From positions 1-54,592 of the forward strand of contig JARDZZ010000002.1 in assembly GCA_029240595.1 (NCBI GenBank): a stretch of DNA of 54,592 nt, in the 5' to 3' direction. The stretch comes from Nitrospira sp. (GTDB taxonomy: Bacteria; Nitrospirota; Nitrospiria; Nitrospirales; Nitrospiraceae). The notes under the pieces were generated by a model, which was given only the letters and a program-made list of their open reading frames with translations, was not told the origin of the DNA and ran no database searches. Position numbers and translations under genes: made by a program. Within the stretch, counting starts at the first letter, position 1. The number at the start of each line of letters is the position of its first letter. Below are positions 1-54,592 of the stretch, piece after piece.

Positions 1-47
1 GTTGCGCCGAGGATCGCGATGACATAGGAGGATTGTTTTTTCAGCAT
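1..47 (-). CDS. asd: Aspartate-semialdehyde dehydrogenase, N-terminal fragment (runs off window)
   Basis: Minus-strand reading from ATG at 47 gives MLKKQSSYVIAILGA, typical Asd N-terminus (nucleotide-binding start); lies downstream of leuB as often seen. Confidence 0.7.
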   Translation of the reverse strand, partial: MLKKQSSYVIAILGA

Positions 48-149
48 GGACAAGCATTCCTAACCGTTGCAACGTGCGCGGTTCCACCGACTCAACGAAC
101 ACCCCTCGGGTGCCAGCAACCAGCCGGCCGGCTGCAACGCAGCGTCTGG

Positions 150-1352
150 TTACAGCACGATTTCTCGAATCCGATGATTAAATGTATCCGCCACGAAGAG
201 ATGGTTCTCTTGGTCCATCACGAGGCCGAACGGGTAATTGAGACTGGCCTCTAACGGCGTGTTACCGTCTCCACCATAATTGGCGCTGCCCGTGCCAGCC
301 ACTCGATCGATCCGACCACCCACTCGATCCCATCGTCGAACCAAATGGTTATCGGAATCAGTCATGAACACATTGCCCTCCAAGTCAACCGCAATCCCGG
401 ATGGCCGAGACAGACTGGGCGAAGAGGCTTCCATCTCGCCTTGATACCGATATTCGCCGCCGTCACCGACCACTGTCTCGATTATGCCGGTCGCCGGATC
501 GACAGACCGAATTCTTCCATTAAACGTATCGGCAATATAGAGCCTGCCGTCTGTCCCAATGGTCAATCCGCTCGGTCCGGCAAGCGCCGCCTCCGTCGCA
601 GGTCTGCCGTCTCCATTGAATGTGGCGGTTCCTGTCCCGGCGACCGTCGTGATCACTCCCGTCCGTAAATCGACCATGCGGATGCGATTGTTGCTCTGGT
701 CGGCGACGTACAACCGGGCTCCCTGCACCACTAACGCAGCCGGCTCGTTGAGTCCAGCGGCGACAGACGGCCCTCCATCACCTCCGAATCGGGGAAGGCC
801 CACGCCGGCGATCGTCGTGATCCGGCCGGTACGGGCGTCCACGCGACGAATTCGATGATTCATCGTGTCGGCAATATACAAATCACCTTCAGCATCGGCC
901 GCAATCGCGGTCGGAAAATTCAAGAGCGCATCGAGCGCAAGCCCGCCGTCTCCGGCGAATCGCTTCGTGCTCCCCACTCCGTTGACCACATAGCGGACCG
1001 TCCCGCTCAAGTCGGACTGCTGCACGAAGGCAGCTTCCGCAGACGAACTGCCTTCGCTCAATGGGTCATCCGTCGCGGGAACGGCCGCTCTGTTCATGAC
1101 CGTCAAGGGCGAGTCGTGCGACGACGTACATCCTGCCACCGTGGTGATGAGTCCACTCCTTCGATCGACTTTCCGAATGACGTGGTTTTCGGAATCGGCG
1201 ATGAGAAGATTGCCGTCGTGATCAAGCGCCACGGCTTTTGGTTCGTTCAGACGTGCGGCGACAGCGGCTCCGCCGTCGCCGGACCAGCCGGCTTCGCCGC
1301 TTCCAACGACAGTTCTGATCATGCCGGTGCGGGCATCAACGCTCATGGTCAT
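150..1352 (-). CDS. NHL-repeat (beta-propeller) protein
   Basis: 400 aa with repeated units such as NEPKAVALDHDGNLLIADSENHVIRKVD...ITTVAG; ATG overlaps the leuB stop (ATGA). Confidence 0.85.
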   Translation of the reverse strand: MTMSVDARTGMIRTVVGSGEAGWSGDGGAAVAARLNEPKAVALDHDGNLLIADSENHVIRKVDRRSGLITTVAGCTSSHDSPLTVMNRAAVPATDDPLSEGSSSAEAAFVQQSDLSGTVRYVVNGVGSTKRFAGDGGLALDALLNFPTAIAADAEGDLYIADTMNHRIRRVDARTGRITTIAGVGLPRFGGDGGPSVAAGLNEPAALVVQGARLYVADQSNNRIRMVDLRTGVITTVAGTGTATFNGDGRPATEAALAGPSGLTIGTDGRLYIADTFNGRIRSVDPATGIIETVVGDGGEYRYQGEMEASSPSLSRPSGIAVDLEGNVFMTDSDNHLVRRWDRVGGRIDRVAGTGSANYGGDGNTPLEASLNYPFGLVMDQENHLFVADTFNHRIREIVL

Positions 1353-2425
1353 CAGCCGAGGCTCCGCATGATGACGTCGCCCATTTCAGTCGTCCCGACC
1401 ACCCTGGTACCCGGACTCTGAATGTCTTTCGTCCGATAACCCAGATCCAAGGCCTTGACGATCGCCTGCTCAATCAGCTCGGCTTCCTTCTCCAATTTGA
1501 ATGCGTACGACAGCATCATGGCTGCCGAGGCAATCGTCGCAATCGGGTTGGCGATGTTCTTGCCTGCGATGTCGGGCGCGCTGCCATGGATCGGCTCGAA
1601 TAGGCCGACCTGCGCTCCGAGGCTGGCGGACGGCAGCATGCCGATCGAGCCCGTCAACATCGCGGCTTCATCGCTGAGAATGTCACCGAACATGTTGTTG
1701 CAGAGCATGACATCGAATTGCCGCGGATTGCGCACAAGTTGCATGGCCGCATTGTCAACATACATATGACTGAGACTGACGTCTGGATAATCTTTGTGGA
1801 CGTCCACCACGACACGACGCCATAGCTCGGAGGATTCCAGCACATTGGCCTTGTCTACCGAGGTCAGCTTCTTCCGGCGCTTTCGAGCGGCGTCGAACGC
1901 GACCATGGCGATGCGACGGATTTCTTCCGTTGTATACACTTCGGTATTGACTCCCCGCTCGCTGCCGTTGGGCAGCTTCTCAATCCCCTTCGGCCTGCCG
2001 AAATAGATTCCGCCGGTCAATTCTCGGACGACGAGGATATCGATGCCTTCCACGACCTCTTTCTTTAATGTGGAGGCGTCGGTGAGGTTGGGATACAGTT
2101 TGGCGGGTCGCAGATTGGCATAGAGACCGAGCGCTTCACGGATGCCCAACAACGCCCGCTCGGGTCTGAGACTGTACTCTAATCCCTCCCATTTCGGTCC
2201 TCCGACCGCCCCCAGCAGCACGGCGTCGCTTTGTTTGGACAGCGTCAGCGTGTCTTGAGGTAGCGGCACTCCAACTTTATCGATGGCCTGACCGCCGATG
2301 TCGCCGTTCGTAAACTCAAAGTGATGCCCGCATCGTTCACCAACCGCCCTCAACACCTTGACCGCTTCTGGAACAATCTCCCGACCGACCCCGTCGCCTG
2401 CTAATACCGCGATTTTGGCTTTCAC
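1352..2425 (-). CDS. leuB: 3-isopropylmalate dehydrogenase
   Basis: [24 protein letters not shown]..., [29 protein letters not shown] start at 2425 preferred over the longer ORF. Confidence 0.95.
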
Positions 2426-2492
2426 GCTGCCTCCGCCGTTAGCTTCCGCTTCGTGACACTTCCGACACCCCCGAGGCCTACCCCAAGTGGCG

Positions 2493-2873
2493 TTATTCCA
2501 ATATTCGCTCGTCCTCAGTTTTCCAAGCGGGGTCGACGACGCAGAGAAACTCGATGGTGTCAGTTCCCATATTCTCAAGCGATTGTTTACTGCCGGGCGG
2601 GACATAGAGGGTCGTGCCGGCTTCCACGGTCGTCACCTGCTCATCAATCATGAACCGTCCATGCCCGGTGAGGAAATAATAGACTTCGGATGAATTCAGG
2701 ACGTGCCACTTTGAACGCTGACCGGGCCCTAGAGCCCCGTGTGCGAGGCTATATCCAAGTTTCAGCGGATGCTTGGCCGGATGGAACACTTCGCGAAGCC
2801 GCGTATGGTCGCCGGCGAGGAACTCGGGCCGATCCGCCGGCGTGACCTTGAACACAGGAGCCCCCTTCGCCAT
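2493..2873 (-). CDS. Cupin-domain protein
   Basis: 126 aa; cupin core [47 protein letters not shown]. Confidence 0.85.
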
Positions 2874-2915
2874 TATCAGCTTGGTGAAGACGGCACTGTA
2901 CCGTGCAAGGTTTCA

Positions 2916-4463
2916 TCAAATCAAGTTTACCTTCTGCTCTCCTTGCGCCTGTTTTGTGGCCAAATACGCCAGCTTGTTCAAAGCATTCAGGTACGCCCTT
3001 GCCGACGCCGTAATAATGTCGGTGTCCGCGCCATGGCCCGACACGGTTCGTCCATCCTCTTGAACTCTGACGGAGACTTCGCCTTGGGCATCGGTCCCGC
3101 CGGTGATCGCCTTGACGACATACATGAGCAGCGTGCTTTTCGTCTGGGTAATGGCGGCAATTGTCCGGTATACGGCATCGACGGGGCCATCGCCGGTCCC
3201 CCTTTGGCTGAGAGACTTGCCGTCGATTTCCAATTCGACCGTGGCGGTCGGCACCTGATCGGTTCCACTGCTCACGCTGAAGGATTTCAAGGTGATCCGA
3301 TCGGCCATTTTGGCCAATTCCTCGGAGACGATCACCTCGAGATCTTCCTCGTAAATCTCCTTCTTATGATCGGCGAGCCTCTTAAAGCGCTCGAAGGCAT
3401 GGTTCACCTCTTCCTCTGTCAACTTGTACCCCAATTCTTCGAGGCGCTGGCGGAACGCATGGCGCCCGGAAAGCTTGCCCATGACCATTTTACTCTCGAC
3501 CAACCCGATCGATTCGGGCCGCATGATCTCATACGTGGTTTTGTCCTTTAGCAGTCCATCTTGATGGATGCCGGACGTATGGGCAAACGCATTGGCTCCC
3601 ACGATTGCCTTGTTCGGCTGCACCACCATGCCGGTAATTTTGCTGACCAGTCGACTCGTCTTGGAGATTTCTTCCGTGTGTATTCTGGTATCGGCCTGAT
3701 AGAGGTCTTTCCGCGTACGCAACCCCATCGCAATCTCTTCCAATGAAGTATTGCCGGCGCGCTCGCCGATCCCGTTGATCGTGCACTCGACTTGGCCGGC
3801 GCCCTCCATGACAGCCGCGAGACTATTGGCCACGGCGAGCCCTAGATCGTTGTGACAATGCACTGAAATGACCGCCTTGCCGCTGTTGGCTACCCGCTCC
3901 CTGATCCCTTTGATCAGCTTCCCGAATTCCTGAGGGATGGCATACCCCACGGTGTCAGGGATATTGACCGTCCCCGCGCCCGCTTCGATGACGGCTTCGA
4001 TCACCTCGTGCAGATAGGCGGGATCAGAGCGGCTCGCGTCCATCGGTGAGAACTCGACGTCTTCCACGTAACCCCTCGCCCGCTGTACCATTTCGACCGC
4101 GCGCTTCTTGGCTTCTTCACGCGTCATGCGAAATTGATGCTTCAGATGGATGTCCGACGTCGAGAGGAACGTGTGTATACGAACCTTCGGCGCACCTTTG
4201 AGGGCCTCCCAGGCACGGTCGATGTCCTCGGGGCGAGCCCGCGCAAGGCTGCAAATCGTCGGCCCTTCCACCTCCTGGGCAATGCGCCGCACCGCTTCGA
4301 AATCCCCGGGGGAACTATAGGCGAACCCGGCCTCGATAATGTCCACTCCAAGCCTGGCCAGCTGTTTCGCCACCATCACCTTTTCTTCCACGTTCATACT
4401 CGCGCCGGGAGATTGCTCCCCGTCACGCAATGTGGTGTCGAAAATTCTGATCATCCGTGTCAT
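2916..4463 (-). CDS. leuA: 2-isopropylmalate synthase
   Basis: 515 aa; [35 protein letters not shown]-terminal LeuA regulatory domain. Confidence 0.97.
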
Positions 4464-4625
4464 GTTCTCACCTCTTCTGGTCTAAGTGGTCCACTCGACG
4501 CGAGGCCGAGCAAAACGGATTTCTGCAAAGCGGCAGCGAGCGAAACGGTGAGGCGTACGTTTGACGGTACGTCGAGCCGTTGAGCGACGGAAGCACGATG
4601 CAGAAATCCACTTTCATCGGCCTCT

Positions 4626-4665
4626 AAAAGCAAAAGCCTCCATCCCTTGGCCCAGGGACGGAGGC
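4626..4665 (-). terminator. T-box attenuator terminator
   Basis: GCCTCCGTCCCTGGGCCAAGGGATGGAGGC followed by TTTTGCTTTT on the minus strand; its 5' arm is shared with the antiterminator. Confidence 0.9.
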
Positions 4666-4957
4666 TTCGAAGACTCCGTGGTACCACCCTGATTCGGCTC
4701 GGACGTCACTCTCGTTGTCCGATGCCCTTCATTCGGCCCGTCACGAGGGCAAGGCGGAATCCATTACTCGGATTTCGTGGATCCAGGCTCGGAGGCGAGT
4801 TCAGCAAGATTTGGGTTGGCTCGCACCATCCGCCAACTCTCTGTCCTGAATGTTGGAACCAGCCCCCAGCTCCGTTCTCGCATCGTTCAAAGGCGCTGGC
4901 TGCCCGCTTTCAACATTCTGGTGTCCAAACCGTTGCTTACTACTCCTCGTCGTTGCC
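4626..4957 (-). promoter_or_regulatory. T-box riboswitch (leucine, specifier CUC) upstream of leuA
   Basis: Minus strand: kink-turn CGACGAGG/CCTCCGAG, AGTAGTA loop, helix AGCAACGGTTTGG/CCAAATCTTGCT, GAATGTTG/CAACATTC, specifier GAA-CTC-G (CTC at 4799-4797), T-box AATCAGGGTGGTACCACGG (4694-4676), antiterminator ACGGAG/CTCCGT, terminator. Confidence 0.92.
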
Positions 4958-4958
4958 G

Positions 4959-5759
4959 CTACCACTTCTGTTCGACGACTTCTCGTTTCGGCGGGGGTTG
5001 CTTACCCGCGAATTTCGTGAGCACAACGAACATGCGTTCGACCGGCCCAAGCAGGGCATACCCGGCGAACATGACAAATAGCATAACCTGGGGCCACGCC
5101 GCTACAAGAACTAACGCAAGAATGCCCCACACCAGGTAGGTGATGTGCTGTCGTCCTCGAAATTTCAGGTCCTTGAAGCTGCGGTACTTAATGGTGCTGA
5201 CCATAAGGAACGATAAGATCAGCGTCACGATCAGTACCGCGACCGGCTTGACCTCCGCGCCCACCCGAACAATGTAGTGGTCGAAAATCACCATACTGGC
5301 CACGACTCCCGCGGCAGCGGGAATCGCCAGGCCCGTAAAATACTTCCCGTCGGCCATCGTTGCGGTTGCATTGAACCGGGCGAGCCGAACCGCTCCCATG
5401 GCCACGTAGGCGAACATAACGGCGATGCCGAATGTGCCTTGCCCGCTCAAGGCCCACGAATAGAGCAAGAGTCCCGGTGCGACGCCGAAGGACACCAGAT
5501 CGGACAGGGAGTCGTATTCCAACCCAAAGTGGCTGGTGCTGTTCGTCATCCGAGCCGATTTTCCATCCAGAACGTCGAAGATCATGGCGACGAGGATGGC
5601 AATCGCCGCCGCCATATAATCGGCATTGAAGACGGACAAGACGGCAAAAATTCCGCAGAACAGATTGCCGGTCGTAAACAGATTCGGAATCAGGTGCATG
5701 GCCGCCTTGTGCCGTTTGGTGCCTTTGGCAAAGGATTGTCTAAGACCGGTGTTTTTCAT
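4959..5759 (-). CDS. pssA: CDP-diacylglycerol-serine O-phosphatidyltransferase
   Basis: 266 aa membrane protein with CDP-alcohol phosphotransferase motif (DVLDGKSARMTNSTSHFGLEYDSLSD). Confidence 0.93.
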   Translation of the reverse strand: MKNTGLRQSFAKGTKRHKAAMHLIPNLFTTGNLFCGIFAVLSVFNADYMAAAIAILVAMIFDVLDGKSARMTNSTSHFGLEYDSLSDLVSFGVAPGLLLYSWALSGQGTFGIAVMFAYVAMGAVRLARFNATATMADGKYFTGLAIPAAAGVVASMVIFDHYIVRVGAEVKPVAVLIVTLILSFLMVSTIKYRSFKDLKFRGRQHITYLVWGILALVLVAAWPQVMLFVMFAGYALLGPVERMFVVLTKFAGKQPPPKREVVEQKW

Positions 5760-6406
5760 TGTAGTTCCCCCAGGATTGTTTCTCCGCCTGTCACACGGTT
5801 ACCGACAGCAATCCTGATTGCCGTCCCGACCGGAAGATACGTATCCATCCGAGAGCCGAACCGGATGAGACCATAGCGCTCGCCCCGAACCGCCCGGTCC
5901 TTGGGGTTCACCCAGCACACGATCCGTCTGGCAATGAGTCCTGCAACCTGCACGCAGAGCACTTTGGCCCCTTCCACCGTCTTAATCATCACGGCGTTTT
6001 GCTCGTTCTTCACTGTCGCATGGGGCTTACTGGCCACCAGAAACAACCCGGGCTGGTACTGTACATTCTCGACAATGCCTTCACACGGCATCCGGTTGAT
6101 GTGCACGTCGAACACGTTCAAGAATATGGAGATCCGAACGGCGCGATCTTTCAGATACCGCGGCTCGAATTCTTCTTCGACCGCAAGCACGACCCCGTCA
6201 CCCGGGGCAACGACGAGTCCAGGCCCTTGGGGAACCCTTCGCGGCGGGTTGCGGAAAAACCAGGACACGAAGAGGGTCAGCATGGCCCCCACGACCGCCA
6301 GGGGTATCCAACCGAGCCACCATGCGATCAGTGTAATGCCCGCGGCAGCGCCGATGAAGGGAAATCCTTCTTTGGCAAAGGGAACACCGGCCGCTCGATC
6401 AGTCAC
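5756..6406 (-). CDS. psd: Phosphatidylserine decarboxylase (short type)
   Basis: 216 aa; VAPGDGVV, FLNVFDVHINRMPCEG, RFGSRMD processing site; overlaps pssA start by 4 nt. Confidence 0.93.
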   Translation of the reverse strand: MTDRAAGVPFAKEGFPFIGAAAGITLIAWWLGWIPLAVVGAMLTLFVSWFFRNPPRRVPQGPGLVVAPGDGVVLAVEEEFEPRYLKDRAVRISIFLNVFDVHINRMPCEGIVENVQYQPGLFLVASKPHATVKNEQNAVMIKTVEGAKVLCVQVAGLIARRIVCWVNPKDRAVRGERYGLIRFGSRMDTYLPVGTAIRIAVGNRVTGGETILGELQ

Positions 6407-6421
6407 AGGCCTCCACCTCCA

Positions 6422-7492
<1,071 letters not shown>

Positions 7493-7495
7493 TCA

Positions 7496-8014
7496 TTACT
7501 CGCGGGCGACTTTCTTGGGTTGCGTCGTCGTGGAACGGAGCGGTTCCCGGGCAACGGCCACCCGGCCGGTCCTGGTCAATTCTTTGATTCCCAGCGGCTG
7601 AAGGAGATTGATGATCGCTTCGATCTTTTTCGGATCACCCGTGACTTCAATCGTATAAGTCGCGGGAGTCGAATCGATGACATTCGCGCGGAAGATATCG
7701 GCAATCCGTAAGGCTTCCGCGCGGTCTTCCTGCCTGGTGTGCACTTTGATCAGCGCCGTCTCGCGTGAGACAAAATCGCTTTCGTTCAAATCCACGACTT
7801 TGATGACGTCAATCAACTTGTTGAGCTGCTTGACAATCTGCTCGACGATCCGCTCATCACCCGAGGTGACGATCGTCATTTGAGACATGGACGGATCCAA
7901 CGTCGGTGCGACAGACAGGCTTTCGATGTTGAAACCGCGACCGCTGAACAACCCGGCGATCCGCGACAGGACTCCAAACTTATTCTCGACCGTCACTAAG
8001 ATGATGTGTTCCAT
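7496..8014 (-). CDS. ilvH: Acetolactate synthase small subunit
   Basis: Starts MEHIILVTVENKFGVLSRIAGLFSGRGFNIESLSV (ACT domain); ORF-track start is too far upstream and overlaps ilvB. Confidence 0.95.
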   Translation of the reverse strand: MEHIILVTVENKFGVLSRIAGLFSGRGFNIESLSVAPTLDPSMSQMTIVTSGDERIVEQIVKQLNKLIDVIKVVDLNESDFVSRETALIKVHTRQEDRAEALRIADIFRANVIDSTPATYTIEVTGDPKKIEAIINLLQPLGIKELTRTGRVAVAREPLRSTTTQPKKVARE

Positions 8015-8079
8015 CGTTCTGGTCTCATCGTCGGTGCCGGCAATGACGCTGCGGATCTCGGCAACCGCCCCAAAATCCT

Positions 8080-9855
8080 CTATGCCGTCAAGATCGTGTC
8101 TTTGTCCTGTGGAGTCACCTTGGCGCCGCCGCTCTGTTTCAGTTTCAGCTCCGGCGGATCGTCCAAAATCATCTCGTGATTGCACCCGCCTGCCGGAATC
8201 ATGGGGTAGACGTTTTCGTAGGGATGTGTCGGCACATCCACGATGACTGGCCCTTTGGCCGCAATGGCTTCCTGCAGCACGTTGTCCAAATCGCTCACCT
8301 TCGACGCCCGCAACCCTATGGCGCCGTACGCATCGGCCAGCTTGACGAAATCCGGGGTGGTGTCCAGATAACTCGAGGCGTAGCGTCCCTCGTAGAAGAG
8401 GTCCTGCCATTGGCGCACCATTCCGTGAAATCGATTGTTTAAGACGATGATTTTCACCGGAAGTTTGTGCACGACCGCAGTCGCCATTTCCTGCATGTTC
8501 ATCTGCACACTGCCGTCACCTGCGATGCAGAGGACGAGCCGGCCGGGAAAGGCAGCTTGGGCACCCATTGCGGCGGGAAATCCGAATCCCATCGTCCCGA
8601 GTCCGCCGGAGGTCAACCAACGGTTCGGCTTGGCCATCTTGAAATATTGGGCCGCCCACATCTGGTGCTGACCGACGTCCGTGGACACGATTGGATCCAG
8701 GTCCTTGGTCAGCTCGTACAGGCGTTTGATCACTTGCTGCGGCTTAATGGGTCCATCCGCCTCCTGCTGATAGCTGAGGGGATGCGCGCTCTGCCATTCC
8801 CGAATCTGGTCCCACCAGGCTTTGCGCAGTTCCTTTTGCTCGCCGTTTACTGTCGCCCGGAGAATCTGATTCAATTCGCGCAGCACGGCCTTGCAGTCGC
8901 CGACGATCGGAATGTCGACGTGGATGTTCTTCCTGATCGACGTCGGATCAATGTCAATGTGAATGATCTTGGCGTAAGGACAGAACTCGGACACCTTGCC
9001 AGTCACCCGGTCATCGAAGCGGGCGCCGATGGCCACGACGAGATCCGAGTAGTGCACGGCCATGTTGGCCTGGTAAGTGCCGTGCATTCCCATCATTCCA
9101 AGAGACAGAGGATGTTCGCCCGGGAAGGCGCCCAACCCCATCAACGTCATGTCGACTGGAATCTGCGTGAGCTCGGCCAATTCAATTAACTCTTTCGAGG
9201 CACCCGAGAAGATCACGCCGCCGCCGACGTAAAGAATCGGCTTCTTGGACTTCATAATGGCTTCTGCGGCCTGTTTGACCTGCCACTTATTGCCTTCATA
9301 TGTCGGGTTGTATCCCCGGATCGACACGGAATTCGGATAATTGAACTCCGCCTTGTCCATCGAGACGTCTTTGGGAATGTCCACCAAAACCGGCCCGGGA
9401 CGCCCGGTGGTGGCGATGTAGAACGCCTCCTTGATGGTTGAGGCCAGCTCGTTCACGTCTTTCACGAGAAAGTTGTACTTCGTGCAGGGACGGCTCAGTC
9501 CTACGTTGTCCGCCTCTTGGAAGGCATCGTTTCCGATCAAATTGGTCGGCACCTGGCCGCTAAAGCACACCAGCGGGACAGAATCCATGTAGGCATCGGC
9601 CAAGGCGGTAATCACATTGGTCATGCCGGGTCCCGACGTCACGAGACACACCCCCGCCTTGCCGGTGGCCTTGGCGTATCCTTCGGCCATGTGGCCGGCA
9701 CCTTGCTCATGGCGAGTCAACACCACCTCTATGTCCTTCTGTTGGTGCAGCATGTCGAAAATCTTGAGGACAACCCCCCCCGGCAGCGCGAAGAGGGTTT
9801 TCACTCCTTCACGCTTGAGGCATTCGATAAAAATTTCGGCGCCTGTCAGTTTCAT
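8080..9855 (-). CDS. ilvB: Acetolactate synthase large subunit
   Basis: MKLTGAEIFIECLKREGVKTLFALPGG...; ThPP-binding motif GDGSVQMNMQE. Confidence 0.97.
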   Translation of the reverse strand: MKLTGAEIFIECLKREGVKTLFALPGGVVLKIFDMLHQQKDIEVVLTRHEQGAGHMAEGYAKATGKAGVCLVTSGPGMTNVITALADAYMDSVPLVCFSGQVPTNLIGNDAFQEADNVGLSRPCTKYNFLVKDVNELASTIKEAFYIATTGRPGPVLVDIPKDVSMDKAEFNYPNSVSIRGYNPTYEGNKWQVKQAAEAIMKSKKPILYVGGGVIFSGASKELIELAELTQIPVDMTLMGLGAFPGEHPLSLGMMGMHGTYQANMAVHYSDLVVAIGARFDDRVTGKVSEFCPYAKIIHIDIDPTSIRKNIHVDIPIVGDCKAVLRELNQILRATVNGEQKELRKAWWDQIREWQSAHPLSYQQEADGPIKPQQVIKRLYELTKDLDPIVSTDVGQHQMWAAQYFKMAKPNRWLTSGGLGTMGFGFPAAMGAQAAFPGRLVLCIAGDGSVQMNMQEMATAVVHKLPVKIIVLNNRFHGMVRQWQDLFYEGRYASSYLDTTPDFVKLADAYGAIGLRASKVSDLDNVLQEAIAAKGPVIVDVPTHPYENVYPMIPAGGCNHEMILDDPPELKLKQSGGAKVTPQDKDTILTA

Positions 9856-9996
9856 GCAGACCTCCAATCCCTCCCGTGGCCCTTGTCAGCTTGACGCTTT
9901 TCGATTCTGGCCATCGGAGGTGGATACACCATTACCACTGATCACCTACCGCTGATCATCGAGAAATATCTGAAATATCAATGACAAAGATCAAAG

Positions 9997-10025
9997 ATCC
10001 TAGCACCACGATAATGCCAGGTCAA
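9997..10025 (-). promoter_or_regulatory. Probable sigma70 promoter of the ilvB operon
   Basis: Minus strand TTGACC - 17 nt - TAGGAT, about 140 nt upstream of the ilvB ATG. Confidence 0.6.
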
Positions 10026-10101
10026 TAGACAGGCTCCTACACAGCGGACGTGGTGTATGAAGGGCTGAGAACCTGGACGGTAAGAGAGCGCGGTGGAGAG
10101 G

Positions 10102-10525
10102 ACTTATAAGCCGGATTCTGTCCCGTCAAGGATTTGTTCCTCGACGGTGGTCATCATTTCTCTGGGATCCGAGTTACCTCGAACCTCAAGCGACCTACCC
10201 GAAGACCTCGGCCGGGCCAGCCGGTCGCCGCTTCAAAGGAAGCGACAGCTGTCTTCCTATTTGGTCTTGCATCGAGCGACGCTTACCGTGCCGGTGATGT
10301 CGCCATCCCCGCGGTGGGCTCTTACTCCACCGTTTCACCCTTACCTGATCCGCAGCGATTCGATTGGGGTCCCGTCGCTTTGGCCATCGGCGGTTTGTTT
10401 TCTGTGGTGCCGGTGTCGGATCGCTCCGCCTGGGCATTACCCAGCGCTCTGCCCATGAAGTCCGGACTTTCCTCTCGCGGCGTCACCGCCACGAGCGATC
10501 ACCTGGTCCTCTCCCTCGCGCAGAT
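10102..10525 (-). ncRNA. rnpB: RNase P RNA (bacterial type A)
   Basis: Minus strand has conserved 5' part (GAGAGGAAAGTCCGGACTTCATGGGCAGAG) and 3' part (ACAGAATCCGGCTTAT). Confidence 0.95.
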
Positions 10526-10527
10526 TG

Positions 10528-10556
10528 AGTATAGGAAATGAACGAGCGTGATGCAA
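10528..10556 (-). promoter_or_regulatory. Probable sigma70 promoter of rnpB
   Basis: Minus strand TTGCAT - 17 nt - TATACT, just upstream of the RNase P 5' end. Confidence 0.7.
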
Positions 10557-10588
10557 GAAGGAGTCTTATCGATGGTCTCACCGGTAAG

Positions 10589-11476
10589 TTACCGGCCAAC
10601 CGGTGGCAACTCCGCAACCGGAACCGGTTGCTTTGACTGATAAATAGTCATGGCTTCGGGAAGCCATTTCTTCAGCTGGTCAATGCGTGTTTCGTTACTC
10701 GGATGGGTGGACATGAACTCCGCTGGCCCGCCACCTCCGGACATTTGGGCCATCCGTTCCCACAGAGCCACCGATTCGCGCGGGTCGTAACCGGCGTCGG
10801 CCGCAAGCAGAATGCCGATATAATCTGCTTCCGATTCGTGTTTGCGACTGAACGGAAGCAACACGCCGACTTGCGCTCCTGCTCCCAACGCCGCCATCGT
10901 CCCCTGGGAAAGGAGCGGATTCATGCCGCTGGCACCCGCTGCGGCGCCGGCCACTTGAAGCGCCGCACTCGTGAGTTGACCCTGACTCATCCGTTCCGCC
11001 CCATGCCGGGCCAAGGCATGCACCACTTCGTGTCCCATGACCGCAGCGAGGCCGGCTTCCGTCTTGGCCATCGGTAAGATACCCGTGTACACCGCCATTT
11101 TTCCCCCGGGCAGCGCAAACGCATTGGCGGTCTTGTCGTCCTTGATCACGGTGACTTCCCATTGAAACTGCTGTGCCATCTCTGCGTACTTCGATCGTTT
11201 CGCCGCTTCGACGATGCGAGCTGCCACGCGCTTCACGGGCTCGATCTCCCTGGAGTCCTGTGATGGTTTCATTTTGGGATCGTTTTTTACCTGGTTGTAT
11301 GCCTGCGCACCCAGCTGCATTTCCTGCGACACTGAGGTCATCAGCAATTGTGATCGGCCTGTGTAGGGATTGGTCTCGCATCCGCTCGCGAATGCTAGCG
11401 ACAAAGACAGGATTGTGCCGATGATGCGCTCCGCATGCCGCTTCATTCTCACATCGTACATGACTCGCACCTCCAC
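10589..11476 (-). CDS. M48-family metalloprotease lipoprotein
   Basis: Lipobox-like FASGC; VMGHEVVHALARHGAERMSQ (HExxH), SEADYIGILLAADAGYDPRE. Confidence 0.9.
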   Translation of the reverse strand: MEVRVMYDVRMKRHAERIIGTILSLSLAFASGCETNPYTGRSQLLMTSVSQEMQLGAQAYNQVKNDPKMKPSQDSREIEPVKRVAARIVEAAKRSKYAEMAQQFQWEVTVIKDDKTANAFALPGGKMAVYTGILPMAKTEAGLAAVMGHEVVHALARHGAERMSQGQLTSAALQVAGAAAGASGMNPLLSQGTMAALGAGAQVGVLLPFSRKHESEADYIGILLAADAGYDPRESVALWERMAQMSGGGGPAEFMSTHPSNETRIDQLKKWLPEAMTIYQSKQPVPVAELPPVGR

Positions 11477-11670
11477 GACTCACAACGTGCTTGCGGTCAA
11501 CGGGTTTGACCGATTTTCGCTGCTCTGCTACATTAGCGTCTCACACCGAGGTTTTCCACTGATGTAGCGGATCCCGGCAGGATGCTGGCGCATCCAAGCA
11601 GGGGCGCTGCCTGCAACTCGTCGCCCGCACGAGCATCGACTACCTGCTCAGCATCACACAGATCAACAGG

Positions 11671-12324
11671 ATGCCGTCCTCTTCGATCGAACGCATAGGA
11701 ATCGACGAATCGGGAAAGGGCGATTACTTCGGCCCGCTCGTCATCGCCGCCGTGTTCGTCGATGCGACGACACAAGAGGAGCTCACGCTCATGGCGGTGC
11801 GAGACAGCAAGAAAATCTCAGACGGACGCATTCTCGAGCTCGCGCCTGACATTAAGACGATCTGTCCTCACAGCGTCATCGCCATTGGCCCCCAGAAATA
11901 CAACGAACTCTATGGGAAAATCCGAAACCTCAATCGTTTGCTGGCTTGGGGGCACGCGAAGGCGCTTGAAACGTTGTTGGAACGCGTCTCCTGCGAGCGT
12001 GCGATCTCGGATCAATTCGGCGACGAGCGGCTGATCCTCAACGCGCTCCAAGAAAAGGGGCGGCGCATCGTGCTCGAGCAACGCACGAAGGCAGAGTCGG
12101 ATCTTGCCGTCGCCGCCGCCTCGATCATAGCTCGGGCCGAGTTCTTGTTACGGCTCAAGCGTCTCTCAGATGAGATCGGTACTGTCTTACCCAAAGGAGC
12201 ATCGCCTGCAGTTGAGTTGGCTGGCAGGATGATCGTGAAGAAGCACGGACAAGAGCGGTTGGGAACGGTCGCGAAACTGCACTTCAAGACGACGAAAGCT
12301 GTTCTCGAGAAGCCAGCGACGTAG
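11671..12324 (+). CDS. rnhC: Ribonuclease HIII
   Basis: RIGIDESGKGDYFGPLVIAAVFVD (RNase HIII GKGDxFGP signature); 217 aa, catalytic domain only. Confidence 0.85.
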   Translation: MPSSSIERIGIDESGKGDYFGPLVIAAVFVDATTQEELTLMAVRDSKKISDGRILELAPDIKTICPHSVIAIGPQKYNELYGKIRNLNRLLAWGHAKALETLLERVSCERAISDQFGDERLILNALQEKGRRIVLEQRTKAESDLAVAAASIIARAEFLLRLKRLSDEIGTVLPKGASPAVELAGRMIVKKHGQERLGTVAKLHFKTTKAVLEKPAT

Positions 12325-12336
12325 TGTAAAAGAGAC

Positions 12337-13110
12337 TTACACCGATTCTCCCACCTCGAGATCGGTCGGCTTTGTATGGTCCAGCGGCTTTTGGTCTGCT
12401 TGCGCTTCTCCATCCCAGTACAACATGCGGTGGCAATAGGGGCATGTGTGCAGATCCTGAGAGCGTTTCACTTCCGCGATCAATTGAGGAGGGATTTGCA
12501 GCCGGCATCCGGCACACATGCCGCGCTGGATTGCCGCAAGCGGCTGATCCTTTCTCGAGGCTTTTAACTTTGCATAGCGGGCGAGCAACGCCGGTTCGAC
12601 TTTCGCCGATCGCTCCCGTTGCTGGCTCTCCAGTTCGGCCAGTTCCGACGACAGCTTCCGATCCATCTCGTCGAGCACCTGCTTTTCCTTATTGAAGGCC
12701 TGCTCGGCGATTCGAACCTTTTCCTGTGCTTCTTTCGCCGCCACTTGGAGTTGTTCGATTTTTTCCATACAGGCCAACACCTTGTCCTCAATGTCGGACT
12801 TCTTTTTGTTGGCCATCTGCAACTCGAACAGATGGGCCTGATATTCCTTGTTGGTCTTGAGTTCGGACAACCGCGCCCGCATTTTGTCGGTGTGGGCATC
12901 CTGCGCCTCGACGTCTTTTTCATGCGAGCGCCGCTCCTTGACCGAGGCTTCGACGGCACTACTCGTGTCCTGAAGCGACTGTTTCGCCTCGCGCAGGGGC
13001 GTTTCAACCGCATGCAGTCGTTCCGGGATCCTCCGGCGCTGTTCGGTGATCTCCATGATGCGAAGATCAATCTTTTGCAGTTCGATGAGGGGAGACAGAT
13101 TTTGGTTCAA
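12337..13110 (-). CDS. Coiled-coil / C4-type zinc ribbon protein
   Basis: N-terminal coiled coil LIELQKIDLRIMEI..., C-terminal CAGCRLQIPPQLIAEVKRSQDLHTCPYCHRML. Confidence 0.85.
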   Translation of the reverse strand: MNQNLSPLIELQKIDLRIMEITEQRRRIPERLHAVETPLREAKQSLQDTSSAVEASVKERRSHEKDVEAQDAHTDKMRARLSELKTNKEYQAHLFELQMANKKKSDIEDKVLACMEKIEQLQVAAKEAQEKVRIAEQAFNKEKQVLDEMDRKLSSELAELESQQRERSAKVEPALLARYAKLKASRKDQPLAAIQRGMCAGCRLQIPPQLIAEVKRSQDLHTCPYCHRMLYWDGEAQADQKPLDHTKPTDLEVGESV

Positions 13111-13169
13111 TGCACTCCCAAGTCTCAGGTTCAGGAAGGAAGGATATGCGATTCCCGCCGCCGGTCCAC

Positions 13170-13246
13170 TGGTGGGCCCACTAGGACTCGAACCTAGGAC
13201 CAGCTGATTATGAGTCAGCCGCTCTAACCACCTGAGCTATGGGCCC
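13170..13246 (-). tRNA. tRNA with CAU anticodon (Ile2 or elongator Met)
   Basis: GGGCCCATAGCTCAGGTGGTTAGAGCGGCTGACTCATAATCAGCTGGTCCTAGGTTCGAGTCCTAGTGGGCCCACCA folds as a cloverleaf, encoded CCA. Confidence 0.93.
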
Positions 13247-13391
13247 CATGGGAACAGTTGGCTCCGGCTCAGGGTGAGGTCGAGATTCGGATCAGACTCG
13301 ACAGCCTTCCATCAGCTCAGCCTTGACCGCAGCCTCGACGTCAACTGATTTTAGGCCCGGGCGGGAGACAGAGTCAAATCATCCGTCAGTC

Positions 13392-15206
<1,815 letters not shown>

Positions 15207-15208
15207 GC

Positions 15209-17032
15209 TTACTCCTTACTTACACCCTTCACCAAAGAAAGCACTCCGAGAGGTCGCCCGGCCTTTTGCAGGCGCATTTCATTGACACGGCCATTCAACA
15301 CCCTGACGTCTTCGATCCGTCCTTCCCGCTCTGCGGTCTTGAGCTGCGTGATCAGGTCACGCAGCATGGCTTCAGTCCGCTTTCGATCGATCGTCTCGAG
15401 GCAACCCTGTATATGGGCGCGAGCGTCGTCAAAATGCTGTTCTTGCATAGACAATTCTGTAGCCAGGGGTCCGCAGTCTGGATCATCGACCACGACATCC
15501 AGCAATCGACGAAGTCCCACCCGACCGTCCGGTTCAAGATGGACCAGCGCGGTTTCAACGATCCGGCGGCAGGCTGGCATCGAAAACGCTTCAGGCCGCA
15601 ATCGACGGACGTCGGCGGCGGACAAGTGGCCATGGAGCAACAGATAGATCAAGTCCCGTTCCTCCGGAGCCCCCTTCGACGAGGCAACGGGCGGAGTCTC
15701 ACTTTTGGAGACAGCCGAACGCGACGGATGTTTTTCCCGCAAGGCCGGATACCGGTCAATAAGCCGCTGCTGATTGATGCCGAAGCGCTCGGCCACCAGA
15801 CGAATCCGTTCTTCCCGTTCGATGGGATGCTCGCTCTTTTGCAAAATGCGCAAGATTTCGTCCACGCTTTGGATCCGCCCTTCCATGGTACTGCTCTCCG
15901 CAGTCTTGACGCTCTGCTCAAGAGCAAAATCCAGTAAACTCGGGGCCTGTTGTTCCAAGCGGGTAAAGGCGTCTATTCCTTCTTTTCGAACGTACGTATC
16001 GGGATCTTCTCCGGCGGGCAATGTCACCACCTTCACGCCCAATCCGCTGTTGACAAAGAGATCCAACCCTCGCAACGCCGCCCGGACACCGGCCGCATCG
16101 GGATCGAACAGCAACACGACTTTTGAGGCGAACCGCCGGAGCATCTGAACATGGTCGGGAGTGAGCGCGGTCCCAAGGGTCGCCACCGTGTGTGTCAACC
16201 CCGCCTGGTGCAGCGCGATCGCATCGAAATAGCCTTCGACGACAATGACCGTCTTCGTCCGACTGACGGCCTCGCGGGCGACATCAAGGGCAAAAAGCGT
16301 TTGCCCCTTCTTGAACAGCGGCGTATCCGGCGAATTCAAATATTTGGGAATCCCGTCGCCAAGAACGCGGCCACCGAATCCGACGATACGCTTACGGAGG
16401 TCGGTGATGGTGATCATCACTCGGGCGCGAAATCGGTCGTAATACCCAGTCCCATTGTCCCGCGCGATGATCAAACCGGCTGCCGCCATGTCTTGCTGGG
16501 TACACCCCTGCTTACCGAGCCACCTGATTAATCCATCCCATTCCACCGGCGCGACACCGATGCCGAAACGCTCGATCGTGGCCTCCTGAATGCCTCGCCC
16601 TGCCAGATAGGCTCGCGCCTCAGCTCCGGACCGATCGTTCTGCAAATTTTGCTGAAACCATTGTGCAGCCATCCGGTTGAGCTGTTCGAGACGATGGCCT
16701 TGGGCGATCTGGGGTTCTGAAGCGGAGACGATGTCCTGAATCTCAATTCCCACCTTGCGACCGAGATCCTTGACCGTTTCTGGGAAACTTGCTCCGGTGA
16801 TTCTGGTCAAAAACGTGAACACATTACCTCCCGCGCCACAGCCAAAACAGTGAAAGATCTGTCGGCTGGAGCTGACGGTGAACGATGGAGTTTTTTCTTG
16901 GTGGAAGGGGCAGAGACCCTTCAAATTCTGCCCAGCACGGGTCAAGCTGACATGCTGCCCGACAATCTCGGCGATGTCGATCCGATCCTTGATCTGATTG
17001 ATGACATCGTCAGAAATCAGGCCTCGACCCAT
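15209..17032 (-). CDS. dnaG: DNA primase
   Basis: Zinc finger [50 protein letters not shown]; adjacent to rpoD. Confidence 0.97.
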
Positions 17033-17153
17033 GGGAGACGCAGCTCCTCACTCCCCCAAACGCGGTGGGGCTGGTATGCGTAAGTGATCGGAAAAATTGA
17101 CCGGTCAGGTTAACAGAGACACGGGAAACCTGTCAAACGCGAGACGATGACGA

Positions 17154-17498
17154 TCATCCCGGCGGCCAGGTCATGTGTCGTCCACCTAACACATGTAGAT
17201 GGAGGTGAAACACCGTTTGGCCCGCGTCGGGGCCTGTATTGGTCACGATACGGTAGCCTGACAGCGCGAGGCCCTTGTGTTTCGCGACCTTGGTGCAAGT
17301 GAGTAACAGTTGAGCCAAGAGTCCGGATTCGGTCTCCCTCACGTCTCCCACCGCCTGGACATGTTGCTTCGGAATGATCAGGACATGAACAGGCGCCTGC
17401 GGATTGACGTCATCAAAGGCCAATGTGTGCTCGTCCTCATGGACAATTTTGGCAGGAATCCGTTTTTGGACGATCTGACAAAACAGGCAGTCATTCAT
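17154..17498 (-). CDS. HIT-family protein (HinT-like)
   Basis: MNDCLFCQIVQKRIPAKIVHEDEHTLAFDD..., HLHLHVLGGRHMTWPPG. Confidence 0.93.
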   Translation of the reverse strand: MNDCLFCQIVQKRIPAKIVHEDEHTLAFDDVNPQAPVHVLIIPKQHVQAVGDVRETESGLLAQLLLTCTKVAKHKGLALSGYRIVTNTGPDAGQTVFHLHLHVLGGRHMTWPPG

Positions 17499-17508
17499 CG
17501 GGGATGCC

Positions 17509-18162
17509 TCATTGTTTCCGTTTGAGACCCGACTTCCCATATCGTGAACCCAGCTCTTGATACACCTCTTGCAGAGAGACGTCGTGGTAACCAAGCACCA
17601 TCAGGGTGTGGAAGAACAAATCGGCGACTTCATAGATAATCTCTTCTCGCTTGCCCCCTTTTGCAGCAAGGAGAACCTCGCCGGCTTCCTCTGCCACTTT
17701 TTTGAGAATCGTATCCTGTCCGCCCTCGAAGAGTTTGGTGGTGTAGGAATCGGGCTGTGGCTGGGCGCGGCGATGTACAATAATCCGCAGGACACTTTCA
17801 AGTATTGCACCGAACGCTTCGGATGACGGGTGCTCCTCAGCGTCTCCCTCCAGTTTCGAGAAAAAGCACGCTCGCTCTCCCGTGTGGCAGGTGGGGCCAA
17901 GCGGTTGTGCCTTGACCAGGATCGTATCCCGGTCACAGTCCACGAAGACCTCCTTCACGAGCAACTTGTTGCCGGACGTTTCACCCTTTTCCCATAGGGT
18001 CTGCCGTGATCGGCTCCAAAAGTGCACCGATTTCGTCGATAACGTTTTCGTCAGCGCTGCTTCGTTCATGTATCCGAGCATGAGGACGGTGCCATCCAGC
18101 CAGTCCTGCACGATAGCCGGAATCAGGCCCGTCCCGTCGAATTTGATATCGCGAGTGGTCAT
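17509..18162 (-). CDS. hisIE: Bifunctional phosphoribosyl-AMP cyclohydrolase / phosphoribosyl-ATP diphosphatase
   Basis: HisI part VHFWSRSRQTLWEKGETSGN and HisE part AEEAGEVLLAAKGGKREEIIYEVADLFFHTLMVL. Confidence 0.95.
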   Translation of the reverse strand: MTTRDIKFDGTGLIPAIVQDWLDGTVLMLGYMNEAALTKTLSTKSVHFWSRSRQTLWEKGETSGNKLLVKEVFVDCDRDTILVKAQPLGPTCHTGERACFFSKLEGDAEEHPSSEAFGAILESVLRIIVHRRAQPQPDSYTTKLFEGGQDTILKKVAEEAGEVLLAAKGGKREEIIYEVADLFFHTLMVLGYHDVSLQEVYQELGSRYGKSGLKRKQ

Positions 18163-18262
18163 GTCCGCCACACATCCTTCGCCTGTTTGAGACAAGCGCC
18201 GTCATAGGCCGCTGCATTGCGAGAGATCAGCTGGACCCTCTCACGGCCGCGAGAACGGTTAT

Positions 18263-19030
18263 TCACACTCCTGTCATACGCACAGGTACTCCGCGCTGGT
18301 GCAAATAGGCCTTGGCTTGCGGAATCGTAAAGGTCCTAAAATGAAAAATCGAGGCCGCGAGCACCGCATCCGCTTTACCGGTGACGAAACCGTCATAGAG
18401 ATGTTCCAGCGACCCGACGCCTCCGGATGCGATCAGTGGGATCGACACGCGGGCAGAGACTGAAGCCGTTAAATCCAGATCGTAGCCACATTGCCGGCCA
18501 TCTTCATCCATACTGGTCAATAAGATCTCGCCGGCCCCAAACCGTTGCATGCTCTGCGCCCAGTCGATGGCATTCAAACCGCTCGCCTTCCGTCCGCCGT
18601 GCGTGAACACCTCCCAGGACGACGATCCCGATCGCTTGGCGTCAATCGCCACGACAATGCACTGCGTGCCAAACCGTTCGGCTGCCTCCCTCACGAATTC
18701 CGGCCGCTCCACGGCAGCGGTATTGATACTGACCTTGTCCGCCCCGGCATTCAACAAGTGACGGATGTCGTCGAGCGTCCGCACCCCGCCGCCGACCGTG
18801 ACCGGCATGAACACCCTCGCAGCCGTCCGCTCCACCACGTCGATGATCGTCTTTCGATTTTCGTGGGACGCCGTGATGTCCAGAAAGCACAGCTCGTCTG
18901 CACCCTCTCGATCATAGACCGCCGCCACCTCGACCGGATCGCCGGCATCTCGAAGATTGACAAAGCTCACGCCTTTGACGACACGGCCGTCTTTCACGTC
19001 GAGGCAGGGAATGATGCGCTTGGTCAACAT
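18263..19030 (-). CDS. hisF: Imidazole glycerol phosphate synthase cyclase subunit
   Basis: [34 protein letters not shown]... Confidence 0.97.
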
Positions 19031-19058
19031 ACCTTGTACTGCCCCTAGACACGTGCCG

Positions 19059-19790
19059 TTACCCGTCAGCACGGCGAAGGGCGGCAACGGCCTCCCGGTA
19101 GTTCAACTTTCCGTCATACAGCGCCTTTCCCACGATTGCGCCTTCAACTCGAGGGCCGAGCGATTGGAGAGCTTGCAGGTCCTCGATTGTGGAAATACCG
19201 CCGGAGGCAATCACGGGAAAGGCAGAAAATGTCAGGATTTCCCTCAAGGCAGCAATGTTCGGTCCGCTCAGCATACCATCTCGCGCAATGTCGGTATAAA
19301 TGACGGCGCCGAGATCGAACCCCGCCAACTCCTTGAGTAGATGCGTTGCCGTCGTCTCCGACAGCGAGGTCCAACCGTTGACTGCCACCTTGCCGTCGCG
19401 AGCATCCAAGCCGAGCAGGATCCGCTTGGGAAACTCTTGACAGGCCTGTCGCAAGAAGGCGCGATCCTTCAATGCCCCTGTACCCAGCACAATGCGGGAG
19501 ATGCCTGACTTGAAATACCGCCTGACCGTGGCCATGTTCCGAATGCCGCCGCCGACTTGCACCTGGACCGGCGCCGACCGAACGACAGCCTCGATCTGCG
19601 TCAAATTCCGCGGTTCTCCTTCTACGGCCCCGTTCAGATCCACGAGGTGAATGATCGTCGCGCCGGCCTGGACCCATCGTGTTGCCATCGATGGAATATC
19701 GGTGCCATACACGGTTTCAGCGTCCATATCGCCCTGACGCAACCGGACGCAGCGGCCATCCTTCACATCAATCGCCGGTATCACCACCAT
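19059..19790 (-). CDS. hisA: ProFAR isomerase
   Basis: [29 protein letters not shown]... Confidence 0.97.
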
Positions 19791-19793
19791 GGG

Positions 19794-20552
19794 TTAGTCT
19801 TGCTTCGCTCCGAACGGAAACGTCTTGAGTACTTTCTCTGTCCCATATTGGGCGAGCTCCTCGGCAGTCACAAATCCTCCACCATGCTGGATGAACCCCA
19901 GAAAGTCCTCTGTCAGCGGCTTCTGCCGCTCATAATAATTGCCGACCCATAGCACCTGTCCGTCGGCCGCCACGGCTTTCACTTCAAAGCCTACTGTCGC
20001 GGGAGGATTCGCTCCCATACGGCTTCCCGATCGTTCTTGGTAGACCAAGACCTGCCCCATCAGTGCGGCGTCGGCTTGGAGCTTCGCTGCCAGCTGAGCT
20101 GCCTGGGCTTCCGGCGTCGCCTTCGAGGTCTCAGGGGAGGACTTGACCGCCACCCTGGAGGTTTCGCTAGGCGAAAGTATGACGAGGCCCTGCCGATCTT
20201 TCAGTCGCGACCAAAACAGCTGTGTCACCTTCTCAGCCGCAAAGGCCGGGACCGCGGTAGTTTGTCGCAATTGTGGTTCAACGTTGGACGGGATGCCCAA
20301 GGAAATATCAGAGCGTTGGACACTTTGCGGCGTTGAAAGATACATGTCTCCCGCATCACGGACCTGTGGAGTCGTCAAAGTCGTAAAGGGCAATAACGCA
20401 ATGCTTCGGATGTGATACCGAGGCAGTTCACTCGACGTCTGCGCCGTGACCTTGGAACCGCTGCAGGCGGAGCCGAGAACCAGCAACAAGGCGATGGTTC
20501 CTGTCAAGCAAGTACGTGATGCCTCGCCGATGCTATGCATGCCAGGCCCCAA
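19794..20552 (-). CDS. Putative lipoprotein of unknown function within the his operon
   Basis: 252 aa; TGTIALLLVLGSACSGS lipobox; overlaps the 3' end of hisH and ends 3 nt before hisA. Confidence 0.75.
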   Translation of the reverse strand: MGPGMHSIGEASRTCLTGTIALLLVLGSACSGSKVTAQTSSELPRYHIRSIALLPFTTLTTPQVRDAGDMYLSTPQSVQRSDISLGIPSNVEPQLRQTTAVPAFAAEKVTQLFWSRLKDRQGLVILSPSETSRVAVKSSPETSKATPEAQAAQLAAKLQADAALMGQVLVYQERSGSRMGANPPATVGFEVKAVAADGQVLWVGNYYERQKPLTEDFLGFIQHGGGFVTAEELAQYGTEKVLKTFPFGAKQD

Positions 20553-21144
20553 AATTTTTCATCAAACGCAAGCCCACTGATTGACTTTTTTCCGGATGGA
20601 ACTGACAGGCCACGATATTGTCCTTCCATACGGCCGAGACGAATGGAGTGCCGTAGATGGTTGTCGCGGCTGTGACCATCGGATCAACCGGCTGGACGAA
20701 GTAGGAATGAACAAAATACCAGTCAGAACCCGAGACGATATCCGCAAACAGCGGACAAGGCCGCTCGACGTTGACCTGGTTCCATCCCATATGTGGGATC
20801 TTCAGGGCGGGATCCGGGACAAACCGCTTCACTTGGCCGGGAATGATATTGAGTCCCTTGTGCGCACCGAACTCCTCACTTTCCGTAAACAACAGTTGAA
20901 GCCCCAAGCAGATGCCCAGAAAGGGCTTGCCCGATTGAACCGCTGATCGAATGGGTTCAACCAGATCAAATCGCTCCAAGTTGGCCATACAATCGCCGAA
21001 AGCGCCCACACCGGGGAGGACCACATGGCCGGCACTTGTAATCGCCGCGGGATCACGCGTCACCAACGCCTGGTGCCCCACCGACTCGAAGGCTTTCCAG
21101 ACGCTGCGCAAATTTCCCATCCCGTAATCAATAATCGCAATCAT
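20533..21144 (-). CDS. hisH: Imidazole glycerol phosphate synthase glutaminase subunit
   Basis: MIAIIDYGMGNLRSVWKAFESVGH..., GICLGLQLLFTESEE. Confidence 0.97.
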   Translation of the reverse strand: MIAIIDYGMGNLRSVWKAFESVGHQALVTRDPAAITSAGHVVLPGVGAFGDCMANLERFDLVEPIRSAVQSGKPFLGICLGLQLLFTESEEFGAHKGLNIIPGQVKRFVPDPALKIPHMGWNQVNVERPCPLFADIVSGSDWYFVHSYFVQPVDPMVTAATTIYGTPFVSAVWKDNIVACQFHPEKSQSVGLRLMKNFGAWHA

Positions 21145-21366
21145 GGGCCACCCTGAGCCTCGGCTCCTAACCATACCGCAATCGGCTGATAAAACAGAAG
21201 GACAGGTTTCCCGAAGGAACCTGCCCACACCGGCGCGCATTGTTCTGCGATGATCAGATGGCACGGACGACGAAGATAACGCCATGATCCGCTGCAGGGC
21301 GTGATGCCGTGTCACCCCGTCGACAGGAATGCATGGAGATATGCACGAGACAGGACTTGCGACGCC

Positions 21367-21972
21367 TTATAACGTGCCCTTTGTCGAAAGCACTTTTCCC
21401 GCCAATCGCTCTTCCAACATCGTCGCCTGATCAAGAGCTTTCGCTGTCGCTTTGAAGATGGCTTCCATGATGTGATGCGGATTGCGTCCATACAACAGAT
21501 TGATATGGAGATTTAACCCGCCCTGGGTCACGAAGGCCTGAAAGAAGTCTTCGAAGAGGCCGAGGTCGAATGCTTTGATTTTGCGGTCCGGCAAATTGAC
21601 GTTGTACACGAGGAACGGCCTGCCGCTGAGATCAACGGTGACTTGTGCCAACGTCTCATCCAGTGGCGCCGAAGCGAAGCCGAATCGCTTGATGCCGGCC
21701 TTTTCTCCTAGGGCCTGATGAAGCGCCTTGCCCATGACAATCCCGACATCTTCCACTGTATGGTGTTCATCGATGTCGAGATCACCTTTGGCCTGAACAG
21801 TGAGATCAAAAAATCCATGCTTGGCCATCAACTCCAGCATGTGGTCGAAAAACCGAATGCCCGTGTCGATCTTGCTCTCTCCGCTGCCGTCCAACGTCCA
21901 CTCGACGCGAATGTCGGTTTCCTTGGTCGCTCGATGCAGCGAGGCCTGTCTGGGGGCGGCATCTTTTTTCAT
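21367..21972 (-). CDS. hisB: Imidazoleglycerol-phosphate dehydratase
   Basis: [25 protein letters not shown]..., [13 protein letters not shown]. Confidence 0.97.
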
Positions 21973-23252
21973 GTGAACCTGCTTTGGGCGGATTTGGCGT
22001 GCGCATCGAACCCTTCGATGGACGCCAGCCGGATAAGGTGATCCTTGACTTTGCTCAATTCTTCTTTGGTGTAATACACAATGTTGCTGATCTTCGTATA
22101 ATCGTGGATCGACAGAGCCGAAAAAAACCTCGCCGTGGCCCCGGTCGGCAAGACGTGATTCGGCCCCGCGATGTAATCGGCGACGGAAGGCGGGGTATAG
22201 CGCCCCAGGAACAGTGCGCCGGCATGTCGGATTTTCTCCAGATAATCAAACGGCTCGTCTACGGACAGGGTGAGATGTTCGGCCGCGATCTCGTTCGCCA
22301 CATCGATCGCTTCATCGATCGTCGTGACCACGAAAACGACGGAATATTTCCTGACGGACTTGGCCGCGATTTTCTCACGCTGTAATCCCTTCAGTTGTTT
22401 TTCGACAAGAGAGACCGTCTCTTTGGCAAGCGAGGCGGACGTCGTCACCAACCAGACTTGTGCCTCCTCATCGTGCTCAGCCTCGCAGAGTAAGTCGGCC
22501 GCCACATGCGCCGGTTTGGCATCGTTGTCCGCCACGATCAACAACTCGCTCGGTCCCGCCACCATATCAATGCCGACAGTCCCGTACAACATGCGTTTCG
22601 CCGTGGCAACATAAATGTTCCCCGGCCCGACGATCTTGTCCACTTTTAAAATGGTTTTCGTGCCGAACGCCAGCGCGCCGATCGCCTGCACCCCGCCCAC
22701 GCGATAAATCTCGGTCACTCCGGCAATATCCGCTGCGACAAGCAAATAGGGATTGATGCCGCCTTTCTGAGGAGGGGTGCACATGACGATCCGCTTTACC
22801 CCCGCCACCTTGGCTGGAATGGCGCTCATCAGTACGGTGGAAGGATAGACGGCTTTCCCGCCCGGCACGTATACGCCGACGGCATCAAGGGGAGTCACGA
22901 CCTGTCCCAACGTCGCCGCTCCATCCTGGTACATCCAGGTTTTGGTCCGTTGCCGCTCGTGGAAGGCCATGATCCGTTGGGCGGCAAAGCGCAAGGAGTC
23001 GCCTTCCTCTTTTCGTATCTTGTAATAGCTTTCTTTGATTTCTTCGGGAGAGACTTTCAGCTGAGTCGGGGCGAGCGACACGTTGTCGAATCGCTTGGTG
23101 AAACGGAGAACCGCTTTGTCTCCACCCCGCTCCACGGCGTCCAGGATGGCCCTCACGGGTTTTTCGGCTGCCGCCCCTTGAACCCGCGAACGCCCCGCCA
23201 CCTTTTTCAACGTGGGGAGGAACGCCCGATCTGTGGAGGCAACAATCTTCAT
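21969..23252 (-). CDS. hisD: Histidinol dehydrogenase
   Basis: 427 aa; [53 protein letters not shown]. Confidence 0.97.
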
Positions 23253-23953
23253 GTCCGCATCCGCTTAGGCTTTCCAGTCGCAGACCGTGCCGGCTTTACC
23301 GATCCGTCTTTTCGAGCCGGTCCAGGAGTGGCGCACGCATGCCGGAGTTTGCTGAGCAACTCGGCGACGGCCTGGTGTTTCAATTTGAGACTAGCCCGAT
23401 TGACGATGAGGCGTGCCGTCGATCGGGCGATGCACTCGACTTCGATGAGGCCATGGGCTTTGAGCGTGTTGCCTGTTTCAACCAGGTCGACGATGCGATC
23501 GGCCAGTCCGACAATCGGCGCCAGCTCAATCGAGCCATAGAGCTTGATGATTTCGACCGGCACGCCGCGCTGGTTGAAATAGCGCTCGGTAATCTTCGGG
23601 TATTTTGTGGCGACGCGGATTTTTGACGAGAGCCGGTCGCGTGGTACTTGCCCTCGAAAAGCGGCGACGGCAATTCTACACGCTCCGAACCCTAAATCCA
23701 ATGGCTCATAGACGTCACAGTCCTGTTCAAGCAACACATCTTTGCCGACGACACCCACGTCTGCCGCTCCGTGTTCCACATAGGTGGGCACATCGGTCGG
23801 CCGCACGATGAGAAACGTCATCCCGATCTCCGGACAGGGGAACAACAGCCGGCGGCTATCAGCCGCGGGCTGCGCCGCGCCATATCCTGCCTTCGCAAAC
23901 AACTTGAGCGTTGGCTCGATCAATTTCCCTTTGCACAAGGCAATCGTCAGCAT
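23249..23953 (-). CDS. hisG: ATP phosphoribosyltransferase, short form
   Basis: 234 aa, no C-terminal regulatory domain; MLTIALCKGKLIEPTLKLFAKAGYG. Confidence 0.94.
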   Translation of the reverse strand: MLTIALCKGKLIEPTLKLFAKAGYGAAQPAADSRRLLFPCPEIGMTFLIVRPTDVPTYVEHGAADVGVVGKDVLLEQDCDVYEPLDLGFGACRIAVAAFRGQVPRDRLSSKIRVATKYPKITERYFNQRGVPVEIIKLYGSIELAPIVGLADRIVDLVETGNTLKAHGLIEVECIARSTARLIVNRASLKLKHQAVAELLSKLRHACATPGPARKDGSVKPARSATGKPKRMRT

Positions 23954-23956
23954 CCG

Positions 23957-25216
23957 CTATCCTTTTTGTCGGTCGATGACAGCGCCGAGAGCCCTAAGCT
24001 TCTCTTCGATTCGTTCGTAGCCACGGTCGAGATGATAGACGCGCAGCACGTCCGTCGTCCCTTCGGCCGCCAGGCCCGCGAGGATCAACCCAGCACTGGC
24101 ACGCAAGTCGGAGGCCATGACTGGAGCGCCTGCAAGACGTTCGTGCCCCGTGATAACGACACGATTGCCCTCGACGCGAATATCCGCCCCCATACGGCGC
24201 AGCTCCTCTACATGCATGAAACGGCTTTCAAACACGGTCTCCGTAATGATACTGGTGCCTTCCGCCACCGACATAAGCGCCACCATCTGCGCCTGCATAT
24301 CTGTCGGGAAACCGGGGAAAGGCAAGGTCCGGACGTCGACACCCTTCAATCGTCCCCGCTTTGACGCGTCGATATGGACGCGCTCCTTTTCGACTCGAAT
24401 GGACACGCCGGCTTCCCCGAGCTTGTTCAGCAACGGCTCCAGATGCTCCGGCCGGCACCGATTCACTGAAATCGATCCTTTTGTAATGGCCCCCGCAACG
24501 ACATAGGTTCCGGCCTCGATGCGGTCCGGAATGACCTCATGATCGCTGCCTCGCAGCTCCCGGACGCCTTCGATGGTGATGACGTCGGTGCCTGCTCCGG
24601 CTATTCTGGCTCCCCGCTTGACGAGAAAGTTTGCCAAATCGACGATTTCCGGTTCCTTCGCGGCGTTCTCAATGACGGTGGTCCCCTGAGCGAGTGAGGC
24701 CGCCATCATCAGGTTTTCAGTGCCCGTCACCGTCGGCACATCGCAATAGATCGGGGCACCTTTCAGCCGTTTGGCTTTGGCTCGAATGTACCCGTGTTCG
24801 ATGGAGACTTCGGCACCGAGCTTGGCCAACCCGGCGAGATGCAAATTCACCGGCCGCGAGCCGATCGCACAACCGCCGGGCAAGGACACAACGGCTTCTC
24901 CCCAACGGGCGACCAGTGGACCAAGCACCAGCACGGACGCACGCATGGTCTTGACCAATTCATAGGGTGCCTGTGTCGACCGAATCACGTCGGCCTTGAT
25001 GACTGCGCGGTTCCCTTCATGATGCACGTCCGCACCCAAGATCCCGAGCAGCTTCCCCATCGTGACCACGTCCACGACGCGCGGGATGTTACTGATCACG
25101 CACTCGCCGCCACCGAGAATTGTCGAGGCCAGGATCGGCAGCGCAGAATTCTTGGCTCCGCTGACCTGGACCTCTCCCTGAAGTACATGCCCGCCGGAGA
25201 TGACGATTTTGTCCAT
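23957..25216 (-). CDS. murA: UDP-N-acetylglucosamine 1-carboxyvinyltransferase
   Basis: MDKIVISGGHVLQGEVQVSGAKNSALPILAST... Confidence 0.97.
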   Translation of the reverse strand: MDKIVISGGHVLQGEVQVSGAKNSALPILASTILGGGECVISNIPRVVDVVTMGKLLGILGADVHHEGNRAVIKADVIRSTQAPYELVKTMRASVLVLGPLVARWGEAVVSLPGGCAIGSRPVNLHLAGLAKLGAEVSIEHGYIRAKAKRLKGAPIYCDVPTVTGTENLMMAASLAQGTTVIENAAKEPEIVDLANFLVKRGARIAGAGTDVITIEGVRELRGSDHEVIPDRIEAGTYVVAGAITKGSISVNRCRPEHLEPLLNKLGEAGVSIRVEKERVHIDASKRGRLKGVDVRTLPFPGFPTDMQAQMVALMSVAEGTSIITETVFESRFMHVEELRRMGADIRVEGNRVVITGHERLAGAPVMASDLRASAGLILAGLAAEGTTDVLRVYHLDRGYERIEEKLRALGAVIDRQKG

Positions 25217-25233
25217 ACTGCTGCCCCGCCCTC

Positions 25234-26129
25234 CTACCGTGCCCGCCTGACGATCACCATCCGATTGATGCCTGCCTCGTCGGGCACCACCTCCACCCGT
25301 TCGTAATCCGGCATCGCCGCGATTTTTGAACAGAGGTCCAGGCTCTGCCCCTCTCCCACTTCCATGGCAAGCCATCCGCCCGGCATGAGATAAAACACTG
25401 CTTCGCGTAGCAGCCGCTCGTGTACTTCTGTTCCTCGTGGACCTGCAACAAGTGCCAGCCGAGGCTCATAGCGGCTCACTTCCGGTTGCAGTCCAGCCCA
25501 CTCGGATTCACGAATGTAGGGAGGATTTGCCAGGATGGCATGCACCATGCCCTCAAGGCCCAAGCCCCGCAACGGACCCAACAAATCTCCATGCAACCAG
25601 GTAATCGATGAGTCGACGCCGTGACGTCGGGCATTGCGCATGGCAGTCTCGAGCGCCTGCGTGGAGATATCTGTCGCGAGAATCCTCGCCTGGGGAATCG
25701 ATCGAGCCAGTGTCACGGCCAAACAACCGGATCCAGTACCGACATCCATGAGGGTGGGAGGCGTGCCTTGTGGCAGCCGACGGATGATCTCGTGCGCCAG
25801 CAACTCAGTTTCAGGGCGGGGGATGAGGACGGTTGGATTGACTTCAAACTGCAGCCCGCAGAATTCCTGGGTCCCCAGAATGTATTGCAGGGGCTCTCGA
25901 GCAACCCTTCGGGTCGCTACGTCATGTAGTTTCGCTATCTCCGGGTCAGTAAGCACGCGTTCTCGGTCGACAATTTGATGTAATCCCGTGAGGGCCAATG
26001 CATGCTCGATCAACCACAAGGCTTCCTGCTCTGCCGAGTCGATACCGGCAGCCTCGAGCCGGCGGCGCATGTCCGGGACCGCGGAACCAAGCGTAGGACG
26101 ATGCACAGCTTTGTGCTGAACCGAAGGAC

Positions 26130-26133
<4 letters not shown>
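25234..26133 (-). CDS. prmC: Peptide chain release factor N5-glutamine methyltransferase
   Basis: [33 protein letters not shown]; coupled to prfA. Confidence 0.95.
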
Positions 26134-27209
<1,076 letters not shown>

Positions 27210-27240
27210 ACACGATCCTCAATTGCACGCGATCTGGACA

Positions 27241-27278
27241 CAAAAAAAGAGACCCTGCCTCTGCGAAGCAGGGTCTCT
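27241..27278 (-). terminator. Rho-independent terminator after rpmE
   Basis: AGAGACCCTGC/GCAGGGTCTCT stem (11 bp) followed by T7 on the minus strand. Confidence 0.85.
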
Positions 27279-27297
27279 CGTATGTTCGTGAACCCGA

Positions 27298-27504
27298 CTA
27301 CTTGCCCTTCTTCGCGTACTTCTTTTTGAACCGCTCGACCCGCCCTTCGGTGTCGACGATCTTTTGCGTGCCGGTGAAAAATGGATGGCAGCTCGAGCAG
27401 ATGTCGACGTTGATGTCTCCGACGGTCGATCTGGTCTTATAACTGTTACCGCAGGCGCAATGAACTGTCGCCTCTCTATATAATGGATGAATACCCTTCT
27501 TCAT
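27298..27504 (-). CDS. rpmE: 50S ribosomal protein L31 (Zn-binding C+ type)
   Basis: [47 protein letters not shown]. Confidence 0.96.
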
Positions 27505-27591
27505 AATTCCACTCCTGGCGTCAGGGCCTCTCGCCTCCGCTTATTCGAAGGCGCGTCACTTTAACCTGTGCCGACCGAGAGATACAAGCGT

Positions 27592-28839
27592 TCAGCGGTT
27601 CATGGATTGCAAGAATTCCTGGTTGGTCTTCGTGCCGTGCACCTTATCCATGAGGAATTCCATGGCTTCCATCGTCCCCAGAGGGCTCAGGACCTTGCGT
27701 AAAATCCACATCTTATTGAGACGGTCCTTGTCCACCAGCAACTCTTCTTTCCGGGTGCCGGATTGACTGATATCGATAGCCGGGAAAATACGCTTGTCGG
27801 CCAACCGGCGATCGAGATGGACCTCCATATTGCCGGTCCCTTTAAACTCTTCAAAGATCACATCGTCCATGCGACTGCCGGTATCCACCAGCGCCGTCGC
27901 CATGATCGTGAGACTGCCGCCATTTTCAATATTACGCGCAGCCCCAAAGAACCGCTTCGGCCGTTGCAAGGCGTTTGAGTCGAGACCGCCTGAAAGCACC
28001 TTCCCGCTTGGAGGAGCAATCGTGTTGTAGGCACGCGCCAGCCGGGTGATGCTGTCCAACAGGATGACGACGTCCTTCTTGTGTTCGACCAATCGTTTAG
28101 CCTTCTCGAGAACCATTTCGGCCACTTGAGCATGTCGTTGGGCCGGCTCGTCGAACGTAGAACTGATGACTTCGGCTTTGACCTGCCGTTGCCAGTCGGT
28201 GACCTCTTCGGGACGTTCATCGATCAGGAGAACGATCAAGGTCACTTCTTTGTGATTCTTCAGGATGGCCCGCGCGATGGCTTGGAGCAACATCGTTTTC
28301 CCCGTGCGAGGCGCCGCGACGATCAGTCCGCGCTGGCCCTTTCCAATCGGGGTCGTCAGATCCATGACACGCGTGCAATATTCTTCTCTATCGAACTCCA
28401 GTTGAATGCGTTCTTCGGGATAAAGGGGGGTCAGGTTATCGAAGAGGATTTTGTCTCGAGCCACCTCAGGGTCTTCGAAGTTCACCTTCTCGACCTTGAG
28501 CAGCGCAAAATAGCGTTCGCTTTCCTTGGGAGGTCTGATCTGCCCGGAGACAATATCGCCCGTCCGAAGGTTGAAGCGGCGGATCTGCGAAGGAGAGATA
28601 TAAATGTCGTCAGGACCGGGCAGGTAATTGGAATCGGGTGCGCGCAAGAAACCAAACCCGTCCGGCAGAGTCTCGAGGACGCCCTCTCCGAACACCACCC
28701 CGTTCTTTTCCGTCTGCGCCTGGAGGATGGCGAAGATCAATTCCTGCTTTCGAAGATTCGCGGCCCCTTCGATTTTCAGGTCGCGGGCGACGTCGTTCAG
28801 ATCGGCGATGGTTTTCTGCTTCAAGTCGGCAAGATGCAT
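27592..28839 (-). CDS. rho: Transcription termination factor Rho
   Basis: [21 protein letters not shown]..., [30 protein letters not shown] Shine-Dalgarno before ATG 28839. Confidence 0.97.
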
Positions 28840-29294
28840 AACTTCTCCCTTAGTTTGTGCCATACATATCCTCAAGCTCGGGGGTAATGGTCAAAGACAA
28901 GTGTCGCCGCGGAATATGATCAACCATGGAAAACGATGCGCAATGACGGTTTGATCGTGAGTTGGCTAATTGTGTGTTTGCTAGAGGGGATGTGCCGTGA
29001 AAAACGTGTCCGCTATGATCATCGTGGATGCGCCTGCAAAGCCGAACTCATCCCTAAGCTAATCATCCGGTTCGAGAGATGCCTCGGAAGTCTTGTGTGT
29101 GTGGAGAAGACGCGGACTCGATATGAAACGCTATCGTGGAGCATACCCTGCAAGACGATCGTTGTCAACATCGACTTCTTTTTCCTCGAGCGGTCCGGTG
29201 ATGATAGGCCTACGGGATTCCTTTACCCTCTCCTTCAGGCAGCGGTTGCAGGACTTTTGAATGGTATGTTACATCCACAAAGGAGGAGTTGACG

Positions 29295-29705
29295 ATGGCT
29301 GGAGACGAGGATCAAGAACATGACCGGCTCTTCACGCTGTCCGAAGCCAACCACCTAATCCCGCAGTTACAGTCCCGCCTTGCATCCGTCCGTCAAGCCA
29401 AAGCGGTCCTGGCACGCACCAAGGACGACATCCGTCGTGCCAGCGCACGGGCAGAATATGGTGGTGGAAGCACGGTCGGTCCACTCTACCTGTCCAGCCT
29501 GCATCAAATCAGCTCGAATGTTCAAGCCATCCAGGAGATGGGAGTGCTGGTCAAGGACCTCGATCTCGGACTCTGCGACTTCCCCCACCTCAGGGAAGGC
29601 CGGGTCGTGTTTCTCTGCTGGAAGCTCGGTGAGCAAGAAATAAAATGGTGGCATGAAACGACCAGCGGATACAAAGACCGATGCCCATTGGAAGATTCGG
29701 TTTGA
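29295..29705 (+). CDS. DUF2203-family protein
   Basis: LFTLSEANHLIPQLQSRLASV..., GLCDFPHLREGRVVFLCWKLGEQEIKWWHE. Confidence 0.8.
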   Translation: MAGDEDQEHDRLFTLSEANHLIPQLQSRLASVRQAKAVLARTKDDIRRASARAEYGGGSTVGPLYLSSLHQISSNVQAIQEMGVLVKDLDLGLCDFPHLREGRVVFLCWKLGEQEIKWWHETTSGYKDRCPLEDSV

Positions 29706-29724
29706 TCGTGATGGCCTGTCAGCA

Positions 29725-30015
29725 ATGAAATTCGTCATTATTGGTTTTGATGGTCCCGAGGGAGAAGCCAAACGAAAGATCTACCGTCCGGCTCACCTGG
29801 CCAACATGGAACCGCTCGACCAAGCAGGACGAGTCGTGCTCGCCGGCCCTCTGACGGATAAGACCGGCAGCCTGATCGTCATTGAGGCCGATTCTTTGGA
29901 AGAGGCAGAGCGGTTTGCACGCGAAGATCCGTACACGGTCCACGGCGTATTCGAACGGGTCGAAGTCCATCCTTTCACACAGATCTTCCCAAAATCCACG
30001 TTACCGACCCAGTAA
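29725..30015 (+). CDS. YciI-like protein
   Basis: MKFVIIGFDGPEGEAKRKIYRPAHLANMEPLDQAGRVVLAGPLTD... Confidence 0.8.
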   Translation: MKFVIIGFDGPEGEAKRKIYRPAHLANMEPLDQAGRVVLAGPLTDKTGSLIVIEADSLEEAERFAREDPYTVHGVFERVEVHPFTQIFPKSTLPTQ

Positions 30016-30091
30016 TTCAGCGAGTTACGATATTCCCGCGCCCAAGACCGTCGCGTTGCCGAGCCACGGGTCCAGCGGTATAGTTAGATCT

Positions 30092-31354
30092 ATGAGATTA
30101 TGGGGTGTGCTGGCTCTTGCCATTTCGGCGTTCGCACTCTTCAGCGGTCATCCTGCTCTTGCCCTCACAAGAACAGTCATCGCGGAAGCCCAATACGTGA
30201 TGGCTGATGGCGACACACTGGCGACCGCAGAAGAAAAGGTTCTACAACGCGCTCAGCGGAGAGCGGTAGAAGAGGCCGGCGTCTATCTGGAATCCACGTT
30301 CTACGACGTCGAGCAGGAATCATACGGGCGCACCACTCGAAACACCTCATTGGAGATCCGCACGATCGCAGCAGCCATCACCGAAACGGAGATTCTCGAT
30401 TCGCGCCGCTCATTCGAGAACGAGCGTCCTGTCTTTTTCATACGCATTCGTGCCAGCGTGGATTTACACAATTTAGCGGAAGCCATTCGTCGCCTCCAGT
30501 CAGAAGCACAGTTGGCAAGGCATTTTCGTGAACTGCAGTTGGAGAACCGGCGTCTGCGCGCGCAACTCGAAGACTTGCGGCAACAACCGTCGGGCGTGCG
30601 CGTACTGAGCATTGATGCGAGCGGGAAGCCTGAACCGGTTCAACGGGCCAAGCAGCAACTCGAGCTCGCGTTTCATACTCCCAATTTGGAAAAGAAGATA
30701 GAGTTGGCCTCCGATGCCGCCCGACTGGATCCCCAGTCTGTCGAGCCCTTGATCGTCAGAGGCCAAGCCTACCTGCGGCTGATCTCGATCGCCTATTCAG
30801 AACACCAGAAGTCTGGCGAGTACGCGGGGCATATCGAGAAAGCGAGATCTGATTTCGATCAAGCGGTGGAGCTGGACGTCAAGAATCCTTGGGCGTGGAT
30901 CGGAAAGGGTGACGTCCAAACCTGGCTGAAGCGCACCGATGAGGCTTCGCTGGCCTATGAGCGTGCCCTGGCGTTAGACCCTTTTTTTGATCTGGCGAGG
31001 CAGCGCCTCATCGGCCTCTATACCACTCAGGCTCGCCGACAGGCCAAAGCCAAACAATGGCAGCAGTCGCTTCTGACGCTCCACAAACTGCTCGACGCAC
31101 CGGTTCCGGACAGCTGGCGCCCCTACCAGAAGGAAGCCTTTCTTCTTCGCAGCGACGTCCTGCTAAAACTCAACCGTTCAGAGCAAGCGCTCGACGACCT
31201 GTCGACCGTGCTATTGATCGATCCTACGCATGTGGGCGCTCTCCTGACACGGGCACACCTCTATCAAGCGCGGCTACAAGGGCGGCTCGCCAAAGACGAT
31301 TTTGAGCGTGCATGCGTGCTCGGATCCCTCAAAGCCTGCGATCAGCTTCCATGA
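30092..31354 (+). CDS. Secreted TPR-repeat protein
   Basis: Signal peptide MRLWGVLALAISAFALFSGHPALA; TPR units e.g. NPWAWIGKGDVQTWLKRTDEASLAYERALALDP. Confidence 0.8.
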   Translation: MRLWGVLALAISAFALFSGHPALALTRTVIAEAQYVMADGDTLATAEEKVLQRAQRRAVEEAGVYLESTFYDVEQESYGRTTRNTSLEIRTIAAAITETEILDSRRSFENERPVFFIRIRASVDLHNLAEAIRRLQSEAQLARHFRELQLENRRLRAQLEDLRQQPSGVRVLSIDASGKPEPVQRAKQQLELAFHTPNLEKKIELASDAARLDPQSVEPLIVRGQAYLRLISIAYSEHQKSGEYAGHIEKARSDFDQAVELDVKNPWAWIGKGDVQTWLKRTDEASLAYERALALDPFFDLARQRLIGLYTTQARRQAKAKQWQQSLLTLHKLLDAPVPDSWRPYQKEAFLLRSDVLLKLNRSEQALDDLSTVLLIDPTHVGALLTRAHLYQARLQGRLAKDDFERACVLGSLKACDQLP

Positions 31355-31441
31355 GACAGCCCAGCTATAAGACGCCGTTATTCCAACTGTTTTCTTAGCT
31401 TGACGGCTTACCCAGCACGATATTCCCCTACGGAAGTCTGT

Positions 31442-31471
31442 TTGACTTCGCGCGAGTGCCGCTCCTATAAT
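31442..31471 (+). promoter_or_regulatory. Strong sigma70-like promoter for the 2-oxoacid:ferredoxin oxidoreductase operon
   Basis: TTGACT - 18 nt - TATAAT; about 220 nt of leader before the first ATG. Confidence 0.75.
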
Positions 31472-31695
31472 GCGAAATCCGCCGTTGATATCGAGGACGT
31501 AACCTGCGGGCAAGATTTCCCGCGGGGACTGGTCAAAAGGCCTAAGCCATTGTTGTCCAGTAGCCCATTATTTCCCCACGTTGGGCCTTCTGCGAGGTTG
31601 CAGAGATCCTCTAAAAAAGCTTAGATTGTCACGGGTAGGTTCCTCGAAAATTGGCATCTTTAGACGTTAACCCCATACGCGGAGTGTAGGCCGTA

Positions 31696-32331
31696 ATGAG
31701 TCAATATCGCGTGCTCCCTGGGCCAGAACATTTTCTTCCGCCTGCAGCGGCTTCCATGGGAATCTTCCTGCCGAATCCGGGTGAAGCCCACATCAATGGC
31801 GTCATTGTCTCGGAAGAAAAAGCGTATGAGGAAGCCGCCCGTCAATTCTTAATGGCCAAGGTGCCGACGATTTTCCCCGGACCGCTTGTCCTCTGGGCTT
31901 GGAACGAAAAGGCCGCTAAAAAAGCCACGGCGATCCGCCATCTCTACAACACACTGAAGGAGTGTGTGCAGCCGGGTCAAATGGCCATGCTGATTCCGAT
32001 GCCTGACTATCGACCGAAATATCCCAAGATCAATCCTGAGGTCGAAATCAATCCGAACCACCCCAACCTGACTATTTGGCACAACAAGATCGATTGCTGC
32101 ATGTTCGTCGGTGTGCATTGTCACCAAGCCAATCTGTCACTCAAGATCATCCGCGGCGGCACTTCCTGTTACACCATCGCGATGTGCGCACAAGCCGGGC
32201 ACGAAGATGCGATGCTCTCATTCCGTGATGCATCTGTCGAAAAAATCATGAAACTGGCGGACACAGTCAAACGCTTAAAAGGTACTGTTCAACCACGGCA
32301 GACATCGGCCAAAAGCGGATCTTCGAACTAA
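31696..32331 (+). CDS. 2-oxoacid:ferredoxin oxidoreductase, accessory subunit (five-gene type, E-like)
   Basis: MSQYRVLPGPEHFLPPAAASMGIFLPNPGEAHINGVIVSEEKAYEEAARQ; first gene of a cluster with alpha, beta, gamma and ferredoxin-like subunits. Confidence 0.75.
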   Translation: MSQYRVLPGPEHFLPPAAASMGIFLPNPGEAHINGVIVSEEKAYEEAARQFLMAKVPTIFPGPLVLWAWNEKAAKKATAIRHLYNTLKECVQPGQMAMLIPMPDYRPKYPKINPEVEINPNHPNLTIWHNKIDCCMFVGVHCHQANLSLKIIRGGTSCYTIAMCAQAGHEDAMLSFRDASVEKIMKLADTVKRLKGTVQPRQTSAKSGSSN

Positions 32332-32371
32332 GCCGTTTGAAGCACCGTGCGCAGTGAAAGGAGGCTGGTCC

Positions 32372-33583
32372 ATGGCAGACACCCATTCAGTTATCGGGAC
32401 CCAAAATAAAAAAGGACAGACATTTACTGATACCTGGAAAATGATGCACGAAGCTCCGCGCACGCCGTCGTTCTTTACAGGCAGCGAGGTCATCAAGGAA
32501 GCGCTTCGGCGGGCCAGCTGTGACGTCATGATTGCGTATCCAATCACGCCGCAAAGCGAAGCTGCCGCACTCATCGGAGAATTGTTTGCCGAAGGCTATA
32601 TCGGAGATTACTTCCGCGGAGAGAGCGAATTTGCCGTCATGTCGCAGTGTGCCGGTGCGGCGTTCGGAGGGGCACGCGTGTTCACGACCACGGCAGGTCC
32701 GGGCACGATGCGCGCCATGGAGAACTTCCCCATGTGGGCCGGTGCCCGCTTGCCAATTCAAATGATTGTCACATGCCGCGGCATCAACTCGCCGCTGTCG
32801 ATTCAACCTGACACGCTGGAAATCGCCTATCTACTCAATACCGGGATGTTGGTCTGGCACGCAGAAACAGCTCAGGACTTCTTCGATTGGATTCTGAAGG
32901 GCTACATGGTGTCGGAAGAACCGGATGTGCATCTGCCGCTGGCCCTCTGTTGCGATGGCTTCTTTGTCACGCATACGAAGGACGTGGTGAATCTCACGCC
33001 GGCCGACATGTGCCTGCCGCCTTATGATCCCTACCGCTCGCCGGTGCCCTGCATGGACATGGAATGTCCGCCGGTTCGCATGATGCGTGATCCGTTCGTC
33101 ATGAAAAGCAATTACATCAGCTATGCGACCCATGCCTCCTGGCAGCAGGAAATTTGGGCGGCGATTGAACGCTCGCGCAAACATTCGATCCACTGGCTCA
33201 ACGGCCTGATCGATACCGAGGACATCGACCAAGAAATTATGATCGTGGCCTCGGGCACGGCGGTGTCGCAAGGACGAGAAGCCATCCGACTTCTGGAGGA
33301 CGAGGGCGTGCGTTGTGGTCTGATCAAGATCAAAACGCTACGGCCCTGGCCGGAAGAAGAGATCCGTGAAGCCACCAAGAACGCCAAGCACATTTTCGTG
33401 CCCGAATTCAACGTTACCGGTTGGTTGGCGAAAGAAATCCGGGCGACGATTCCAAACCCGCATCGTGTACACGCTGGGCCCCATGTGTGCGGAGGCATGA
33501 CCATGCCGCCGGAAATCATTGTATCGGAAATCAAGACGACCCTCGGGATGAAGAGCTTCTCCCTGGCCGGTCGTGGAAGCTGA
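32372..33583 (+). CDS. 2-oxoacid:ferredoxin oxidoreductase alpha subunit
   Basis: AYPITPQSEAAALIGELFAEG, TTTAGPGTMRAMENFP. Confidence 0.92.
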   Translation: MADTHSVIGTQNKKGQTFTDTWKMMHEAPRTPSFFTGSEVIKEALRRASCDVMIAYPITPQSEAAALIGELFAEGYIGDYFRGESEFAVMSQCAGAAFGGARVFTTTAGPGTMRAMENFPMWAGARLPIQMIVTCRGINSPLSIQPDTLEIAYLLNTGMLVWHAETAQDFFDWILKGYMVSEEPDVHLPLALCCDGFFVTHTKDVVNLTPADMCLPPYDPYRSPVPCMDMECPPVRMMRDPFVMKSNYISYATHASWQQEIWAAIERSRKHSIHWLNGLIDTEDIDQEIMIVASGTAVSQGREAIRLLEDEGVRCGLIKIKTLRPWPEEEIREATKNAKHIFVPEFNVTGWLAKEIRATIPNPHRVHAGPHVCGGMTMPPEIIVSEIKTTLGMKSFSLAGRGS

Positions 33584-33634
33584 GCAGCACAAATTTGAAC
33601 TGTTCGCTCCCGCGAGCGAATCTGAGGAGGCCTC

Positions 33635-34537
33635 ATGAGCAAGGAACGGATCAAGATTTCTGAAGACCTGTACGACATCATGCCGTCGGATTATCAAGAT
33701 CTCGTGAAAAGCGCGACCTACGGTAAGGAAGACCGTGGCTGGAAGGATATCGGTTCGTCGAAAGAACTGATCGAACAGCATTCGTTGTGTGCCGGCTGTC
33801 CGGAGTCCATGGCCTTTCGGTATATCCTGGCCTCACTGCCGAATCCCGAAGACACCGTGATGGTCGGTTCAACCGGCTGCACCAGCCTGGTGTTCCCAAT
33901 GGTCGCCGTTCACAACATCCACTCACTGTTCGGCAATCAGAACGCCATCGCTTCGGGCTTGAAACGAGCCCTGAGCGTCCGGTTCCCCGGCCGCGTCAAG
34001 GACGTGGTCGTCCTGGCCGGTGACGGCGCCACGGTCGATATTGGTCTAGACATGACCCTTCAAGCCTGGTTCCGCCAGGAGAAGTTCACGACGATCTGCT
34101 TCGACAACGAACTCTATGCCAACACAGGCGGCCAGGAGAGCGGACTCATGCAGAAGGGCTTCGTCGCCAAAATGGCGCCCGTCGGCAAGCTGTTCGATAA
34201 AGTCCGGCTGCCGGAGATCGCCCGCGAGTCCGGTTGTCATTATGTCGTCAATTGCACGGTCAGCAAGCCGTCACTGGTCGAGAAGGTCATCCGCAACGCC
34301 GTCCATATTGCGCGGGAAATCGGCCCCACCTATCTTCAGCTCTATACGCCGTGCATTCTCGAAATCGGCAAGAACAGCATGGAAGGGCTGCAGGAAATGC
34401 GGGATTCGGAGAAGCCAGCCGAGCGGTTCGCGTACAAGGAATACGTCAGCGAGCCAGCGAAACAATTGTTGGCCGAACTTGCCGCGAAGGACAAGGAGCG
34501 GAAAGCGGCCGCCAAGCAGTTGGCTGGCCAAGCCTAA
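33635..34537 (+). CDS. 2-oxoacid:ferredoxin oxidoreductase beta subunit
   Basis: CAGCPESMAFRYIL, VLAGDGATVDIGLDMTLQAW, FDNELYANTGGQESG (ThPP-binding). Confidence 0.93.
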   Translation: MSKERIKISEDLYDIMPSDYQDLVKSATYGKEDRGWKDIGSSKELIEQHSLCAGCPESMAFRYILASLPNPEDTVMVGSTGCTSLVFPMVAVHNIHSLFGNQNAIASGLKRALSVRFPGRVKDVVVLAGDGATVDIGLDMTLQAWFRQEKFTTICFDNELYANTGGQESGLMQKGFVAKMAPVGKLFDKVRLPEIARESGCHYVVNCTVSKPSLVEKVIRNAVHIAREIGPTYLQLYTPCILEIGKNSMEGLQEMRDSEKPAERFAYKEYVSEPAKQLLAELAAKDKERKAAAKQLAGQA

Positions 34538-34554
34538 CGGAACCGGAGGCCATC

Positions 34555-35262
34555 ATGATCAAGAAGCGACTCAATATCCGCATGTCAGGCTTGGGCGGGC
34601 AAGGCGCCGTCACCGCGGCGCATGTACTGGCTATGGCCGCCAACCGGGACGGAAAATTTTCTATTTCCAATCCGTTCTTCGGGGCGGAAAAACGGATGGC
34701 GCCGGCCGAGAGCTACTGCCGCATTGGCATTGAACGGATTTACGACCGCGGCGAGCTGGTGTTTCCGGACGTGATCCAGGTGTTCCACCCCCAGGTCATT
34801 ACCATGGGGAAGAGCTATACGATGCCGTTTTATTCCGGCGTCAAGGAGGGCGGTGTCGTCGTCATTAATTCCGCTCAACCTCTGCTCTCAGAAGAGGACG
34901 TCCAACGGCTGAAGGATTTGAATGTTGCCGTGTTTTACATTGCGGGCACCGAGCTTGCCATTGAAGTTGCCGGCACTGAGTTATCGACCAACATGGCCAT
35001 GATCGGATCGGTATCAGGCATCACCAAATGCGTCACGATGGACGCCCTCGATGGCGCCCTTCAGGAGCGGTTCGGGAAGAAGTTTGTCGCGTCAGGCGGC
35101 ACTGCCTCTCTCGACGAAGCGATCAAGAAGAAATTCGCGAAGAAAGAAATGCTGCTCGCTAAGAATCTTGCGACCGTGAAGCGTGCCTACGAGATCGCAA
35201 GCGAATGGGCCGAAAAGAACAAGGTTGAGTTGCAGGTCGGCAATCCGGCCGTTGCCGCGTAA
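34555..35262 (+). CDS. 2-oxoacid:ferredoxin oxidoreductase gamma subunit
   Basis: MIKKRLNIRMSGLGGQGAVTAAHVLAMAA. Confidence 0.92.
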   Translation: MIKKRLNIRMSGLGGQGAVTAAHVLAMAANRDGKFSISNPFFGAEKRMAPAESYCRIGIERIYDRGELVFPDVIQVFHPQVITMGKSYTMPFYSGVKEGGVVVINSAQPLLSEEDVQRLKDLNVAVFYIAGTELAIEVAGTELSTNMAMIGSVSGITKCVTMDALDGALQERFGKKFVASGGTASLDEAIKKKFAKKEMLLAKNLATVKRAYEIASEWAEKNKVELQVGNPAVAA

Positions 35263-35280
35263 GAAAGGGAACGAACTGTA

Positions 35281-35559
35281 ATGTATAACGTCGCGCAAGT
35301 CATCGACGAAAAATGTACAGCCAAGAAAGGCTGTCGCCTCTGCATCATGTATTGCCCCGAGGCGAACTGCCTCGATCTCAACTCGGGCAAGATGGTGGCG
35401 GAAGTCAACATCGATCGCTGCAAAGGGTGTGAGTTGTGCGTGGTAGTGTGTAACGCTGCCAAGCACGAAGCTATTTTGATGCAGGCCGTGAGTGCGACCG
35501 GGCAGTTGATGTCGAAAAAGGGAGAATCGGCAGCCCTCGGACAAGCCTACCAGGGGTAA
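35281..35559 (+). CDS. 2-oxoacid:ferredoxin oxidoreductase delta (4Fe-4S ferredoxin-like) subunit
   Basis: CTAKKGCRLCIMYCPEANC and CKGCELCVVVC. Confidence 0.9.
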   Translation: MYNVAQVIDEKCTAKKGCRLCIMYCPEANCLDLNSGKMVAEVNIDRCKGCELCVVVCNAAKHEAILMQAVSATGQLMSKKGESAALGQAYQG

Positions 35560-35581
35560 CCGATCTCACAAAGTATTGAAC

Positions 35582-35614
35582 AACCCCATAGCGTTCGCGC
35601 TATGGGGTTTTTTG
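35582..35614 (+). terminator. Rho-independent terminator of the oxidoreductase operon
   Basis: AACCCCATAGCG-TTCG-CGCTATGGGGTTTTTTTG. Confidence 0.93.
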
Positions 35615-35633
35615 TTGGTGGACGAGGTGCAGT

Positions 35634-35906
35634 ATGGCAGGCGATGAAGATAATATTATTGATGAATTGCTGAAGGAAATCTCCGGTCTTATCTTGGAGT
35701 ACCCCAAGGCCATCGAGCGCCGTGCCGCCGTTATCCAAGCGACCGGCAAGGATCCGGAGCTGGTTGAGAAACTGGTCAAGGCAGCGGACACAATGCGGGA
35801 CAGCGGCAACCTCTATCTCACGTGGGCTAAGCATTATGCTGCCCTGGCGCAGGGCAACACAGATGCCTCTTCTGACGAGGACGAAACAGAAGATTTCGAC
35901 GTCTAA
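35634..35906 (+). CDS. Small acidic protein of unknown function
   Basis: 90 aa ORF between terminator and tRNA-Asn; acidic tail SDEDETEDFDV. Confidence 0.6.
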   Translation: MAGDEDNIIDELLKEISGLILEYPKAIERRAAVIQATGKDPELVEKLVKAADTMRDSGNLYLTWAKHYAALAQGNTDASSDEDETEDFDV

Positions 35907-35969
35907 AAAAGGTCTCCCCCTTCTTCGAGTAGTTTGTTAGAATGACTCCCTCTTCAAATTGAACCTCGT

Positions 35970-36045
35970 TCCCCGGTAGCTCAGTTGGTAGAGCAGCCGG
36001 CTGTTAACCGGCTGGTCGCAGGTTCGAGTCCTGCCCGGGGAGCCA
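35970..36045 (+). tRNA. tRNA-Asn (GUU)
   Basis: TCCCCGGTAGCTCAGTTGGTAGAGCAGCCGGCTGTTAACCGGCTGGTCGCAGGTTCGAGTCCTGCCCGGGGAGCCA. Confidence 0.96.
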
Positions 36046-36300
36046 GTCTAGCCACATGATCGCTCCAAACTTGCTGCTGCGAGAAAATGGTCATGTCTTG
36101 TGTGTGTCTTTTCTGGATCAGTCAGACCTTCGTTCATCATCGAAACTTTGGCATAGACCCCGTCGCATCTCATCGCCAGACGGTGTGACATCGGGTGAAG
36201 TCAGACACTTTTCGTCCGCTGGTCCGTACGGGAACACGAATATGCTCTCCTCATCTCGAAAAGGAGTGATGAATGCAGCAGAACGCGAGGAGGAGACACG

Positions 36301-37506
36301 TTGAACCCGCCTCCCATGCACCTCCCGGACATCCTGTTGGCCATCACCCTCCTGTTGACGATCAGCGCCGTCATGATTCCTCTTGCACGGCGCGTGGGTA
36401 TCGGGCCTGAGCTCGGCTTGTTACTGTCAGGCGTGGTGCTCGGACTCCCGCATCTTCTCGCCCCCGCCCACGTGGCACGCTTGCGGGAGCTCTCAGAATT
36501 GGGCGTGGTGTTTTTTTTGTTTGTCATCGGCCTTGAGCTGGATCTCAGACAAGCCTGGTCGTTACGGCGGTACGCTCTGGGCATGGGCGTGCTGCAAGTG
36601 GCGGTGACAGGCATCCTGCTGATGCTTTATTGGCGATGGTTCAGCCAGAGCTGGTCCTTAGGGCTGTTGCTCGGACTCGTGTTGGCCAACTCCTCAACGG
36701 CGCTGGTCATTCAAATTCTGGAAAGGAAAAACGAGCTCGACCAGGAGCATGGCCAAGCCTCGTTTGCCGTTCTTTTGTTTCAGGATTTGACCGTTGTGCC
36801 CATCATCGCCCTTGTGCCTCTGCTGGCAGGAACGGGATCGACGGACGTCCATTCATTGTGGCAGGTATTGCCGGCCGTCGGCGCAGTGGCCCTGCTTTTC
36901 TTCGTTGGGCGGAAAATCTGTCCGTGGCTGTTCAGCCTGGCAAGCGAGAAACACATGAGTGAAACCTTCACGGCGGTCCTGTTCATCGCCGTATTGGGCA
37001 GCGCCTGGGTCGCCTCTCGCATGGGTCTGTCGATGGCGCTAGGCGCGTTCCTGATGGGAGTCGCCTTGTCCGGCACAGAACAGCGGCATCAACTCAGAAA
37101 TGAAGTCATCCCTTTCAAAAATTTGTTGCTGGGACTTTTCTTCGTCGCCGTAGGCCTTACAGTCGATGTGAGCGTCTTAACCGAACATCCCGTGAGAATC
37201 CTCATGCATGTTCTGGTGATCGTAGTCGTGAAGGTTGCCGTCCTGTACCTCGCGGCCCGGATCATCCGGATGGAACATGGACCCGCTGCGCGCGTAGCCT
37301 TTCTTCTTGCACAGGCCGGAGAATTCGGCTTCGTCATCCTGGGAACCCTACTCGCTTCCAACGTCATCACTCCCGCCCAGTTTGGCAACGGGATCATGGT
37401 GATCGCGCTGACTACCATCATGACGCCGTTGCTCGATTCCATGGGAATAGCCTGGAGTCGGCTCTATCGACCGGTCATGCCGGGAGCGAAGGCCTCAACG
37501 TCTTAA
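36301..37506 (+). CDS. CPA2-type cation:proton antiporter (KefB-like)
   Basis: 401 aa polytopic protein; LGVVFFLFVIGLELDLRQAW, LVLANSSTALVIQIL, FFVAVGLTVDV; probable TTG start. Confidence 0.88.
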   Translation: MNPPPMHLPDILLAITLLLTISAVMIPLARRVGIGPELGLLLSGVVLGLPHLLAPAHVARLRELSELGVVFFLFVIGLELDLRQAWSLRRYALGMGVLQVAVTGILLMLYWRWFSQSWSLGLLLGLVLANSSTALVIQILERKNELDQEHGQASFAVLLFQDLTVVPIIALVPLLAGTGSTDVHSLWQVLPAVGAVALLFFVGRKICPWLFSLASEKHMSETFTAVLFIAVLGSAWVASRMGLSMALGAFLMGVALSGTEQRHQLRNEVIPFKNLLLGLFFVAVGLTVDVSVLTEHPVRILMHVLVIVVVKVAVLYLAARIIRMEHGPAARVAFLLAQAGEFGFVILGTLLASNVITPAQFGNGIMVIALTTIMTPLLDSMGIAWSRLYRPVMPGAKASTS

Positions 37507-37515
37507 AGGAGGACT

Positions 37516-38547
37516 GTGACCGAAGGGAAGTGCCAAAGAACGGTCAATCACGCTCGCGATGCGGAAGCGATGGAATTGCCGGCGTTCGTTCCCGCTCGCC
37601 CGATTCGGAATCATCATCTCATGACCGTTGTGCCTCGGTACTGGTCGAGAGGACCGCTGTTGGCCGGCATCCCGGTTGAGCGGCGGCTCTTTCGGACCGA
37701 GCCGGATACGCAGATCGTCGGTTTCTGCCACTGGCAGGACAATCGGTGGTCAGCACAAACGATGCTCCTCTTGCATGGGCTTGAAGGCTGTTGCGATTCA
37801 CATTATATGCATGGCATTGCGGCGAAAGCCTACAAGGCAGGGCTGAATGTGGTGCGCTTAAATCAACGTACCTGTGGAGGCACGGAACATCTGTCTCCCA
37901 CTTTGTACAACAGCGGCCTCAGTGCAGATTACCGGAGCGTGCTGCAGGAATTAGCCGCTGAGCAGATGCACCGCATCTGGCTCGTCGGATATTCCATGGG
38001 CGGTAATTTGCTCCTCAAGGCCACCGGTGAACTGGGCCGAAGCCAACCGGCCCTTGCGGGCACCGTCGTGGTGTGTCCGAATATCGATCCAACCCTGTGT
38101 GTCCGCGAATTGGAACGGCCGGCGAACTGGCTCTATCATCGTCACTTCCTGACACGGCTTAAGGCGCGCGTACAGCGGAAGGCGTCGCTGTCGCCGGGCA
38201 GGTGGGATCTGAAGGGCTTGCGGGCCATTACGCGCATCAGTGAATTCGACGACCGTTACACGGCACCAGACGGCGGGTATCGCGATGCGGCAGACTACTA
38301 CGATCGTTCAGGTGCTCGTCACGTCCTCCACAGCATTGCGGTCCCCACGACGATCATCACCGCGCAAGATGATCCCTTTATTCCCTACTCCATGTTCCTG
38401 ACTCCCTCCGTACAGCAAAATCCATCCATCCGTTTGCTCGCTCCTACTCATGGCGGCCATTGCGGATTTTTTCAGACGAGACGAAATGAAGAGGACCGGT
38501 ATTGGGTGGAAAACCGAATCGTCGAGATTGTAAGAGGACGGGGATAG
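37516..38547 (+). CDS. Alpha/beta hydrolase, YheT-like
   Basis: MLLLHGLEGCCDSHYMHGIA, VGYSMGGNLLLKATGE, LAPTHGGHCGFF. Confidence 0.88.
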   Translation: MTEGKCQRTVNHARDAEAMELPAFVPARPIRNHHLMTVVPRYWSRGPLLAGIPVERRLFRTEPDTQIVGFCHWQDNRWSAQTMLLLHGLEGCCDSHYMHGIAAKAYKAGLNVVRLNQRTCGGTEHLSPTLYNSGLSADYRSVLQELAAEQMHRIWLVGYSMGGNLLLKATGELGRSQPALAGTVVVCPNIDPTLCVRELERPANWLYHRHFLTRLKARVQRKASLSPGRWDLKGLRAITRISEFDDRYTAPDGGYRDAADYYDRSGARHVLHSIAVPTTIITAQDDPFIPYSMFLTPSVQQNPSIRLLAPTHGGHCGFFQTRRNEEDRYWVENRIVEIVRGRG

Positions 38548-38552
38548 GACAA

Positions 38553-38579
38553 CCGGCTGCTTCCGTATGAAGCAGCCGG
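38553..38579. terminator. Inverted repeat between convergent genes (possible terminator)
   Basis: CCGGCTGCTTC/GAAGCAGCCGG 11-bp stem, no clear T-tract. Confidence 0.45.
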
Positions 38580-38590
38580 ATACGCAATGG

Positions 38591-39049
38591 CTATGCAGCT
38601 TTTCTCAGCCGCCGCGGTTCGGCCGATGCGATCTGTGGCGCGCACTTTTGGAGCCAGGTCAAGATCAACCAGCCGCAGCAGACGATGAGCCCGATGATAA
38701 ATGTCCAGTTATACGTCTCCTTGCCCGACTTACCGAGAAAGGGCTGAGAGACATACAACAGGACATGATAGGCGAGCCCGACGAGGATGAGAGTCGTCAC
38801 CGGCAAAATCAGTGATCGATAGGCGACCAGCCACTTCCACTCTTCGGGCGGATCAGCCGCAAGTTGCCGTGCTCCAAACCAGGCCAATATGATGCCGGTG
38901 CCGTAACCCATGAATTGAACCACATCAGACGCGTGCAGTTTTCCCACCGCAGTGTCCCGAAAGAGAGGTAAATGCCCTAACACGACAGCCAATAGTATCG
39001 CCAACATCATGGCCACTCCATATTCCATCATCCATCGCTTTGCTTTCAT
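38591..39049 (-). CDS. Integral membrane protein, unknown function
   Basis: Hydrophobic segments YGVAMMLAILLAVVLGHLPLF, LILPVTTLILVGLAYHVLLYV, WTFIIGLIVCCGWLILTWL. Confidence 0.65.
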   Translation of the reverse strand: MKAKRWMMEYGVAMMLAILLAVVLGHLPLFRDTAVGKLHASDVVQFMGYGTGIILAWFGARQLAADPPEEWKWLVAYRSLILPVTTLILVGLAYHVLLYVSQPFLGKSGKETYNWTFIIGLIVCCGWLILTWLQKCAPQIASAEPRRLRKAA

Positions 39050-39166
39050 GCTGAACCTCCTCCACGTAGTTCCCACGCGGTTAAACCAGCTATAAGCATA
39101 GCACCGGACGATTTTCCCACGGTGAATCAAGACTTTAAGCTTGAATCAGGCAGTTAACTGGCGGGC

Positions 39167-40651
39167 TTACGGTCTGACGAGATGAGAGCGGACTTCCTGC
39201 GCATAACTCTTGAAAGGATCCGGCATGGGAAAGGGCTCCAGCCCGCGTAACTGGAAGATCGACCAATTGATGACATAAGACGGGAACAACCGTTCTTCTT
39301 TCCGTGCAGCTTCCGGTTCTGCCGGGGGCCCACAGGTCAACAAGTGCTTGACCAGTTCGCCCCGACCGAACGCGCGGGTGTTGCGGGGAGGATGCTCCAT
39401 CGCCAGTTCCACGGCCTTGTCCGTCGTCAGGCGCGGCACTCGCCCTTCTTGCAGCAATCCATAGTACAGCCCTTTCTCAGAGTTGAGATTATGGTACTCC
39501 AGATCCAAGCTCTTCAGCATTGGATCGCTCCACTCGAGCTTTTCCGCCTCCCGGAAATTCTCCAACAACCACAATTTCGACGCCCAGTCGACACGTCCCA
39601 CAAGGCAGCCGTAATCCCCCCGGAGATCTTGCAAGACGGCTTCCCATTGTTCGAGTACCCAGTCTGTTTCATCGTCCTGCCCTGTGCAATGCATCTTTGC
39701 GGCAGCCAGGAACTGCTCCTGAATGTCGATGGCGGAAATGCGCTTGCCGGACTGCAGCCGCAGGATCCATTCGCGATCCTGGTCCTGGGAGATTTCCTGC
39801 AACGCCTCAACGGGTTCGTCGAGATCAAGATCGCGGGGGCCCTTGCCTTCCTCGATCAGTTGCAACACCAATCCGGTCGTTCCGAGTTTCAAGGCTGTCG
39901 CATACTCGGCCATGTTCGAATCGCCCAGCAAGAGGTGGATGCGGCGGTACTGGTTCGGGTCGGCCAAGGGCTCGTCCCGGGTGTTTACGATCGCGCGGTT
40001 CTGCTGCACCCATTCAAAGAAATCGTTGACGATGTGGTCCGCCCGTTGTGAAATTTGAAAAGGGAGCTGGGCGGATTGGGACCGATGGCCTAGCGCCGCC
40101 CGCGGCACGATCAACCGATCCATCTGTATCCAGGCATCCTGGGGGCTTGCCGCCCCGACACGGCCTGAACCGGTGAAAATCTGCCTGGTCACCAGAAACG
40201 TTACGAGCGGCGCGAGACCACGCCGGCTGAACGGGAATCGGCGAGTGACCAAGTAGTTTTCGTGAGAGCCAAATGTGGCGTCCGTCTCATGGTCGACGTT
40301 GTTTCTGATCAACGAAACCTGATCACCCAGTCCGAGATCGTGGACGGCCCGTTGCAAAATGGTATCTCCGGCTCGATCGCTGGCCACGAGGTCGGTCAGC
40401 GAATGGCATTCCGGCGAGGCATACTCCAAATGCCCCATGTCGAGATAAATCCGTCCGGCATTCGTCAAGAAACCGCCGTTCCCCGGCGGCTCATCGTGCC
40501 CGCGATGATGCAGATCCAGCACGCCCTGCCGCTGAACGTGGAAGACATGATCACGGATTTGGTGCGCGAACCAGGTCGGTGAGTGGTCAGGCCGGTCTTG
40601 ATGGACCAGAAGTCCATACTCCGTCTCCAACCCAAAAATGCGTTTGAGCAT
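39167..40651 (-). CDS. pafA: Pup/UBact ligase, PafA-type
   Basis: MLKRIFGLETEYGLLV..., YLDMGHLEYASPECHSL, NTRDEPLADPNQYRRIHLLLGDSNMAEYATALKLG; next to prcA. Confidence 0.92.
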   Translation of the reverse strand: MLKRIFGLETEYGLLVHQDRPDHSPTWFAHQIRDHVFHVQRQGVLDLHHRGHDEPPGNGGFLTNAGRIYLDMGHLEYASPECHSLTDLVASDRAGDTILQRAVHDLGLGDQVSLIRNNVDHETDATFGSHENYLVTRRFPFSRRGLAPLVTFLVTRQIFTGSGRVGAASPQDAWIQMDRLIVPRAALGHRSQSAQLPFQISQRADHIVNDFFEWVQQNRAIVNTRDEPLADPNQYRRIHLLLGDSNMAEYATALKLGTTGLVLQLIEEGKGPRDLDLDEPVEALQEISQDQDREWILRLQSGKRISAIDIQEQFLAAAKMHCTGQDDETDWVLEQWEAVLQDLRGDYGCLVGRVDWASKLWLLENFREAEKLEWSDPMLKSLDLEYHNLNSEKGLYYGLLQEGRVPRLTTDKAVELAMEHPPRNTRAFGRGELVKHLLTCGPPAEPEAARKEERLFPSYVINWSIFQLRGLEPFPMPDPFKSYAQEVRSHLVRP

Positions 40652-40655
40652 GGCG

Positions 40656-41462
40656 TTACAGCGAGCTCTTTTTAATGTCCTGCGGCAGCAGCCGGCCGAG
40701 TTCTTCTGCCGTCAGTGCCCGATACTTCGAAGATCCTGGCTGAGTCCGATCTAGCACGGCGCCTTCAAGTGTTTTCTCGGCCACCGCTTCACGGACATAG
40801 GCATAGAGTCCGGCCGCATCGGGGGGCGGAGACCCGGCTGCGGCCCCCTCCACGTTCTCCGCTGCCAGGGCATTGCGCTGCGATCGATCACCCACGGCCC
40901 AAGCCTGAAGTGCAGTTCCGACCGCCTGGTCCAGCGGGAGTTGCATCGTCCCGGACTTCCGGAGATACGCCAGCATGTCTTGCTCAACCGATTTCGACGC
41001 AGCCAGAACCGCGCAGTGTGGACCTTCCTCAAACGTGCCATCGTAGTTGATGACCAGAAAGATGTCTTTACCCGGTTTCTGCCCGAGTTCCGCCAACAGG
41101 ATCTTCACGATGAACGGAGCCTTGAAGACCTCCTCGAAGGCCTGTTTGATTACCGGCGCGATGCCATACTTCACCATGCGGCTGCCCGTGACATCCGACG
41201 GTGAGCGGTTGAATCCCTCGACATGCGCCATTTCCAAGAGGCTAAATCTGAGCTTTTCCAAATCTGCCGGATGTCCCATGCCTCCCAATGCCAGCCGGTC
41301 ATAGATTTCATACAGTTTTGGCGTGCCCTTGCTCACCGTCAACATGAGAATGCCCGCGTCATACGCCAGCGCCACGACGGGGCTGCCCTGGGTAAATTGT
41401 TCATCGAGGTAGTGGCGCCGATTGCCAACCGCTTCTACCCACTTATAGGGCTCTTCATACAT
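40656..41462 (-). CDS. prcA: 20S proteasome alpha subunit
   Basis: PVVALAYDAGILMLTVSKGTPKLYEIYDRLALGGMGHPADLE..., in operon with prcB. Confidence 0.93.
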   Translation of the reverse strand: MYEEPYKWVEAVGNRRHYLDEQFTQGSPVVALAYDAGILMLTVSKGTPKLYEIYDRLALGGMGHPADLEKLRFSLLEMAHVEGFNRSPSDVTGSRMVKYGIAPVIKQAFEEVFKAPFIVKILLAELGQKPGKDIFLVINYDGTFEEGPHCAVLAASKSVEQDMLAYLRKSGTMQLPLDQAVGTALQAWAVGDRSQRNALAAENVEGAAAGSPPPDAAGLYAYVREAVAEKTLEGAVLDRTQPGSSKYRALTAEELGRLLPQDIKKSSL

Positions 41463-41498
41463 CGGTCCGCTCTCCGATAACTACCGAGTCGAAAACTC

Positions 41499-42272
41499 CT
41501 AGACGAATCGGGATACGCTGGCTTCGAAGCTTTGCTTCAGCTGGGCTTCCGGCAGAGTGCGCACACCATCTCGAGTGATCAGCTTGATGACGGGATAAAG
41601 ATTCGCTTCGCGATTCACACCACCTGTCGCACTGTCGAACTCCGCCGCACTCGTCAGCAGCCGCAGGGCTTGAATGGTCGATTGATCCTCACTCATGGCG
41701 TGAAGCGGCTGGTCGCCCCAGGTATTGAGATAATGCAGAATGCCTCTGATGGTCGGCGAGCCGGACCCTGAGACGGCATACTCGACACCCTCGAATTCCG
41801 CCCCGAGAATGTCGTAGAAGAAAATCTTTGCGCTTTCCTGCTCAAAGTCATAGCCGGCGAATATCGGAGCGACCGCTCCCGTCCCAGCCAGCGCCGCAGC
41901 CACATTGTCCTTCAAGAGCTTCGATACCGCACGGAGCTTGCCTTCAAAGCTCAATTCCTGCAATTGCGTGCGCCGGTAGTATTTGAAAGAATGTTCCAGG
42001 ATTCGTACCATTTCATAGGCCGTGGCCGGCACTCCGGCGATGGCCATCACGCTGTGACGATCGATTTCAAGGACTTTGTCGGTGCGATCGTACATCACCA
42101 TGTTCCCGGCAGTTGCACGCCGATCCCCGGCGACAAGGACACCGTCGCGATATTTGAACGCCAGAATGGTCGTCGCAGTCGTGAACTCCTGGCCGTTGCC
42201 GGCCTGGCCTGCCGCACCGAATTGATAGCCTTGCGCTTTCAACAGCTGAAAAAAATCTCCCTGCATACCCAT
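41499..42272 (-). CDS. prcB: 20S proteasome beta subunit
   Basis: Propeptide then TTILAFKYRDGVLVAGDRRATAGNMVMYDRTDKV; predicted catalytic N-terminal Thr. Confidence 0.95.
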   Translation of the reverse strand: MGMQGDFFQLLKAQGYQFGAAGQAGNGQEFTTATTILAFKYRDGVLVAGDRRATAGNMVMYDRTDKVLEIDRHSVMAIAGVPATAYEMVRILEHSFKYYRRTQLQELSFEGKLRAVSKLLKDNVAAALAGTGAVAPIFAGYDFEQESAKIFFYDILGAEFEGVEYAVSGSGSPTIRGILHYLNTWGDQPLHAMSEDQSTIQALRLLTSAAEFDSATGGVNREANLYPVIKLITRDGVRTLPEAQLKQSFEASVSRFV

Positions 42273-42342
42273 TCGTCACCTACGCTGAGTTAAATGTCGG
42301 CTGTAGCGTCCGGATCCCGGGAACATTCCGGCTGCGCGAATA

Positions 42343-42537
42343 TTACTGGCCCGTTCGTTGCCGGTAGCGTTCGGCCTGTTTGGGATCGACTTTTTTCATT
42401 CGTTTCATCAAGTTGTCTTTGTCGGGAGACCCGCTTTCCGGCCGCCGCGGCCCTCCACCCTCCTCCGATGGATCAGGCGATTTCGGCATGGGATTGATCG
42501 GCCCTTCCCGTCGTTCCGGTAACATGTCGTAGGTCAT
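42343..42537 (-). CDS. UBact (Pup-like protein modifier)
   Basis: MTYDMLPERREGPINPMPKSPDPSEEGGGPRRPESGSPDKDNLMKRMKKVDPKQAERYRQRTGQ; ATGA overlap with the Dop stop; between dop and prcB. Confidence 0.93.
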   Translation of the reverse strand: MTYDMLPERREGPINPMPKSPDPSEEGGGPRRPESGSPDKDNLMKRMKKVDPKQAERYRQRTGQ

Positions 42538-44060
42538 GATGTGAGATCCTTTCGTGTCTTCCATGCCTCAAGAGCGTCGGCCGGGGAAGCCGCTTCCTCG
42601 AACAACGCGACGCATCGACGGACTTCCAGGGGATCGAACAGGTCCCCCATGTCGAGTATCTTCGGCCGCCAGCCGCCGGAAAAGCGGATTCGCTCCCATT
42701 GCATGTCGGTGATCTGATCTGCGAAACGCCGGACACAGATTCCCCGAAGACCGCCGCGCGTATCGACAGGACCCCGCGCCAAGGCCTCCTCCACATCCGC
42801 GTCGCTCGTCATGCGCCAGACCTTTCCCTCTGCCTCGAGACCGCGATAGAGCCCTCTCTCGGGATTAACATTATGGTATTCCAGATCCAGGCTGGCCAGC
42901 CAGGGGTCGTCCCAGCCGATTTGCTCTTCGCGGATGAATGTCTCGAGCAGCCACTGTTTCGTGACCCAATCGAGCCTTCCCACGAGTTGCTCGCGATGCT
43001 GAATCAGCAAGCGCAAGGTCTCGCCCCATTCACAGAGAATCCAATCGGTCTCCGGATCGGCGCCGGCCAACTCCCGTTGAGCCGTCTCCCAGTAACACTC
43101 TTGAAGCTCCAATCCGGAAAGGTTCCGGCGATCTTTCAATCGGACAGCGGCCTTGAGATCGGGGTCCCGAGCAATCTGCTTCACGGCCGTGACCGGTTCT
43201 TCCAACTCCAGACGAGGTGCGCGGCCTCTTGCAATCAACTCCAATACCAGCTGCGTGGTGCCGACTTTCAGCGCCGTGGCATATTCGCACATGTTGGCGT
43301 CGCCGATAATGAGGTGCAGGCGGCGATACTTCTTCGCATCGGCATGCGGCTCGTCCCGCGTGTTCAGAATCGGGCGATTATGCATCGTGTCGACGCTCAA
43401 TTCGGCTTCGATGAAATCAGCGCGCTGAGAAAGCTGGTAGGTTCCAGGAACATAGCCGGATTCTGCTTCAATCCCCATCTTTCCGGCGCCCGCGACGACC
43501 TGCCGGCTGACGAGGAAGGGCAGCAGCCCTGCCACCAGCGCCGGAAACGGAATGGAACGAGATACCAGATAGTTGTCATGACACCCGTAGCTATGTCCGT
43601 GGAAATCCGTGTTGTTTTTATAGAGCTGTACCGGCGTGCCTCCCAACCGCTGATTGCGGCGATCGGCCGCGCGCTGCACGATGCGCTCCCCGGCCCGATC
43701 ATGAGCCACCAGGTCTTTCAGCGTCCGGCACTCCGGTGACGAGTATTCGGGGTGGGTATGGTCGTTATAAAACCGCGCGCCGTTCGGCAGCACGAGGTCG
43801 CTTTTCATCTCGTGAAACGAAAATGGGCGATGCGCATCGATGCTCGAGAACTGGGCCTCTTCCTTGTCCTGCGCCAAACCCGATACCCGGAACCCCCGCG
43901 CATCTTCGTGTGGATCTTCGCTGGCATAATCCCATCGCCGCTCGAATGGGCGCGTGAGATGCGCCCGTACCAACTCCATGGACTCGACCACGGGATCCAT
44001 GGTGTCCAGGTCGTCCCGGGCAATCCCATACTCCGTTTCAATGCCAAATAGCCGAATCAC
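42534..44060 (-). CDS. dop: Pup/UBact deamidase-depupylase, Dop-type
   Basis: IRLFGIETEYGIARDD; RWDYASEDPHEDARGF; LYKNNTDFHGHSYGCHDNYLVSR; NTRDEPHADAKKYRRLHLIIGDANM; GTG start. Confidence 0.92.
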   Translation of the reverse strand: MIRLFGIETEYGIARDDLDTMDPVVESMELVRAHLTRPFERRWDYASEDPHEDARGFRVSGLAQDKEEAQFSSIDAHRPFSFHEMKSDLVLPNGARFYNDHTHPEYSSPECRTLKDLVAHDRAGERIVQRAADRRNQRLGGTPVQLYKNNTDFHGHSYGCHDNYLVSRSIPFPALVAGLLPFLVSRQVVAGAGKMGIEAESGYVPGTYQLSQRADFIEAELSVDTMHNRPILNTRDEPHADAKKYRRLHLIIGDANMCEYATALKVGTTQLVLELIARGRAPRLELEEPVTAVKQIARDPDLKAAVRLKDRRNLSGLELQECYWETAQRELAGADPETDWILCEWGETLRLLIQHREQLVGRLDWVTKQWLLETFIREEQIGWDDPWLASLDLEYHNVNPERGLYRGLEAEGKVWRMTSDADVEEALARGPVDTRGGLRGICVRRFADQITDMQWERIRFSGGWRPKILDMGDLFDPLEVRRCVALFEEAASPADALEAWKTRKDLTS

Positions 44061-44103
44061 ACTTCTCCATCCAGAGATGCGCACATGGAGCGGCAGACTG
44101 CGC

Positions 44104-45843
44104 CTAGATGATCTGGTTGACGAGCTGTTCTTCCGTCTGCCGGCCTCGCCGAAAAGACGAGACGCCGACGACTTGTTCCGGATGATGATCGAGCAGTTTC
44201 AACCATTCTTCCGCTGCATCATCAGGCGGTAACACTTCCCCTTCTCGAAATTCCTCCGTGACTGCGTCGAACAGATCCTGAGCCAGCAGGCCGGCTGGCT
44301 GCCCGGATTGAATCGTGCGGTCGATGGCCTTTTCCTTGGCCCGCTGAACGATTGACGCCAAAATGGCGCCGCTGACCAGGTCCCCTCGGTAGAGCACTTT
44401 CTGCTGGCCGTTTCGGAGCCGGACGGACAGCAATCGATTCTCATCACTTCTTTTGAAGATCCGTTCAAGCACATCGCCGGCGAGCGAAGCCATCGCTCTT
44501 CCCTGTTCGCCGCCGCGCTCCGCCAGCAACGCAGGATCGAGTGGCAGGTCGTGATGCAGGTACACCTTCAAGATCTGAGCGGAGGCTTCTCGATTGGGCC
44601 GCGCGACTTTGATCTTGCGATCGATCCGGCCCGGCCGCAGCACGGCTGGATCAATCAAATCCGGCCGGTTCGAGGCCAGAATAATGACGACATCACGGAG
44701 GGACTCGATGCCGTCCATTTCGCTGCAAAACATCGGCACCAAGGTATTGGAGATGTTGAACGACCGCATGGCCCGCCTCGTCCCCAGGATGGACTCGGCT
44801 TCGTCGATAAAGATGAATGGGAGTGCCCCCTCGAGGCGCTTGGCTCTCGCCTGCACGAACAGATCGCGCACCATGCGCTCCGATTCGCCAAGCCACATGT
44901 TGAGAATCTCGGGGCCCTTTACATGAAGGAACGCCCCGCCGGTGATGGGAGCGCGCGCGTCGCCCGTCCCGTGAATGTCCGGAGCAGACTCGCTGACCAG
45001 CTTGGACAGGCTCGCAGCAGCCGCCTGGCCGATGAGTGTTTTGCCGCACCCGGGCGGGCCGTAAAGGAGAAATCCTTTGGGTTGGGAGAACTTGAACTGC
45101 TCGAAGGTGGAGGCATGCAGCAACGGATACTCGATCGCCTTTCGAATCGCCGCGATCGCTTCCTGCTGTCCGCCGATTTGGTCCCACGTGACGTTCGGCG
45201 CCTCGTCGAGCACATGTTTGGCAGCCTTGCGGTCCGCCAGCTTCTCGATGGCGATGCGAAGACTGCTGTCGATCCGGACTTCGTCGCCCGCCTTCAGCTC
45301 CACACCGGCCAAATCGCTCGATCGCTGCAAGATCAGCGATTGCCGTCCCATCTCTTGTTCAAAGCGCAGCCGGCCGTCGGCCATCGCCTCCGTCAGTTTC
45401 AAGATCGGGCCGTTCCGGTCGTAGCCGAGTGTTTTGATCACCGCATAGGCTTCGTTCACAAGAATCTGTGTCCCGATTTTGAGATCGCCGCTGGCGACCC
45501 GCGGATCTACATTCGCATAATATTCGGCGCCTCCCACCAGGATGTGCGCGAGGTCTTCGCCGGGCAAACCCAGCAACATGCCTATCCGGTTGGCGGGTGC
45601 CGTAAGCTTGGCGACTACTTCGCTGACTTTTCTGAACTCCGCTTCCCGCTGCTGGTTGCCTGCTTGGGAAAGCATCACGGCATGACGCAACTTATACAGT
45701 AGCTTCTGCCGGGGATCTGACTCGGGGAACAGCGCGAGACACTGTTCAATGAGCTCGAGGGGATCAGAACCGGTCTTTGTGCCCGGATCCTCCCGCGTGC
45801 TGGTCGGCTCTTGAGGAGAGTCGGGTGCGCGGCGATCACTCAT
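44104..45843 (-). CDS. mpa: Proteasome-activating AAA+ ATPase (Mpa/ARC)
   Basis: GFLLYGPPGCGKTLIGQAAA, FIFIDEAESILGTRRAM, RPGRIDRKIKVARPNREASAQIL; OB-type interdomain. Confidence 0.93.
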   Translation of the reverse strand: MSDRRAPDSPQEPTSTREDPGTKTGSDPLELIEQCLALFPESDPRQKLLYKLRHAVMLSQAGNQQREAEFRKVSEVVAKLTAPANRIGMLLGLPGEDLAHILVGGAEYYANVDPRVASGDLKIGTQILVNEAYAVIKTLGYDRNGPILKLTEAMADGRLRFEQEMGRQSLILQRSSDLAGVELKAGDEVRIDSSLRIAIEKLADRKAAKHVLDEAPNVTWDQIGGQQEAIAAIRKAIEYPLLHASTFEQFKFSQPKGFLLYGPPGCGKTLIGQAAAASLSKLVSESAPDIHGTGDARAPITGGAFLHVKGPEILNMWLGESERMVRDLFVQARAKRLEGALPFIFIDEAESILGTRRAMRSFNISNTLVPMFCSEMDGIESLRDVVIILASNRPDLIDPAVLRPGRIDRKIKVARPNREASAQILKVYLHHDLPLDPALLAERGGEQGRAMASLAGDVLERIFKRSDENRLLSVRLRNGQQKVLYRGDLVSGAILASIVQRAKEKAIDRTIQSGQPAGLLAQDLFDAVTEEFREGEVLPPDDAAEEWLKLLDHHPEQVVGVSSFRRGRQTEEQLVNQII

Positions 45844-45902
45844 GGATGGTCCTCCACATAAGAGAGAGATCCTACCATAGAGAGATCGGAGATTGCCGCC
45901 TG

Positions 45903-47030
45903 CTAATTGACGGCCTGAAGCGTCACGGTGATCTTTTCGCGGCGGTTTCCTCGCAAGATTTCCACGGTCACCTGCTCGCCGACCTTGTGGTCTTCCAACA
46001 CAGCCATCAGCTCGTCGATGGTCGTGACCGGCTTGCCGGCCACGGCGACCACGATGTCGCCGAGTTCTATTCGTCCTGTGGGGGTTTCTCGGGCACCCCT
46101 GAGTCCTGCCCGATCCGCTGCACCGCCCTGCGTGACCTTGCCAATGACCAACCCCTTGATGCCCCATCGCTTCACAATAGCATCTGGCACGAGGGAGACG
46201 CCGAGCCCCGGACGAATGAGCTTGCCATGTTTGATCAGCTCGGGAACGATACGATTGACGGTATCAACCGGGACGGCAAAACCCACTCCGGCGTAGGCTC
46301 CGCTGGGGCTGATGATTTGCGTATTCACGCCGATCAAGCGCCCGGCGCTATCGAGGAGCGGTCCACCTGAATTGCCGGGATTAATCGCCGCATCAGTCTG
46401 CACCACCCCTTCAATGGTCCGGTTGGACAGCGATTTGATGGTCCGACCCAGCGCGCTAACGACTCCTGTGGTCAGGCTGTGATCAAGACCGAACGGATTG
46501 CCAATGGCCAGAACTTTTTGACCGACGCGGAGATCGTGTGAGCTGCCGATGGCTAATGGTTCCAGCAGGCTCTCGGCGGCCTGAATCTGGAGCACGGCTA
46601 AATCGTGATCAGGATCGGCGCCGACCAGTTTGGCCTGATGCTCGCTGCGGTCTGCTAAGGTGACTTTGATCGTATTCGCTCCATAAATCACATGAAAATT
46701 TGTAACGATATGCCCCTGCTTATTCCACACGAAGCCTGAGCCGGATCCTTGGGGGACCTCCAGAACGTCGAAGGACCAAAAATCCCGCTGGATGGCGGTA
46801 TTCGAGATAAACACGACCGACTTGGTCGCTCGCTCGAAGACCGCCATCGTAGCCCGTTCATCAGGGCCCAGCTCTGTGGGGGCCGGGGTAACCGGCCGTG
46901 GCCGCACCTCGACACCATCATAGAGCGCTCCGAGCGGTTTTCCCCAATCGGCAGCCGCAACATCACACAAACGCCCTTCGCCAGCCAGTTGGAGCATCAC
47001 GGCCAGCAGTCCCGCCATGACAGAAACCAT
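45903..47030 (-). CDS. HtrA/DegP-like serine protease with one PDZ domain
   Basis: VTNFHVIYG, DHDLAVLQ, DAAINPGNSGGPLLD; PDZ LGVSLVPDAIVKRWGIKGLVIGKV; N-terminal hydrophobic segment. Confidence 0.93.
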   Translation of the reverse strand: MVSVMAGLLAVMLQLAGEGRLCDVAAADWGKPLGALYDGVEVRPRPVTPAPTELGPDERATMAVFERATKSVVFISNTAIQRDFWSFDVLEVPQGSGSGFVWNKQGHIVTNFHVIYGANTIKVTLADRSEHQAKLVGADPDHDLAVLQIQAAESLLEPLAIGSSHDLRVGQKVLAIGNPFGLDHSLTTGVVSALGRTIKSLSNRTIEGVVQTDAAINPGNSGGPLLDSAGRLIGVNTQIISPSGAYAGVGFAVPVDTVNRIVPELIKHGKLIRPGLGVSLVPDAIVKRWGIKGLVIGKVTQGGAADRAGLRGARETPTGRIELGDIVVAVAGKPVTTIDELMAVLEDHKVGEQVTVEILRGNRREKITVTLQAVN

Positions 47031-47035
47031 CAAGG

Positions 47036-47464
47036 CTACTCTCCGAGGATTTGAATGATGAGATCCCGAGTGCGCGCGCGGGTGTCGAAATCTACCACGA
47101 CGAGCTGTTGCCATGTCCCCAATAGCAGCGACCCGTTCGAAAAGGGAATGGTGACGGAAGGACCTTGCAACTGGCCTCTCAGATGACTATGGCCGTTGTC
47201 TTCTCCCGGATTTTGCTCGTTATGCTGCCAGGACTGATCAGCCGGGGCGATCCGGTCCCAAAACGTTTTCGTGTCCGATCTGATCCCTGGCTCGTCCTCG
47301 ATGACCATGACCGACGCGGTTGTATGCTGAACGAACACGGTCACGATGCCGGCAGACATCTTGGCATGAGCCAGCGCTTCCTGGACGAACTTCGTCACAT
47401 TCTCGATCTGGGTTCCGCCGCGCATGTCGATCCGGAGAGGCAGCGTCTTGACCGCCATACTCAC
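47036..47464 (-). CDS. YjbQ-family (UPF0047) protein
   Basis: GTQIENVTKFVQEALAHAKMSAGIVTVFVQHTTASVMVIEDEPG..., HLRGQLQGPSVTIPFSNGSLLLGTWQQLVVVDFD. Confidence 0.9.
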   Translation of the reverse strand: MSMAVKTLPLRIDMRGGTQIENVTKFVQEALAHAKMSAGIVTVFVQHTTASVMVIEDEPGIRSDTKTFWDRIAPADQSWQHNEQNPGEDNGHSHLRGQLQGPSVTIPFSNGSLLLGTWQQLVVVDFDTRARTRDLIIQILGE

Positions 47465-48321
47465 CCCTCCATTCGACGAAGAAATCGTCGCTCTTGGGGC
47501 GTCAACCGGCGGCCTCGTGCTGCCGCAATCACCCCGTTGAACTCCCCGGCGGCGGCCAGCCGTTTCATCACCTTCATCACCTCTACGCTGAGAATCCGCT
47601 CCTGCTCCAATTTATCCAGGTACGCGAAGGCCTCCGCGATGGATTCCTTGCTACGCACGTAATAGTCGCGGCCGCGACGCTGGTTGCTGTACGCTTCGAA
47701 CTGCTCGCAGGCGACCAGCACCTCCGCCAGCTGTTTCACCCAGGGCTGCGCCCGGCTCAACTTTTCCGGATAGTAGTAATACAGCATGACCCGCTGCATC
47801 CAGGGTTCAAATCGCACCCCCATTTGCGTGAGTGACGATCGCACCGCCCGTAATCTCTTTGCCAAACGGCGGGCATACCCGAGCCGCATTTCTATCTGCT
47901 CCTTTACCCAGGCGGTGACGGGAATGCCGTCAGCTTCGAGCGCTTCTCTATACCGGGCGACGAACGCTTCGGTCTCGCGGCCATAGGGCGTCTCGGGATG
48001 GATGGCCCGCCACTCGCGGGGTCTCGTTGGAATCCCGTGAGCCTTCGCCCAGGACCAGATTTTTCCGAACAGGCGGCGATCCAGGCCGGCCCGTCCCAAG
48101 TCATGTAAAAGACAGGCAATTTGATACTGGCGCACACGCTCGGTTCCATGTCCCAATGCGGAGGCCACGGCAGCGCACATGCGCGCGGTGCGGACAGCAT
48201 GGGCCCGGTCATAGCCCCGAATGACACGTCGCTTGTGAAGGGGATGAGACACGTCGTACAGGCGCATGAGCCGGGAAACGAGAGAGCGGGAAACCAGGAG
48301 CGGGGCGCGTTGGGTGTCCAT
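47461..48321 (-). CDS. HD-domain protein (putative phosphohydrolase)
   Basis: YDRAHAVRTARMCAAVASALG...IACLLHDLGRAG; ATGA overlap with the YjbQ gene. Confidence 0.82.
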   Translation of the reverse strand: MDTQRAPLLVSRSLVSRLMRLYDVSHPLHKRRVIRGYDRAHAVRTARMCAAVASALGHGTERVRQYQIACLLHDLGRAGLDRRLFGKIWSWAKAHGIPTRPREWRAIHPETPYGRETEAFVARYREALEADGIPVTAWVKEQIEMRLGYARRLAKRLRAVRSSLTQMGVRFEPWMQRVMLYYYYPEKLSRAQPWVKQLAEVLVACEQFEAYSNQRRGRDYYVRSKESIAEAFAYLDKLEQERILSVEVMKVMKRLAAAGEFNGVIAAARGRRLTPQERRFLRRMEG

Positions 48322-48462
48322 CGGCTCTTCGACTCGCGTTTCGTCGCGCGCAGAATATCCGTCGAAGAAACTGAGTGTCAAGGCAAGATCGCGAGAACAC
48401 TCGATCAATGGTGAGATGTTTGCTATGCTTCGCGTGCAATCGTCATCTGAATCGAGCGACCA

Positions 48463-49077
48463 TTGATGCGGATATCTCACCTGGCCACGACTCTGCTGAT
48501 CGTCGGGGCATTCAACATCGGTCCGGCAGACGCCTCGCCTAGCGAACAACTGGCTGATCTCACCGGCAAGGCGTCCGTCAGCGTGACCTTTACCGGTCGC
48601 GACAACTTCAACAGCGAGTACCGGTACGATCTGACCGTCCGGAACCGGTCCAGCGATCCGTTGATCGCCGATTCACTCATCATCGTTCTGGAGAAAATCA
48701 CCAATCTCGCCGGCGAAGACCGGGAGCCGCTGAAAAGTGAACCGCTCCTCAATCGGTTTGAAATTGTGGGGCAGGACGGCGAAACGGAAGACGGCAAACC
48801 GTTTTTTCGCGTGCCGGTTGGCGCCAGCCCTGATCTGGCTCCCCTGACCGACAGCCTTCCGCTTTCCATTCGCATTCGCAACAGGGATTACGTGTCAGTC
48901 TTCACTCCGTCATTCCGCGTGTACGGGAAAAAACGGCCACCCGCTGAACCCAAGCCGTCGGCCGGTCAAACACAGCCGGTCCCTTCGCCACAGGATCGGC
49001 AGACTGACAGATTAATCCAACTGCTGCTGAAAAAAGGCCTCATCACCGAGGAAGAGCGGAAAACGATCCAGCCATGA
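48463..49077 (+). CDS. Exported protein of unknown function
   Basis: N-terminal signal HLATTLLIVGAFNIGPADA; overlaps the following HIT gene. Confidence 0.7.
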   Translation: MMRISHLATTLLIVGAFNIGPADASPSEQLADLTGKASVSVTFTGRDNFNSEYRYDLTVRNRSSDPLIADSLIIVLEKITNLAGEDREPLKSEPLLNRFEIVGQDGETEDGKPFFRVPVGASPDLAPLTDSLPLSIRIRNRDYVSVFTPSFRVYGKKRPPAEPKPSAGQTQPVPSPQDRQTDRLIQLLLKKGLITEEERKTIQP

Positions 49078-49490
49078 GCGATCCGCCGTGTGATGCCTGT
49101 GCCGGGGTGTGGCCTCCTGCCGATCACTTCATTGCCGACCTGGGTCTGTCCTTGGCCTATCTGCACGACGATCAGTTCTTTCCCGGCTGGACCGTGCTCC
49201 TATTCAAGCGTCATGCGACGGAACTCTTCCATCTTGCACCGACCGAGCGCATCCAACTGATGGAAGAAGTCAGCCGCTTGACCAAGGTGCTTGCCGAAAC
49301 GTTCCAGGCAAGAAAAATGAACTACGAGTTGCTGGGCAATCAACGGCCTCACATTCATTGGCACCTGATCCCGCGTCTGGACCACGATCCGGCTCCTCTC
49401 GAACCGGTCTGGCGCGTTCCACATGACCGCATCGCCCTCTCCCCGGAACAGGTAGGCACGACCATTTCGCTGATCAAGAAGCAGCTGTGA
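49074..49490 (+). CDS. HIT-family protein
   Basis: CDACAGVWPPADHFIADLGLSLAYL..., QRPHIHWHLIPRLDHDPAP. Confidence 0.85.
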   Translation: MSDPPCDACAGVWPPADHFIADLGLSLAYLHDDQFFPGWTVLLFKRHATELFHLAPTERIQLMEEVSRLTKVLAETFQARKMNYELLGNQRPHIHWHLIPRLDHDPAPLEPVWRVPHDRIALSPEQVGTTISLIKKQL

Positions 49491-49579
49491 TCGACTCCTC
49501 ACCCCGGGCCTTATCGACCAACCGCTTCCCCCTCGGTGGTATAATGTTGCCCATTCGATGAACGGAGGAGTCTCGGTCG

Positions 49580-50812
49580 ATGCGCCGTCGATTATCGGCC
49601 CTGGCCATCTTCAGCGCATGCGCCATTGCTTCGTCATTTGCTCAAGGGCCTGACGATCCAACTCTGCTTGCTCCTCTCGAAAGTCCGCCCCCGCCTCCGG
49701 AAGTCGTCGGTGATGAACAGGCTCGATCTCCTCACACGTCGGTCGAACCAGGTCATGCCGCTAAACGTCTGGCTGAATTGCGGGGTCTCACCCGACTGTC
49801 ACCAAGGCATGCAGGCGAGCGCATGGCCCTGGCGGAAGCGCTCTACGATACGGGGGATCTGGATGCCGCAATTGCAGAATGCCGGCTTGCCGTCAAATTG
49901 GATCCCAACAGCGCGACAGCGCACTCACAATTGGGCATTCTGTTCATGGCCAAGCAAGATTGGCGGGCAGCCGCTTCGGTTCTCACCGAGGCTGTGCGGC
50001 TCGATCCCACATTGACGGATGCCCATTACAGTCTGGGAAGCGTGTACTACTCACTGGGCGAGCGGAAGACAGCAATCCAATCCTATCGACAGGCGCTCGC
50101 CTTGCAACCGCATTTCCCAGATGCGCGCTACCGTCTGGCGCTGCTCCTGATGCTGTCGAGCCAGACACAGGAAGCAGCTCAACTGATGGAGGAGGCGGCG
50201 ATCGGAGGCGTATCGCAAGCCCAGTATTTTCTCGGCAACGCGTACAAGAGCGGCCAAGGGGTGGAGAAAGATCTGGCGAAAACCATTTTCTGGTGGATGA
50301 AGGGCGTCGAATACGGCTACCAACCCGCTGCCGATAGCCTCTCCAAGCTTCGACGACAAGCGCTCTCAGCAGACCAACCGGAGAGAAAGCGCAAGGAAGC
50401 ACTGGATGCCTTCCAACGGTATCGCGACAAGCTGTGGGAGGAATTTCACGACTATGGGTCGATGGAAGACGGTCGCACGCTGGGGACCACACTCCTCGCG
50501 GATGGCCGTATCGATGTTGCTGTCCCGGTGTTGCTCAAAGAGGGCTACGCCTTGAGCGAGGTGGCACAGGGCGCATTAGGAACACTGTATGAATCGGGCT
50601 CAGGCACAGCCTTGAAGCCCTACGATACGGAGATTTTGACCTGTTTCGAAACCACCGCGGCGGAAGGCTTTGTCCCCGCCAAGCGATTATTGGCCCGTGT
50701 GTACGGCAGGGGCATCGGCGTTCATCAGGACCTTTCAAAGGCCAAGGGCATCTTGAAAGGACTGCCCAAGACTGAAGTGAATGCCATCCTTACGGAGATA
50801 GGCGGCCGGTAG
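49580..50812 (+). CDS. Secreted TPR/Sel1-repeat protein
   Basis: TPR units NSATAHSQLGILFMAKQDWRAAASVLTEAVRLDP and Sel1 units SQAQYFLGNAYKSGQGVEKDLAKTIFWWMKGVE. Confidence 0.88.
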   Translation: MRRRLSALAIFSACAIASSFAQGPDDPTLLAPLESPPPPPEVVGDEQARSPHTSVEPGHAAKRLAELRGLTRLSPRHAGERMALAEALYDTGDLDAAIAECRLAVKLDPNSATAHSQLGILFMAKQDWRAAASVLTEAVRLDPTLTDAHYSLGSVYYSLGERKTAIQSYRQALALQPHFPDARYRLALLLMLSSQTQEAAQLMEEAAIGGVSQAQYFLGNAYKSGQGVEKDLAKTIFWWMKGVEYGYQPAADSLSKLRRQALSADQPERKRKEALDAFQRYRDKLWEEFHDYGSMEDGRTLGTTLLADGRIDVAVPVLLKEGYALSEVAQGALGTLYESGSGTALKPYDTEILTCFETTAAEGFVPAKRLLARVYGRGIGVHQDLSKAKGILKGLPKTEVNAILTEIGGR

Positions 50813-50815
50813 CGC

Positions 50816-53476
50816 ATGCAGATCGGATGGTCCAGATTCTGGCGGCTCTTCATCACCACTCCCCTCCTACAGGCGTTCGTCATCGGTCTGTTGGCGTCGG
50901 TTCTGGCCACGAGTCTTTGGAGCCTGGCTCCCGTCACCTCTACCACCCTGGATTGGACTCTCTATGATACCTGGCTCCGGCATCGAGTCCCGATCGCGAC
51001 CAGTCCGAACTTGGCCATTGTCGTCTCCGATCCGCAGAGCGAAGCCCGATTGGGAACCGTATTGGATCGATCTATCCTGGCCCAGGTTGTGACCAGCATA
51101 CACGAGGCCGGCGCCGCCGCGATCGGCATTGATCATCGTCTCGATCGTGCCAGCCCGGCATCCCTGGGTGGAGCGGCAAGCGATGCCCTCCTGCTCGAAG
51201 CAATTGAAACGGCCGGACCGCTCGTGTTTATCCACGACCCGGAGCGGGCGTTGCCATCGAAAGGAGCCATCACGGCCCACGCACAACTCTTGACCCAACC
51301 AGATCATGTCACACGGCTGATTCCTTTGCTGACTGTTGTGCAAGCCGAATCAGTGCCAGCCTTCGGTTCCGTGCTCTATGATCTCTACCGACAGCACGAT
51401 ACACCCGCGGGGGAACCGCTGATGACGAGACGCGCATCGGCACTCATCAATCCCGTCGGCAACGGGGCCTTGTCTGCGCTCCCAACGACAGCACTCTCCT
51501 CGGTCTGGGACGCTCTACAGCATCAGGACAAGGAGCGGCTGGAACACCAGTTCAGGGATAAGGTTGTCGTCATCCTTCCTCATCAGAGCGTTCAAGATTC
51601 CTGGCTGCTTCCCACGGGACAGTCCGTGCCGGGCATTGTGGCCCATGTTCACCTCCTCAATAGCTTGCTCACCGATCAACAGGTCTCGGGCACAGGCCCC
51701 TGGGCGGGCACCGGCCTCACTCTCCTGCTGGCCGCCTGCATCGCGTTCGGCCTCCTTCGCTTTGACGGAAGAGTGAGCCTGATCCTGGCCGGCAGCGTGT
51801 TGTTGCTCTATGCGATCTTCTCCGCAGCCTTGCTCTGGGCTATCCCTCTGGTCCTGCCTCTCTCCCTGCCGCTGACCGCTGGGTGTTGTGTCATCGTCGG
51901 CACGATAATCTGGGGTCACCTCAGCGCCGACCAACGCAGGCTCATGCTCGAACAGGACATGCTCCGTCTCCAACAAGATGTCAGCGCGGTACGCGAGGCG
52001 CTGATCTTGCGCCAAAACCGCGCTGAGGCCCTGGAAGAGGATTTGGAAACCGCCAAAGCCGCTGTGATGCAATCGACCGCTCAACAGGAAGAAATGGCCA
52101 AAAGCACTGCGTCGATGCGCGCGCAATTGGTCGAGGCGCACATGCAGGAGCAGGCCGCCCAACGCCGGCTCGACGAACTGGAACAACGACTACACGACCT
52201 TCGCATCGCAGACCGAGCATCCCGAACGATGGACGATGCCGAATTGGACCGCCTTAGACGGGAATGCCGTGACCTGGGGATTGTCACACAACAGCCGGAA
52301 CTGCTTCGAATGTTTCATGACCTGAAGCGTGGAGCCGCGACGCCATTGACCGTCCTGCTCCTCGGGGAACCGGGCACCGGAAAGGAGCTGTTCGCACGAG
52401 CCGTGCATCGGCTGAGTCCCCGTGCGCAGAACGCATTTATCCCGGTCAACATGGCGGCAATTTCACCGGAACTTTTCGAGAGCGAGTTGTTCGGTCACAT
52501 CAAGGGAAGCTTCACCGGCGCCGCGGTCGACCGACGAGGGTTTTTTGAGCTGGCACACCGGGGTACGATCTTTCTCGACGAGATTGGCGATCTTCGCCTG
52601 GATCATCAAAGCAAACTCTTACGAGTCCTTCAGGAAAAGTCTTTCTATCGTGTCGGAGCGACCAATCCCACGACCGTCGACGTGCGGATTGTGGCAGCGA
52701 CGAATCGTGATTTACAACGAGGAGTATCCGAAGGCTGGTTCCGCGAGGATCTCTATTTTAGACTGAAGGGATTCGTCTTCCGTCTGCCCCCGCTGCGTGA
52801 TCGCCGGAGCGACATCGCCCTCATTGCCGAAGCGACGCTCACCGAGATTGCCCGAAGGACGGGGCGTCCTCATCCTGAGCTGTCCAATGATGCGCTGGGT
52901 CTCCTGAACAGCTATCGGTGGCCGGGCAATGTGCGTGAGCTTCGCAATGTGCTCGAGCGGGCGGTGGCATTGAGCGATGGCAATGTGCTGTCTCGCTATG
53001 CATTCTCACTGGAAGACGTCACAATGGAGGATAACGAGCGGCGCGATCTGGCTGTCGCCTTGCCTGACGAAGCAGGGGACAATGCCGTGTTAGATCGACT
53101 GAGGCACCACGGCTTCGATATGCAGGCGACCGCAAAGGCGCTGTCCTGGGATCGCAGCACCGTGACGCAGCGCCTCAAGGGCCTGTGTTTCCAGGCTCTG
53201 GTCGAATCAGGGGGCGACCGAGCCAAAGCCGTATCGGCGATCGCCGGAGACCCTGCCCGTTTCAGAACCGTTGAGCTCAAGCTGAATGGGTATTACGACC
53301 ATTTGCTGTCGGTCATTCAACCATGCAAGTCGGTTGAAGAAGCCCTGGCCGAGTGCAAGCGCCGGTTCAAGAACATTCCGGACCGCCATTTCGCGTCGGT
53401 TGACCAGCTGGTGCGGTCAGCGTTCCTGCAGAAACCTTCAAGCACTTCACCCTCTACAGCAATGACCGAAACATGA
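50816..53476 (+). CDS. CHASE2-domain membrane sigma54-interacting AAA+ transcriptional regulator
   Basis: CHASE2-like N-terminus with C-terminal TM segments, coiled coil, sigma54 AAA+ (GEPGTGKELFARAVH, GSFTGA, GTIFLDEIGDL), C-terminal HTH. Confidence 0.88.
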   Translation: MQIGWSRFWRLFITTPLLQAFVIGLLASVLATSLWSLAPVTSTTLDWTLYDTWLRHRVPIATSPNLAIVVSDPQSEARLGTVLDRSILAQVVTSIHEAGAAAIGIDHRLDRASPASLGGAASDALLLEAIETAGPLVFIHDPERALPSKGAITAHAQLLTQPDHVTRLIPLLTVVQAESVPAFGSVLYDLYRQHDTPAGEPLMTRRASALINPVGNGALSALPTTALSSVWDALQHQDKERLEHQFRDKVVVILPHQSVQDSWLLPTGQSVPGIVAHVHLLNSLLTDQQVSGTGPWAGTGLTLLLAACIAFGLLRFDGRVSLILAGSVLLLYAIFSAALLWAIPLVLPLSLPLTAGCCVIVGTIIWGHLSADQRRLMLEQDMLRLQQDVSAVREALILRQNRAEALEEDLETAKAAVMQSTAQQEEMAKSTASMRAQLVEAHMQEQAAQRRLDELEQRLHDLRIADRASRTMDDAELDRLRRECRDLGIVTQQPELLRMFHDLKRGAATPLTVLLLGEPGTGKELFARAVHRLSPRAQNAFIPVNMAAISPELFESELFGHIKGSFTGAAVDRRGFFELAHRGTIFLDEIGDLRLDHQSKLLRVLQEKSFYRVGATNPTTVDVRIVAATNRDLQRGVSEGWFREDLYFRLKGFVFRLPPLRDRRSDIALIAEATLTEIARRTGRPHPELSNDALGLLNSYRWPGNVRELRNVLERAVALSDGNVLSRYAFSLEDVTMEDNERRDLAVALPDEAGDNAVLDRLRHHGFDMQATAKALSWDRSTVTQRLKGLCFQALVESGGDRAKAVSAIAGDPARFRTVELKLNGYYDHLLSVIQPCKSVEEALAECKRRFKNIPDRHFASVDQLVRSAFLQKPSSTSPSTAMTET

Positions 53477-54206
53477 TCACTGCATCCTGATAGGTTCCGA
53501 AGTCTTTGCGCACGGCGCTTGGAATCACACCCAATTGTCTGAAGCCCAGCTTTTCCCAGAGATGCCGCGCCGGCGCATTCTCAGAGAAAACCAGGTTGAA
53601 AAGAACGCTCCGATATCCCAACTGTTTGGCGTACTCCAACATAGTCGCTCCCAATAGCCACCCTAAACCCTTCATGCGCCACTCAGGCGCCACCATGAAC
53701 CCGGCGTTCGCGACCTGCCTTGCCCGTCCCGGCCAGTTTGATCTGAGGTAAAAGGCTCCCGCCATTGGTGCCGCGTCGGCTCGATCCTGCGCGTAGGCTG
53801 CCACCGTGCTCCTGCCCCGGAACCAATAATCCATAAAGTCATGATCATCGGGGAATCGGTCATGCGGGTATGAGGTCCCCTCCTCAACGATGATTCGATA
53901 GAGGTCTCGAAGGGGTTCGACATCGCGGTCACCGGCCAGGACCAACTGTACCGGCGAGCCGTCCTTGAGGTTGGCGCGAATGGGAAACGTGAGGTTCAAC
54001 GGAAACCCTTTTGACTGGTCGCTCGGCTTGAGATTCTCGATGCGAGGAAGTCTACTTCGGATCACAGACGAGAGGCTAGGGTCCTTGACGATTCTGACCT
54101 CCTCCTGCCTTGAAGCTCTCAGCGATGCGGGAAGGCAGCGTAGCTCTGGATATGCTCGCATGCGGGGCCAGCCCCGCAGCGCATGAAGGGAGCCGTTTCC
54201 CCGCAC
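53454..54206 (-). CDS. GNAT-family N-acetyltransferase
   Basis: VANAGFMVAPEWRMKGLGWLLGATMLEYAKQLGYRSVLFNLVFSENAPARHLWEKLGF; true start uncertain, probably downstream of 54206. Confidence 0.85.
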   Translation of the reverse strand: MRGNGSLHALRGWPRMRAYPELRCLPASLRASRQEEVRIVKDPSLSSVIRSRLPRIENLKPSDQSKGFPLNLTFPIRANLKDGSPVQLVLAGDRDVEPLRDLYRIIVEEGTSYPHDRFPDDHDFMDYWFRGRSTVAAYAQDRADAAPMAGAFYLRSNWPGRARQVANAGFMVAPEWRMKGLGWLLGATMLEYAKQLGYRSVLFNLVFSENAPARHLWEKLGFRQLGVIPSAVRKDFGTYQDAVIMFRSLL

Positions 54207-54440
54207 ACCCCGTCCCCTCTGAAGTGCTGAATTTTGCTGGCGTCCCAGAAGTTATTTGCCCTTTTTTTGATCGGCACTCCGATTGCTCAGGTACAGACCC
54301 AATCGTCGCACGGAATGACGGCTCGAAGGGAGGTGATTGGGCGTGGAGAGCCGCTTCCTCACTTCTATGCCATGGCTTGTCAGCCCGGCAGTTTATCAAC
54401 GTTGCACGTTCATACTGTAACAACGGAGGAGGCCTTAGTC

Positions 54441-54592
54441 ATGCAGAACAGTCCATCCCAGGTCAGAACCGGCAACATCAGCCCAACCATTTCGGGACCA
54501 CACAAAGACAAAGATGTCCTGGTCGTCTCAGGACTCGTCGTGAGCCTGGCCGCCGCGATCGGCGCCTTTTGGTACTTCTCTTCGACCGACCC
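54441..54592 (+). CDS. Small membrane-anchored protein, partial at window end
   Basis: ACGGAGGAGG Shine-Dalgarno, MQNSPSQVRTGNISPTISGPHKDKDVLVVSGLVVSLAAAIGAFWYFSSTD. Confidence 0.5.
   Translation, partial: MQNSPSQVRTGNISPTISGPHKDKDVLVVSGLVVSLAAAIGAFWYFSSTD

Follow-up and report, generated by a model that had tools for sequence, protein, structure and literature searches.

What occupies the region between pssA and leuA in this Nitrospira genome, and could it control leuA and the genes behind it? The window, the whole analyzed stretch of 54,592 nucleotides from Nitrospira sp., contains an operon on the minus strand with ilvB, ilvN, ilvC, psd and pssA upstream of this region and leuA, a cupin gene, leuB and a gene for an NHL protein downstream of it, as assigned with Pfam and NCBIfam models. 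This is the gene order that was given by a first-pass annotation of the sequence, except for asd, the last gene of that order, which is not visible because the sequence of the window stops at this point. The upstream gene pssA (4959 to 5759; TIGR00473 above cut-off) and leuA for 2-isopropylmalate synthase (2916 to 4463; NF002086 and TIGR00973 above cut-off), the predicted regulated gene, frame the site. The best matches of the LeuA protein came from Nitrospira or Nitrospirae metagenome-assembled genomes, with 90 to 93% identity, and N. moscoviensis and “Ca. N. defluvii” were among the matches, which assigns the genome to Nitrospira or the Nitrospiraceae.

Positions 4957 to 4626 of the minus strand are a complete class I (transcriptional) T-box for tRNA-Leu(GAG) ahead of leuA. 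The best explanation for the locus as a whole, with a probability of about 0.9, is a class I T-box attenuator responding to tRNA-Leu(GAG), which acts on leuA and the genes behind it and carries an inserted repeat in Stem I.

The leader starts 1 nt past the stop codon of pssA, so that the few nucleotides proposed in the first pass were correct, with the 5′ strand of the Stem I base and the K-turn (GGC AAC GA C GAGG, 4957 to 4945). This strand pairs with CCTC-CGA-GCC, and the lower 3′ strand CCTCCGAGCC (4795 to 4786) was recognized in the sequence and in the family alignment. The base columns are near-invariant, and the GAGG/CCUC pairs were formed in 132 to 133 of 133 leaders. GAGG and the S-turn (loop E) AGTAGTA (4948 to 4938), which is conserved in the family alignment, lie opposite the specifier loop GAA-CTC (4802 to 4797), and CTC is a leucine codon that reads the anticodon GAG. 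Above it, the fold pairs AGCAACGGTTTGG (4937 to 4925) with CCAAATCTTGCT (4814 to 4803) into the upper Stem I helix, for which the family shows compensatory changes at many pairs. The distal AG bulge ACAGAGAG (T-loop motif, 4844 to 4837) matches the Rfam consensus acAGAGA, and its AGAG is invariant in the family alignment. It is followed by the distal helix TTGGC/GCCAA with an apical GGTG loop (4836 to 4816), which was placed by the Rfam alignment and contains covarying pairs. By analogy, the apical loop is the predicted contact to the tRNA elbow.

The true distal element of Stem I is ACAGAGAG together with UUGGC..GGUG..GCCAA (4844 to 4816), and not GAATGTTG/CAACATTC, which had been taken for the distal helix in the first pass. 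The latter belongs to a dispersed repeat inserted at 4920 to 4846, of which it forms the end stem, and was ruled out as a normal distal helix because it is absent from relatives in the same genus. Leaders of several deeper-branching genera (L032 to L041 and L047, except L042) possess a hairpin of about 24 nt with covarying pairs within the Stem I apical loop in the form GGTGG[hairpin]GGTGC, which adjoins the residues that presumably contact the elbow of the tRNA.

Downstream of Stem I, Stem II with its S-turn GAA..AGTA (4784 to 4757; Rfam alignment, strong covariation) and the Stem IIA/B hairpin GCCCTCGTGACGGGC (4750 to 4736; covariation) are followed by Stem III, GC(A)TCGGAC/GTCCGAGC (4725 to 4697), the strands of which are complementary and covary in the relatives. 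The T-box sequence AGGGTGGTACCACGG (4690 to 4676) is an exact match with an invariant core and the only exact match to the T-box core within the window; its TGGT can pair with the ACCA end of a tRNA. The antiterminator AGGG-bulge-ACGGAG/CTCCGT-CCCT (4690 to 4654) yielded −10.0 kcal/mol when imposed on this segment. It excludes the intrinsic terminator GAAGCCTCCGTCCCT..AGGGATGGAGGCTTT with its T-rich tail (4668 to 4626), a stem of 15 pairs that were formed in 115 to 132 of 132 family leaders. Apart from the distal helix, all motifs named in the first pass, the K-turn, S-turn, specifier, T-box sequence, antiterminator and terminator, were thus found in the sequence, in order and at their minus-strand places.

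Evaluation of the Rfam score needs to consider the insertion in Stem I. A search by E-value with the RF00230 covariance model resulted in a significant match at 4887 to 4651 (minus strand; 55.5 bits, E = 2.2e-11), which supports the assignment from the first pass but is below the gathering cut-off of 93 bits. The search of the window with curated thresholds returned no T-box match, and a standard annotation run would therefore miss this element. The score is low in part because the RF00230 alignment starts within the 75-nt insertion. None of 100 dinucleotide shuffles folded as well as the leader (z of −3.0). This was the only T-box found in the draft genome; another structured RNA of the window is the bacterial class A RNase P RNA at 10091 to 10514 (minus strand; RF00010, 280.9 bits). 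Besides the covariance match, the UGGN bulge fits the discriminator and the specifier fits the pathway. The element shares Stem I with K-turn, S-turn, specifier, AG bulge and apical loop, Stems II, IIA/B and III, the Stem II S-turn, the T-box sequence, the mutually exclusive antiterminator and terminator, and the compensatory changes with class I T-boxes of RF00230. It differs from them by the score below the gathering cut-off, the 75-nt insert, and the position immediately after a protein-coding gene of its own operon, where no promoter was recognizable.

Such leaders occur throughout the family. A T-box was present in 138 of 147 Nitrospiraceae genomes, nearly always as a single copy, and in all 109 of the 109 good-quality genomes (completeness of 90% or more and contamination of 5% or less). 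The gene following the T-box was leuA in nearly all family leaders that were read. Because 58 family relatives score above the gathering cut-off, automatic annotation may already flag T-boxes in the Nitrospiraceae. A phylum-wide draw of 246 genomes showed the T-box throughout the Nitrospiraceae and scattered in five other Nitrospirota families, where leuA followed at 13 of 14 loci and the 14th locus runs off its contig. It was absent from the sister family within the order, of which 16 genomes were among those listed.

Comparison of the leaders of the relatives demonstrated that the helices and the specifier are conserved and that the helices covary within the family, as would be predicted from the first-pass annotation. 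In 133 leaders trimmed of the arm, multi-state compensatory changes were present in Stems I, II, IIA/B and III, and the terminator showed compensatory changes at single pairs. Pairs of the upper Stem I helix had 41 to 71 double-changed sequences, which are raw counts without a shuffle baseline. If the positions did not pair, states such as UA, CG, GC and AU at a single pair would hardly be expected.

The identity of the tRNA partner is strongly supported by the sequences on both sides. The genome encodes tRNA-Leu(GAG) with the end ...GGCACCA, including the discriminator A and an encoded CCA, and the ACCA end is complementary to the UGGU bulge of the T-box. Among the 136 Nitrospiraceae leaders in which the specifier was read, 133 contained CTC, three contained CTG and none contained anything else. 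All of them specify leucine, as does the CTC codon that was matched to the enzyme encoded downstream in the first pass. The three leaders with CTG (L013, L020 and L171) represent a change within leucine, although their genomes keep tRNA-Leu(GAG). Loss of this tRNA was ruled out as the origin of the CTG specifiers, since G004, G006 and G024 keep a tRNA that is 99 to 100% identical.

These parts suggest the following sequence of events. RNA polymerase reading on from ilv-psd-pssA would enter the leader. If the tRNA-Leu is uncharged, two pairings would form, between its GAG anticodon and the CUC specifier and between its ACCA end and the UGGU bulge; these would hold the antiterminator and allow transcription of leuA. 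Charged tRNA would leave the terminator to form. Since the T-box follows pssA without a recognizable promoter, it is probably a mid-operon attenuator in the Nitrospiraceae. The first-pass annotation had proposed that the leader decouples leuA from the upstream ilv, psd and pssA genes. The anatomy fits this proposal, with the leader abutting the pssA stop codon, which is at most 3 nt away in 78 of 132 family loci. It is likely that the T-box works within a longer transcript, and leucine status could then cut leuA off from ilvBNC.

Alternatively, the leader may have its own promoter within pssA and may be a conventional 5′ UTR instead of a mid-operon attenuator, which is possible but on the improbable side. 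Five leaders from two other Nitrospirota families possess TTGACA and, after 17 or 18 nt, CATAAT or TAAGAT, located 12 to 16 nt before the leader, and one of these loci shares the order ilvB-ilvN-ilvC-psd-pssA-leuA-leuB; a few leaders of the Nitrospiraceae also score well. In the window, however, no promoter-like site was found between 4440 and 5800, and the best score before the leader was below the mean of the shuffles. The family leaders as a group were not above shuffles for a sigma-70-like promoter, with 9% of 134 at a shuffle P of ≤0.05, whereas the same scan flagged 40% of 20 tRNA genes of the window genome. The scan used the E. coli consensus, so that sites unlike this consensus, or located farther up in pssA, escape it.

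The attenuator of the window departs from those of its relatives by about 75 extra nucleotides in the 5′ strand of Stem I (4920 to 4846, minus strand). This arm, with the ends CAGAATG...CATTCAG, folds as a single hairpin and is an internally deleted match to a palindrome of about 125 nt that is located at the same T-box site in several other Nitrospira. The palindrome is dispersed, with at least 11 matches in the window genome, at least 25 and at least 14 in two congeneric genomes, and at least 23 to 42 matches each in G130, G025, G061, G101 and G046; for some of the genomes, a maximum of 40 candidates was scored. A second copy is positioned between the terminator and leuA (4624 to 4502, minus strand), forms a hairpin of −55.5 kcal/mol and is up to 82% identical to dispersed copies. 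In many family genomes, the gap between terminator and leuA contains an element of 100 to 150 nt with the common core CTCAACGTACC..GGTACGCCTC, which is missing in others. A search of plasmids with the arm sequence gave no match.

In a tree of 126 pssA plus leuA sequences, the arm was located in a clade comprising 30 Nitrospira genomes (SH-aLRT 99) and in the window alone, and parsimony on this tree indicated two gains. Within the genus of the window, one of six readable genomes possesses the arm and five relatives do not. Since this one genome is a draft (85% complete, 264 contigs), an assembly error at the palindrome is conceivable as a possible source of the window arm. Long and short forms interleave within the clade of 30, which needs at least five changes, and this may be due either to short forms arising by deletion or to long forms arising by re-insertion. 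The short form is present in 19 genomes, with 17 distinct sequences of the 76-nt class. It builds a 7-pair hairpin with the pair states GC, GU and AU, and in its register 79% of the cells pair, including an eighth, non-pairing position, compared to 25 to 69% in shifted registers. Where the ends are CAGAATG...CATTCTG, the short forms appear to be remnants of the repeat.

It is unlikely that the arm was not gained twice but stems from one ancestral insertion that was mostly lost, or from an exchange of the leader region between groups. The window arm resembles the T-box inserts of the other clade (83 to 89% identity over 47 nt) about as closely as it resembles the most similar copy elsewhere in the window genome (85% over 46 nt), and end sequences and insertion site agree, as would be expected for a common origin. 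The stretch compared is short, however, and the two gains required by parsimony, together with the five arm-free relatives in the genus, argue for separate insertions.

Within the 5′ strand of Stem I, the repeat copy is flanked by the specifier-side helix and the AG bulge. As a self-folding element, the arm would protrude as a third helix at a junction, with the tRNA-contacting motifs intact, and the insertion has apparently left the switch unbroken. The arm could nevertheless weaken Stem I and make the window copy less functional. That the T-box was damaged by the insertion and is decaying in the window lineage, with a constitutive terminator or loss of tRNA control, is very improbable. In favor of this reading, the arm is the chief deviation of the leader from the plan of the family, occurs only in the window genome among the readable genomes of its genus and comes with one of the lowest Rfam scores of the family (55.5 bits). 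Against it, there is no disruption of the S-turn, specifier, AG bulge, apical loop, T-box bulge, antiterminator or terminator, and the 30-genome clade has retained the repeat, or a remnant of its hairpin, at this site in T-boxes that are otherwise conserved.

The repeat resembles REP and MITE elements (PMC3733652, PMC3116915, PMC10969869) in being short, multicopy, palindromic and dispersed; this is a likeness by type, with no match to a named family. Multiple genomic copies and a palindrome forming one hairpin agree with this type. A companion transposase, PF01797 (Y1_Tnp, RAYT), was not found in the draft genome of the window, nor in G130 despite at least 23 repeat matches there, and the idea that Y1/RAYT transposases move the repeat was not supported, given this lack of consistent co-occurrence. 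According to one review, pneumococcal BOX repeats may contain T-box motifs (PMC10969869), which is the reverse of a repeat inside a T-box.

T-boxes upstream of leuA are predicted to read tRNA-Leu with a GAG anticodon in Geobacter (PMC2700814, PMC2494555). The window element shares with them the position before leuA, tRNA-Leu(GAG) and a Gram-negative lineage, but belongs to a different phylum. The part of the T-box literature that was covered did not mention the Nitrospirae and contained no report of a T-box from Nitrospira or Nitrospirota, nor did the covered literature contain one of a dispersed repeat within Stem I. As a T-box, the element of the window is of a familiar and ordinary type, and its repeat-bearing Stem I is new relative to the literature covered.

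These data make tRNA-sensing leaders a fixed feature of leucine synthesis throughout the Nitrospiraceae, which are Gram-negative nitrifiers and include the nitrite-oxidizing Nitrospira. It may tentatively be considered, as a doubtful proposal, that a mobile palindromic repeat was taken up as a structural part of the tRNA-reading arm of a riboswitch, with two separate lineages sharing the Stem I site, and that one clade has retained it as a base-paired side arm by which the sensing of tRNA is tuned. Leaders with no arm, a short arm, a 125-nt arm or an arm in the apical loop form a natural series, which bears on how much extra RNA the tRNA ruler of Stem I tolerates and on whether a riboswitch can acquire functional parts from mobile repeats.
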